DNA of 40,230 nt from Methanobacteriota archaeon (GTDB lineage: Archaea > Thermoplasmatota > Thermoplasmata > SG8-5 > JACRNV01), in NCBI GenBank assembly GCA_016214785.1, contig JACRNV010000026.1, forward strand, positions 1 to 40,230, given 5' to 3'. The notes beneath the pieces were generated by a model, which did not search any database, was not told the DNA's origin, and saw only the letters and a list, made by a program, of their open reading frames with translations. Both the position numbers and the translations under genes were made by a program. Position 1 is the stretch's first letter, and every line of letters begins with the position of its first letter. Positions 1 through 40,230 of the stretch are shown piece after piece.

Positions 1-123
1 GTTCGCAATCGAGGCACCACACCGAGAGCCGCAGACCGCTATTGACATGGCCAGCGACGGAAGAATCAGCTTCGGGGACTCCTCAAAGGTCTCTGAACGA
101 CTTCGCCAACTAACCTTTGAGGA
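1..123 (+). other. possible fragment of an unrelated plus-strand gene at the left edge
   Basis: Read on the plus strand in frame 2, bases 2-123 give an ordinary-looking protein segment (FAIEAPHREPQ, then MASDGRISFGDSSKV, SERLRQLTFE). The overlapping minus-strand NosD frame gives a low-quality Ser/Arg-rich peptide here. After about 124 the plus frame becomes poor, although it stays open to a TAA near 196, and the minus frame becomes a clean NosD repeat. This suggests a junction near 121-125 where the end of another gene was joined to a truncated NosD gene. I do not recognise the fragment's family. Confidence 0.3.
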
Positions 124-1872
124 TACCCCACCATTTATGGGAGTGTTATTGATGATGGTATTGAAATCAGAGGATTCCACTTGGATTCCACAATAATTGT
201 TTTCTAAGGTATTATTTGTTATGGTGCTGTTTGGTGAGGATTGTATATAGATACCACAACTATTGTTTGATACTGTATTCCTCATAATATTGTTGCCATT
301 TGATGATTGGAGCCAAATGCCCTGCATCCATGAGTTTGCAACCGTGTTGTCACAGAGAGTATTGTTAATAGAAGAGTAAACAATTATACCTTCGATTTTA
401 TTAAAGGACAATGTATTGTTAGCGATAGTGTTGCTGCTAGAAGTGGAAAGGCAGATACCGATCTCTTTATTGTTTGAGACTATGTTGCCAGTGATAGTAT
501 TGTTGTTGTTGTTTGTGTAGAGGTCGATGCCATATTGCACGTTCGAGGAAGCGGTGCAATTTGAAATGGTGTTGTTACTGGAGTATTGAAGATAGATACC
601 ACAATTGCTATTCAATGACATTGTATTGTTTAGGATGAGATTGTTAGTAGAGTACCAGAGGTAGACCCCATAAAGATCATTGAGGGAAGCAGTGTTGTTA
701 GCGACAGTATTATTGGACGAAAAGCCGAGTTCAATTCCCACAGTGCCATTGCTAACATTATGATTCTCCGCGACTACATTAGTGCAGTTGACAAGAATCA
801 GTTGGCCAGCTCCCGCAGGGATTGTGCCACCAGTTTGATTCGTCCAATAATAGACGGGCTTACCATTGACCGTATTTAAAGTATTTATGGAATGGCTATT
901 CCAATATTGCAACAGATTGCCCTCAATGAAAATGCCATCATTTATCATTGTGTTGTTTGATATTAGATCGCTACTGGAGTAGGATATATAGATGCCGCAT
1001 CTGTTGTTTGAAGCAGAATTGTTAGAGATAGTATTGCTGTTGGAACTTGAAAGGTAAATACCGTATTGAGTGTTTAATGAAACCGTATTGTTTATTATTG
1101 TATTGTCAACACAGCCTTCAAGATAAATACCATGATTTTTGTTGTTCATAACGACATTATTTAGGAATGTATTGCTATTGGAAACGAAAAAATACATGCC
1201 ATAGCTATTGTTTGAAACTGTGTTATTTATAATTAAATTGCTGCTAGAGGAAGAAAGACCGGAGAGGTAAATCCCATACTGATTGTTCGATGAGAACGTG
1301 TTGTTTGCTATTGTGTTGTTAGCGGAATTCTCGATTTTAAGACCATGATTTTTATTATTCAAAACAGCATTATTTGTAATATTAGCATAGTTCGAGAGGT
1401 AGAGGTATATGCCGTAGTTGTTCAAGGATACATTGTTGTTGATAATGGTGCCCCTTTGAACATTATAAAAAATCAATCCTGAATTCCAGAAATAAGTTCC
1501 GGAATTTCCACTTGCATCGTGCAAATAACAGTATCTCACCTCAAAATAACATGATGTTGCGTTTCCACTTCCAATTGTCGTGTTTCCGATGAAGATACCG
1601 TAGCCATACCCGCTTCCATTTATATCGTAATTCTCTATAACATATGGGTTTCCTTGTGACCCATTCCCCGCCCACCCCTCATTTGAGGCCATCGTTGCGA
1701 ACTCCGCGTTTGAGTTAATCCTAATTGGAGCGCGTGAAATGTAGTTCGTGCTTGCGGGCGAGATTGACGCTTTTATCGAAACCTCCGCATGCTGGCTCCC
1801 CATCACGATGGCGCTCAGCATCATCAATATCCCGACGCTAATCGCCGCGCACTTCCCGGTTATGGGGCCCAC
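1..1872 (-). CDS. NosD-like right-handed beta-helix surface protein, C-terminus off the window
   Basis: The minus-strand frame is open from a GTG at 1872 to the left edge, 624 codons, with no stop. The GTG is preceded by a strong Shine-Dalgarno (AAAGGAGGCGA), and a TATA-like TTAAAATA lies at about 1908-1917. The first ~28 residues form a hydrophobic signal segment, so the protein is probably exported. After a short domain (residues ~35-110) come many ~23-residue repeats of the form NTISNNT..N..GIYL..SSNN, the classic NosD/PbH1 beta-helix ladder. They are interrupted near residues 320-365 by a module containing NGKPVYYW and AGQLILVNC, which I recall as common in Thermoplasmata NosD-like proteins. 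Function is inferred as a cell-surface or carbohydrate-binding beta-solenoid. The last ~40 codons (positions 1-123) lose the repeat character and look foreign (see findings). Codon use is AT-rich compared with the next genes. Confidence 0.85.
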   Translation of the reverse strand, partial: MGPITGKCAAISVGILMMLSAIVMGSQHAEVSIKASISPASTNYISRAPIRINSNAEFATMASNEGWAGNGSQGNPYVIENYDINGSGYGYGIFIGNTTIGSGNATSCYFEVRYCYLHDASGNSGTYFWNSGLIFYNVQRGTIINNNVSLNNYGIYLYLSNYANITNNAVLNNKNHGLKIENSANNTIANNTFSSNNQYGIYLSGLSSSSSNLIINNTVSNNSYGMYFFVSNSNTFLNNVVMNNKNHGIYLEGCVDNTIINNTVSLNTQYGIYLSSSNSNTISNNSASNNRCGIYISYSSSDLISNNTMINDGIFIEGNLLQYWNSHSINTLNTVNGKPVYYWTNQTGGTIPAGAGQLILVNCTNVVAENHNVSNGTVGIELGFSSNNTVANNTASLNDLYGVYLWYSTNNLILNNTMSLNSNCGIYLQYSSNNTISNCTASSNVQYGIDLYTNNNNNTITGNIVSNNKEIGICLSTSSSNTIANNTLSFNKIEGIIVYSSINNTLCDNTVANSWMQGIWLQSSNGNNIMRNTVSNNSCGIYIQSSPNSTITNNTLENNYCGIQVESSDFNTIINNTPINGGVSSKVSWRSRSETFEESPKLILPSLAMSIAVCGSRCGASIAN

Positions 1873-1995
1873 TTGTCGCCTCCTTTGCTATGCTAATGCG
1901 CGTCATGGTATTTTAAGTTGTTGATTTCTTCGGAGGGTTGGGGGGTCGTTTCATCCTTCGAAAGCCTGATATAGGGTCGGGGAGATGGGGAAGGG

Positions 1996-2604
1996 ATGAA
2001 GCTCGACCACATCGCCAAGGAGATCAGGGGCACCCTCGACGCCAAGGAGGCAGTCAGGGAGCAGGCTCTACGCATATCCCGGGAGCTCGTCAGGGCTTCC
2101 GGCGCCGCCGTCCACGCCATCCACAAGCGGCAGTCCCCGGCGCAGCCCCTCAAGGAGGCCGGGCGGCTTCTGAAGAAGCTCAATGCCGTCATCGAAGGCT
2201 ACCCCGAGCTCGAGCACGCCGGCTACGTCGAGAGCGCGTTCCAGGAATACTCCGAAGCATTGCTCTTCCTCGCGATCTCGAAGGGCAGGCCGCTCCCGCT
2301 GCCCAGCGCCCTCGGCATCACGCCGAGCGCGTACCTGCTCGGCGTCGGGGACGTCATCGGGGAGGTCAGGCGCCTCTTCCTCGACTCCATCATCGGGCAC
2401 GACGTGAAGCGCGCCAGGGACCTGCTGGCCACCATGGACGAGCTGTACCACTTCCTCATGGGCTTCGACTACCCGAGCGCCCTCTCCGACGTAAGGCGCA
2501 AGCAGGACGTCGCGCGCAGCCTCCTGGAGCGCAGCAGGGGGGAGCTCGCGATTGCCGTGCGCACGACGAAGCTCGAGCGCGCTCTGGACGCCAAGCCGGA
2601 ATGA
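1996..2604 (+). CDS. translin-family nucleic-acid-binding protein
   Basis: A 202-residue, almost wholly alpha-helical protein. The segment around residues 84-130 (EYSEALLFLAISKGRPLP, then YLLGVGDVIGEVRRLFLDSI) is the signature of the translin superfamily (COG2178 in archaea), where single-stranded RNA/DNA-binding oligomers form a helical barrel. Length is close to the usual 190-220 residues. Archaeal translins are predicted RNA-binding proteins, and some relatives (TRAX/C3PO) are RNases. I did not locate the acidic catalytic triad with certainty, so nuclease activity is not claimed. A TATA-like GATATAG sits ~25 bases before the ATG, so the mRNA may be nearly leaderless. The gene is followed after 43 bases by the deacetylase-family gene, which has its own TATA box. 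Confidence 0.85.
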   Translation: MKLDHIAKEIRGTLDAKEAVREQALRISRELVRASGAAVHAIHKRQSPAQPLKEAGRLLKKLNAVIEGYPELEHAGYVESAFQEYSEALLFLAISKGRPLPLPSALGITPSAYLLGVGDVIGEVRRLFLDSIIGHDVKRARDLLATMDELYHFLMGFDYPSALSDVRRKQDVARSLLERSRGELAIAVRTTKLERALDAKPE

Positions 2605-2647
2605 GAAGTATTTTAATGGCCCTGGCCGATTCACTAACGCGGATACG

Positions 2648-3730
2648 ATGCCGGACCAACCCTCGCCCGTAGCCCTCATACACAACCAGAACCACGTGAT
2701 GCACAGGTCGGACTCCACAAGCCCGGAGGACCCCGAGCGCCTGACGAGGGTGATGCAGTACCTCTCCGGCAGGACGACGATTTTCACCGACGGGGTGGCG
2801 AAGCTCGTGACCAAGTTCCCGCCGGCGACGGACGCGGAGGTCCAGCTCGTCCACGATTCCAACTACATCGAGTTCATCAAGCGATACAGCGCGAAGGGGG
2901 GCGGCTTCCTCGGCGACAGCACGTACATCGCGCCCAACTCGTACAAGGTCGCCCTGCATGCCGTCGGGGGCGCCATAGAGGCCGCGAAATGCGTCATGTC
3001 CGGGGAGTTTCCGTCGAGCTTCGCCCTCGTGCGCCCGCCGGGCCACCACGCGAGCACCGACAGGTTCGGGGGCTTCTGCATCTTCAACAACTCGGCCATC
3101 ACAGCGCGCTGGCTGCAGAAGAACTCGTCAGCAGGGAAGGTCATGATGGTGGACTTCGACGCGCACGCCGGGGACGGAACCATGCGCATTTTCTACGACG
3201 ACCCGACGGTATTCACAATCTCTCTGCACAGGGACCCCCACGATTTCTACCCGCACGACGGCTTCACGCACCAGATAGGGACCGGGAAAGGCAGGGGCTA
3301 CTGCGCGAACATCGAGATGCCCGAGGGCTCGGGGGACGAGGAGTACATGCTCGCTTTGGAGACTATCGTCCTGCCGCTCATAGGCGAGTACAAGCCCAAC
3401 GTCCTCCTGGTCCCGATCGGCTACGACGCCCACTACGCCGAGAAGCAGACGGGGATGCAGATGACGCAGAACGGCTACTACAGGATGATATCCGCCCTCA
3501 GGCAGTTCAAGCTCCCCACCGTGCTGGTCTTCGAGGGGGGCTACAGCAAGGCCAACCCGCAGGTGACGCAGGCCGTTGTCATGGCGCTCGCGGGACTGCA
3601 GGCGCCGGCCCACAAGGAGGAGATGGACATGCTCACGGCCTCGGTCACCAGGAAGGTGAGCACCCGCGCCATCCTGAAGGACAACCTGAACGAGCTGTGG
3701 GGATTCCTCTCGGAGTACCACAAGATATAA
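2648..3730 (+). CDS. histone deacetylase / acetoin-utilisation (AcuC) family amidohydrolase
   Basis: The protein is 360 residues if it starts at ATG 2648. That start is chosen because a TATA box (GTATTTTAATG, ~2608-2617) lies ~30 bases upstream and because the longer frame back to 2552 overlaps the translin gene with a non-homologous leader. Zinc-dependent deacetylase motifs are all visible: the His pair in RPPGHHA (H133/H134), the metal ligands D171 and H173 in VDFDAHAGDG, the third ligand D260 in IGYDAHYAE, and the transition-state Tyr Y299 in FEGGYS. Family members remove acyl groups from lysine, polyamines or small amides. In archaea the substrate is usually unknown and could be an acetylated protein such as a chromatin protein, or a polyamine. 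Three GNAT acetyltransferase-like genes also occur in this window, but no direct pairing is evident. Confidence 0.9.
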   Translation: MPDQPSPVALIHNQNHVMHRSDSTSPEDPERLTRVMQYLSGRTTIFTDGVAKLVTKFPPATDAEVQLVHDSNYIEFIKRYSAKGGGFLGDSTYIAPNSYKVALHAVGGAIEAAKCVMSGEFPSSFALVRPPGHHASTDRFGGFCIFNNSAITARWLQKNSSAGKVMMVDFDAHAGDGTMRIFYDDPTVFTISLHRDPHDFYPHDGFTHQIGTGKGRGYCANIEMPEGSGDEEYMLALETIVLPLIGEYKPNVLLVPIGYDAHYAEKQTGMQMTQNGYYRMISALRQFKLPTVLVFEGGYSKANPQVTQAVVMALAGLQAPAHKEEMDMLTASVTRKVSTRAILKDNLNELWGFLSEYHKI

Positions 3731-3792
3731 GGTGAAAATGCCCGGTGGGTTGGGGCGCAACAACTGACTAGCTCTTCATCTCCCAAAGGAAG

Positions 3793-4521
3793 TCACGTGT
3801 TTAACCGATCTTTTACTTTCACTACCTTTTTGACACGGCGCATTATCCATTTATCCCCTTTCATCTCCCTGAGAAACATCAGATAGATGCAAAAAACGTT
3901 GATGGATGCGATGGGCAGCGCAATGAAGATTAGAACCCCTCCGCTTTTTACTAGGGTGGCCAGTAAGAGGTAGTATGCGCCATTTGCGACGATTAAAAGT
4001 GCGCCTAGGAAATACACCATTTTCAGGGTTCCGAGCTTCTTTTTGCAATCAAGGATGAACTGGAGGATTGAATCCTTCTCGAAGTAGAGTGTCGCCATGA
4101 GGAAAAGGATGTTGTAGCAAATTAACAGAACGGGGTCATGATCCGTCGTAACAAAGAGTGGAAGCACCAGGTTGCCAATGGGAAACAATAGGTTCGGGAA
4201 ATTGACGTGCACAAACAAATCTAGAAATATATTGAGAAAAGCTCCTAGGGATGCCGGCAAGAAATAATCTCGCTTCAGGAATAACAATGGTACGAACAAT
4301 ATTATTATGAAAATCGAGTGCATGAAAGAATTGCACGAATCCAATGCGGCGATTATTTGAGGGTTGGTGTACGGAAATAGGGTTGAGAGTGACCATACAA
4401 GGATCCCGAAGGTATCCACGGATATGGCGGTGAACATCCCTATCCACTTGTTTCTCAAACGCGCGAGCCTACTGAGAAAGTAAAAACCTAGCACGTGCGG
4501 GATTCCTTCCAAAAGAATCAC
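3793..4521 (-). CDS. polytopic membrane protein of unknown function
   Basis: A 242-residue protein rich in Ile, Leu and Phe with about six hydrophobic segments, ending in a basic cytoplasmic tail (MRRVKKVVKVKDRLNT). A GTG at 4521 opens the frame. An alternative GTG at 4494 has a better-placed Shine-Dalgarno (GGAAGGA), so the N-terminus is uncertain. The arrangement MHSI, then a short hydrophobic run, then FLDLFVHVNFP and LLFPIGN loosely resembles the YdjM/DUF457 membrane metal-hydrolase family (conserved HS, LD..H and P.SN-type motifs). This resemblance is weak and I would not rename the gene on it. The gene is AT-rich compared with its neighbours, lies convergent to the deacetylase gene, and may be a horizontally acquired island. 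Confidence 0.7.
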   Translation of the reverse strand: MILLEGIPHVLGFYFLSRLARLRNKWIGMFTAISVDTFGILVWSLSTLFPYTNPQIIAALDSCNSFMHSIFIIILFVPLLFLKRDYFLPASLGAFLNIFLDLFVHVNFPNLLFPIGNLVLPLFVTTDHDPVLLICYNILFLMATLYFEKDSILQFILDCKKKLGTLKMVYFLGALLIVANGAYYLLLATLVKSGGVLIFIALPIASINVFCIYLMFLREMKGDKWIMRRVKKVVKVKDRLNT

Positions 4522-4647
4522 CCGGGGATGGTATAACCCATAATTGGAGATGTTGTTTGGTGTAGATAATCATTGTTCTTGGGGTCCATCCAAGGCTACC
4601 CCGTTGTCCATAGGTATGTTTATCTATCGCGTCGGGGATTTGGGGGC

Positions 4648-4956
4648 GTGCCCGAGCTCTCGGTCTCGCTCAACAAGATTTGGATACACAGGACGGAGTA
4701 CCTGAAGGTCGTCGAGGTTCGCGAGGGATCGAGGCAGAAGTTCTACAGCTATACGTATACGGTCAAGTCAAGGATGGGGTGGCTTCCGTGCGTGAGGTGG
4801 GACAACTACGAGCAGCAGCCCCACGTCGACAAGTACGACGAAAATGGGGCCCTGCTCGAGCAGCGCCCTTGCCGTGAGAAGGAGCTCGCCGAGGTGGTGA
4901 AGCTGGTGAAGATATTCAGGAGGAACCTGTCCGCCATGGACATCTCCCAGCTCTGA
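4648..4956 (+). CDS. TumE-like (DUF6516) toxin candidate
   Basis: The protein is 102 residues from GTG 4648. This start fits a TATA element (GTTTATCTA, 4618-4626) ~22-30 bases upstream and a G-rich ribosome site. The frame stays open back to a TTG at 4573, but that leader spans the promoter. The body, with YSYTYTVKSRMG, the acidic-aromatic VRWDNYEQQPHVDKY and a C-terminal helix KIFRRNL, matches the compact DUF6516/TumE fold as I recall it: a beta-rich protein with a conserved RxDN..pH stretch, found next to an HTH antitoxin. The family has been assigned to type II-like toxin-antitoxin pairs. The exact biochemical target is not something I can state. It ends 9 bases before the HTH partner, which supports a two-gene operon. 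Confidence 0.6.
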   Translation: MPELSVSLNKIWIHRTEYLKVVEVREGSRQKFYSYTYTVKSRMGWLPCVRWDNYEQQPHVDKYDENGALLEQRPCREKELAEVVKLVKIFRRNLSAMDISQL

Positions 4957-4965
4957 GGGAACGGC

Positions 4966-5409
4966 ATGAAAATAGAGATACTCAAGCACTACAACCCCGA
5001 GGACGTCCAGGGGGAGCTGGCCAGGCTCGCGGCAAGGTACGGCTCCCTGGACGGGCTCGCGCACAAGGCCTCGATAGGGAAATGTGGCTCGCCGGATGTC
5101 GTGGACAACCTGGTCATCTGGCAAGCGCTCTCGGCTCCCGGGACGGACGTCATTTGGAAAGTCTCGTTCGAGAGCGCGGAGGCCGTGGCCAAGATATCCC
5201 CCAAGAGGCTGGAGCTCCTTGAAATCATAAAGAAGGCGCGGATCGCGTCCCTGAAGGAGCTCGCCGCCGCGGCCAAGCGCGACTACAAGAACGTCTACGA
5301 CGACGCAGTCGCCCTCGAGGAGTGCGGGCTCATCGTCCTCGAGGCCAACGGGCGCAGGATGCGCCCGACCCATGCCGCTGACGAGATGAAAATGACATTC
5401 GAGCGCTAA
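4966..5409 (+). CDS. HVO_A0114-like winged-helix regulator / antitoxin partner
   Basis: A 147-residue protein. Residues ~78-125 (ISPKRLELLEIIKKARIAS, then LKELAAAAKRDYKNVYDD and ALEECGLIVLE) are the typical winged-helix of the HVO_A0114/MarR-like DNA-binding proteins. These often follow a DUF6516 gene. The N-terminal half has a VIWKVSFESAEA stretch common in the same family. A GAGGGA ribosome site precedes the ATG. Role by context: antitoxin and autorepressor of the pair with the upstream gene. An alternative is a plain transcription factor. Confidence 0.7.
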   Translation: MKIEILKHYNPEDVQGELARLAARYGSLDGLAHKASIGKCGSPDVVDNLVIWQALSAPGTDVIWKVSFESAEAVAKISPKRLELLEIIKKARIASLKELAAAAKRDYKNVYDDAVALEECGLIVLEANGRRMRPTHAADEMKMTFER

Positions 5410-5447
5410 GGGTATTTTACCAAAAACACCATAATGACAAACTCAGA

Positions 5448-5520
5448 CGTAAATTTTATAATTTACATTTTACGCCATAATTGTTTTTTCGACCATTTTT
5501 CGCGAAATGTATATAAATAT
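5448..5520 (+). promoter_or_regulatory. promoter and operator-like palindromes of the KaiC/CheF-like cluster
   Basis: An AT-rich 150-base gap precedes the eight-gene cluster. It has an excellent TATA box (TATATAAATA, 5510-5519), about 40-50 bases before the first ATG at 5561, giving a leader of about 20 bases. Upstream lies a nested dyad. GTAAAT at 5449-5454 and ATTTAC at 5461-5466 flank TTTATA. In addition, CGTAAA at 5448-5453 pairs with TTTACG at 5469-5474. The position just upstream of the TATA box suits a regulator-binding site. Confidence 0.55.
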
Positions 5521-5560
5521 GAATGACGATTAGGTCATCGAAAAGGCCCGAGGCTAGCAA

Positions 5561-6085
5561 ATGAAGGCTCACAAGTACGAGGACGTGCAGTTCATCATCA
5601 GCCAGAACGGCGATGGCGAACCGACGCTCAATCTCGTATGGAAGGAGGGCGGGCTCTTCCTCTCCCTGAACGGCTTGATTCTGAACGAGGGGGACATGTG
5701 GTACGAGATACCGGTGTCGGACCTCGTGAACGTCAACGTCATCAACGAGGACCCGCTGCAGCTCCGCTTCACGGTCCCATCGCTCTCCGTCGTGATAACG
5801 GGCAAGAGGGCCGAGCGACTCCTGGCCCTGAGGCACTTCCTCCTGCCGTACATCGGCCCCAAATCGCAGAGGGACGGCATGAAGGCGCTCATCAAGTTCT
5901 GGGCCGTGGGCGTTCATGGCGCGGATATACTGTCGAAGCTCCTCGGAGAGGACTCGGCGCACGTGGTCTCTCTCGTGGAGAAGTGCAGGAGGGAGGGTTA
6001 CATAGACAGGAACGACCACGTCTCGGAAACGGGGCTCGCCCTCCTCAAGCCCAGCGAGAGGCGCCTGCTCGAGAGGTTGGATTAG
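5561..6085 (+). CDS. CheF-like PH-fold plus winged-helix protein (cluster gene 1)
   Basis: A 174-residue protein. Residues ~8-100 look like a PH-like beta barrel closed by a helix: alternating strands WKEGGLFLSLNGLIL, MWYEIPVSDLVNVNVI and LSVVITGKRAERLLALRHF. Residues ~105-170 form a winged helix (MKALIKFWAVGVHGADILSK, VVSLVEKCRREGYIDR). This order matches archaeal CheF (DUF439), the adaptor that links the CheY/CheC/CheD taxis system to the archaellum motor, although CheF is usually about twice this length. No archaellin, ArlF/G/I/J or che genes are in the window, so a direct role in motility is not supported. The gene ends in TAG directly followed by the ATG of the next gene, indicating translational coupling. 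Assignment is by pattern only. Confidence 0.6.
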   Translation: MKAHKYEDVQFIISQNGDGEPTLNLVWKEGGLFLSLNGLILNEGDMWYEIPVSDLVNVNVINEDPLQLRFTVPSLSVVITGKRAERLLALRHFLLPYIGPKSQRDGMKALIKFWAVGVHGADILSKLLGEDSAHVVSLVEKCRREGYIDRNDHVSETGLALLKPSERRLLERLD

Positions 6086-6982
6086 ATGCCCAGCGAGCTC
6101 AAGTACGGCAGCTTCGCCGAGGCGATGACCGTCCTCGGGAACCTCACGAAGATAGAGGGCGCGGTCCAGATAGCGATCAAGAACAGCCGCATCCCGCCGA
6201 AGGAGACGAGGAAGCTGCTAAAGTGCTCGACTTCCGACGAGGCGATGAACACGCCCATTTTCCAGTACCTCAAGGAGCTCTTCAAGCAGATCGGCCTCGG
6301 CAACATCGAGCTCGGGGACGCCGAGATATTCAGGTTCTCCTTCGTCGTCGACCATTGCCCGATATGCAAGCTCTACCCCGGGGTGAAGGGCAAGGTCACG
6401 TGCTACGTCACCGCCGACACGCTCGCCCAGTTCTTCACGAAAGACATGGGCATCCCCTCCACAGCGGAGGAAGTCAAGTGCACGAATCACGGAGACAAGG
6501 CTTGCGAGTTCTCGGTCTCGCTGCAACCCCTGTCGGTATACCAGATGGCCCTCGATGCCACGGACAAGAAGATAATCTCCACGCTCATCGAGAAGAAGGA
6601 AACGACCTCGATCGCCGATGCATTCAACCTATCCCCGGAGGAACTCGCTTACAGGATGGACGTGCTGAGGCGCTACCACATCCTTGACGATAACCGCGCC
6701 CCCACGGAAATCGGGGATACCTACTGCAAATACGTCCAGAACTTCCCGGTCGAGGACGACGATTTCCAGCCGCCGTGGCACAACATGTCCAAGGTATCCG
6801 GCGCTATATCCGCCTCTATGTCGTTCGCGGAGGCCTTCTCGGAGACGGCCGAGGAGGACGCACAGCACGACTTGAGGGAGAAGGACGTGGTGAACCTCGC
6901 GGAAAAAGCTAAGAACAGCAAGAGCTTTGCGGAGTTGGTTTCGAAAAACATCCTGAGCACAGATGACAGCGGAGGGAAGTAG
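6086..6982 (+). CDS. V4R-domain sensor with winged helix (cluster gene 2)
   Basis: A 298-residue protein. Residues ~60-148 carry a V4R (4-vinyl reductase) small-ligand domain with its cysteine set: CPIC (C91, C94), C106, C132 in VKCTNHGD and C140 in KACEFSV. V4R domains bind small hydrophobic or tetrapyrrole-like ligands and often metal, and they commonly feed HTH or signalling output. Residues ~158-212 look like a winged helix (KIISTLIEKKETTSIADAF, then LSPEELAYRMDVLRRYHIL). The last ~70 residues are acidic, Ser/Ala-rich and probably flexible. It starts on the base after the upstream stop codon, so the two proteins are likely made in fixed ratio. By inference this is the input sensor of the module; the ligand is unknown. 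Confidence 0.75.
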   Translation: MPSELKYGSFAEAMTVLGNLTKIEGAVQIAIKNSRIPPKETRKLLKCSTSDEAMNTPIFQYLKELFKQIGLGNIELGDAEIFRFSFVVDHCPICKLYPGVKGKVTCYVTADTLAQFFTKDMGIPSTAEEVKCTNHGDKACEFSVSLQPLSVYQMALDATDKKIISTLIEKKETTSIADAFNLSPEELAYRMDVLRRYHILDDNRAPTEIGDTYCKYVQNFPVEDDDFQPPWHNMSKVSGAISASMSFAEAFSETAEEDAQHDLREKDVVNLAEKAKNSKSFAELVSKNILSTDDSGGK

Positions 6983-6983
6983 C

Positions 6984-7862
6984 ATGGAACGAATAAAGAC
7001 TGGCATATATGGGCTCGATCAGCTGATCGAGGGCGGCGTCAGGGACAACACCGCGATAGTCATCGCGGGCTCGAGCGGCACTGGAAAGACCACATTCGCA
7101 ATCCAGTTCCTGATGCACGGCGTCGAGAACGGCGAGCAGGGGCTCTACGTATCCATGGAGGAGTCGCCCGAGCAGATAATGAAGGAGGCTGAGCAGATGG
7201 GGTGGGACATGAAGTCCCACTACGAGAAGTCCATCTTCTTCATCCACCTCAAGGGGAAGAACTTTAAAAAGATGATAGAGGAGCAGCTCCCGCAGCTAGT
7301 CAAGGCCCGCAGCGACTATGACATACGGACCAGGGTGGTCATAGACCCGATGACGCCGGTCATATGGGCCACCGAGGACAAGCTCCAGCAGCGCGAGCTC
7401 ATCGGCAAGCTCTTCTACACGCTCAAGGAGCTGGGCGTCGTCATGGCAACGGTCGAGGAACACTCCAAGCCCGGCGAGCTTATCGGGGCGGACGTTCTGC
7501 TGCCGATATACCTGGCCGACGGCGTCATAGGTCTGGACTACTACCCCATTGGAGGGGCGTTCAACCGCACGCTCAAGATAATCAAGATGAGGGGGACGCA
7601 CCACGGCGAGGGGCTCTACCCGTACATCTTCGTGAGGGGCATCGGCGTCGTCGTGAGGACTTCGCCCGGAGATACCACCGTCAAAGGAGAGCCGAACAAG
7701 GACTTCAACGCCATCTTCGACGAGGCCATCAAGACCGCGGAGTTCATCAAGGCGCCCGCCTACGTCGTGGCCAAGCTGAAGAACATGAAGGCGTCATGGT
7801 CGTACGAATACTCGCCCGAGGAGGCGCTTCAGGTCATCTTCGACTCTTACGGGTTGAAGTAG
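6984..7862 (+). CDS. KaiC-like RecA-superfamily ATPase (cluster gene 3)
   Basis: The protein is 292 residues from ATG 6984, preferred over ATG 6963 because GGAGG lies at 6971-6975. It is a single KaiC domain. Visible motifs are the opening KTGIYGLDQLIEGGV, Walker A GSSGTGKTT (29-37), the paired catalytic acids in VSMEES (E59, E60), a Walker B strand RVVID (117-121) and the KaiC hallmark KMRGTHHGEGLYPY near 201-214. Single-domain KaiC proteins include ArlH of the archaellum and many archaeal signalling ATPases that assemble as hexamers. The ~70-residue C-terminal extension after VRTSPGD is less typical and may dock partners. Tight neighbours (CheF-like before, roadblock-like after) suggest it is the ATP-driven core of this cluster. 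The start overlaps the end of the preceding frame only if ATG 6963 is used. Confidence 0.85.
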   Translation: MERIKTGIYGLDQLIEGGVRDNTAIVIAGSSGTGKTTFAIQFLMHGVENGEQGLYVSMEESPEQIMKEAEQMGWDMKSHYEKSIFFIHLKGKNFKKMIEEQLPQLVKARSDYDIRTRVVIDPMTPVIWATEDKLQQRELIGKLFYTLKELGVVMATVEEHSKPGELIGADVLLPIYLADGVIGLDYYPIGGAFNRTLKIIKMRGTHHGEGLYPYIFVRGIGVVVRTSPGDTTVKGEPNKDFNAIFDEAIKTAEFIKAPAYVVAKLKNMKASWSYEYSPEEALQVIFDSYGLK

Positions 7863-7871
7863 GGGAGATGC

Positions 7872-8663
7872 ATGGAGCCAAAGAAGAAGATAGACAAGAC
7901 GCTGGACGCCAAGAACGCCAACCTCCTGAAGCACATGCTTGAGATGGAGCTGCGCAGGATGAGCGAGGGGACCGGCATCGACATCACCTTCTTCATGGCC
8001 GTCGACGGCAGGATGCTCTCATCGTACGTGCCGCAGACGCTCTCGGCGCTGCAGTTCAGGTTCCTGAACCTCGTGAAGGCCAACATACCGTACATGTGCG
8101 GTCAGCTGGACGCGGAGAACCTCAAGATCAGCCTGCAGCAGTACAAGGGAGGGATGATAATCATCTCCGGCGTGGGGAACAAGGCGTTCCTCACGTCCAT
8201 CGTCGCGCGCGACGTCGAGATTGTTGACGCGGCCGACATCATCAGGAAGGTGCAGAAGAGCAGCGCCGTCATCAGGCACCTCTACGAGGTCAGGCCCATG
8301 ACTCCCGAGGCGATGGCGGGATACGAGCCCGAGGTCACGGAGGAGCTGAAGAAGCTCAGCCGGCTCCTGTTCGTGGAGAAGTTCGAGGAGACGCGCGAGT
8401 ACAAGCGCAACCAGGACATCCTCGCCGACATGAAGAAGAAGATAGGGACGGTCGTCGGCGTCGGCCAGATAGAGGAGATAGTGACGATAACGTTCAACGA
8501 GATAGGCACCTCGTTCGCATACATGACGAAGGAGCAGTGGATGCGCTTCCTGGACACCGTCATAAATCAGCACATCAGGAAGCTCAGGGGGGACATGGTC
8601 GCGGACGAGTGCGCCAGGACGTGGACCCCGGATCTCGATAGGAGACTCAAGACGTTCATGTGA
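7872..8663 (+). CDS. roadblock/LC7-like two-domain protein (cluster gene 4)
   Basis: A 263-residue protein that I cannot assign with certainty. Residues ~35-130 have the strand-helix pattern of roadblock/LC7 or longin-like modules: an opening strand ITFFMAVDGRMLSSYVP, a central amphipathic helix, paired strands ISLQQYKGGMIIISGVG and AFLTSIVARD, and a closing helix. Residues ~145-263 form a second, mostly helical domain (EELKKLSRLLFVEKFEETREY, VGQIEEIVTITFNEIGTSFAY). Roadblock proteins regulate P-loop NTPases of the Ras/MglA type, so pairing with the KaiC ATPase nine bases upstream would make functional sense. That link is inference. There are no Cys clusters and no membrane segments, so it is likely cytoplasmic. 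Confidence 0.55.
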   Translation: MEPKKKIDKTLDAKNANLLKHMLEMELRRMSEGTGIDITFFMAVDGRMLSSYVPQTLSALQFRFLNLVKANIPYMCGQLDAENLKISLQQYKGGMIIISGVGNKAFLTSIVARDVEIVDAADIIRKVQKSSAVIRHLYEVRPMTPEAMAGYEPEVTEELKKLSRLLFVEKFEETREYKRNQDILADMKKKIGTVVGVGQIEEIVTITFNEIGTSFAYMTKEQWMRFLDTVINQHIRKLRGDMVADECARTWTPDLDRRLKTFM

Positions 8664-8670
8664 GGTACAA

Positions 8671-10647
8671 ATGAAGGGAAAGGCTGCGAGGCGGAGGTCG
8701 GCTGCGCGGGACGAATCGGGGGAGGCGGACGGCACGCCCTCGATACAGCTGACGTGCGACCTCTGCGGCAGGGTATGCAGGGACGAGCGGCTCCTGAAGA
8801 TCCACCAGAGGAACTGCAGGGGCGTCGAGCCGCCCGAGGAAGGCAAGGACACCGTCCAGGTGGTCCGCGCGATGATGGCCGCGTTCGAGGACGACCGCAG
8901 GGAGATGCTCAGGTTCATGGCGGACAGGGACGAGAGGCTGATGCGCACTATGGAGGCCAGGCAGTCCCCGGAGCCCGCGCAGCCGTCCGGGCCGCACCCC
9001 GGCATCGAGGTGGGCACAATGCCACCGCCACAGCCGCCAACGCCGGCCCATGCCGAAAAGCCGCAGGCCGGGAACGGTAGCAAGGGTTCTGCAATCCCAA
9101 CGATTTCCAAGGACGAGCTGAAGAAGCTCGTCGAGGAAGAGATGTCTTCGCATACCCCTGACAACCGCGCGATGGAGGAGAAGGTCTCCTCCGAGATAAG
9201 CAACGTGATGGCCTGGGCGCAGGGCAGGCTCTCCGAGCAGGAGGCGCGCGTGAACGAGCTCGCCGCGAAGCTCGAAGAGCTCGTCGACAACCGCAGGTTC
9301 TCGTGGATGGCCAAGAACGTCGACAAGCTCGACAACCGGCTCGATTCGGTCATGGACGAGATAGGGTACGGCGAGATTCTCGACGTTTCAAAGATACCGC
9401 CCAACATCCTCGAAATCGTCTACCAGACGACGCTCGAGGACATCGTGCGCGAGATGGGCAAGACCCGCAGCGCGCAGGAGGTCGGCTCCATCGTCGAGCA
9501 GACGCTCGAGGACGTGCGGAGGAACACGAGCGGCAGCGAGCTCTTCGAGTACAACGGCAGGAAGCTGACTACCAGGGGCCTGGCAAAGACCGTCGAGCAG
9601 GGGCTCATCTCCGCCAAGCAGGTGCAGACCACTTACAGCGAGCTGCTCACCAAGCTGCTCGAGCGTGTGCCCGAGTACAAGCCGAAGAACTTCCAGGCGA
9701 TGATAAAGATCAAGAGCCAGGAATACGCCGTCGACATGGTGACGCAGTTCATCGGCAGGATGGACCGCATGGAGAGGGCCATCGACAACTTCAGCCAGAT
9801 GGTCGCCGCGCTCTCCTCGCAGACGGCCTCGCGCTACATGCAGGTCAAGGAGAGCGCCGACGCGCTCTCAAAGACCATCGAGGGCAAGGCCGATACATCA
9901 TCCTTCGAAGACATGAGGATCAAGATAGAGCAGCTCTCGAACGAGGTCAGCAGGCTGTCGGCCAAGGTGGAGCTATCCGCAGGCGTGGCAGAGCCCGTCG
10001 TGGAAGCACCCATGCCAGCGGTCGAGGAACTGGTTTCGGAGCCTCCCGCACCTGAATACTCGGAATCGGAGAAGCTCGTCATCTCGAAGCTCTCCGGGAA
10101 GGAGCTTTCGGAGAGCGCCCTGAAGAAGGGCGTGGAGAGCTTCGTCGGCGCAGTGGAGGCCAAGGCGGCCATTGCCTCGCTTGTCGAAAAGGGAGTCGTT
10201 GAAATCCACAAGAGCGGCAAGAAGAAGAGGTACAGGCTCGTCGAGCGCGAGCCGGAGGCCAAGCCGGGGGAGATAGCCCCCGTGGACGAAATGGCGGCCG
10301 GGGAAACGAGGCCCGAGCACAGCGGGACGGAAGGTTCCGAGCCCGAGGGCGTGTCCGAGGACGCGCAGCCATCCGCAACCATAGAAGCGGAGGTCGAGCC
10401 GCCTAAGGAAGAGGAGGGCTTCACCGTCACCGAGTTCGAGGCCCGGGTGCTGGAGGCGCTGGGGGAGGGCGCGACGACGCAGCAGATCCGCGGCAAGCTC
10501 CCGGACCTGAAGTACACGGAGGTACTGAAGGCGTTGCGCGTGCTCATCGACGCTGGCCTTGTGTCATCGGAGACGAAGGGGAGGAGCACGCGCTATTTCA
10601 CGGTCGATAAGGGACATAGAAACGAGGAGGTGAAAGAAGATGCTTGA
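8671..10647 (+). CDS. zinc-finger, coiled-coil, double winged-helix scaffold (cluster gene 5)
   Basis: A 658-residue protein with a clear modular plan. A short zinc finger comes first: C29-x2-C32, H45 and C49 within CDLCGRVCRDERLLKIHQ. A Pro-rich linker covers ~97-140. Long helical and coiled-coil stretches follow (145-435) around a conserved-looking core (ILDVSKIPPNILEIVYQTT, and YNGRKLTTRGLAKTVEQG). Two winged helices close the protein: ~466-524 (ending KSGKKKRYRLV) and ~584-646 (ending TKGRSTRYFTV), separated by an acidic linker. It could be a transcription factor or a scaffold that gathers the cluster proteins on DNA. It starts 7 bases after the previous stop and overlaps the next gene by 8 bases. 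I know no named family with this full architecture. Confidence 0.7.
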   Translation: MKGKAARRRSAARDESGEADGTPSIQLTCDLCGRVCRDERLLKIHQRNCRGVEPPEEGKDTVQVVRAMMAAFEDDRREMLRFMADRDERLMRTMEARQSPEPAQPSGPHPGIEVGTMPPPQPPTPAHAEKPQAGNGSKGSAIPTISKDELKKLVEEEMSSHTPDNRAMEEKVSSEISNVMAWAQGRLSEQEARVNELAAKLEELVDNRRFSWMAKNVDKLDNRLDSVMDEIGYGEILDVSKIPPNILEIVYQTTLEDIVREMGKTRSAQEVGSIVEQTLEDVRRNTSGSELFEYNGRKLTTRGLAKTVEQGLISAKQVQTTYSELLTKLLERVPEYKPKNFQAMIKIKSQEYAVDMVTQFIGRMDRMERAIDNFSQMVAALSSQTASRYMQVKESADALSKTIEGKADTSSFEDMRIKIEQLSNEVSRLSAKVELSAGVAEPVVEAPMPAVEELVSEPPAPEYSESEKLVISKLSGKELSESALKKGVESFVGAVEAKAAIASLVEKGVVEIHKSGKKKRYRLVEREPEAKPGEIAPVDEMAAGETRPEHSGTEGSEPEGVSEDAQPSATIEAEVEPPKEEEGFTVTEFEARVLEALGEGATTQQIRGKLPDLKYTEVLKALRVLIDAGLVSSETKGRSTRYFTVDKGHRNEEVKEDA

Positions 10648-11266
10648 CGTTGCCTTGGTGTCGCTCATCCAGGACATGAGCGAGAAGGCCGGAGTGGAAG
10701 GGACAATACAGTACTGGGCTAGGGTAGGCGAAAGCCTGGCGAAACGGATGGGAAAGGAGGCGTACATGGGATGGCCCTCTTTCAACGTCGCGCTCAGGGA
10801 AGGAAGGACGGCGTTCTCCATAGAGGGGGACGTGAGCGCCCTGACGGACCTGGCGATAACGGACGTTGACGGGGACGTAGTGGGGTACATCTACGCGCTG
10901 AAGGTGTGCGTCTTCGACCCGACCATCGACAGGATACGGTACAGCGTTGGGTCATTGCCCAGCGCCGACCGGGCAGTGGCGGAGGAGTACAACAACAGCG
11001 TGCGAAACACCGCCGTCTGCAACTTCTGCGTGATACACCAGAGGTTCAGGGAGGAGGTGGCGAAGAACATCGTCATCGCCGACCAGCCGCTCGACTGCCT
11101 GCAGCTGGCGAACAGGGGCTATACCGGCGAGACCAAGATAGCCGAGGACAGCCTGCGGAGGATAAGCATAGACCCCGAGTACGTCAGGAGCCTGCTCAGG
11201 AACTATGCATGCGTCTACGCGATACTGATGAAGGGGGCCAGGCTGCGCGGAGAGGAGGCTGAGTAA
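10640..11266 (+). CDS. unknown Cys/His-motif protein, paralogue A (cluster gene 6)
   Basis: A 208-residue soluble protein of no family I recognise. It is paralogous to the next gene. They share AEEYNNSV/AEYYNATV, the motif CNFCVIHQRFRE (here C127, C130, H133) against QCIIHQTFRK, and a C-terminal LLRNYACVYAIL against ILRNNACVWILY. The Cys/His content hints at metal, heme or redox-cofactor binding, and V4R-like sensing domains have comparable cysteines. That is only a hypothesis. The N-terminal ~70 residues are helical and amphipathic. The ATG lies inside the end of the scaffold gene (ATGCTTGA overlap), so translation is probably coupled. Confidence 0.75.
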   Translation: MLDVALVSLIQDMSEKAGVEGTIQYWARVGESLAKRMGKEAYMGWPSFNVALREGRTAFSIEGDVSALTDLAITDVDGDVVGYIYALKVCVFDPTIDRIRYSVGSLPSADRAVAEEYNNSVRNTAVCNFCVIHQRFREEVAKNIVIADQPLDCLQLANRGYTGETKIAEDSLRRISIDPEYVRSLLRNYACVYAILMKGARLRGEEAE

Positions 11267-11267
11267 G

Positions 11268-11885
11268 ATGAAGGCATCGCAGAGAAAGGCGCTGAAGGAC
11301 GACAACCCGTTCGTGGACGTGGCAGCGTACCTGTTCCTCGAGGACATCGCGGACAAGCAGGGCGCCAGCGGGATGAACAACTACCTCGTGAGCCTCGCGA
11401 CGTCGCTGGCGAACAGCATGCCTGCGGAGGAATACGACACCTGGGACCAGTTCGTCGACTCCCTGCAGAAGGGCGAGTCCATCATAACGACCTTCGAGAC
11501 TATCATCATGGCGACGTCGAACTGCGTGGTCACGACCGAGTGCCCGTTCGAGAAGGGCTGGCAGGAGTACACCAAGCGCATAGGCTCGTTCTCGAAGATA
11601 CACTACGAGGTGGCTGAATACTACAACGCCACGGTGAAGCCGGGCGCGAGCGACTCCCAGTGCATCATCCACCAGACCTTCAGGAAGGCCGCCGCGGAGC
11701 GCATAAAGGTAGGGGGGAAGGTACTGAGGTACGCGCAGGTCGCGGCCGTCTCCCCGGGGAGCAACAAGACCGTCGCCCCCGACGAGTGGCTGCCCATACT
11801 GCTGGCGAAGTCCGGCATCTCGCACACGATGCTGAACATGATACTGAGGAACAACGCCTGCGTCTGGATACTCTACACAGAGTGA
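11268..11885 (+). CDS. unknown Cys/His-motif protein, paralogue B (cluster gene 7)
   Basis: A 205-residue paralogue of the preceding protein, starting one base after its stop codon. Conserved elements are HYEVAEYYNATV, the C132/H135 motif in SQCIIHQTFRKAA, and the C-terminal ILRNNACVWILYTE. It carries two extra cysteines in NCVVTTECPFEKG (C86, C92). One of the two CxxC-type cysteines of paralogue A (C127) is absent here, so the copies have diverged. Side-by-side retention of two diverged copies suggests a heterodimer. No membrane segment or signal peptide is present. Confidence 0.75.
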   Translation: MKASQRKALKDDNPFVDVAAYLFLEDIADKQGASGMNNYLVSLATSLANSMPAEEYDTWDQFVDSLQKGESIITTFETIIMATSNCVVTTECPFEKGWQEYTKRIGSFSKIHYEVAEYYNATVKPGASDSQCIIHQTFRKAAAERIKVGGKVLRYAQVAAVSPGSNKTVAPDEWLPILLAKSGISHTMLNMILRNNACVWILYTE

Positions 11886-11903
11886 GTCCGGAGGAGGCCC
11901 CGT

Positions 11904-12482
11904 TTGAGGGAGCTCAGGCGGTGCGGCCCCCACGCTTACCTCAAGCTGGAGGACGCCGGAGAGGTCGGGCTCTTCGCCGTGCGAGGGGAGATGGACGACT
12001 TCTCCCCACCCGGCGGCGGGTTCGAGTTCTTCAGGGGGCTGGGCATCATCGGGTACGCCAACACGTTCAAGATATGGCTCAGGAAGTTCCCTCGCCCCAT
12101 ATTCATCGTGTGCGCCGAGAACAACCAGATAATCTCCTGGGTCTTCATCGAGGAATGGCCCGAGATGGCGCGCGACGGCTCCCCGGTCTGGGTCCTCAGG
12201 GCGATAGAGACGCTGCCGTCCTTCAGGAAGCGCAAGATCGGCTACAGGCTCCTCCTCCTCGGCCTGTCGCAGACCGTCGGCTACCTGATAACCAAGCCCC
12301 TGACAGCAGACGCGGACCGCTTCTTCAGGCGCTCGGGTTTCATGGACGAGCGCGAGTTCAGGAGCCTGCCCATGGACCTGACGAAGCACCCGGGATACCT
12401 GATACTCCCGCCGTTCAGGAAGACTAAGCTGATGACCGAGATAGACCGGTACTTCATACCTGCTGGGAGCCCTGAGGCTTAA
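11904..12482 (+). CDS. GNAT-family N-acetyltransferase (cluster gene 8)
   Basis: A 192-residue protein with a TTG start at 11904, supported by a strong GAGGAGG ribosome site at 11891-11897. The central strand-loop-helix AIETLPSFRKRKIGYRLL is the GNAT acetyl-CoA pyrophosphate-binding region (basic R/K-x-x-G-x-x-L type), followed by LTADADRFFRRSGFM, the usual last strand of the fold. The acceptor is unknown. As the last gene of the cluster it may acetylate a cluster protein, which is inference. A hairpin 55 bases downstream probably ends the transcript. Confidence 0.75.
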   Translation: MRELRRCGPHAYLKLEDAGEVGLFAVRGEMDDFSPPGGGFEFFRGLGIIGYANTFKIWLRKFPRPIFIVCAENNQIISWVFIEEWPEMARDGSPVWVLRAIETLPSFRKRKIGYRLLLLGLSQTVGYLITKPLTADADRFFRRSGFMDEREFRSLPMDLTKHPGYLILPPFRKTKLMTEIDRYFIPAGSPEA

Positions 12483-12535
12483 GTTCCAAACCCCTTAACT
12501 TCTCTTGGTAGTGCAGCTAAAGACTAAAGTAAAAA

Positions 12536-12566
12536 ACCTCTACGATTTTCATTTCATCGTGGAGGT
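12536..12566. terminator. hairpin between convergent genes
   Basis: ACCTCTACGAT (12536-12546) pairs with ATCGTGGAGGT (12556-12566), 11 pairs including one G-T, around a 9-base loop. It is flanked by an A-run on the left and T-rich sequence on the right. It sits between the ends of the plus-strand cluster and the minus-strand winged-helix gene, so it may terminate both. Confidence 0.6.
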
Positions 12567-12608
12567 CTCGACATTTTATTTAAGGTGTTAATCCTTTTTC
12601 AGCGTGAT

Positions 12609-13739
12609 TCAGCCGTCCTCGGGGCTGGCCGGCGGCGCTATCGCCTCCTCGTTCCTGCCGAGGAATTCGGCGCCCTGCGGCGTTAGCTCGAGTATCAGCC
12701 GCGAGCCGTGGCCGTTCTTTATGCCCAGGGCCTTGCATCCCACCGACCTCTGGTTGATGTACTGGCTCTCCTCGAGCCGCGCGAGGATGTTCCTGAACTG
12801 GGACGCCGAGCGGCACTCCATCTTCCTCCGCTGGCAGAGCTCCTCGTACATGGTCTGGAGCTCGATGGCCATCACCGGCCTCCCGTTCCCAGTCAGGTGC
12901 CTGAGCGCGTAGAGCATGAGCAGCTTGTGGCGCGTGGCCTCGCGGACCTTCTCCCTCGAGCCCCTCTCAATCCCGGGTGCGCGCCTCTGGACGACCACGC
13001 CCGGCGTCGCCCTCTGGCTCCCTGCGAGCAGGATGAGCAGCCTGTCGACCTTCGAGTTCAGCGAGTCCAGGTTCATGGAAAGGGTCTTGATATGCGATTC
13101 GAGGCGGGGAATAGCGGCAGAACCTACGTCATCTCGGAGGAGCGGCGGCGCTTCCGTCCGATGATTTGCGTGCCTGACCACGGGCTGGGGGCGCTCCTCG
13201 ACCTTTATGGCGCCTGCGCGGATCTTCTCCAGCGCGTCTACGCCCCTGTTTGTGATTTTGTAAAGCGCGACCTCGACAGGCTGGCCGTCCCTCTGCGCGA
13301 CGTGCTTTCCGCGCTCCAGGAGGCCCACCGCGGCGAGGCTGCCCAATGCGCCGTTTATCGAATTGTACCCCTTTCCCGTCTCCCTGCGCACGAAGCCGGG
13401 GGTGAAGTTGCCGCCGTGCGTGCCGTTCGTGAGCTGCTCCTGCGCGATCTTGAGGACTTCGGCCTCGAAGGGCGATATCGCGGAGGGCGGTGCGCCGTTC
13501 GTGCCATGTCCGAGCCTCAAGGCCGCGTCGGGGGAGAGGACGAGGACGTTCCTGCCGTCGGAGAAGTCCTTGCGGACGATGCCGTCCCTCTCGAGGTTCT
13601 CCGCAATGCCCGTCAACTTTTCCCGGGGGATGTCCAAGGCCTTGGAAAGCTCCTCGATGCTTATTCCCCTGCCGCTGAGGTTCTGCGCGGCGTGGATAGT
13701 GTTTATTATTGTTTTTTCAGTATCGGTGGCAATCTCCAT
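12609..13739 (-). CDS. three-winged-helix DNA-binding protein with Cdc6-like C-terminal domain
   Basis: A 376-residue protein. Residues 5-70 are a winged helix (ISIEELSKALDIPREKLTG, then ENLERDGIVRK). Residues ~90-178 are a second one (EVLKIAQEQLTNG, SLAAVGLLERG, YKITNRG). Residues ~210-240 form a short coiled coil, and residues ~268-352 a third winged helix (HKLLMLYALRHLTGNGRP, MYEELCQRRKMECRS, NILARLEESQYINQ). The third resembles the C-terminal winged helix of Orc1/Cdc6, but the AAA+ part is absent. The protein is therefore unlikely to be a replication initiator and is better viewed as a regulator or DNA-binding architectural protein. A TATA element (TATAAATATT on the minus strand, ~13781-13792) lies upstream of the ATG at 13739. 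It converges with the KaiC cluster. Confidence 0.7.
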   Translation of the reverse strand: MEIATDTEKTIINTIHAAQNLSGRGISIEELSKALDIPREKLTGIAENLERDGIVRKDFSDGRNVLVLSPDAALRLGHGTNGAPPSAISPFEAEVLKIAQEQLTNGTHGGNFTPGFVRRETGKGYNSINGALGSLAAVGLLERGKHVAQRDGQPVEVALYKITNRGVDALEKIRAGAIKVEERPQPVVRHANHRTEAPPLLRDDVGSAAIPRLESHIKTLSMNLDSLNSKVDRLLILLAGSQRATPGVVVQRRAPGIERGSREKVREATRHKLLMLYALRHLTGNGRPVMAIELQTMYEELCQRRKMECRSASQFRNILARLEESQYINQRSVGCKALGIKNGHGSRLILELTPQGAEFLGRNEEAIAPPASPEDG

Positions 13740-14093
13740 GAAATCACCCGACTCCCTGATGTTGCTACCAATGCCGCCTCAATATTTATAGTTTGTTGCA
13801 GAATTACGATGGATGAGATTGATGGTTCCGATTGGAACATTGAAAAAAGTAAAACGAAAAAAGAAAAATGCGAAAATGACAGGCAATGAGCGGGAATAAA
13901 ATCCTAATAATAATACAGGACGAAAAACATGGGGCGATGGCCCTATTCCGACACCTTCTGTGCTAGAGCTGGGTATTCGATGAGGGGTGTGACGAATGTT
14001 GATTTCCTCATCGAAGATACGGACTTATTCAGTTATTATTTGCTTCCAATCATAAGTCCTATCCCGACACCTTCTGTTTTCAGAATATATTTA
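13740..14093. other. 354-base gap with a 10-bp hairpin and a short repeat
   Basis: No convincing gene. It contains the promoter of the minus-strand winged-helix gene, a perfect hairpin (TTCGATGAGG at 13976-13985 with CCTCATCGAA at 14006-14015), and two near-identical stretches, CTATTCCGACACCTTCTGT (from ~13943) and CTATCCCGACACCTTCTGT (from ~14060). The second is an inverted copy of the tRNA-Gly T-arm end next to it. The hairpin could belong to a small RNA, but no C/D or H/ACA boxes were convincing. Confidence 0.5.
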
Positions 14094-14199
14094 TGCAGGT
14101 GTCGGGATTCGAACCCGAGCAGTTGGCTCACTTCGGCCCTCCTGGCATTGCTGCGGGCCTTGGAAGGCCAAAATCCTAACCAGGCTAGATCACACCTGC
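14094..14199 (-). tRNA. tRNA-Gly(TCC) with a 32-nt intron
   Basis: On the minus strand the acceptor arms GCAGGTG and CACCTGC pair perfectly. The T arm is TCGGG-TTCGAAT-CCCGA. The anticodon stem TTGGC/GCCAA encloses the loop CTTCCA...A, giving anticodon TCC. Between positions 37 and 38 lies an intron at 14129-14160 whose ends pair internally (GGCCC/GGGCC), as expected for an archaeal bulge-helix-bulge substrate of the splicing endonuclease. The mature RNA is about 74 nt. CCA is not encoded and the discriminator is A. Confidence 0.9.
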
Positions 14200-14294
14200 G
14201 CGGGGCGGGGATTTGGCGCTGGGCTATTTATTCTTTTGTCTCGGCCATTTCCCTGGGCTTTTAGGGGGCCGATTGGGGGGGGCTCTTTCGCGCC

Positions 14295-14318
14295 CCTTAC
14301 AGCTATATAGCTGTAAGG
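14295..14318. promoter_or_regulatory. perfect 24-bp palindrome
   Basis: CCTTACAGCTAT is followed at once by its exact reverse complement ATAGCTGTAAGG. It lies in a non-coding stretch between the tRNA-Gly 5' side and the 92-residue unknown gene. With no loop it is a better protein-binding site (dimeric repressor) than an RNA hairpin. It could control tRNA-Gly transcription, as it is ~100 bases upstream of that gene. The role is inferred from symmetry only. Confidence 0.6.
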
Positions 14319-14360
14319 CGGCTGTTTCCAGAACCTTTCAATTGCTTGGAAAATGGGTTT

Positions 14361-14390
14361 GCCAGGGGAGGTTTTTACGGCTCCCCTGGC
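14361..14390 (-). terminator. 10-bp hairpin downstream of the 92-residue gene
   Basis: GCCAGGGGAG (14361-14370) and CTCCCCTGGC (14381-14390) pair perfectly around a 10-base loop, 18 bases past the stop of the minus-strand gene ending at 14408. The likely role is a transcript end or 3' stabiliser. Confidence 0.55.
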
Positions 14391-14407
14391 GTTCGTGCGC
14401 GGTCGGG

Positions 14408-14686
14408 TTACGCGACTGCCTTCTCTGTCCCTGTCATGTATTCGAAGACGTCTATGTCGATGTCTGTGCCTGCCTCAGCCCTTGACTGAGCCATTAGCTC
14501 ATTCGTCAGAGACTCGTAGTCGTTGACTACCCGGACCATCTCGGACGTGTCCTCTCCCATGTTGTACATTTCGAAGACTAGGTCCCTGAGGTCCTGTACG
14601 CTGTGCTCCCTGAGCCACTGTTCCATCGCTGCGTCCACTCCGAGTAACCGCTTTTGTCTGATGTCGTGTGGGTCTGCTGGTCTCAT
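14408..14686 (-). CDS. 92-residue unknown acidic protein, possible autoregulator
   Basis: The start chosen is ATG 14686 (MRPADPHDIRQKRLLG). The open frame continues upstream to 14920, but that part overlaps the promoter and reads as non-homologous Phe/Lys-rich sequence. The protein is helical, acidic towards its end (AGTDIDIDVFEYMTG), and has no recognised family. Its promoter has TATATAGG near 14741-14748 and an operator-like element at 14711-14731 that would overlap the transcription start. The same element occurs twice upstream of the divergent TPR gene. The protein may be involved in this regulation, which is conjecture because no clear HTH is visible. Confidence 0.6.
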   Translation of the reverse strand: MRPADPHDIRQKRLLGVDAAMEQWLREHSVQDLRDLVFEMYNMGEDTSEMVRVVNDYESLTNELMAQSRAEAGTDIDIDVFEYMTGTEKAVA

Positions 14687-14710
14687 TGTATCACTTCTGA
14701 CAGATTTGCC

Positions 14711-14731
14711 CGTTTTGTCGGACAAGTGTCT
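14711..14731 (-). promoter_or_regulatory. operator-like element, copy 1 (minus orientation)
   Basis: The minus strand reads AGACACTTGTCCGACAAAACG. It matches 18 of 21 bases of the element in the 79-bp repeats (AGACATTTGTCTGACATAACG). The core TGTC-N-GACA is a dyad. It sits at the predicted transcription start of the 92-residue gene, a repressor-like position. Confidence 0.5.
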
Positions 14732-14829
14732 GCTAAACCTATATACACAACTCATATATAAGGGTTTCGTTTTCGGAATAGCCAGTATACAGAAAAAAAG
14801 TTTTATTTTCGTCGTGAAACGTATTTTTC

Positions 14830-14987
14830 GCAATAAGACATTTGTCTGACATAACGTCGGAAAACGACCGAAGATTATATATCTACAGAGCAGTATAACG
14901 GTTCGGGAGCAATAAGACATTTGTCTGACATAACGTCGGAAAACGACCGAAGATTATATATCTACAGAGCAGTATAACGGTTCGGGA
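14830..14987. repeat. exact 79-bp tandem duplication carrying promoter and operator
   Basis: Unit 1 is 14830-14908 and unit 2 is 14909-14987, with no mismatch seen. Each unit carries the operator-like element (14836-14856 and 14915-14935) and a TATA box in GATTATATATC (14873-14883 and 14952-14962). Unit 2's TATA predicts a start near 14983, ~35 bases before the TPR gene's ATG. Unit 1 would supply a second, upstream promoter. Exact identity implies a recent duplication or recent homogenisation. Confidence 0.85.
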
Positions 14988-15018
14988 TGCAATCTAGCAG
15001 TCCGGACAGGTGACAGCA

Positions 15019-18000
15019 ATGGCGTTTCTCGATTCCCTCGTGGACAAGGAAAAGAGGGTCCACGGAAAGGCGTCGAAGCTCCTCGAGAAGGCGAGGAAGT
15101 ACGGCGAGAGCCCGCAGCAGATAGAGCACCTGAGGAAGGCATCGGCCTACCTCCAGGAGAACATGGAGGTCATATCGAAGATGCCGGGGCAGTTCTCCGA
15201 GCTATTCGACAACGTCGGGGCAGGATTCATGGGCTTCAAGCTCTACGACGAGGCAATACACAACATCGAGGCCGCGTTGCGCATCAACCCGCGGAACGTG
15301 CACGCGCTGAACCACCGTGGCGTGGCGGACTACATGCTCGGCCAGTTCGATTCCGCGCTCGCCCGTTTCGAGCAGGCGCTGGCCGTCGACCCGAACAACA
15401 AGGGCGCCTGGACGAACAAGGGGCTCGCCCTTAACAAGAAAGGGATGACCGAGGACGCCATCAAATCGCTGCGGAAGGCGCTCGAAATAGATCCCACCGA
15501 TCTGTATGCCATGGACCGCATATCGGAGATAACGCCCGACGACCCTGCGATATGGTTTATGAGGGGCGACACATTGCTTAAAGCGAACAAGCCCGCCGAT
15601 GCTCTCGCCTCCTTCAACCGGGCGATAGTCATCGATGGCTCCCTGGGCGAGGCCCACGTCGGCGCTGGCATCGCAAGCTCGTCGCTGGCAAAGCTCGACG
15701 ACGCCATCGCATCGTTCGAGAAGGCTCTCTCGATAAGCCGCAAGGACCGCGCCGCCTGGCTCAACAGGGGCTACGCCCTCGAGCGCGTTGAGAGGTGGCT
15801 CGACGCCGGGGACAGCTACGCGGAGGCGCTCAGCATAGATTCAAAGGACTTAGACACGTGGCTCAGGCGCGCGTGGGCGTTGGAAAAAGCGGGCAAGCAC
15901 GAGGCCGCCCTCGAGGCGTGCGACGCCGCGCTCGGCCTCGACGCAAAGAACCCGCACGCACTGAGGATGAAGCGGGCCCTGCTGCTCTCGATGGGCAGGC
16001 ACGACGAGGCCGCAAAGGCCGCCGACGCGGCCATCGCGCTGAACCCGCGCGATGTCGAGGCCCTGAAGGACAAGGGGGCGGCGCTGGCGAAGGCCGGAAG
16101 GTTCGACGAGTCGCTCGCGCCACTGCAGCAGGCGCACGTCATCGCGCCGCAGGACATCTTCGTCATGGAGACGCTGAAGGAATCGCTGAAGGCGCTGAAC
16201 AAGGACGCCGAGGTCGTGGCAGTGGCCGACAGGGTCATTGCCGTCGACAAGAAGAACAGGGGCGCCTACCTGGACAAGGGGACGGCCCTCATGAAGCTCT
16301 CGCGCTTCGAGCAGGCAATCCAGACCTACGACGCATGCCTGGCGCATGCCCCAGACGAGGTCAAGGCACTGCTCGGCAAGCTCGAGGCCCAGAAGCGTCT
16401 CGGCAGGCACGACGGGATACTGGACACCTGCAACCGCATCCTCAAGCTCGACCCGCACCACAGGCTCGCATTGTTCGACAGGGCCATCGCCTTTGTGAAC
16501 CTCGGGAAGCCTGAGGCGGCCGTGGAGGCGTTCGACCAGTACATCGCCCAAGACCCCAAGTCCCACGACGCCCACTATCAGAAGGGGCTGGCGCTGGCGA
16601 AGCTCCTCAAGCACGCGGAGGCCGTGGGCGCGTACGACGACAGCCTCCGGCTCGCGCCGAGCGAGCCGTTGATATGGCTTGCCAAAGGAGACTCGCTCAT
16701 GCGCCTGTCGCGGTTCGAGGAGGCGTACAACTCGTACAAGAAGGGCGTCGCGGCGAAGCACGACGACCCGATGCTCTGGTACGGCATGGGAGTGGCCCTG
16801 GAGGCTATGAGGCGATACGAGGAGGCCGTCGGCAGTTTCGACAAGGCCATCGCGCTCGCGCCCGCCGACAAGAACATCTGGTACAGCAAGGGGACGGCGA
16901 TGATGTGGCTCGAGCACTACAAGGACGCGCTGGCCTGTTTCGACAAGGCCATCCTGCTGGACCCGTCCGACAGGTTCCCCCATCTGAAGAAGGGCGAGCT
17001 GCTGATGAGGCTCAAGGAATACGAGCCGGCGCTCAGGGCATACGACAAGCTGCTCGAGAACAACCACACGGACCTCGGCGGGCTTACTGGCCGCATGGAG
17101 GCGCTGAAGGCTCTGGGCAACGACGTCGAGGTCGTCAAGACTGCCGAGAGGATAGTGCGCGTCGACCCTAAGAACGTGCAGGCCTTCCGCGACAAGTCGT
17201 GGGCTCTCCTGCGGCAAAAGGACCTCGCCGGCTCGCTGAAGGCCATAGACCGCGCCGAGGAGCTCTCGCCGAAGGACATCAACATCCTGTTCGAGAAGCT
17301 GGAGGTCCTGCGCCACCTGCAGAGCTGGGAGCAGGTCGTCCGCGTCTGCGACATGGCCGTCCAGCTCGACCCCAAGTCCAAAATCGCCTGGAAGGAGCGC
17401 GCCCTCGCGCTGGAGCGCATCCACAGGTACGAGGACGCCATCGCCAGCTACGCCAAGGCCGTGCAGCTCGCGCCGCGCGACCAGCACCTGCATCGCGGCA
17501 AGGGATTGCTGCTGGCGCGCCTGGGGAGGCACAAGGAGGCCATTGACGACTTCGATAGAGCCCTGGAAATTGATCCGATGGATGTCCATGCAACTAACAG
17601 CAAGGGCTTGTCTCTATCGGCGATGGACAGGGATGTGGAGGCCATAGGGCTCTTCGACCGCGCCCTCTCCATGCAGCCGAACAACATCGACGCTCTATGC
17701 TACAAGGCGCGCTCCCTTAACAAGCGCGGGAAGCCCGAGGAGGCGCTCGCAGTTTACACCGAAGCCTTGCGCGTCGACCCGAAGAGCGTTGCCGTCATGC
17801 GCGCCAAGGGGCTTACGCTGCTGGACATGAAGCGCTACGAGGACGCCGAGCACGCCCTGCGCGGCGCGCTCGAGACCGCCGGGGACGACCGCCCGACGAT
17901 ACTCGCGCTTGCGACCGTGTACGAAAGGCAGGAGAAGGTCGCCGACGCCAGCTACTGGCTCGACCGCGCCCTGCAGCTCGGCGCCGACAAGGAGACGCTC

Positions 18001-19290
18001 TACCGCAAGGCGCTCATCCAGGAGAAGCTCAAGGACTACAGCGGCGCCCTCCTGCTCATCGACCAGGCCATAGGGAAGGACGAGCACGACAAGGCGCTCT
18101 GGTACACGCGCGGCAACTGCCTCGACAGCATAGGCAACTACGAGGAGGCCGTGCGCAGCTTCGACAGAGCGCTTGCGCTCGATGGCAACGACAAGTTCTT
18201 CTGGAACAGCAAGGGGCTGTCGCTGATGAGGATGGCCAGGTTCGCCGATGCGACGCGCTGCTTCACCAAGGCCCTGTCCATAGACCCTGACTTCAGGCCC
18301 GCCGCCGACGGGATGCGCCTGACGAAGGAGCGCCAGGACATGATGGAGATAGAGAAGCACGCCCGGGCGCTGCTGAAGTACGAGTTCGAGCGCGGCGAGG
18401 CGCCCGACCGCGAGACGGCCTTCCGCGTATGCAACATCCCGTACCAGTACATCGACAACGTCTACGCGCAGATATCGGAGGGCGGCGGTCTGGAGCTCGG
18501 CGCCCTCACCGACCAGGAGCGCAACGCCCTCGAGATCGCGTCGGCAAAAGTCGTCCCGGGCATCCTGGGCTCGACGGCGATGGGGGAGCGCAGGCTGCGC
18601 CTCTGCGACATCGCCGTGCGGTTCCCCGAGTACGAGATCACGTTCGCCAAGCGGCTCCTGGCCTACGTCGCGAAGGTCGATTCCACCAATTTCAAGAACG
18701 TGGCCGCCGGCCCGGAGGCCGAGGGCATGATACGGCGCGCCCTCGACCTGCCGCCGGAGCGCAGGCACGTCGTAGGCATCATGGAGAGCCTCGGCGTCGG
18801 CGTCTACCGTGCGAAGCAGATCCAAGCTGCGCTGACGACATTCAAGCAGCCCGGCTACTCCGCGCCCGAGGCAGAGATCAATTCCCTGCTTGGCCCGCAC
18901 GCGCGCAGGCGCGCGACAATGCCCATGCCATCGTCGCGCGAGCGCGACGAGCCTAGGCCAAGGGAGTTCCAGCGCCCGCCCGAGCGCCCCGGCACGATGA
19001 TGCGCGACCCGGAGCTCGCCGGCAAGCACTGCAGGGACCACGGCAACCTGGCGACGATGAAGCACTTCTGCGGGGCGTACCTCTGCGAGAAATGCATCCG
19101 CGGCATGTCCTACTGCCTGATATGCGGCAACCCGCTGCACGAGACCAAGAAGCGCGAGCGGGAGGAGAGGGAACAGCCGCCGGAGCCCAAGCGCGCCGCC
19201 CGCAAGCCGGAGCCGGAGGCCGAGGAGCCCGATGAGGACGAAGAGAAGGACGACCAGCCGCCGAGGCCCAGGGACTTCACTTCTCTATGA
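15019..19290 (+). CDS. giant TPR-repeat protein with C-terminal zinc module
   Basis: The protein is 1423 residues from ATG 15019, preferred over GTG 15010 because AGGTGA (15008-15013) fits as ribosome site. Residues ~60-1110 are about thirty tetratricopeptide repeats (pattern W/A-x-x-x-G-x-x-L...A-x-x-x-F-x-x-A-L-x-x-D-P). A helical domain spans ~1115-1270 (FRVCNIPYQYIDNVYAQI; RLCDIAVRFPEYEITF; HVVGIMESLGVGVYRAKQI). A cysteine module spans ~1335-1372 with C-x2-H, C-x4-C-x2-C and C-x2-C spacing (CRDHG, CGAYLCEKC, CLICG), B-box-like, followed by a charged Pro/Glu tail. TPR superhelices scaffold protein complexes. There is no signal peptide or membrane segment, so it is cytoplasmic. It is transcribed from the duplicated promoter upstream. 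Its partner proteins are unknown. Confidence 0.85.
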   Translation: MAFLDSLVDKEKRVHGKASKLLEKARKYGESPQQIEHLRKASAYLQENMEVISKMPGQFSELFDNVGAGFMGFKLYDEAIHNIEAALRINPRNVHALNHRGVADYMLGQFDSALARFEQALAVDPNNKGAWTNKGLALNKKGMTEDAIKSLRKALEIDPTDLYAMDRISEITPDDPAIWFMRGDTLLKANKPADALASFNRAIVIDGSLGEAHVGAGIASSSLAKLDDAIASFEKALSISRKDRAAWLNRGYALERVERWLDAGDSYAEALSIDSKDLDTWLRRAWALEKAGKHEAALEACDAALGLDAKNPHALRMKRALLLSMGRHDEAAKAADAAIALNPRDVEALKDKGAALAKAGRFDESLAPLQQAHVIAPQDIFVMETLKESLKALNKDAEVVAVADRVIAVDKKNRGAYLDKGTALMKLSRFEQAIQTYDACLAHAPDEVKALLGKLEAQKRLGRHDGILDTCNRILKLDPHHRLALFDRAIAFVNLGKPEAAVEAFDQYIAQDPKSHDAHYQKGLALAKLLKHAEAVGAYDDSLRLAPSEPLIWLAKGDSLMRLSRFEEAYNSYKKGVAAKHDDPMLWYGMGVALEAMRRYEEAVGSFDKAIALAPADKNIWYSKGTAMMWLEHYKDALACFDKAILLDPSDRFPHLKKGELLMRLKEYEPALRAYDKLLENNHTDLGGLTGRMEALKALGNDVEVVKTAERIVRVDPKNVQAFRDKSWALLRQKDLAGSLKAIDRAEELSPKDINILFEKLEVLRHLQSWEQVVRVCDMAVQLDPKSKIAWKERALALERIHRYEDAIASYAKAVQLAPRDQHLHRGKGLLLARLGRHKEAIDDFDRALEIDPMDVHATNSKGLSLSAMDRDVEAIGLFDRALSMQPNNIDALCYKARSLNKRGKPEEALAVYTEALRVDPKSVAVMRAKGLTLLDMKRYEDAEHALRGALETAGDDRPTILALATVYERQEKVADASYWLDRALQLGADKETLYRKALIQEKLKDYSGALLLIDQAIGKDEHDKALWYTRGNCLDSIGNYEEAVRSFDRALALDGNDKFFWNSKGLSLMRMARFADATRCFTKALSIDPDFRPAADGMRLTKERQDMMEIEKHARALLKYEFERGEAPDRETAFRVCNIPYQYIDNVYAQISEGGGLELGALTDQERNALEIASAKVVPGILGSTAMGERRLRLCDIAVRFPEYEITFAKRLLAYVAKVDSTNFKNVAAGPEAEGMIRRALDLPPERRHVVGIMESLGVGVYRAKQIQAALTTFKQPGYSAPEAEINSLLGPHARRRATMPMPSSRERDEPRPREFQRPPERPGTMMRDPELAGKHCRDHGNLATMKHFCGAYLCEKCIRGMSYCLICGNPLHETKKREREEREQPPEPKRAARKPEPEAEEPDEDEEKDDQPPRPRDFTSL

Positions 19291-19476
19291 TGGCATGTGC
19301 TTTGATATGCGAACGAAGACCTGGCATCCTGGCGCGCGGCACCTTGAACGGTCGAAGCAGCGCTGCCGTAAAGGCGCCCACTATCTTTGCCGTCCGACGC
19401 TGCATCTCAGAGTCGCGCGCGCGCAGACGCATTTATATGGGCGTGCCATTCCTGCAATCGAGCCGCGGGTGACCAA

Positions 19477-21291
19477 TTGCCTGGCATAGTCGTTGCGGCG
19501 CCGTCGTCAGTCGCCTCCGTTTCGGAGATGGCAGCGTCTATAGTCCACAGGGAGTGGCAGCGCGCGTCCTCCGCCGAGGGCTGGGCGGGGATCGGTTGCG
19601 TCGACCTGAAGGAGCCGATGCTCGCCAGACATGGTTCCCAGAAAGTGTTCTGCTACCTTTACGGCAAGCCGTACGAGGCCGGGCTAGACGCCAGTTACAC
19701 GCCGGTCAGCGTGGGGAGGTGCCTCGAAATCTACCGCGAGCGCGGGACCGGGCCATTCAAGCAATTCGACGGCGGCTACCTGTTTGCCGTTTGCGACGAC
19801 GAGAGGAAGGAGGTCGTGGTCATCACGGACAGGTACGGTCTGCATCCGCTATTCTACCGGGAGCGCGCAGGGGGGCTCGTCTTCTCCTCGGAGATAAAGG
19901 CGCTCCTGGGCAAGGGCGAGGTGCCGGAGTTCGACGGCGTGGGGCTCGCGCAGCGCCTCATGTACCACAGCTCGCTCGGGGAGCGCACCCCTTACAAGGG
20001 AATTAGAGCTCTGCCGCCGGCGGCCATGATGCGCTACGACGGTTCGAAGCTTGCGATTGAGAAGTACTGGGATTATCACTACCAGGAAGACGCGAAGGCC
20101 ACGGACGAGCAGCTCATCCAGGAACTGGGCGCTGCCATAACCTCCGCTCTGCGCGACAGGCTCAGGCATTCCACACGCCCTGTCATTCCTCTCAGTGGCG
20201 GCATGGACTCCAGGACCCTCGTGGCTGCCGGCGGGACGACAAAGTTCGGCTGTGTGACATTCGGCCTCCCCGGCTGCGACGAGATTGCCATCGCGAAGGA
20301 GGTGGCCGCGTTCGCGAAGAAGGAGCACCTCGTCATCGAGTACGGCCCGGACGACTTCATACAGTACGCCAGGGACCCGCTGGTGATGACGGATGGCCAG
20401 AACTCGCTCACCCAGTCCTTCGGCGTCCTCGCCTACGAGCGCATCAGGCCCCTCTACGACACATACTTCGAGGCGCTGGCCGCCGACCTCAGCCTCGGCG
20501 GTAGCTACATGACGCGGGGCGTCCTCGGCCAGGGGATACTGACTGCGCGCAACGAGAAGGAGCTCTGCGACGCGATCGACAGCACCCTCAAGGTGTTCTC
20601 TGCCGCCCAGATTCGTGAGATCTTCACCGAGGGTTTCTTCGCGGAGGGCGACCTGGAGAAGGCGCGCTCCGAGCTTGACGAGGCGGTTCTGGAGGGCCGG
20701 GGGATGTCCCTTCCGAATATGGGGGATCGCTTCTTCATGCAGGACTACGTGAGGCGAGCCGTGATACCCGGCTGCGTGGTGAACCGGAACTACCTCTGGG
20801 ACGAGAACCCGACCTACGACCTGCGTTACCTGAAGGCTGTCATGCGCATCCCGCCGGAGAAGCGCGCCAAGCACGCGCTCTACCGCAAGTTCTTCATCAG
20901 GTTCGCGCCCGAGTTCGCGAAGATACGCTACCACAAGACGATGCGACCGGTCACGTCGCCGCTCTTCTTTTGGCAGATCGGATACTTCTACCAAGAGGGG
21001 ATGAACATCCTCCGGCGCATGCTGTTCAGATGGAGCAAGGGCGGCATTGACATGAAGAGCCACCGCTCCTACGTCGACTACGAGCGCTGGTTCCGCGATA
21101 ACAAGGCATGGCGCGCCCTCATCAGGGACCTCCTGCTGAGCGAGAGGACGATGAAGCGCGGCATGTTCAGGAAGGAAGCGATAGAGAAGATGCTGCGCGA
21201 GCACGACCAGGGGAAGGCCGACCACTCGAAGAAGATGGGTCACCTTGCGAGCCTCGAGCTGACTATGAGGATATTCGAGGAACGAAAGTAA
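19477..21291 (+). CDS. asparagine-synthetase-like amidotransferase lacking the N-terminal Cys
   Basis: The protein is 604 residues from TTG 19477, chosen because a TATA box (CATTTATATG, ~19431-19440) and GGGTGACC lie just upstream and because it then begins MPGIVV, aligning with the family start MCGI. In class II glutamine amidotransferases residue 2 is the nucleophilic Cys. Here it is Pro, so glutaminase activity should be absent. The N-terminal Ntn-like fold continues (FKQFDGGYLFAVCDDERKE, DRYGLHPLFYR, LVFSSEIKALLG). The synthetase PP-loop PLSGGMDSRT near 238-247 is intact, so ATP-dependent adenylation of a carboxylate with ammonia or an amine is plausible. Such proteins often act in cofactor, glycan or peptide tailoring rather than asparagine synthesis. 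The substrate is unknown. It converges with the GNAT gene. Confidence 0.8.
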   Translation: MPGIVVAAPSSVASVSEMAASIVHREWQRASSAEGWAGIGCVDLKEPMLARHGSQKVFCYLYGKPYEAGLDASYTPVSVGRCLEIYRERGTGPFKQFDGGYLFAVCDDERKEVVVITDRYGLHPLFYRERAGGLVFSSEIKALLGKGEVPEFDGVGLAQRLMYHSSLGERTPYKGIRALPPAAMMRYDGSKLAIEKYWDYHYQEDAKATDEQLIQELGAAITSALRDRLRHSTRPVIPLSGGMDSRTLVAAGGTTKFGCVTFGLPGCDEIAIAKEVAAFAKKEHLVIEYGPDDFIQYARDPLVMTDGQNSLTQSFGVLAYERIRPLYDTYFEALAADLSLGGSYMTRGVLGQGILTARNEKELCDAIDSTLKVFSAAQIREIFTEGFFAEGDLEKARSELDEAVLEGRGMSLPNMGDRFFMQDYVRRAVIPGCVVNRNYLWDENPTYDLRYLKAVMRIPPEKRAKHALYRKFFIRFAPEFAKIRYHKTMRPVTSPLFFWQIGYFYQEGMNILRRMLFRWSKGGIDMKSHRSYVDYERWFRDNKAWRALIRDLLLSERTMKRGMFRKEAIEKMLREHDQGKADHSKKMGHLASLELTMRIFEERK

Positions 21292-21347
21292 CTTCAAAAC
21301 CAGTTAAACAAATTAATTTCAATGCTCGTCCTTGTAAGGGGTCAACC

Positions 21348-22121
21348 TCACTTGGTGCGCGCTTTTTTCGCCTTCTTCCTCCTCCCAACCAGTGCCCACG
21401 TCGCCTCCCCTACTCTTTTGAATCCTACGCCCTCGCACAATTTCTGGCTCGCCTTGTTTGTTTTGAAGACGTACATCATCGGAGTGTTGCCCCGCGCGAC
21501 TATCTTGTTCACCATCGCCTTCGTGACGAGGGTGGCGTAGCCCTTTCGCCTGTGGCGCGCCATCGTGTGCGCGAACCCCATGTTCGCCGCGCCCCCCGCC
21601 TCCCAGTGCAGGCCGCCCCACGCCCTCAGCTTGCCGCCGACCCTGACGCAGGCGCTCTCGTACTTCCTTATCCTGCTGCGGATGTACGGCTCTGGCTTAT
21701 CGTCGAGGCGCCAGTGCTTGGCAACCAGGGGCGCGTCGCCCGGCTTCAGGCGCGTTAACTTGTCCCAGGGGCCTTTGCCAAAGCCCTTCTTCCTGGTATA
21801 GGTCCAGCAGGGCCACTCGCCCTTGAACTTGTAATGGCTCTTCAGGAGCCGGATTGCCGCAGGCGGTGCGCAGGAGACGAAGAAGCCCTCCTTCGGCAGG
21901 AGGTCGAATGGCAACCTCGCGCGCGCCCATTCCCCGCCGAAGATGACATCTCCACCCTTGAGCTTGATGGCGAGAAATCTTATCCCGTCCGAGTAGCATT
22001 TGAATTTCTCATCATTGTTATAGATGCGGTTGATGAAAGCGGCGTTCGTGAAGGCGTCTCTCTCCAGGGTCTTTCTGAGTGCCTTCATATCCTTGACCGG
22101 CTCAAACGAGCTTCTTGCCAT
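21348..22121 (-). CDS. GNAT-family acetyltransferase-like protein
   Basis: A 257-residue protein. The C-terminal third holds the GNAT core: AHTMARHRRKGYATLVTKA is the acetyl-CoA loop (RRKGYA), followed by strand TPMMYVFKTN and KASQKLCEGVGFKRVGE, the usual closing helix and strand of FR47-like members. The N-terminal ~150 residues form a second, GNAT-like or unrelated domain (SDGIRFLAIKLKGGDVIFG, VSCAPPAAIRLLKSHYKFKG). It ends in a Lys/Arg-rich tail (RRKKAKKARTK). The start overlaps the end of the mptE-like gene by 20 bases, implying co-transcription. Substrate unknown. Confidence 0.75.
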   Translation of the reverse strand: MARSSFEPVKDMKALRKTLERDAFTNAAFINRIYNNDEKFKCYSDGIRFLAIKLKGGDVIFGGEWARARLPFDLLPKEGFFVSCAPPAAIRLLKSHYKFKGEWPCWTYTRKKGFGKGPWDKLTRLKPGDAPLVAKHWRLDDKPEPYIRSRIRKYESACVRVGGKLRAWGGLHWEAGGAANMGFAHTMARHRRKGYATLVTKAMVNKIVARGNTPMMYVFKTNKASQKLCEGVGFKRVGEATWALVGRRKKAKKARTK

Positions 22122-22776
22122 GGTGCATCACCTCCGCTCTTTTCACCATCTTGATGAGCCGCCTCGCCCACGCGAGCTTCCTCAGCTTCCTGGCCGGGTC
22201 CTTGCCGGGCTTGGGCGCGGCGTTCCCGAAGTCGAAGCCGACGAGGAATATGCGCCGCGCGCCCATCTCCTCCGCTAGCAGCACCGCCCTGTCGCCGTCC
22301 GTGAAGCCCCCGAAATTGCGCAATCCGCCGTCGGGTGCGGACTGCGTAGTCCCCATCAATTTTCCCGAAAAGCGCGGAACGTGACGTCGGAGCGCGTCAA
22401 AGTTGTCGCCGTGGGCGTGTATTATGGTGTATGCGCCATACTTGCTTGCAGAAACCTGGTCGTCCACTGCACCGTCCAGGTCCGTAGCCACGATGGTTGG
22501 AACGACTTTTTTCTGCATGAGCACTGTGGTCGCATCATCTGCGGATATTATTGCCGCGCCCGTTGGGATCCCCTCGATGTCGGAGGGCGCGCAAGCCCCT
22601 CCGACGACGTAAACGTCCCTTCCGCATAGGAGAGCGGCGATTTCACCGTCGCTGGCAAGAAGCTTTCCATTCAGAAGCTCCGAGAGCAGCGCCGCCGCCT
22701 TCCTGTCCCCGGTCTCGGAAAACCCGAAGTCCGCGAGTATCCGCTCGTACAGGGCGCGCCATTCTCCGTATTCCAT
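22102..22776 (-). CDS. mptE: 6-hydroxymethylpterin pyrophosphokinase, MptE type (DUF115)
   Basis: A 224-residue protein. Motifs of the archaeal DUF115/MptE family are clear: DVYVVGGACAPSDIEGIP, PTIVATDLDGAVDDQ, IIHAHGDNFDAL, GGFTDGDRAVLLAEEM and IFLVGFDFG. MptE transfers pyrophosphate from ATP to 6-hydroxymethyl-7,8-dihydropterin, a step in methanopterin or folate-type coenzyme synthesis in archaea that lack bacterial FolK. Length is normal. TTAAAATCC on the minus strand (~22799-22809) may be its TATA box. No other pterin genes are nearby. Confidence 0.85.
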   Translation of the reverse strand: MEYGEWRALYERILADFGFSETGDRKAAALLSELLNGKLLASDGEIAALLCGRDVYVVGGACAPSDIEGIPTGAAIISADDATTVLMQKKVVPTIVATDLDGAVDDQVSASKYGAYTIIHAHGDNFDALRRHVPRFSGKLMGTTQSAPDGGLRNFGGFTDGDRAVLLAEEMGARRIFLVGFDFGNAAPKPGKDPARKLRKLAWARRLIKMVKRAEVMHHGKKLV

Positions 22777-22858
22777 GGCGCCGCCGATAGCCTCCCCTGG
22801 ATTTTAACCTTCTCAGGTTGGGGATTTATTTATCTACCACGAGGCGATTTCCAGTGCC

Positions 22859-24934
22859 ATGAAGCTCCTGGCCAGGCTTGCGCTCGTTGCATGCGCGGCG
22901 ATGGTTGTCTCGATGGCGTTCTCCGCCCCTTCAATGACGGGCGCGGATGCGGCGGCGCCGAAGGCCGTCCAGGATGACCTCGCGGCGCGGTTCGCCCCGT
23001 ACCTTTACCTGCACCCCGAGGAATCGTTCTACCCCGTTTCGCCGGAGTATGCCATCTCGCGCTCGAACCTGAACCAGAGCCAGGCGGGCGCGCCGCTGAT
23101 TGTGTCTGCCTCTCCCTCGGTCACTCAAATCGCATCCTACAATAATGTCAACGCAGGCTATTGCCTGGACAACAGGATGGGGACGATAAACGACGACGGC
23201 ATCAAGAGGGACTTCCTGGCGAGCAAGGACTCGTACAAGCCCACGGTCTACGCGCGAGTGATAAACGGTACCGACGGGGCGGAGGCCAGGTACGTAATCC
23301 AGTACTGGTTCTTCTATGCCTTCAACGAAGGCCCGATGAACACCCACGAGGGGGACTGGGAGACGGTCTCCATCGTCGCCGATATGTCCCAGAAGCCGCT
23401 CTACGCCATCTACTCGCAGCACATGTCGGGCGAAGTGGCGTCATGGGGCCTCGTCGAGAAGGACGACGGGCACCCGCGCGTATTCATCGCCCTCGGCTCG
23501 CATGCCAACTACTTCCGCCCGTACGAGGGCGGGCTCGGGATGGCTTCTGATAAATGCTCGGGCTCCGGCAGGATATTGAGGCCCTCTGACTACGACACGG
23601 TCATGCTGGGAGCGCCTGGCGCTGGCAACCACATCGCGTCGCAGGACTGGCTCGACTTCGCGGGGAACTGGGGCGACTACGGCGCCGTCGATGCCGGGGC
23701 AAGGGGGCAGCGCGGGCCGCAGGGGCCGGCGTACTTCGACAACGGCCAGCGGTGGAGCGACCCGATAGCCTGGTCGCGCAGCATGAAGGCGGCCAGCGAC
23801 AACTGGTTCACGGCCAACTGGCTCGTGGCCAACCTGCTCCTTCTCATGATTCTACTCATGCTCATCTCGCTGGCCATCCAGATTGTCAGGATATACAGGC
23901 TGAGGAAGAGGCAGGGGACGCTCGGCCCGAGGCTGATGCCGTTCGCATACATCGACGGAGGGAACAGGAAGAGCATCGCCATGATACTCGGCATCGTCGC
24001 GCTCATAATCGGCATCATCGGCTTCTTCCTGCCGTGGTACACGGTCTCCATCAACGTCGGATGGGGGGGATTCGCCACGGGCGGCTTTGTAGACCTCATG
24101 AAGATTGACGGCACCAATGGCTTGCAGCTCAGCCGGCTCGACTCTGGAAACGGCCTCGTGCAGGTCGCTGGGTTCCCAGTGCCGCTTGCGTGGATTATGC
24201 TATTCGGCGTTGTGGTGTTCGTCATCGGCACCATAGGCATCCAGCTAAGCAGGAAGATGGGAAGCAAGCTCATCGGCAGGGGAGTTGGCGCGATAGCCCC
24301 AATCATAGCCATTGTCATCATCGTGGCAATGCTCGGCACAATCGTCGCATATACGGCGCCGGGCTCCCCCTCCGAGGTCGCCGAGGTCGTCGGCGCTGTC
24401 TCGATGAGCCCACTGGGCGGGTCGGCCACGCGCACCTTCGGCGACTACGGCACAGCCTCCCTTAGATGGGGGCTCGGCATCGGCGCGCTCGTACTCATCC
24501 TCGCGGGCATACTCTTCTTTATCGCAGGGTTCCTGGCAATATCGGCGAACTGCTCGTTCTACGAGCCCAGGACATTGCAGTACCCCACCAAGAAACCGAG
24601 CGGCCCGGTGGCGCTATACCAACAGCCGCCCTACCAGGCCAGCGAGCAGCAGCCACCCGCACTGCCTCAATATCAGCCCCCTCCACCGCAGTACCAGCCC
24701 CCGCCACCCCCGCCGCCGCACTACCAGCCGCCGCCGCAGCGCGAGGTCGTCGTCTACGTCGGCCAGGCGCCTCCACCTCAACCTCCGCCGCAATACGCGC
24801 CGCAGCAGCAGGCCGCGCCCCAGCACATCGACTTCGCCTGCCCGTACTGCGGCAGGGTCATCATCGCCAACGTGGGCGCGTCGGATACATTCAGGTGCCC
24901 GTATTGCTCGAATGTGGTGGTCGCGCCGAAGTGA
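22859..24934 (+). CDS. Vps62-like surface domain fused to membrane segments and a zinc ribbon
   Basis: A 691-residue protein. A signal peptide (residues 1-~31) precedes a Vps62-like domain (~40-290): LAARFAPYLYLHPEESFYP, VIQYWFFYAFNEGP, HEGDWETVSIV and FIALGSHANYF match this eukaryote-named family of unknown function, which also occurs in bacteria and archaea. Next come about five hydrophobic helices: ~320-345, ~373-395, ~440-462, ~475-500 and ~532-560. A Pro/Gln/Tyr-rich tail (~580-655) follows, then a C-terminal zinc ribbon with CPYC (C661, C664) and CPYC (C680, C683). By charge and order the Vps62 part is outside and the zinc ribbon inside, so a signal may be passed across the membrane. 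TATA ATTTATTTAT lies ~25-35 bases before the ATG. The full architecture is unfamiliar to me. Confidence 0.8.
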   Translation: MKLLARLALVACAAMVVSMAFSAPSMTGADAAAPKAVQDDLAARFAPYLYLHPEESFYPVSPEYAISRSNLNQSQAGAPLIVSASPSVTQIASYNNVNAGYCLDNRMGTINDDGIKRDFLASKDSYKPTVYARVINGTDGAEARYVIQYWFFYAFNEGPMNTHEGDWETVSIVADMSQKPLYAIYSQHMSGEVASWGLVEKDDGHPRVFIALGSHANYFRPYEGGLGMASDKCSGSGRILRPSDYDTVMLGAPGAGNHIASQDWLDFAGNWGDYGAVDAGARGQRGPQGPAYFDNGQRWSDPIAWSRSMKAASDNWFTANWLVANLLLLMILLMLISLAIQIVRIYRLRKRQGTLGPRLMPFAYIDGGNRKSIAMILGIVALIIGIIGFFLPWYTVSINVGWGGFATGGFVDLMKIDGTNGLQLSRLDSGNGLVQVAGFPVPLAWIMLFGVVVFVIGTIGIQLSRKMGSKLIGRGVGAIAPIIAIVIIVAMLGTIVAYTAPGSPSEVAEVVGAVSMSPLGGSATRTFGDYGTASLRWGLGIGALVLILAGILFFIAGFLAISANCSFYEPRTLQYPTKKPSGPVALYQQPPYQASEQQPPALPQYQPPPPQYQPPPPPPPHYQPPPQREVVVYVGQAPPPQPPPQYAPQQQAAPQHIDFACPYCGRVIIANVGASDTFRCPYCSNVVVAPK

Positions 24935-24991
24935 CAAACGACAATTGAATGCTTTGGCACTCCTAGTGGAATTCTAACTCATAGAAGCGAA

Positions 24992-25052
24992 GCCGAGGGG
25001 GAGCGGGAGTGAGGACCACATTTACCCAGCCTCACTACCGCAACCCCTCGGC
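24992..25052. ncRNA. 61-nt stepped hairpin next to tRNA-Ser
   Basis: Three helices separated by symmetric 2x2 internal loops: GCCGAGGGG/CCCCTCGGC, GCGG/CCGC and GTGAGG/CCTCAC, closed by a loop of about 15 bases. The outer GCCGAGG is the same as the tRNA-Ser acceptor strand beside it. It may be a transcript end of the tRNA (minus strand) or an independent RNA. No ACA or C/D boxes fit. Confidence 0.45.
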
Positions 25053-25079
25053 GCGAATCGCATCATATAGAAAGAAGAG

Positions 25080-25190
25080 CGCCGAGGGGGAGATTTGAAC
25101 TCCCGCGGTGTCAAGCACCACCAGCTTTCAAGGCCTTCTTTCTCAAGGCACTCAAGGCTGGCGCCGTAAACCGGGCTTAGCTACCTCGGC
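25080..25190 (-). tRNA. tRNA-Ser(TGA) with a 24-nt intron
   Basis: On the minus strand the acceptor GCCGAGG/CCTCGGC pairs, the T arm is GGGAG-TTCAAAT-CTCCC, and the long variable arm GGTG/CACC makes it class II. The anticodon stem CCAGC/GCTGG encloses CTTGAG...A, giving anticodon TGA. The discriminator is G, as for archaeal serine tRNAs. The intron at 25127-25150 lies after position 37 and has an internal GCCTT/AAGGC stem. The mature RNA is about 87 nt. Confidence 0.85.
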
Positions 25191-25195
25191 ACTGG
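25166..25195 (-). repeat. 30-bp repeat, copy A (5' half of the tRNA-Ser gene and upstream bases)
   Basis: The minus strand reads CCAGT then GCCGAGGTAGCTAAGC and CCGGTTTAC, covering the tRNA-Ser 5' end and D arm. An identical 30-base copy lies 113 bases upstream, at 25279-25308. Confidence 0.8.
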
Positions 25196-25197
25196 GC

Positions 25198-25435
25198 GAA
25201 TGGGAAGGGTTTTCGGCGCTAGGGCGCCGCCGAAGATGGCGAAGCCATCGAGGCACGGACGAGCGCACCTCGTCCAGTGTAAACCGGGCTTAGCTACCTC
25301 GGCACTGGCGTATGCCTCGGAAGCAAGCCCGGTTAACTAGGCTTCACTGGCCGAACTCTGGGCATTTGGTCCAGTTCGTCCGTGCAGTTCGCGACTCCTG
25401 TCGCGCCCTGAGCTACCTCGGCAGTCGCATTTCTC
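25198..25435 (-). other. string of hairpins with truncated tRNA-Ser 5' copies
   Basis: Upstream of tRNA-Ser on the minus strand lies non-coding DNA full of short perfect hairpins: GCGAC/GTCGC at 25391-25404, CGAACT/AGTTCG at 25352-25378, AAGCC/GGCTT at 25325-25344, GACGAG/CTCGTC at 25258-25274, GATGGC/GCCATC at 25235-25249 and TTCGGCG/CGCCGAA at 25212-25234. A second exact copy of the 30-base tRNA 5' segment is at 25279-25308, and its ends CCAGTG/CACTGG pair with each other. A shorter copy (AGCTACCTCGGCA on the plus strand) is at 25411-25423. None has a matching tRNA 3' half. Confidence 0.6.
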
Positions 25436-25503
25436 GTGAAGGCGATAAAATGGGATGGCTATAACACTATCGGAAGTGGTGTAAGGGGTTTGGATCGTTC
25501 CAT

Positions 25504-25740
25504 TCAGATGTCCGAGATGACGACCAGCGTCTCCGTCTGCGCTATCCCCTTCGCGGCCCTGATCTCCCTGACGACGGTGCCGAGGAGGTTGGGCAGCGCC
25601 TCCCCTTCCACCGTGATGACGAGGTCGTGCGTGCCCGTGACCGGGTCGGCCCTCTTCACGCCTGCGATGGCCTTGACGGTGGCCATGACCTTCTTTATGT
25701 CATCCCCTTCGACCTTCACAAGCACGTATATCCTTTCCAT
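25504..25740 (-). CDS. stand-alone Lrp/AsnC ligand-binding (RAM/ACT-like) domain protein
   Basis: A 78-residue protein that is the RAM domain without a DNA-binding part: strand YVLVKVEGDD, helix KKVMATVKAIAGV, strand HDLVITVEGEALPNLLG, helix TVVREIRAAKG, strand TETLVVISDI. Such small proteins form rings and bind amino acids or co-assemble with full Lrp regulators. It starts 9 bases after the ferredoxin stop, with GAGGGA as ribosome site, so the two form an operon. The ligand is unknown. Confidence 0.85.
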   Translation of the reverse strand: MERIYVLVKVEGDDIKKVMATVKAIAGVKRADPVTGTHDLVITVEGEALPNLLGTVVREIRAAKGIAQTETLVVISDI

Positions 25741-25749
25741 GGCAATCCC

Positions 25750-25920
25750 TCACTTCATGGCTATCGCTTCGTTGGGGCACGTGTCCACGCACACGCCGCA
25801 CTCCGTGCAGAGCTCGGCGTCCACCTTCGCCTTCTCGTTCACGACGATGGCTTTCACGGGGCAGGCCTCCGCGCAGGCCTCGCACCCGGCGCAGTCCTTC
25901 CGGTTCACGTAAGCGGGCAT
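25750..25920 (-). CDS. 2[4Fe-4S] ferredoxin
   Basis: The protein is 56 residues from ATG 25920, preceded by AGGAGCGA. The frame extends further up to 26019, but that leader spans the promoter (TTTATATAG on the minus strand, ~25953-25962). Two classic cluster motifs are present: CAGCEACAEACPVKAI and CTECGVCVDTCPNEAI, each C-x2-C-x2-C-x3-C-P. It is a soluble low-potential electron carrier of clostridial type. Its partner enzyme is not in the window. Confidence 0.95.
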   Translation of the reverse strand: MPAYVNRKDCAGCEACAEACPVKAIVVNEKAKVDAELCTECGVCVDTCPNEAIAMK

Positions 25921-26051
25921 GGCACTCGCTCCTACAGTGCATGAAATTCGCTCTATATAAAATCCATGGAGGGGAGGTCGGCGATTCAAACCAACATGAC
26001 CCGTTTGGCGAGTGCGCAATTATATTATCTCCATCCCGAGATATATCCACG

Positions 26052-26906
26052 ATGAGCACCGGGCAAAAGGCGACGCTGCTGGCCGTCCTGCTGGCCGGCG
26101 CGATGCTCGCCGGCAGCCTCGCCTACAACGTGGAGCACCTCAAATGGGGGCCGGAGGAGGAGCCTCCCCAGGGGTACCAGGCGCCCCCGGACGAGAACAG
26201 GGTCACCGTGGACCACTCATGGGTAGAGACCGTCCGGTGGCTGCTGATAGCTGTGGGTGTGATAATCGCAGTAATCGCAGTCTTGATAGCCCTTTGGGGC
26301 GAGGAGGCCACACGGGCTAAGATCGCCAAGGCAATCATGCGAGCCCTTGTTCAAATCGTCGCCGTCGCCCTTCTCGTCGCAGTGCTCTACACCGTGCTGT
26401 CGCTAAGGTTCGGGGACCCGAACGCCCCGCTCTTCCAGTCGGTCAGGTGGGACTGGCGGACAGTCACGGACAATCTGCTCGTGGTGGCGTCCATCATCGT
26501 CCTCGCTGTCGCGGCCGTCGCCATCGCATGGTTCGCCCTGAGGCGCGAGAAGGCCGGGGAGGATCTCGGGGAGATCGTCATCTCCAGGGACGAGGCCGCG
26601 GCCATCATAACCGGGGCGATAAAGGAGATCGAGGAGGGCGCGGGCCTGCGCGCGGCCGTCCTCCGCTGCTATTCCAGCATGGTGAAGCTCTTCGACGACA
26701 AGGGGGTGAGGCTGAGGCCGCAGATGACCCCGCGCGAGTTCGAGGGCGCGGTCAGGAACGGCCTCAAGCTGCAGGAGGAGAGCCTCACCGCGCTCACGAG
26801 GCTCTTCGAGGAGGCGCGCTACTCGACCCATGAAATCACGGAGGACGACAGGGGCCGGGCGCTGGAATGCCTCGATAGTGTGCGGCGGGCGCTGGCCAGC
26901 GGCTAA
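26052..26906 (+). CDS. membrane protein with C-terminal DUF4129 domain
   Basis: The protein is 284 residues from ATG 26052 (MSTGQKATLLAVLLAG), with a TATA box (ATTATATTATC) ~25 bases upstream. The longer frame from 25941 crosses the promoter. There are four hydrophobic segments: ~8-26, ~57-80, ~91-112 and ~135-157. The cytoplasmic C-terminus (~195-280) carries VLRCYSSMVKLFDDKG, QMTPREFEGAVRNGL and LTRLFEEARYSTHEI, typical of DUF4129. That domain usually appears next to or fused to transglutaminase-like TgpA proteins in MoxR-DUF58 clusters. Here the MoxR/DUF58 operon is ~2.3 kb downstream on the same strand, with two minus-strand genes between. No transglutaminase gene is seen. Confidence 0.75.
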   Translation: MSTGQKATLLAVLLAGAMLAGSLAYNVEHLKWGPEEEPPQGYQAPPDENRVTVDHSWVETVRWLLIAVGVIIAVIAVLIALWGEEATRAKIAKAIMRALVQIVAVALLVAVLYTVLSLRFGDPNAPLFQSVRWDWRTVTDNLLVVASIIVLAVAAVAIAWFALRREKAGEDLGEIVISRDEAAAIITGAIKEIEEGAGLRAAVLRCYSSMVKLFDDKGVRLRPQMTPREFEGAVRNGLKLQEESLTALTRLFEEARYSTHEITEDDRGRALECLDSVRRALASG

Positions 26907-27262
26907 GCCTTTGCCAATATATCCTCTAGCTCTTCAAGGGTAGGGACGCCCTCTATCTTATACTCTCCGATCACAACTGCAGGTACGCTCTTTATCCCCT
27001 TGGCTCGCGCTCGACGCTTTGTCAGCAGTCCGGAAATATCATAGACTTTCATTTTCAAACCGTGAGTAAGGGTGAATTCCTCGACGATCTTGATAGCCTC
27101 CTCACAATCCTGAGTGTATGATATTGTGTCTATTATTGCGCGCTTAATCCCCCTCCCTCTTGTGTCAAAGCTGCTCTTACCCATGAGTGATACCCCACTG
27201 CCTGGCGAGGGATAAGATGTCCTGATAGTCTCCGTTCCTTCAACGTAGAGCTCGATTTTCAT
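26903..27262 (-). CDS. thioredoxin-fold protein without the CXXC pair
   Basis: A 119-residue protein. The C-terminal half, with VYDISGLLTKRRARAKGIKS followed by VPAVVIGEYKIEG and TLEELEDIL, is the second half of a thioredoxin or glutaredoxin fold, including the cis-Pro strand (VPAVVI). At the expected redox site the sequence reads YTQDCEEA, a single Cys (no CxxC), so disulfide reductase activity is unlikely unless it is monothiol. The ATG has a GGAGG site. Its stop overlaps that of the DUF4129 gene by 4 bases on the opposite strand. It is AT-richer than its neighbours. Confidence 0.7.
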   Translation of the reverse strand: MKIELYVEGTETIRTSYPSPGSGVSLMGKSSFDTRGRGIKRAIIDTISYTQDCEEAIKIVEEFTLTHGLKMKVYDISGLLTKRRARAKGIKSVPAVVIGEYKIEGVPTLEELEDILAKA

Positions 27263-27319
27263 AGGTTGGTTCCTCCCCCGCCATTCGTTGATGCACGAAT
27301 GCCACGACGAGAACTGTTC

Positions 27320-28684
27320 TCATCTCATTAGATAACAGTCCTCGAGAAGACCGCAACCAAATCCAGGACCTATGTCAAGGGGTTTAACGGGTTGATTGAT
27401 TATCCCAACAGGATATATCATCCCATCCTTGATTTTTAACCCGAATGTTTGAACCCCATCGAATGGAATGCGAAGTGGCTTCTCATTTTTTGCAGGCAGA
27501 ACCTCTAGGATAGTTTGGTCCCTTGTACCGTTATATTTTAGGTGGTATTGATCTGTTGGCCCCCAAATTACATCTTGCGTGATGTGCTTGAACGTCTCCG
27601 TATCCTTGTCAATGACGTATTTGAATAGGTATTCGTTTAGTTGTGGTTGCTCCCAGTCCCCTCCATTATAAGCGATGCCTAAAACCCTAATGGCGCATAT
27701 CCCGCGAGAGATCTCTGTAGTCTCGGAAGTTCTCAATTTTATCTCTACTCTTACTCTCAGAGAGTACCCACCAACCTCACTGACCAGCGAGTAATCCCTG
27801 ACGGCCCTTCCGCACTCCTCTACCACATTTATATAATTCACTGCGACAACCGAATCTATGTCGTCGGTGCCATCAACGATAATGTCCTTTATTGCGGGAT
27901 TATAACATATCTGCACTTCTGGTGCAACGATAGATTTCACATATAGCCACTGGGTCGCGCCATCACTAACACGTGTAGCATTAATTCTGATTTTTGGGTT
28001 GGGATATGAACTCATCGGATAATAACCCGGGGGGGTTCCCGTTACAGCAGTACCTGAATAAGTGCTATATGGGCTTAGTGTTACGGTCGTTGGGATTGAA
28101 AATGTCCATCCGGTCGGTATAGTTGAGGCATCCGCCTCCAATATATAGGTATCAGAATAAGGATTTGGATTCTCTATCCGGAGTGGAAAGGGGGTGATAT
28201 CGCCAGGTGTACCCCCCATGCTGACTTTGCATGTATGATTATAATTATTGGATTCGTTAGATTCGGCGATAAGATTCCCATCGTCCACAACAATGTCAAA
28301 ATTACCGCCGTATGTTATTTGACCAACCGCCGCAACTTGAAGCACCCGTATTTCTCCTGCCTTTAATGGTGGTTCGACCCACGTCCTATAGGTCAGCCCA
28401 CCTTGGATCCAAAATCCCGCATAAGGGCGATTGTAGAGAGTGACCCAGAATCCGTCATTGACGTCTGCTTTACCCTGATTCATTACCTGGAGATCGATAT
28501 GGACATCCTCACCGCTTCCAATGGGATATTGGACGTATGGGTTTTTTCTCAGAACAATATCAGGCAACTGTTTCGCATCCTCCTTCCCGTTAGCCATTGC
28601 TGGATGCGCCATGAAGACAGTCCCCGCCCCCATGAGTAGACACACGATCAGTTCTGCCATCAGCCTCTTTGAGATTTCTCTCAT
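27320..28684 (-). CDS. secreted CARDB-domain protein
   Basis: A 454-residue protein. The N-terminal signal peptide (MREISKRLMAELIVCLLMG, then AHPAMA) is followed by a CARDB adhesion-like Ig domain (~45-150: VHIDLQVMNQGKADVNDGF, FDIVVDDGNLIAESNESNN). Next comes a second Ig-like region (~160-255) and an unassigned C-terminal domain with four or more cysteines (~265-454). It is expected to be extracellular. A TATA element (TTTTATATT, minus strand, ~28728-28737) lies upstream. AT-rich composition and a long AT-rich upstream gap mark it as part of an accessory island. Confidence 0.75.
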   Translation of the reverse strand: MREISKRLMAELIVCLLMGAGTVFMAHPAMANGKEDAKQLPDIVLRKNPYVQYPIGSGEDVHIDLQVMNQGKADVNDGFWVTLYNRPYAGFWIQGGLTYRTWVEPPLKAGEIRVLQVAAVGQITYGGNFDIVVDDGNLIAESNESNNYNHTCKVSMGGTPGDITPFPLRIENPNPYSDTYILEADASTIPTGWTFSIPTTVTLSPYSTYSGTAVTGTPPGYYPMSSYPNPKIRINATRVSDGATQWLYVKSIVAPEVQICYNPAIKDIIVDGTDDIDSVVAVNYINVVEECGRAVRDYSLVSEVGGYSLRVRVEIKLRTSETTEISRGICAIRVLGIAYNGGDWEQPQLNEYLFKYVIDKDTETFKHITQDVIWGPTDQYHLKYNGTRDQTILEVLPAKNEKPLRIPFDGVQTFGLKIKDGMIYPVGIINQPVKPLDIGPGFGCGLLEDCYLMR

Positions 28685-29198
28685 TTGTCATGCCCCCTTT
28701 TGTCCGTGAATAAAGTAATGTTTAACCAATATAAAATTATTTCTATGTTACTTTATGATTTTGCTCAAAACAGTCATTTTAACATATTGTTATTTAACAT
28801 ATTATTATTTCATAGCTGATTTACGTGAATAATTGTATATAGTTTTGATTGCATTTCCTTCGTCAGTTTCGAGCCAGTACTTAGCTCCAATCTGCATCCA
28901 GTCGGTGCTCCTTTTGGAATCAGACGGCGTTATATGTGGTTAACCCTTTCGGTCATTGGCTTTTCTATATTTTACTTACCCCAGCACTTTGTGTGTGAAT
29001 CCTAAGTAAATCAATCGGTCTAATCATGTTTATTGATGCTGGCTATTAACTTCAAATGGCTGACCTCTTACCATTCGGATATGAGGAAAGTCCATATTTT
29101 ACTATGAGTATCGACACCTTCATATTAGGGGGTGTGTAATAAGGGCACGATGCGCGGATTGCACAGCCTTTCGTCCATCAAGGAGTCCCTGACCCGCA
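28685..29198. other. 514-base AT-rich gap without a gene
   Basis: It holds the TATA box of the CARDB gene on the minus strand at its left end, and repeated TTATTTAACATATT-like sequence near 28785-28810. I see no coding sequence, tRNA or strong hairpin in it. It separates the secreted-protein island from the MoxR operon. Confidence 0.6.
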
Positions 29199-29855
29199 AT
29201 GCCTGACGATGCCGGAGCCTGCGAAACGAAGATGGACAGGCCTGCGAATCCTATCAAAAAAGAATCGCGCTTCGACCGCGACGACCTGACGCTCTTCAAC
29301 GTCGGCTCCGCTCTCGTGATGGTCGGGTACTTCGCGACGTTCATCGTGCTCATCTCGCTCCCCCTTCTCCTGTGGGCGCAGTACAGCGGCTCGTTCAGGT
29401 GGTACCTGTCCCTTTTCCTGCTCTCGATAATCGCCCTGCTGTCAGCCTACTTCCTCTACAGCATGGTCAGGGGCCCGCCGGCGCCGACTGTCTACCAGGA
29501 GTTCTCTACAAAGTGCAGGGCGCCCTTCTCCGACCTGAACGGCATGATGGAGCGCGCGGAGGACGGCATGCGCTACAGCCAGGTGATGCTCGACGAGCGC
29601 GTGGCCGACGCCTTCCTGGAGAGGGCGCGCATCGCGAAGGGGAGGAGCATACTGGAGTCCCACGCCGCGGCGATGAGCGTCGAGCGCATGTCCGAGTTCT
29701 GCGGGGACAGGGAATTGGCCGAGTTCGTCGTCGAGGCCCGCGACGCGGTCGGCAAGCCGGCGGGGAAGGCCGGCGGGGAGGGCAGGAAGAGGGAGGGCGC
29801 GAAGTACGTCAGGAAGGTTAATGGATTAATCGACAGGATAGAGAGGTGGAGATGA
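29199..29855 (+). CDS. two-helix membrane protein, first gene of the MoxR operon
   Basis: A 218-residue protein. Two adjacent hydrophobic helices (~35-60 and ~68-92) are followed by a ~120-residue helical, charged cytoplasmic domain (YQEFSTKCRAPFSDLNGMM, ERARIAKGRSILESHAAAM). The start is uncertain: ATG 29199 is the first, and a Met is also present at residue 12. No family is recognised, but small membrane proteins of this kind commonly open archaeal MoxR-DUF58 operons. Its TGA shares one base with the ATG of the MoxR gene (TGATG), so translation is coupled. Confidence 0.7.
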   Translation: MPDDAGACETKMDRPANPIKKESRFDRDDLTLFNVGSALVMVGYFATFIVLISLPLLLWAQYSGSFRWYLSLFLLSIIALLSAYFLYSMVRGPPAPTVYQEFSTKCRAPFSDLNGMMERAEDGMRYSQVMLDERVADAFLERARIAKGRSILESHAAAMSVERMSEFCGDRELAEFVVEARDAVGKPAGKAGGEGRKREGAKYVRKVNGLIDRIERWR

Positions 29856-30805
29856 TGAAGCCGGACGAAGTGGGGCGCATGAGCGCCGCGGTGGTCGCAG
29901 AGGTCGAGAAGGCGGTCATAGGAAAGCGCAGGGTCATCGAGATGGTCCTTGCATCGATAGTCTGCGGGGGGCACGTCCTGTTCGAGGACTACCCCGGCCT
30001 GGCGAAGACGATGCTCGCGAAGAGCGTGTCGGGGGCGCTGGGCTGCAGCTTCAGGAGGATACAGTTCACGTCCGACCTGATGCCCGCCGACATCACGGGG
30101 ACTTTCGTCCTCAACAGGTCTACGGGAGGCTTCGAGCTCCGCAAGGGGCCGATTTTCACGAACATCCTCCTGGCGGACGAGATAAACCGCGCACCTCCGA
30201 AGACGCAGTCCGCCCTCCTGGAGGCCATGCAGGAGCGCCAGACCACGCTCGAGGGGGAGAGCCACCCATTGCCGGCGCCGTTCGTGGTGCTGGCGACGCA
30301 GAACCCGATAGAATACGAGGGGACGTACCCGCTGCCAGAGGCGCAGATAGACAGATTCTTCGTGCGCCTGAGCGTCGGCTATCCCGACAAGGCGCAGGAG
30401 GTCGAGATACTCAAGCGCCGCAGGGAGCGCAAGAAGGACGACGTGGACATAGCGAAGGTACTCGATACCACCAAGGTGCTGGAGATGCAGCGCGCCGTCG
30501 AGGACGTGCACATGGACCCCGGTCTCGGCGACTACGCCGTCGAGATAGTCCGAAGGACGCGCGCCCACGGCCAGGTCGAGGTCGGTGCCAGCCCGCGCGG
30601 CTCATTGGCCGTCATGAGGCTGTCGAGCGCGCTCGCCGCCCTTGCGGGGAGGGACTTCGTCATACCGGACGACATCAAGGCCGCGGCCGTGCCGGCACTG
30701 GCGCACCGCGTAATACTGAAGCCAGACCCATGGATCAAGGGCGTGAGACCGGAGACGGTGATAGGGAACGTCCTCGACGAGGTGCCTGTGCCAAAGGTGA
30801 AGTAG
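29855..30805 (+). CDS. MoxR-family AAA+ ATPase
   Basis: The protein is 316 residues from ATG 29855. Upstream in-frame GTG 29846 and ATG 29852 are possible, but GAGGTG at 29843-29848 best fits 29855. Walker A is FEDYPGLAKT (44-52 region), the MoxR-specific form. Walker B is ILLADEINRAPPKTQSALL. Sensor 1 is VLATQNPIEYEGTYPLPEAQ, followed by the DRFFVRLSVGYPD motif. MoxR ATPases act as chaperones that help mature or insert cofactors in partner proteins and pair with DUF58/VWA proteins, as here. The stop shares a base with the next start (TAGTG). Confidence 0.95.
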   Translation: MKPDEVGRMSAAVVAEVEKAVIGKRRVIEMVLASIVCGGHVLFEDYPGLAKTMLAKSVSGALGCSFRRIQFTSDLMPADITGTFVLNRSTGGFELRKGPIFTNILLADEINRAPPKTQSALLEAMQERQTTLEGESHPLPAPFVVLATQNPIEYEGTYPLPEAQIDRFFVRLSVGYPDKAQEVEILKRRRERKKDDVDIAKVLDTTKVLEMQRAVEDVHMDPGLGDYAVEIVRRTRAHGQVEVGASPRGSLAVMRLSSALAALAGRDFVIPDDIKAAAVPALAHRVILKPDPWIKGVRPETVIGNVLDEVPVPKVK

Positions 30806-32067
30806 TGCGGCTCTCGAAGCTCGTCTGGCTGGCCCTTCTCTCGATGGCCTTGCTGCTGCTGGGGCTGTGGACGCTCAAGCCCGTGCTCGTCGTCGTATCC
30901 CTGGTGCCGCTCGTCTATGTTTTGCTGCTCGGGATGGAGTCGCAGCTCGCTGCGCCCTCGCTGTCCGTCACCAGGAGCGCATCCCGCACGAGGGTCATGG
31001 CAGGCGACTTCGTGGAGATGTCGGTCGATGTCAGGAACGATGGCGAGGACATCCCGCTCCTGGAGATCGAGGACCCGGTGCCGGAGGGCGCGACCGTGGT
31101 CACGGGGACGAACCGCGAGCTTGTCAGCCTCCGCAAGGGCATGTCCCACGCGCTCAGGTACGTCGTGAGGCTCGAGCGCAGGGGACGGTACAGGTTCGGC
31201 AGGCTCGCGGCACGGGCCCGCGACCACACGACGATGGAGTTCATGGAGAAAACATCGGACGACACGCTGGAGGTCTCCGCCATCGCCGAGGTGGAGGCGC
31301 GCCGCGGCATCGCCATCGCGCCGCGGCGGACGCGCAACTGGGTCGGCCTCATCCCGTCGAGACGGATTGGCCAGGGGAGCGAGTTCTTCAGCATAAGGGA
31401 GTACGCCCCCGGCGACGACATCAGGAGGATAAACTGGAAGGCGTCCGCGCGCCACTCGAAGCTGCTGACGAACGAGTACGTCAGCGAGCAGAGCGGCGAC
31501 GTCACCGTCATCCTGGACGCGCGCGGCAGCGGCGACGTCGCCGTGGGCAAGGAATCGCTCATCGACGCCTCGGTCCGCGCGGCCTCGACCGTCTCCGCGC
31601 ACGTCCTCGGGGCGAAGAACCGCGTCGGGCTCCTCATCTTCAGGGACTGCCTCGACATGGTCGCGCCCGCCTTCGGCAAGAGGCAGTTCTATCGAATATC
31701 CGAGCGCCTGATAGACATCAAGGCCGCCGGCGACATGCCGTTCGAGAACATCGTATGGCTCGTGGAGCGCTACTTCCCGGTCGAATCGCTCGTCGTCGTC
31801 ATCTCCCCCCTCATGGACAGGGAGATGGTCGGCACCATCGTCTGGTTCTGCGCGAGGGGCTTCGACGTGGTCGTCATCTCGCCCTCCCCTGTGGCGATGG
31901 CGAAGCGCACCGGACTTCTATCGGGCATACCGCTCCGCATCGCCGCGCTGGAGCGGTCCAATGCGATATCGGAGCTGGCGAAGTACGCCAGGGTCGTCGA
32001 CTGGGACACTTCCATATCTCTGGGCGCCGCGCTCAAGCAGTTCGCGCCCAGGAGGGGGAGGCGATGA
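30805..32067 (+). CDS. DUF58 protein of the MoxR operon
   Basis: The protein is 420 residues from GTG 30805, with AAGGTGA just upstream. Two N-terminal membrane helices (~8-45) are followed by a beta-rich domain (VEMSVDVRNDGEDIPLLEI), then the DUF58 signature EFFSIREYAPGDDIRRINWK and ASARHSKLLTNEYVSEQ, and a VWA-like fold starting DVTVILDARGSGD. DUF58 proteins are the standard partner of MoxR ATPases, and their exact role is not settled. The gene overlaps the next by 4 bases (ATGA). Confidence 0.9.
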   Translation: MRLSKLVWLALLSMALLLLGLWTLKPVLVVVSLVPLVYVLLLGMESQLAAPSLSVTRSASRTRVMAGDFVEMSVDVRNDGEDIPLLEIEDPVPEGATVVTGTNRELVSLRKGMSHALRYVVRLERRGRYRFGRLAARARDHTTMEFMEKTSDDTLEVSAIAEVEARRGIAIAPRRTRNWVGLIPSRRIGQGSEFFSIREYAPGDDIRRINWKASARHSKLLTNEYVSEQSGDVTVILDARGSGDVAVGKESLIDASVRAASTVSAHVLGAKNRVGLLIFRDCLDMVAPAFGKRQFYRISERLIDIKAAGDMPFENIVWLVERYFPVESLVVVISPLMDREMVGTIVWFCARGFDVVVISPSPVAMAKRTGLLSGIPLRIAALERSNAISELAKYARVVDWDTSISLGAALKQFAPRRGRR

Positions 32068-32627
32068 ACCGCGCAGAAAGGCCGCTCGCAATCGGTGTTG
32101 GTATCCTCCTGGCTTTATTGACCGTCTGGGACTTCCCGGGATCTTCCGCGCGCAGTTGGTTCCTATATGCGGTCTCGGTGGCGACCGCGATGATGCTATT
32201 GTATCCGGCAATTGGCGCGCGGCTGCGCGCGCACGCGCGCCTTTACAAGCTCTTTGTAATCGTTCCTTCTCTCTCGCTAGGCATTTCCCATTTTCTCGCA
32301 AAGGACCTGAGGGGCGCCGAGCTGCTCGCCCATGCGTTATACCTGGTGCTCCTCTTCGCGCTATACGAGCTCCTGGAATGGAAGGTCCTCTTCTCCGCCT
32401 TCCAGGACGGCGAAGACCTCCTCGGCGCGTGCAAGCGGTGGGGGCGCCTCTTCGCGCTGCGCTACCTGCTCTTCGTCTTCCTGTCCCTCATCCTCGCCAC
32501 GATTGGCATAACCTTCGCGCTGGCGCTCACGGACACATGGACGGTGCTGCTGCTCGGGGCGATATTCCTGCTGGTGGCCATACTGCTCGTCAGGCTGTCG
32601 GCCCGCTGGTCGAGTCCGTCTCGCTGA
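32064..32627 (+). CDS. multi-pass membrane protein, last gene of the MoxR operon
   Basis: The protein is 187 residues from ATG 32064, preceded by GGAGGGGGAGG. It has about six hydrophobic helices with short loops (LAIGVGILLALLTVW, WFLYAVSVATAMMLLYP, ELLAHALYLVLLFALYEL, LLFVFLSLILATIGITF, VLLLGAIFLLVAILLV). No family is recognised. Overlap with the DUF58 gene places it in the operon. Its end overlaps the convergent kptA-like gene by 38 bases. Confidence 0.75.
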   Translation: MNRAERPLAIGVGILLALLTVWDFPGSSARSWFLYAVSVATAMMLLYPAIGARLRAHARLYKLFVIVPSLSLGISHFLAKDLRGAELLAHALYLVLLFALYELLEWKVLFSAFQDGEDLLGACKRWGRLFALRYLLFVFLSLILATIGITFALALTDTWTVLLLGAIFLLVAILLVRLSARWSSPSR

Positions 32628-33276
32628 CGGCTTCCGGCGGCGGCAGGTCTGCGAACGCCAGGTACTGCGGCGGCACTTCCTCCGCCAGGTAGACGGTCGT
32701 GCCAGCCTTCTGTATCAGGACGCCCTCGGCTACCGCCTTCTTGGCGTCTATCTGCAAAATCTTCGGTTCGGTCACCCTGACTTTACCCGCTATGACCGCC
32801 GCCTCGTAGGTCTTGCTGAGGTGCACCATCTTGCGGTCCGCAGGCCTCAGCCCGGTCTCGAGCAGCAGCGGGGCCTCCTCCGGCGTCGTGGGATAGTACA
32901 GCACGTCAGGGATGTCCCTCGTCGGCAAGTCTAGCTTGAGCTCGATGGAGTGCGCGTACGTGGCCCGGATGTTACCCTCCCTGACCTGGTACCTCTTCTT
33001 CGGATCGGTGTCCACCATCGCGAAGATGTGGTGCTGCTTGAGCCACCTGAACCTGCGCTGCTTGTTGCGGATGCCGTTGACGAAGTCGTCGAGGTTGACC
33101 CACCCGTGCTCGTCCATCGTCAGGCTGTACCTGTCCGGGAAGTGGCGGAGGATGCCCGCCATGGTCCTCCCAAGGCTGTCTATCTCCTCGTCGTTCATGA
33201 GGAACCTTCCCTCCTCGCCGCAGACAGGGCATTCCTCGGCCCTGAAGTACCCGTGCGTCCTGCATTCCTTGAGCAT
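32590..33276 (-). CDS. kptA: RNA 2'-phosphotransferase (KptA/Tpt1) with N-terminal zinc ribbon
   Basis: The protein is 228 residues from ATG 33276. A TATA-like TTATAG on the minus strand ~25 bases before it supports this start over the ATG at 33312. An N-terminal zinc ribbon (C5-x2-H8, C16-x2-C19) precedes the KptA/Tpt1 core: R44-H45 in GILRHFPDRYSL, GWVNLDDFV, R104 and H109-S110 in NIRATYAHS, and R148 in ADRKMVHLS. The catalytic Arg-His-Arg-Arg set is thus retained. The usual LYHGT segment reads LYYPT, a substitution at the NAD site. The enzyme removes a 2'-phosphate from RNA using NAD. The natural substrate in archaea is unclear; NAD-capped or 2'-phosphorylated RNA has been proposed. Confidence 0.85.
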   Translation of the reverse strand: MLKECRTHGYFRAEECPVCGEEGRFLMNDEEIDSLGRTMAGILRHFPDRYSLTMDEHGWVNLDDFVNGIRNKQRRFRWLKQHHIFAMVDTDPKKRYQVREGNIRATYAHSIELKLDLPTRDIPDVLYYPTTPEEAPLLLETGLRPADRKMVHLSKTYEAAVIAGKVRVTEPKILQIDAKKAVAEGVLIQKAGTTVYLAEEVPPQYLAFADLPPPEAVSETDSTSGPTA

Positions 33277-33527
33277 AAGAGCGCGCCCCCGTAATGTCAC
33301 TCTATAACGCACGGGAGATTAATAACTTTTCATGATCCGCTTCACGAATTCAGATAGATATATAATTTCCTCTATTGGAAGGAGTCCCGTCTAAACTCTC
33401 GTTTTTCAGGCTTTGCCCTTAAATTGTTCAGGAAGGCGCTGTTTGGACGATTTGCCTCCGTTTTCCGTGCCGAACACATCGCTCTTTTTGAATTAAAGGC
33501 AAGGCTACACGACTCTAAAGAATCTTA

Positions 33528-34277
33528 TCAGTACAAGACAGTCCAGGTCGTTGCGCTTGGTATGTACGCCCAGTACGCTTGGCTGGGTATAAAACACATG
33601 GGATCCAAAAGCACGGTGGTCTTGTAAGTTGCTGTCGGGCTGTACCCTTCTACATATGCAGCTCCAGTATCCGCCTTAAAATCAGAAACTGTGTAGACGA
33701 AACTGTCGCTTGGAAATCCCACTAAGTTCCAGCCTTTGTAAAGGTTGATTGTTGTCGAATTGTTATAATAATAATCGGCATCATTTTGTGTGATGTTGCC
33801 GTCCCCGACCGCTGTGACATTCAACCAGAGGCCCATCGTTCTATTTACAAAGGTTAGATCGTTCAATGACGGATCCCATCCAATATAGTATTGCCTCCAT
33901 GGATTCGCGATATCCCATGCAAAGAAAGCCATGACCCGATTCCATTGTACGAATCCCAATCCATCATTGATATTGTCGGTTAAAACCCCGGGCAGGGAAG
34001 TATTGTATGGATTCCAATAAATCGAAACGAGGTTCCAGCCAGCGTGCACTGGGATTGTATAGGGTATATCATTTGATAATGCTAAATTTCCATCGTGGCA
34101 TGGTTTTGTCACTATCGGCGTTGAAGCCTTTGCTTCTCCATCCAGGTTATCATTCCCCCTTGGATTAAGGTCTGGACTAAACTTGAAAATACTGCTTGTA
34201 GTATCTCCCTTCCAACCAGTTATCGAAAGTGCCAGCATAACGCCTAACGCACACGCAACAACCCTGCCCACCTCCAT
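33528..34277 (-). CDS. secreted protein with two GWNLV modules
   Basis: The protein is 249 residues from ATG 34277, chosen over upstream Mets because GGAGGTT ends 4 bases before it. A signal peptide (EVGRVVACALGVMLALSITG) is followed by two related modules, each opening with a GWNLV strand (HAGWNLVSIYWNPYN and YKGWNLVGFPSDS), with many Asn and aromatic residues. The same kind of module appears at the N-terminus of the large protease next door, where it reads LHSNFISLSVIP. It is probably an extracellular or S-layer-attached protein of unknown role. CTATAAAG on the minus strand (~34349-34356) is a likely TATA box. Confidence 0.7.
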   Translation of the reverse strand: MEVGRVVACALGVMLALSITGWKGDTTSSIFKFSPDLNPRGNDNLDGEAKASTPIVTKPCHDGNLALSNDIPYTIPVHAGWNLVSIYWNPYNTSLPGVLTDNINDGLGFVQWNRVMAFFAWDIANPWRQYYIGWDPSLNDLTFVNRTMGLWLNVTAVGDGNITQNDADYYYNNSTTINLYKGWNLVGFPSDSFVYTVSDFKADTGAAYVEGYSPTATYKTTVLLDPMCFIPSQAYWAYIPSATTWTVLY

Positions 34278-34654
34278 TTTAACCTCCATCCATCTCACCT
34301 TTATGAAACTTGGTGCTCCATGCACTCAGCTAGATAATATCAATCAAACTATAAAGAGGTTGTGATATTAATGGTTTTATATTGAAGCTAGACCGTATAT
34401 ACAAGACAGTTCAAATGAAAATGGATTGTAAAACGTTATATGTGTGGTATATGTCGATTTCAACACCATCTACTCTCTAGTTTCAAGGAGAGTTCCTGCC
34501 ACCATATGTTATCTCGGAAATATATATTCAATATACATTTTGAAGTTATTTTAAATTAAATTGAATGATTATAAAGTATCGAAGTTGACCCCGAGGTTTG
34601 ACAAGGCTAGAGCTATCCGTAGATACTCGCCCGAACATAGGAGCTTCTGGACGA
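34278..34654. other. 377-base AT-rich gap
   Basis: It contains the promoter of the minus-strand secreted protein at its left end. The rest is AT-rich, downstream of the protease gene. Apart from an 8-bp dyad in CTCTCTAGTTTCAAGGAGAG (~34472-34491) I see no gene or strong signal. Confidence 0.5.
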
Positions 34655-37600
34655 TTAAACTTCTGGTCCACCTCGGAATGTGAAGTACAATTCTTGAGCA
34701 ACACTTGCTGTGTACCACGGAAGTTGAGGGCCCAGTATCCATGGCCAAATTGGGGGATTGCCGGCAATCAGCTCTGTATCGTAACTCGCATAGACTCGTA
34801 CTTTGTTTGCGCCGCTCTGGTCCATTATCCAAATACCGGAGTCGAGTGTGACTGCTTCTAATCCCCCCCCATTCAATCTACAGTATACAATTGTTGAGTC
34901 TCCTGGGTTAAATGACGGACAACCCCAATAACCATTCGATGTAAGTTGAGTTGAGGTGCAAGAAGAATCCCAGTCAGTTCCAGTTTTAGTTAGAATGTAT
35001 ATATGAGAGGTCGGCACTCCAGAGTACACTATTTTATTATTTGCAGCATTCACATCAATCCCAAAATACTGGATGGGATTTTGATTTATTGTTAGCTGCA
35101 TTTTTTGGGTTGGGTCGTTACTGTTCATTGACCAGATATTTCCTGCGTATCCATATATAATCTGTTCGCCGGACGTGGGTGTATATATTGGACTATCTAT
35201 TGAATATAAACTATTACTGAATAATGTGACGGATGTCCATGTACCAGAAATAACCTCATATGTTATTTCGCATAACTGATTACTCTGGTATCCGCCATTG
35301 GGATCACACCTTGAACAGATTATTTTTTTGGTGTTCGGGCAATCAGGATGGAATCTTGCTTCTTTATAAGTGTATGTATCCGGGATTAACGGATATATGA
35401 TTTCAGATTGCCATTGCCCAGATACATCTTGTTGCATGATAGCTATCGCGTTGTTAATATTACATAAGATCTCCGTTCCATCAGGACTAAAGCTTGGGTT
35501 ATACTCATTATCTTGTGTTTGGGTCAATTGTGAAAGAGTACAACTTGAATCCCAGGTTGCTCCATTTTTTATCAACATCCAAAGGTCGCCATCCATGGAG
35601 AAGACAATTTTACTTCCATCTAGGCTGAAGTGAGGCATGGTTGTCTGTGGGGCAGTCACTGTATATAAATTATTGAATTGTGCTTCTGTTTTCAAACTAT
35701 CTGCTGAATATGGCTGGCTTGGTGTTAATCTAATTTGAAATATATTCTGTGTGGGATTGCCAGGCAAGAACTTTAGTGTTTGAGTTGTTGTATGCGCAAT
35801 GTTATTATTTTCCAAACCTTCTACAATTGTGTTGTAGGGATCTACGACTACATAGATTTCATGCAATGTTGCAAGTGTTGGAGTCCATTCTACTTCGATG
35901 GTTGCTGAGGAGAAGGCTGAGATAGATATAGTTTGATCCTGTCCGATTTGAATTCCCCCAGAGGATGGATTGCCCGCCCATACTTGTGCAACGGTGTTGC
36001 TGACACCGGTTCCGCCGATGTTTCTAACTTCCACCCTTATCGTCAGGGGGAGTGTATTCCCTTGTAGTACGTTGATTGACGACGGAGAAACCATAAGATC
36101 AGCCTTCTCGCCAGAGATTCCACCTTTGTAATTTACCATGGGATCTCCAATTAAATACCACTCTGATGCCGATCCTCCACAACTTCCGGCGAATGCGGAG
36201 CCAATATCATATCCTTGACCTAGTTTATTAGTTGTTCCTTCAGTAATTTGATCGGACCATGCCACATCTACGCTCCCGATTGCAGTAATACCGCCCGATT
36301 CGATGGCAGCTCTAACTAATGTCATGCCACCCTCATATTCCCCACTAGAGCACCCCATAAAGAACCATAGGCTTGGATTGTAATATTTGTTATTTAGTAT
36401 ATCCCATCCGTATAATCCAGGGCTCGTAGTCTCGATTCCATTATTAAATGCATGCCCCATTAGGATTATTGCTTCTGCGGAGGTGGCCTCGTCTAACACT
36501 TCGTCCCGGGGTGGGTTATGAACATGATCTAAATCGCATATATCTCCATGAGCATAGACATTTCCATTCCCATAAATATTATTTAGATTTTGTTGGATAA
36601 TGCTATAGCTTGGGAAGCCGATTAAACATGAGGGCGCCCAGTCTGAACATACTAAACCTCGATTCGCTTCAATCATTTTACCCGAATCAAAGTAAACTCC
36701 CGCTGTGGAAAGCAGAGACAACGTACTAATGTCCCACGCAGCCATTCTTCCGAAAGACATGTCTGGAATCCAATTTCCGTCTTTATCAGCATAGTACATG
36801 GTTTCTGCAGAGTTTTTATTCGGCGGGCCATATCTGTATGGTATTACATTCCAATGGCTAAAAATAATTAGATAATCCAATTCTGCCTGATCAATGTTGT
36901 TTGGGATTAGATAATTGTCCAATTGGGTGTTTAAAGAATCATCTATTTCCTCAACTACCGCCAATTCATTGGCGACACTATTTGGATTGTTTGTGCCACT
37001 CGGTGGACTATTCAGTTGCTGGAAGGTGTTGTATAGTATTCCCCCCCCCGCTGGATCTAACCATTTTGTCTGATGCTCTACGCTAACCATCATTGTCTGT
37101 CTCATTGCGGAATAAATTGGCGCAACCTTCCAAAATTGCATACTCTCAGTTATTTGCCAATTCCAGAGAGTCGAATCACTGCTATGTACCTCTTCGGATT
37201 TATGAATCATAGAAACCGCGTTATTCGTTGCCAATGTATTCTTATTTGGAAGTGGTCCACCCGATGGTGTGAGCATTATTTCCCCTTCTTGAACGGTTGT
37301 GACTTGGGTTAATTGTGCTGTTGGAGCGATTGTAGAAAGTGCGCTCATGACATTTGAGTCTTGTCCGAAATAGTAGATGTAGTCAGGAATTCTAACAGAT
37401 ATCGCCATTTCTATTTCAGAAATCGGGGATGAGAAGTACAAACCATACCGCCGGTGTGAGAAGGTGGCCGCGTATGGCATTAGAGTCTCATCATCCGAAT
37501 AAACAAGGATGTCCTGTTTGCCAGGTGTGTTTGCCCAATATTGTTGCAAATATGTGCTAACAACATATGATTGCGTTACAACATTAGTCCCAGTCTGTAT

Positions 37601-38689
37601 GTCGAAGGCGGGTATTGAGCCTGAAGTAGCCTGATCCTCCAATATCTTTATCTCTGTTGGTTTATCCTTTAACTGATTGACGAAATGCACTATTTGCTCG
37701 GTTGAGATTGAGGAATCTTCGTCCCAGACTAACAGTGGATATTGCTCAGCATCCCCATTAGAAATTTCAGTCCTGGTCAAGGGAAGGCTCTCGAATATCG
37801 TGGAAGGAGTTTTATCGCATATGAAAACGATATCGTTTTCGTAATGTAGATGTCCATCTAGGACACCGTCTTGGTCCATATCTGGATTGTCGAATGGTGT
37901 CCCATAAATAGTCCTTTCGTAGACGTCTGGCAACCTATCCCCATCATTGTCGGTGCTGGTATCCAGGTAGAATTTCTCCCCTTTCGCTTCTCCGACATCC
38001 CACCATTCATTATAATTGTCATCGTGCCAACCGTCCCAAAGCCCATTGCCATTGGAATCTGGATTGGTCGGATTGGTAAGATACGTGTATAATTCCTCTC
38101 CATATGAGAGACCGTCGTGATCTTCATCACCAACTGTCTCAGAGTACGTTACAGTGCATTGTTGGCTTGTTATTACCCTATATGTAGTTCCGGGAATCAT
38201 TTGTTCATTTGTCCCGAGAGATATAAGTTCCGTATACCAAACACCAGTATTATCGTCATAGAGCCAATTTATTTTTTGAATGCCTGAAATGGCACCATTA
38301 GGAACTGCCATATCTTTAAATTCTTGTGCAGTGATCGTTTTAGTAATGGTTTCTAAACAAATCCAATTATTGTTCGGTGCAAGATTATAAGTAATTTCAC
38401 CCGGTACGAATCCTGTAATCACAAAGTAGGGGAAATCTGTACTTACTCGAATTTGCAATCCCATCCCAGGATACAATTCAAAGTCAATTGTTGGAGAAAC
38501 ATTTGGATTGTAGGTTATCCAACTCTGAATAATTGCATCATATGTTAGCATTTCGATACATTGAACATACTGGGAAATGAGATTATACAGATCAGATGCA
38601 TGTTTTAAATTCTCAGGAATAACTGATAACGAGATGAAGTTTGAATGTAGATATGTCAATGGGGTTCTGTTGCGTTCGCGGGACTTCAT
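34655..38689 (-). CDS. large gingipain-like (C25) cysteine protease, probably missing its 5' end
   Basis: The open frame is 1344 residues. In order: a GWNLV-type module without its beginning (1-~180); a calcium-binding TSP3-like stretch (~187-276: DEDHDGLSYGEEL, DNDGDRLPDVYE, DMDQDGVLDG); a large peptidase region with a clan CD-type dyad, H746 in ILMGHAFNN and C780 in FFMGCSSGEY, resembling C25 gingipains; a CARDB domain (~861-965: LPLTIRVEVRNIGGTG, IVEGLENNN); and a PD40/TolB-like propeller (~1000-1300: FSLDGSKIVFSMDGDLWM, PSFSPDGTEIL). No signal peptide exists at the N-terminus (MKSRERNRTPL), although every domain is of exported type. No promoter or Shine-Dalgarno fits the first ATG. This argues for 5' truncation near 38650-38690. 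Dyad assignment is by motif only. Confidence 0.7.
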   Translation of the reverse strand: MKSRERNRTPLTYLHSNFISLSVIPENLKHASDLYNLISQYVQCIEMLTYDAIIQSWITYNPNVSPTIDFELYPGMGLQIRVSTDFPYFVITGFVPGEITYNLAPNNNWICLETITKTITAQEFKDMAVPNGAISGIQKINWLYDDNTGVWYTELISLGTNEQMIPGTTYRVITSQQCTVTYSETVGDEDHDGLSYGEELYTYLTNPTNPDSNGNGLWDGWHDDNYNEWWDVGEAKGEKFYLDTSTDNDGDRLPDVYERTIYGTPFDNPDMDQDGVLDGHLHYENDIVFICDKTPSTIFESLPLTRTEISNGDAEQYPLLVWDEDSSISTEQIVHFVNQLKDKPTEIKILEDQATSGSIPAFDIQTGTNVVTQSYVVSTYLQQYWANTPGKQDILVYSDDETLMPYAATFSHRRYGLYFSSPISEIEMAISVRIPDYIYYFGQDSNVMSALSTIAPTAQLTQVTTVQEGEIMLTPSGGPLPNKNTLATNNAVSMIHKSEEVHSSDSTLWNWQITESMQFWKVAPIYSAMRQTMMVSVEHQTKWLDPAGGGILYNTFQQLNSPPSGTNNPNSVANELAVVEEIDDSLNTQLDNYLIPNNIDQAELDYLIIFSHWNVIPYRYGPPNKNSAETMYYADKDGNWIPDMSFGRMAAWDISTLSLLSTAGVYFDSGKMIEANRGLVCSDWAPSCLIGFPSYSIIQQNLNNIYGNGNVYAHGDICDLDHVHNPPRDEVLDEATSAEAIILMGHAFNNGIETTSPGLYGWDILNNKYYNPSLWFFMGCSSGEYEGGMTLVRAAIESGGITAIGSVDVAWSDQITEGTTNKLGQGYDIGSAFAGSCGGSASEWYLIGDPMVNYKGGISGEKADLMVSPSSINVLQGNTLPLTIRVEVRNIGGTGVSNTVAQVWAGNPSSGGIQIGQDQTISISAFSSATIEVEWTPTLATLHEIYVVVDPYNTIVEGLENNNIAHTTTQTLKFLPGNPTQNIFQIRLTPSQPYSADSLKTEAQFNNLYTVTAPQTTMPHFSLDGSKIVFSMDGDLWMLIKNGATWDSSCTLSQLTQTQDNEYNPSFSPDGTEILCNINNAIAIMQQDVSGQWQSEIIYPLIPDTYTYKEARFHPDCPNTKKIICSRCDPNGGYQSNQLCEITYEVISGTWTSVTLFSNSLYSIDSPIYTPTSGEQIIYGYAGNIWSMNSNDPTQKMQLTINQNPIQYFGIDVNAANNKIVYSGVPTSHIYILTKTGTDWDSSCTSTQLTSNGYWGCPSFNPGDSTIVYCRLNGGGLEAVTLDSGIWIMDQSGANKVRVYASYDTELIAGNPPIWPWILGPQLPWYTASVAQELYFTFRGGPEV

Positions 38690-38752
38690 ATATTTTAAGG
38701 GGCGACTGTTGCGTGACGGGACTTTTTGACACTTTCGGCGAGGGGTCTAACA

Positions 38753-38762
38753 ACTTTATATC
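38753..38762 (+). promoter_or_regulatory. TATA box of the methyltransferase remnant
   Basis: CTTTATATCC lies about 30 bases before the ATG at 38791, a normal archaeal spacing. The promoter is intact although the gene is not. Confidence 0.5.
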
Positions 38763-38790
38763 CTTCTCCGGCAATGTCGGTTAGATAATC

Positions 38791-40230
38791 ATGGGGGATA
38801 ACTACCTCTATTACGGCGACAACCTTGAAATTCTCAAGCGTTATGTTAAAGACGAAACGATTGACCTGATTCGAGGATACATGGCATTGGGATACTTCGG
38901 CGGCGCATGCTTTTAATGAGGCGGTAGAATCGGGAGGAAAGCTCGCGGATGTTATGGTTGCATTTAGGAAATTCCTCGGAGAAAACGATATGATGGCCTA
39001 TCTTGCAATGATGGCCCCGAGATTAAAAGAGATGCACCGTGTTTTAAAGCCTATCGGCTCTCTCTATTTGCATTGCGACCCGACAGCAAGCCATTACTTA
39101 AAAATATTAATGGATGGTGTGTTTGGATTTAGAAATTATCGTAATGAAATAATTTGGCAGAGAACATTCGCAGGTAAACCTATTTATCGAAACATTCCTA
39201 AAAATTCAGACATAATTTTATGGTACACGAAAACCGATGATTATTTTTTCACACCGATTTTAATACCGCTTTCCGATGAAGATAAAGCAACATTTAACTT
39301 CGACGACGGGGATGGGCGCGGGCCTTATAACACGCAACCGATTATTAATCCAGGAGATAGACCTAATCTCAAATATATTTATAAAGACCTTAAAGGGCGC
39401 GAATGGCAACCCCCGAATAATGGTTGGAGATTTAACGAAGAAAGAATGCATCAATTGGAATCGGACAGGCGTCTTTCATTCGGAAAAACTATTAGAGAAA
39501 AATACTATTTGCTTGAACGAGAGCAAAAAGGTAAACAACTTCCAAACATTTGGGCGGACATACCAATCGTGGGTCAGGAAGAGCGTCTTGGCTATCCAAC
39601 ACAAAAGCCCGAAGCTCTGTTTAGAGCGCATAATAGGGGCTGGCAGCAAAGAGGGGGACTCAGTACTCGACCCCTTCTGTGGTTGCGGTACGGCGATTGC
39701 CAGCGCTCAGCGCCTAAATCGTCAATGGATTGGGATTGATATTACTCATTTAGCAATCACATTAATGAAGCACAGATTGAGGGACGCCTTCGGGGACGAT
39801 GTGTTTAAAAGTATCAAAATAATTGGTGAGCCAACGGCGATATCCGATGTGGAATATTTGGCTAAAAAAGACCCCTACCAATTCCAATGGTGGGCGCTCG
39901 GATTGGTAGGCGCTCGCCCCGTCGAAGAGAAGAAAGGCGCGGACAAGGGCATCGATGGGCGGCTCTATTTCTTCGAGGATGCGGCCAAAACGGGCGAGCC
40001 AAAGCAAATCATCTTCTCCGTGAAGGCCGGGAAAGTGCAGGTATCCCATGTGCGCGACCTACGAGGCGTGGTGGAGCGCGAGAAGGCAGCTATCGGCGTT
40101 CTGATATGCCTTGAAGAGCCTACTCAACCTATGCGTACTGAGGCAGCAAGCGCAGACTTCTATAAGCCGATTGGGTATGAGGGCAAATCTTATCCACGAA
40201 TCCAGATATTGACAATTGCAGACCTCTTAA
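38791..40230 (+). pseudogene. decayed DNA adenine methyltransferase fused to PD-(D/E)XK nuclease, runs off the right edge
   Basis: Three frame pieces make one protein. Piece 1 (38791-~38870) reads MGDNYLYYGDNLEILKRYV and KDETIDLI, which should lead into the catalytic motif (YLDPPFN type). Instead the sequence jumps at ~38870 to FEDTWHWDTSAAHAFNEAV in another frame, so roughly 80-110 bases including motif IV are missing. Piece 2 (~38870-39620) has VLKPIGSLYLHCDPTASHYL, RNEIIWQRTF and LGYPTQKPEAL. At TTT 39620-39622 one extra T shifts the frame. Piece 3 resumes with DSVLDPFCGCGTAIASAQR (SAM-binding motif I) and continues open to the edge with a nuclease-like tail (PYQFQWWALGLVGARPVEE, GADKGIDGRLYFF, KQIIFSVKAGK), a PD-(D/E)XK pattern. 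A single-chain restriction-modification enzyme is likely for the ancestor. Loss of motif IV should abolish methylation. Confidence 0.85.

Follow-up and report, generated by a model that had tools for sequence, protein, structure and literature searches.

A conserved archaeal operon that joins a KaiC-family protein to a predicted roadblock protein, a slowly evolving paralogous pair and its own promoter element

KaiC-like ATPases are expanded in archaea, and few of them have known partners; they have been proposed to act as hubs of signal transduction (Makarova, Galperin and Koonin 2017, cited through PMC5847659 and PMC6393860). Components related to those described below are known from the MglA-MglB pair and the Asgard roadblock proteins, from the TRAPP core and Asgard TRAPPC3 (PMC10933270), from prokaryotic V4R proteins (PMC2253512), from PoxR and MopR (V4R/XylR_N) and the redox regulator MsvR, from ArlH and CheF, and from cyanobacterial KaiC. 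How eukaryotic traffic control arose is a debate in which the roadblock and TRAPPC3/V4R folds are central; in the Asgard archaeon MK-D1, GTPase genes generally do not share operons with such regulators (PMC10933270). Here we describe a conserved archaeal operon that names partners for a KaiC protein, namely a roadblock protein together with two slowly evolving paralogues that belong to no Pfam family. As far as the citing papers convey the hub proposal, the operon agrees with it in placing a KaiC-like ATPase amid input and output modules, but differs by its roadblock protein, its g6/g7 pair, its V4R-HTH protein and its dedicated DNA element. The class was already proposed; in the open-licence literature we found no description of this KaiC/roadblock/V4R gene set in archaea, nor of the g1-g8 architecture as a whole.

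The window is a stretch of 40,230 nucleotides (contig JACRNV010000026.1) from the genome of a Thermoplasmatota archaeon. Open reading frame calls place eight plus-strand genes, g1 to g8, at positions 5561-12482, with successive intergenic gaps of 0, 1, 9, 7, -8, 1 and 18 bases. The sequence-only reading had described eight close-packed genes behind one promoter, and both points were confirmed: no gap exceeds 18 bases, one pair overlaps by 8 bases, and a BRE/TATA-like sequence precedes g1, a comparable TATA being found in none of the internal gaps. A scan of the operon proteins against NCBIfam gave no equivalog above its cut-off, and no Rfam element was matched within positions 4000-14000. A defence system was considered and rejected, PADLOC giving weak generic matches only (best E=2e-4), as was a phage origin, for which KaiC returned only generic RecA/DnaB-type matches.

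Using the KaiC protein as query and one genome per species, we retrieved 46 related contigs, all from Thermoplasmata, Euryarchaeota-type or unspecified archaeal genomes and nearly all metagenome-assembled, with KaiC proteins 63-85% identical to g3. Genes in these loci were delimited by orthologue extension. When the window proteins were mapped, the order g1-g2-g3-g4-g5-g6-g7-g8 recurred in the related contigs with short spacers in most of them; the complete set was found in 17 loci, while contig ends cut others. Exceptions are four loci in which g1 does not adjoin the operon (L023, L025, L142 and L143), one that seems to lack g7 (L051), and one genome in which the operon is split across two contigs (G080). 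One clade of the KaiC tree unites 18 loci at which g1, g2, g5 and g8 were not found beside KaiC, which amounts to a single change (SH-aLRT 95). Matches to KaiC, g4, g6 and g7 occur in that order at 16 of these 18 core-only loci, with one gene partial or frame-disturbed at three of the 16. The root obtained for this tree with paralogues was not used, the branches being far too long. A whole clade does without g2, g5, g1 and g8, so the core does not require transcriptional output. Several core-only loci adjoin a translin gene, which in the window lies more than 4 kb upstream of KaiC.

The same association is seen at the level of whole genomes. Of 390 Thermoplasmatota genomes sampled from the phylum, 13 contain g4, and exactly these 13 also contain the g6/g7 pair. 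Pairwise identities of all operon members correlate (0.58-0.89), as expected for joint inheritance. The most conserved protein is g6, with a mean identity of 84% versus 74% for KaiC over 16 complete loci. Thus the two findings that the sequence-only reading had named as fatal to its cluster, an order kept by no relative, and separate promoters together with unrelated phylogenetic profiles, did not emerge: the order is widely kept, and g4 has the same genome profile as g6/g7. Conserved order and genome profile together rule out a chance cluster, and a conserved operon with a core of KaiC, the roadblock protein and the g6/g7 pair is well supported.

The g3 gene (6984..7862) encodes a protein of 292 amino acids that has one KaiC domain with a C-terminal extension, not the double domain of circadian KaiC. 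Its earlier label as a single-domain KaiC ATPase is upheld by a Pfam match above the curated cut-off (PF06745, E=1e-47, 163 bits versus 26.6) and by the presence of Walker A and the catalytic glutamates. Among 43 KaiC sequences, 128 of the 292 columns are at least 95% identical, and Walker A (G29-T37), the paired glutamates E59 and E60, D121 and K201-M202-R203-G204 are each conserved in at least 95%. Although g3 aligns with KaiC and its closest solved relatives are cyanobacterial KaiC structures, our reading of the alignment with the CII domain places no Ser or Thr at the phosphorylation dyad, and the partners are different. Because Walker A, the paired glutamates and KMRG are kept but the dyad Ser/Thr is absent, g3 is expected to work as an ATPase and not as a clock kinase.

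The g4 protein (7872..8663) has no real Pfam match, as is also true of g6 and g7, and Robl_LC7 (PF03259) is absent among the families shown for 37 g4 orthologues. Its AlphaFold2 model (pLDDT 87) runs in the order helix, two strands, helix, three strands, helix and then a helical domain, and Foldseek matched it to Asgard roadblock3 and MglB (best E=1e-5, target TM about 0.7). The predicted structure thus identifies a roadblock/LC7 fold at about residues 10-140, and the label given from sequence holds although Pfam misses the protein. In MglA-MglB and the Asgard proteins g4 has relatives in fold, but the NTPase gene beside g4 codes for a KaiC ATPase instead of a Ras-like GTPase, and g4 carries the extra C-terminal helical domain.

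The g6 (10640..11266) and g7 (11268..11885) proteins match each other with 27% identity (E=2e-19), which bears out their description as two diverged paralogues. The AlphaFold2 model of g6 (pLDDT 90.7) has as its top Foldseek matches BcsD, TRAPPC3/Bet3 and the sensor domains of PoxR/MopR, with a best E-value of 3e-3 and a probability of 0.97, BcsD scoring slightly better than TRAPPC3; the fold match is marginal, with a TM of 0.43 by query and 0.56 by target. These matches point to one fold, since AxCeSD, V4R and TRAPPC3 have been grouped structurally (PMC10933270), and g6 and g7 probably have the V4R/TRAPPC3 sensor fold. Profile alignment of g6 with the V4R-bearing g2 family by hhalign gave a probability of only 0.4%. 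Each of 38 g6 sequences has C90, C127, C130, H133 and C191, an invariance that suggests a metal site, and residue counts show that g7 often lacks their equivalents; this difference leads us to propose that g6 holds the metal site while g7 plays a structural part. In the joint alignment, 8 of the 13 columns invariant across both proteins fall in the first 53 residues, thus concentrating in the region whose counterpart in TRAPPC3, a helical N-terminal region, forms the dimer interface (PMC10933270). The paired paralogue and the Cys-rich site recall the TRAPP core, Asgard TRAPPC3 and prokaryotic V4R proteins, whose fold the g6 model matches with a marginal score; sequence similarity is absent, and the operon has no Rab-type GTPase or longin pair.

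The remaining four members flank or interrupt this core. The V4R domain of g2 (6086..6982) scored just under the cut-off in the protein scan (E=5e-7, 30.1 bits versus 31) and above it in the genome search (33 bits), in agreement with the V4R-HTH label. Residues C106, E129, C132 and C140 are invariant in 24 g2 sequences and presumably resemble the zinc site of MopR/PoxR; a PDB search for comparing the two sites returned nothing. With its combination of V4R and HTH and its invariant C/E/C/C residues g2 is similar to PoxR, MopR and MsvR, but in g2 the V4R domain precedes the HTH, the score against MsvR is 30.9 of 220 bits, below the curated cut-off, and the C-terminal tail is foreign to those families. 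This tail has two conserved SFAE[AL]-type motifs, and a third lies near the N-terminus in the g2 of the window. An apparent retention of the g2 tail alone at L023 was dropped, the gap there being a run of N.

The g1 protein (5561..6085; 174 amino acids) consists of one PH-like N-terminal domain and a winged helix. The winged-helix part of its earlier label stands, PF24409 being matched in 20 of 22 g1 orthologues (best E=4e-7); the CheF part is weak as judged from sequence, with no match to PF04283 in g1 or its 21 orthologues. The N-terminal domain is homologous to stand-alone proteins that match CheF below cut-off (E=6e-4 and 7e-3). CheF itself has two PH domains and a CheY-binding tail (PMC9126983), of which g1 lacks the second PH domain and the tail. 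The least conserved member overall is g5 (8671..10647), present in 26 loci, with a zinc-finger-like N-terminus (weak in Pfam), a coiled coil, a conserved core (residues 232-351) and a C-terminal winged helix (E=5e-7). The GNAT assignment of g8 (11904..12482) is sustained by PF00583 above cut-off (E=5e-5), and g8 adjoins g7 in relatives.

Upstream of g1, the plus strand of the window carries the two direct repeats of a tripartite element at 5416..5433 (TTTACCAAAAACACCATA) and 5462..5479 (TTTACATTTTACGCCATA), as well as a BRE/TATA-like core promoter at 5501..5517 (CGCGAAATGTATATAAA) in a stretch of 35% GC. The pattern shared by relatives is CCATA-N16..18-CTG[G/T]-N21..22-CCATA, located 5' of g1 or, where g1 is absent, of g2, and each CCATA box is the end of a TTTAC-N8-CCATA repeat. 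The BRE/TATA follows at 22-23, 32 or 34-35 bases, spacings that lie roughly one helical turn apart. In the window the CCATA boxes are 41 bases apart (41-43 in most relatives), and a CGAAA 23 bases past the second box fits the 22-23 class. Both repeats are at the right spacing, while the CTGG centre is degenerate, so that the genome of the window has no exact copy of the pattern. The element was identified at 21 of 24 g2-bearing loci, the others being cut short (L010), partly masked (L022) or without it (L044). The two boxes of one locus resemble each other more closely than boxes of different loci do (0.74 versus 0.61, p=2e-4), in a test that the window's own pair entered one base out of register.

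Genome-wide, the element is essentially operon-specific: in 11 of 13 genomes the pattern precedes the operon, with 5 other matches in all versus 3 in the reversed control. A wider regulon was rejected, the few extra matches being near the reversed-control level. Given this specificity, the direct transcriptional output would be autoregulation. The element is absent from the core-only loci, whose clade is without g2 and g5, and a full-length g2 protein was not found in eight genomes of that clade; in the simplest reading g2 would autoregulate the operon, with g5 as an alternative regulator. At several core-only loci, GATTCC...GGAATC instead forms an inverted repeat close to the TATA 5' of KaiC.

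We consider it about an even prospect that the operon encodes a KaiC-centred switch, in which the roadblock protein and a g6/g7 sensor control KaiC and g2 reports to the operon promoter. The interactions, ligand, metal and DNA binding that we infer for its proteins would combine as follows. A V4R/TRAPPC3-type heterodimer of g6 and g7, with the metal site in g6, would sense a small hydrophobic ligand or a metal/redox state; g4 would couple this sensor to the KaiC ATPase and tune its nucleotide state, acting on KaiC as MglB acts on the GTPase MglA. The other V4R sensor, g2, which has a DNA-binding domain, may dock on the complex via its SFAE-bearing tail and bind the tripartite element 5' of g1, so that the system would set its own expression, and g5 and g1 could be further DNA-binding or adaptor subunits. 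In favour of this switch are the recurrent operon order, the shared genome profile, the correlated divergence, the roadblock fold of g4, the concentration of the g6 matches on one fold family, the conserved KaiC motifs, and the promoter element with its absence from the clade that is without g2 and g5. Against it stand the marginal fold match of g6, the lack of a profile link between g6 and g2, the clade without g1, g2, g5 and g8, the split operon of G080 and the apparent lack of g7 at L051. The sequence-only reading had proposed an ATP-driven switch linking small-molecule sensing to transcription or cell organisation; its V4R-HTH, KaiC and roadblock identifications are right, while its link to CheF and the archaellum is weak. 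The probable V4R/TRAPPC3 fold of g6/g7, the KaiC-roadblock-g6-g7 core and the dedicated promoter element lay beyond its reach. Since the set comprises eight defined genes and a DNA element of its own, partners, ligand and DNA binding can be tested directly.

The main rival, unlikely on present evidence yet deserving weight, is a module for cell organisation or membranes after the manner of Mgl, TRAPP or Ragulator, where roadblock and V4R/TRAPPC3-fold proteins would position or tether, KaiC would replace the Ras-like GTPase as the switch, and the DNA-binding genes would serve autoregulation only. The fold matches of g4 to MglB and Asgard roadblock proteins, the weaker one of g6 to TRAPPC3, the PH-like domain of g1, the persistence of the core without g1, g2, g5 and g8, the essentially operon-specific element and the 11 strong Ras-like GTPase matches in the genome, several beside V4R genes, all favour it, but no GTPase gene is in the operon, no membrane anchor was noticed in its proteins, and BcsD is a slightly better match for g6 than TRAPPC3. 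In a bolder and more doubtful reading, the core would be a prokaryotic counterpart of TRAPP/Ragulator: a g6/g7 heterodimer of TRAPPC3 fold and the roadblock protein would control KaiC, not a Ras-like GTPase. If true, non-Asgard archaea would have used these folds for a parallel way of regulating an NTPase. Improbable, too, is that g6/g7 form a metal-dependent enzyme of a V4R/ATC-hydrolase-like superfamily, regulated or modified by KaiC and g8 in a metabolic operon. The invariant C90, C127xxC130xxH133 and C191, the very slow evolution of g6, the GNAT nature of g8 and the relatedness of V4R, HNOB and ATC hydrolase domains (PMC5847659) would suit such an enzyme, yet neither g6 nor g7 matches an enzyme family and the operon has no constant metabolic member.

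Compared with the KaiC-centred switch, a clock-like timing system seems very improbable: the closest solved relative of g3 is indeed KaiC, but g3 has a single domain without a Ser/Thr aligned with the CII dyad, and no KaiA or KaiB gene was recognised in the operon. We give even less credence to a remnant or variant of archaellum or chemotaxis control, which is largely refuted. ArlH is among the relatives of KaiC, and the paralogues of the g1 N-terminal domain match CheF weakly, so that a distant PH-domain link remains; however, g3 scores only 50 bits against the ArlH model (cut-off 215), and neither CheF nor archaellin was found in the source genome (PF01917 searched in a 92% complete assembly, with the positive control matched in 4 archaea). 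The link to archaellum control by way of CheF, suggested from sequence, is thus weak, g1 also being without the second PH domain or the CheY-binding tail.

The 2.2-Mb source genome contains 36 KaiC-domain, nine V4R, three Pfam roadblock and eleven strong Ras-like GTPase matches. Several Ras-like GTPase genes lie beside V4R genes, and tandem GTPase genes precede either a V4R gene or one in which V4R is fused to DUF835, described as an inactivated KaiC domain (PMC5847659). From these arrangements it seems that NTPases are paired with V4R or roadblock proteins more widely in this lineage. That every roadblock gene of the genome lies beside KaiC is untrue for C34. A roadblock gene other than g4 does overlap with a gene of the KaiC family, which speaks for the KaiC-centred switch.

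Upstream of the eight-gene operon, the window carries a small TumE/DUF7718-like gene and an HVO_A0114-family gene (4648-5409), a toxin-antitoxin-like pair that a dozen relatives also carry ahead of their operon. A histone-deacetylase-family gene (2648-3730) is located near the operon in the window and close to it in about ten relatives; together with the GNAT gene g8, it could point to reversible acetylation. Downstream, a gene for a Cdc6-C-like winged-helix protein (12609-13739, minus strand) faces the operon, and no counterpart of it was found in the operon flanks of relatives.

The translin-family gene at 1996-2604 has its counterpart in the core-only clade, the relatives with only KaiC, g4, g6 and g7 of the operon, where at several loci it is the immediate upstream neighbor of KaiC. 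At loci L029, L030, L033 and L036 of this clade, an inverted repeat, GATTCC...GGAATC, lies beside the TATA upstream of KaiC instead of the tripartite element.

An additional pair of KaiC-like and roadblock genes adjoins the operon downstream of g8 in five relatives (L016, L017, L018, L019 and L050), and such a pair also occurs away from the operon in the window's own genome (L107, 2869-4744). The same genome possesses Ras-like GTPase genes at three loci on contigs C54, C67 and C64 (L101, 2495-4206; L102, 2133-4514; L111, 3396-4959), with the gene immediately 3' encoding a V4R protein, a fusion of V4R to DUF835, or a DUF835 protein; two cases of tandem GTPase gene pairs are present among them. 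DUF835 is an inactivated KaiC domain (PMC5847659).

Stand-alone homologs of the PH-like domain of g1 (L131, 1477-1791; L132, 1501-1812; also L133 and L134) match CheF weakly; their genes have a gene for a long coiled-coil protein on one side and one of Kae1 type on the other.
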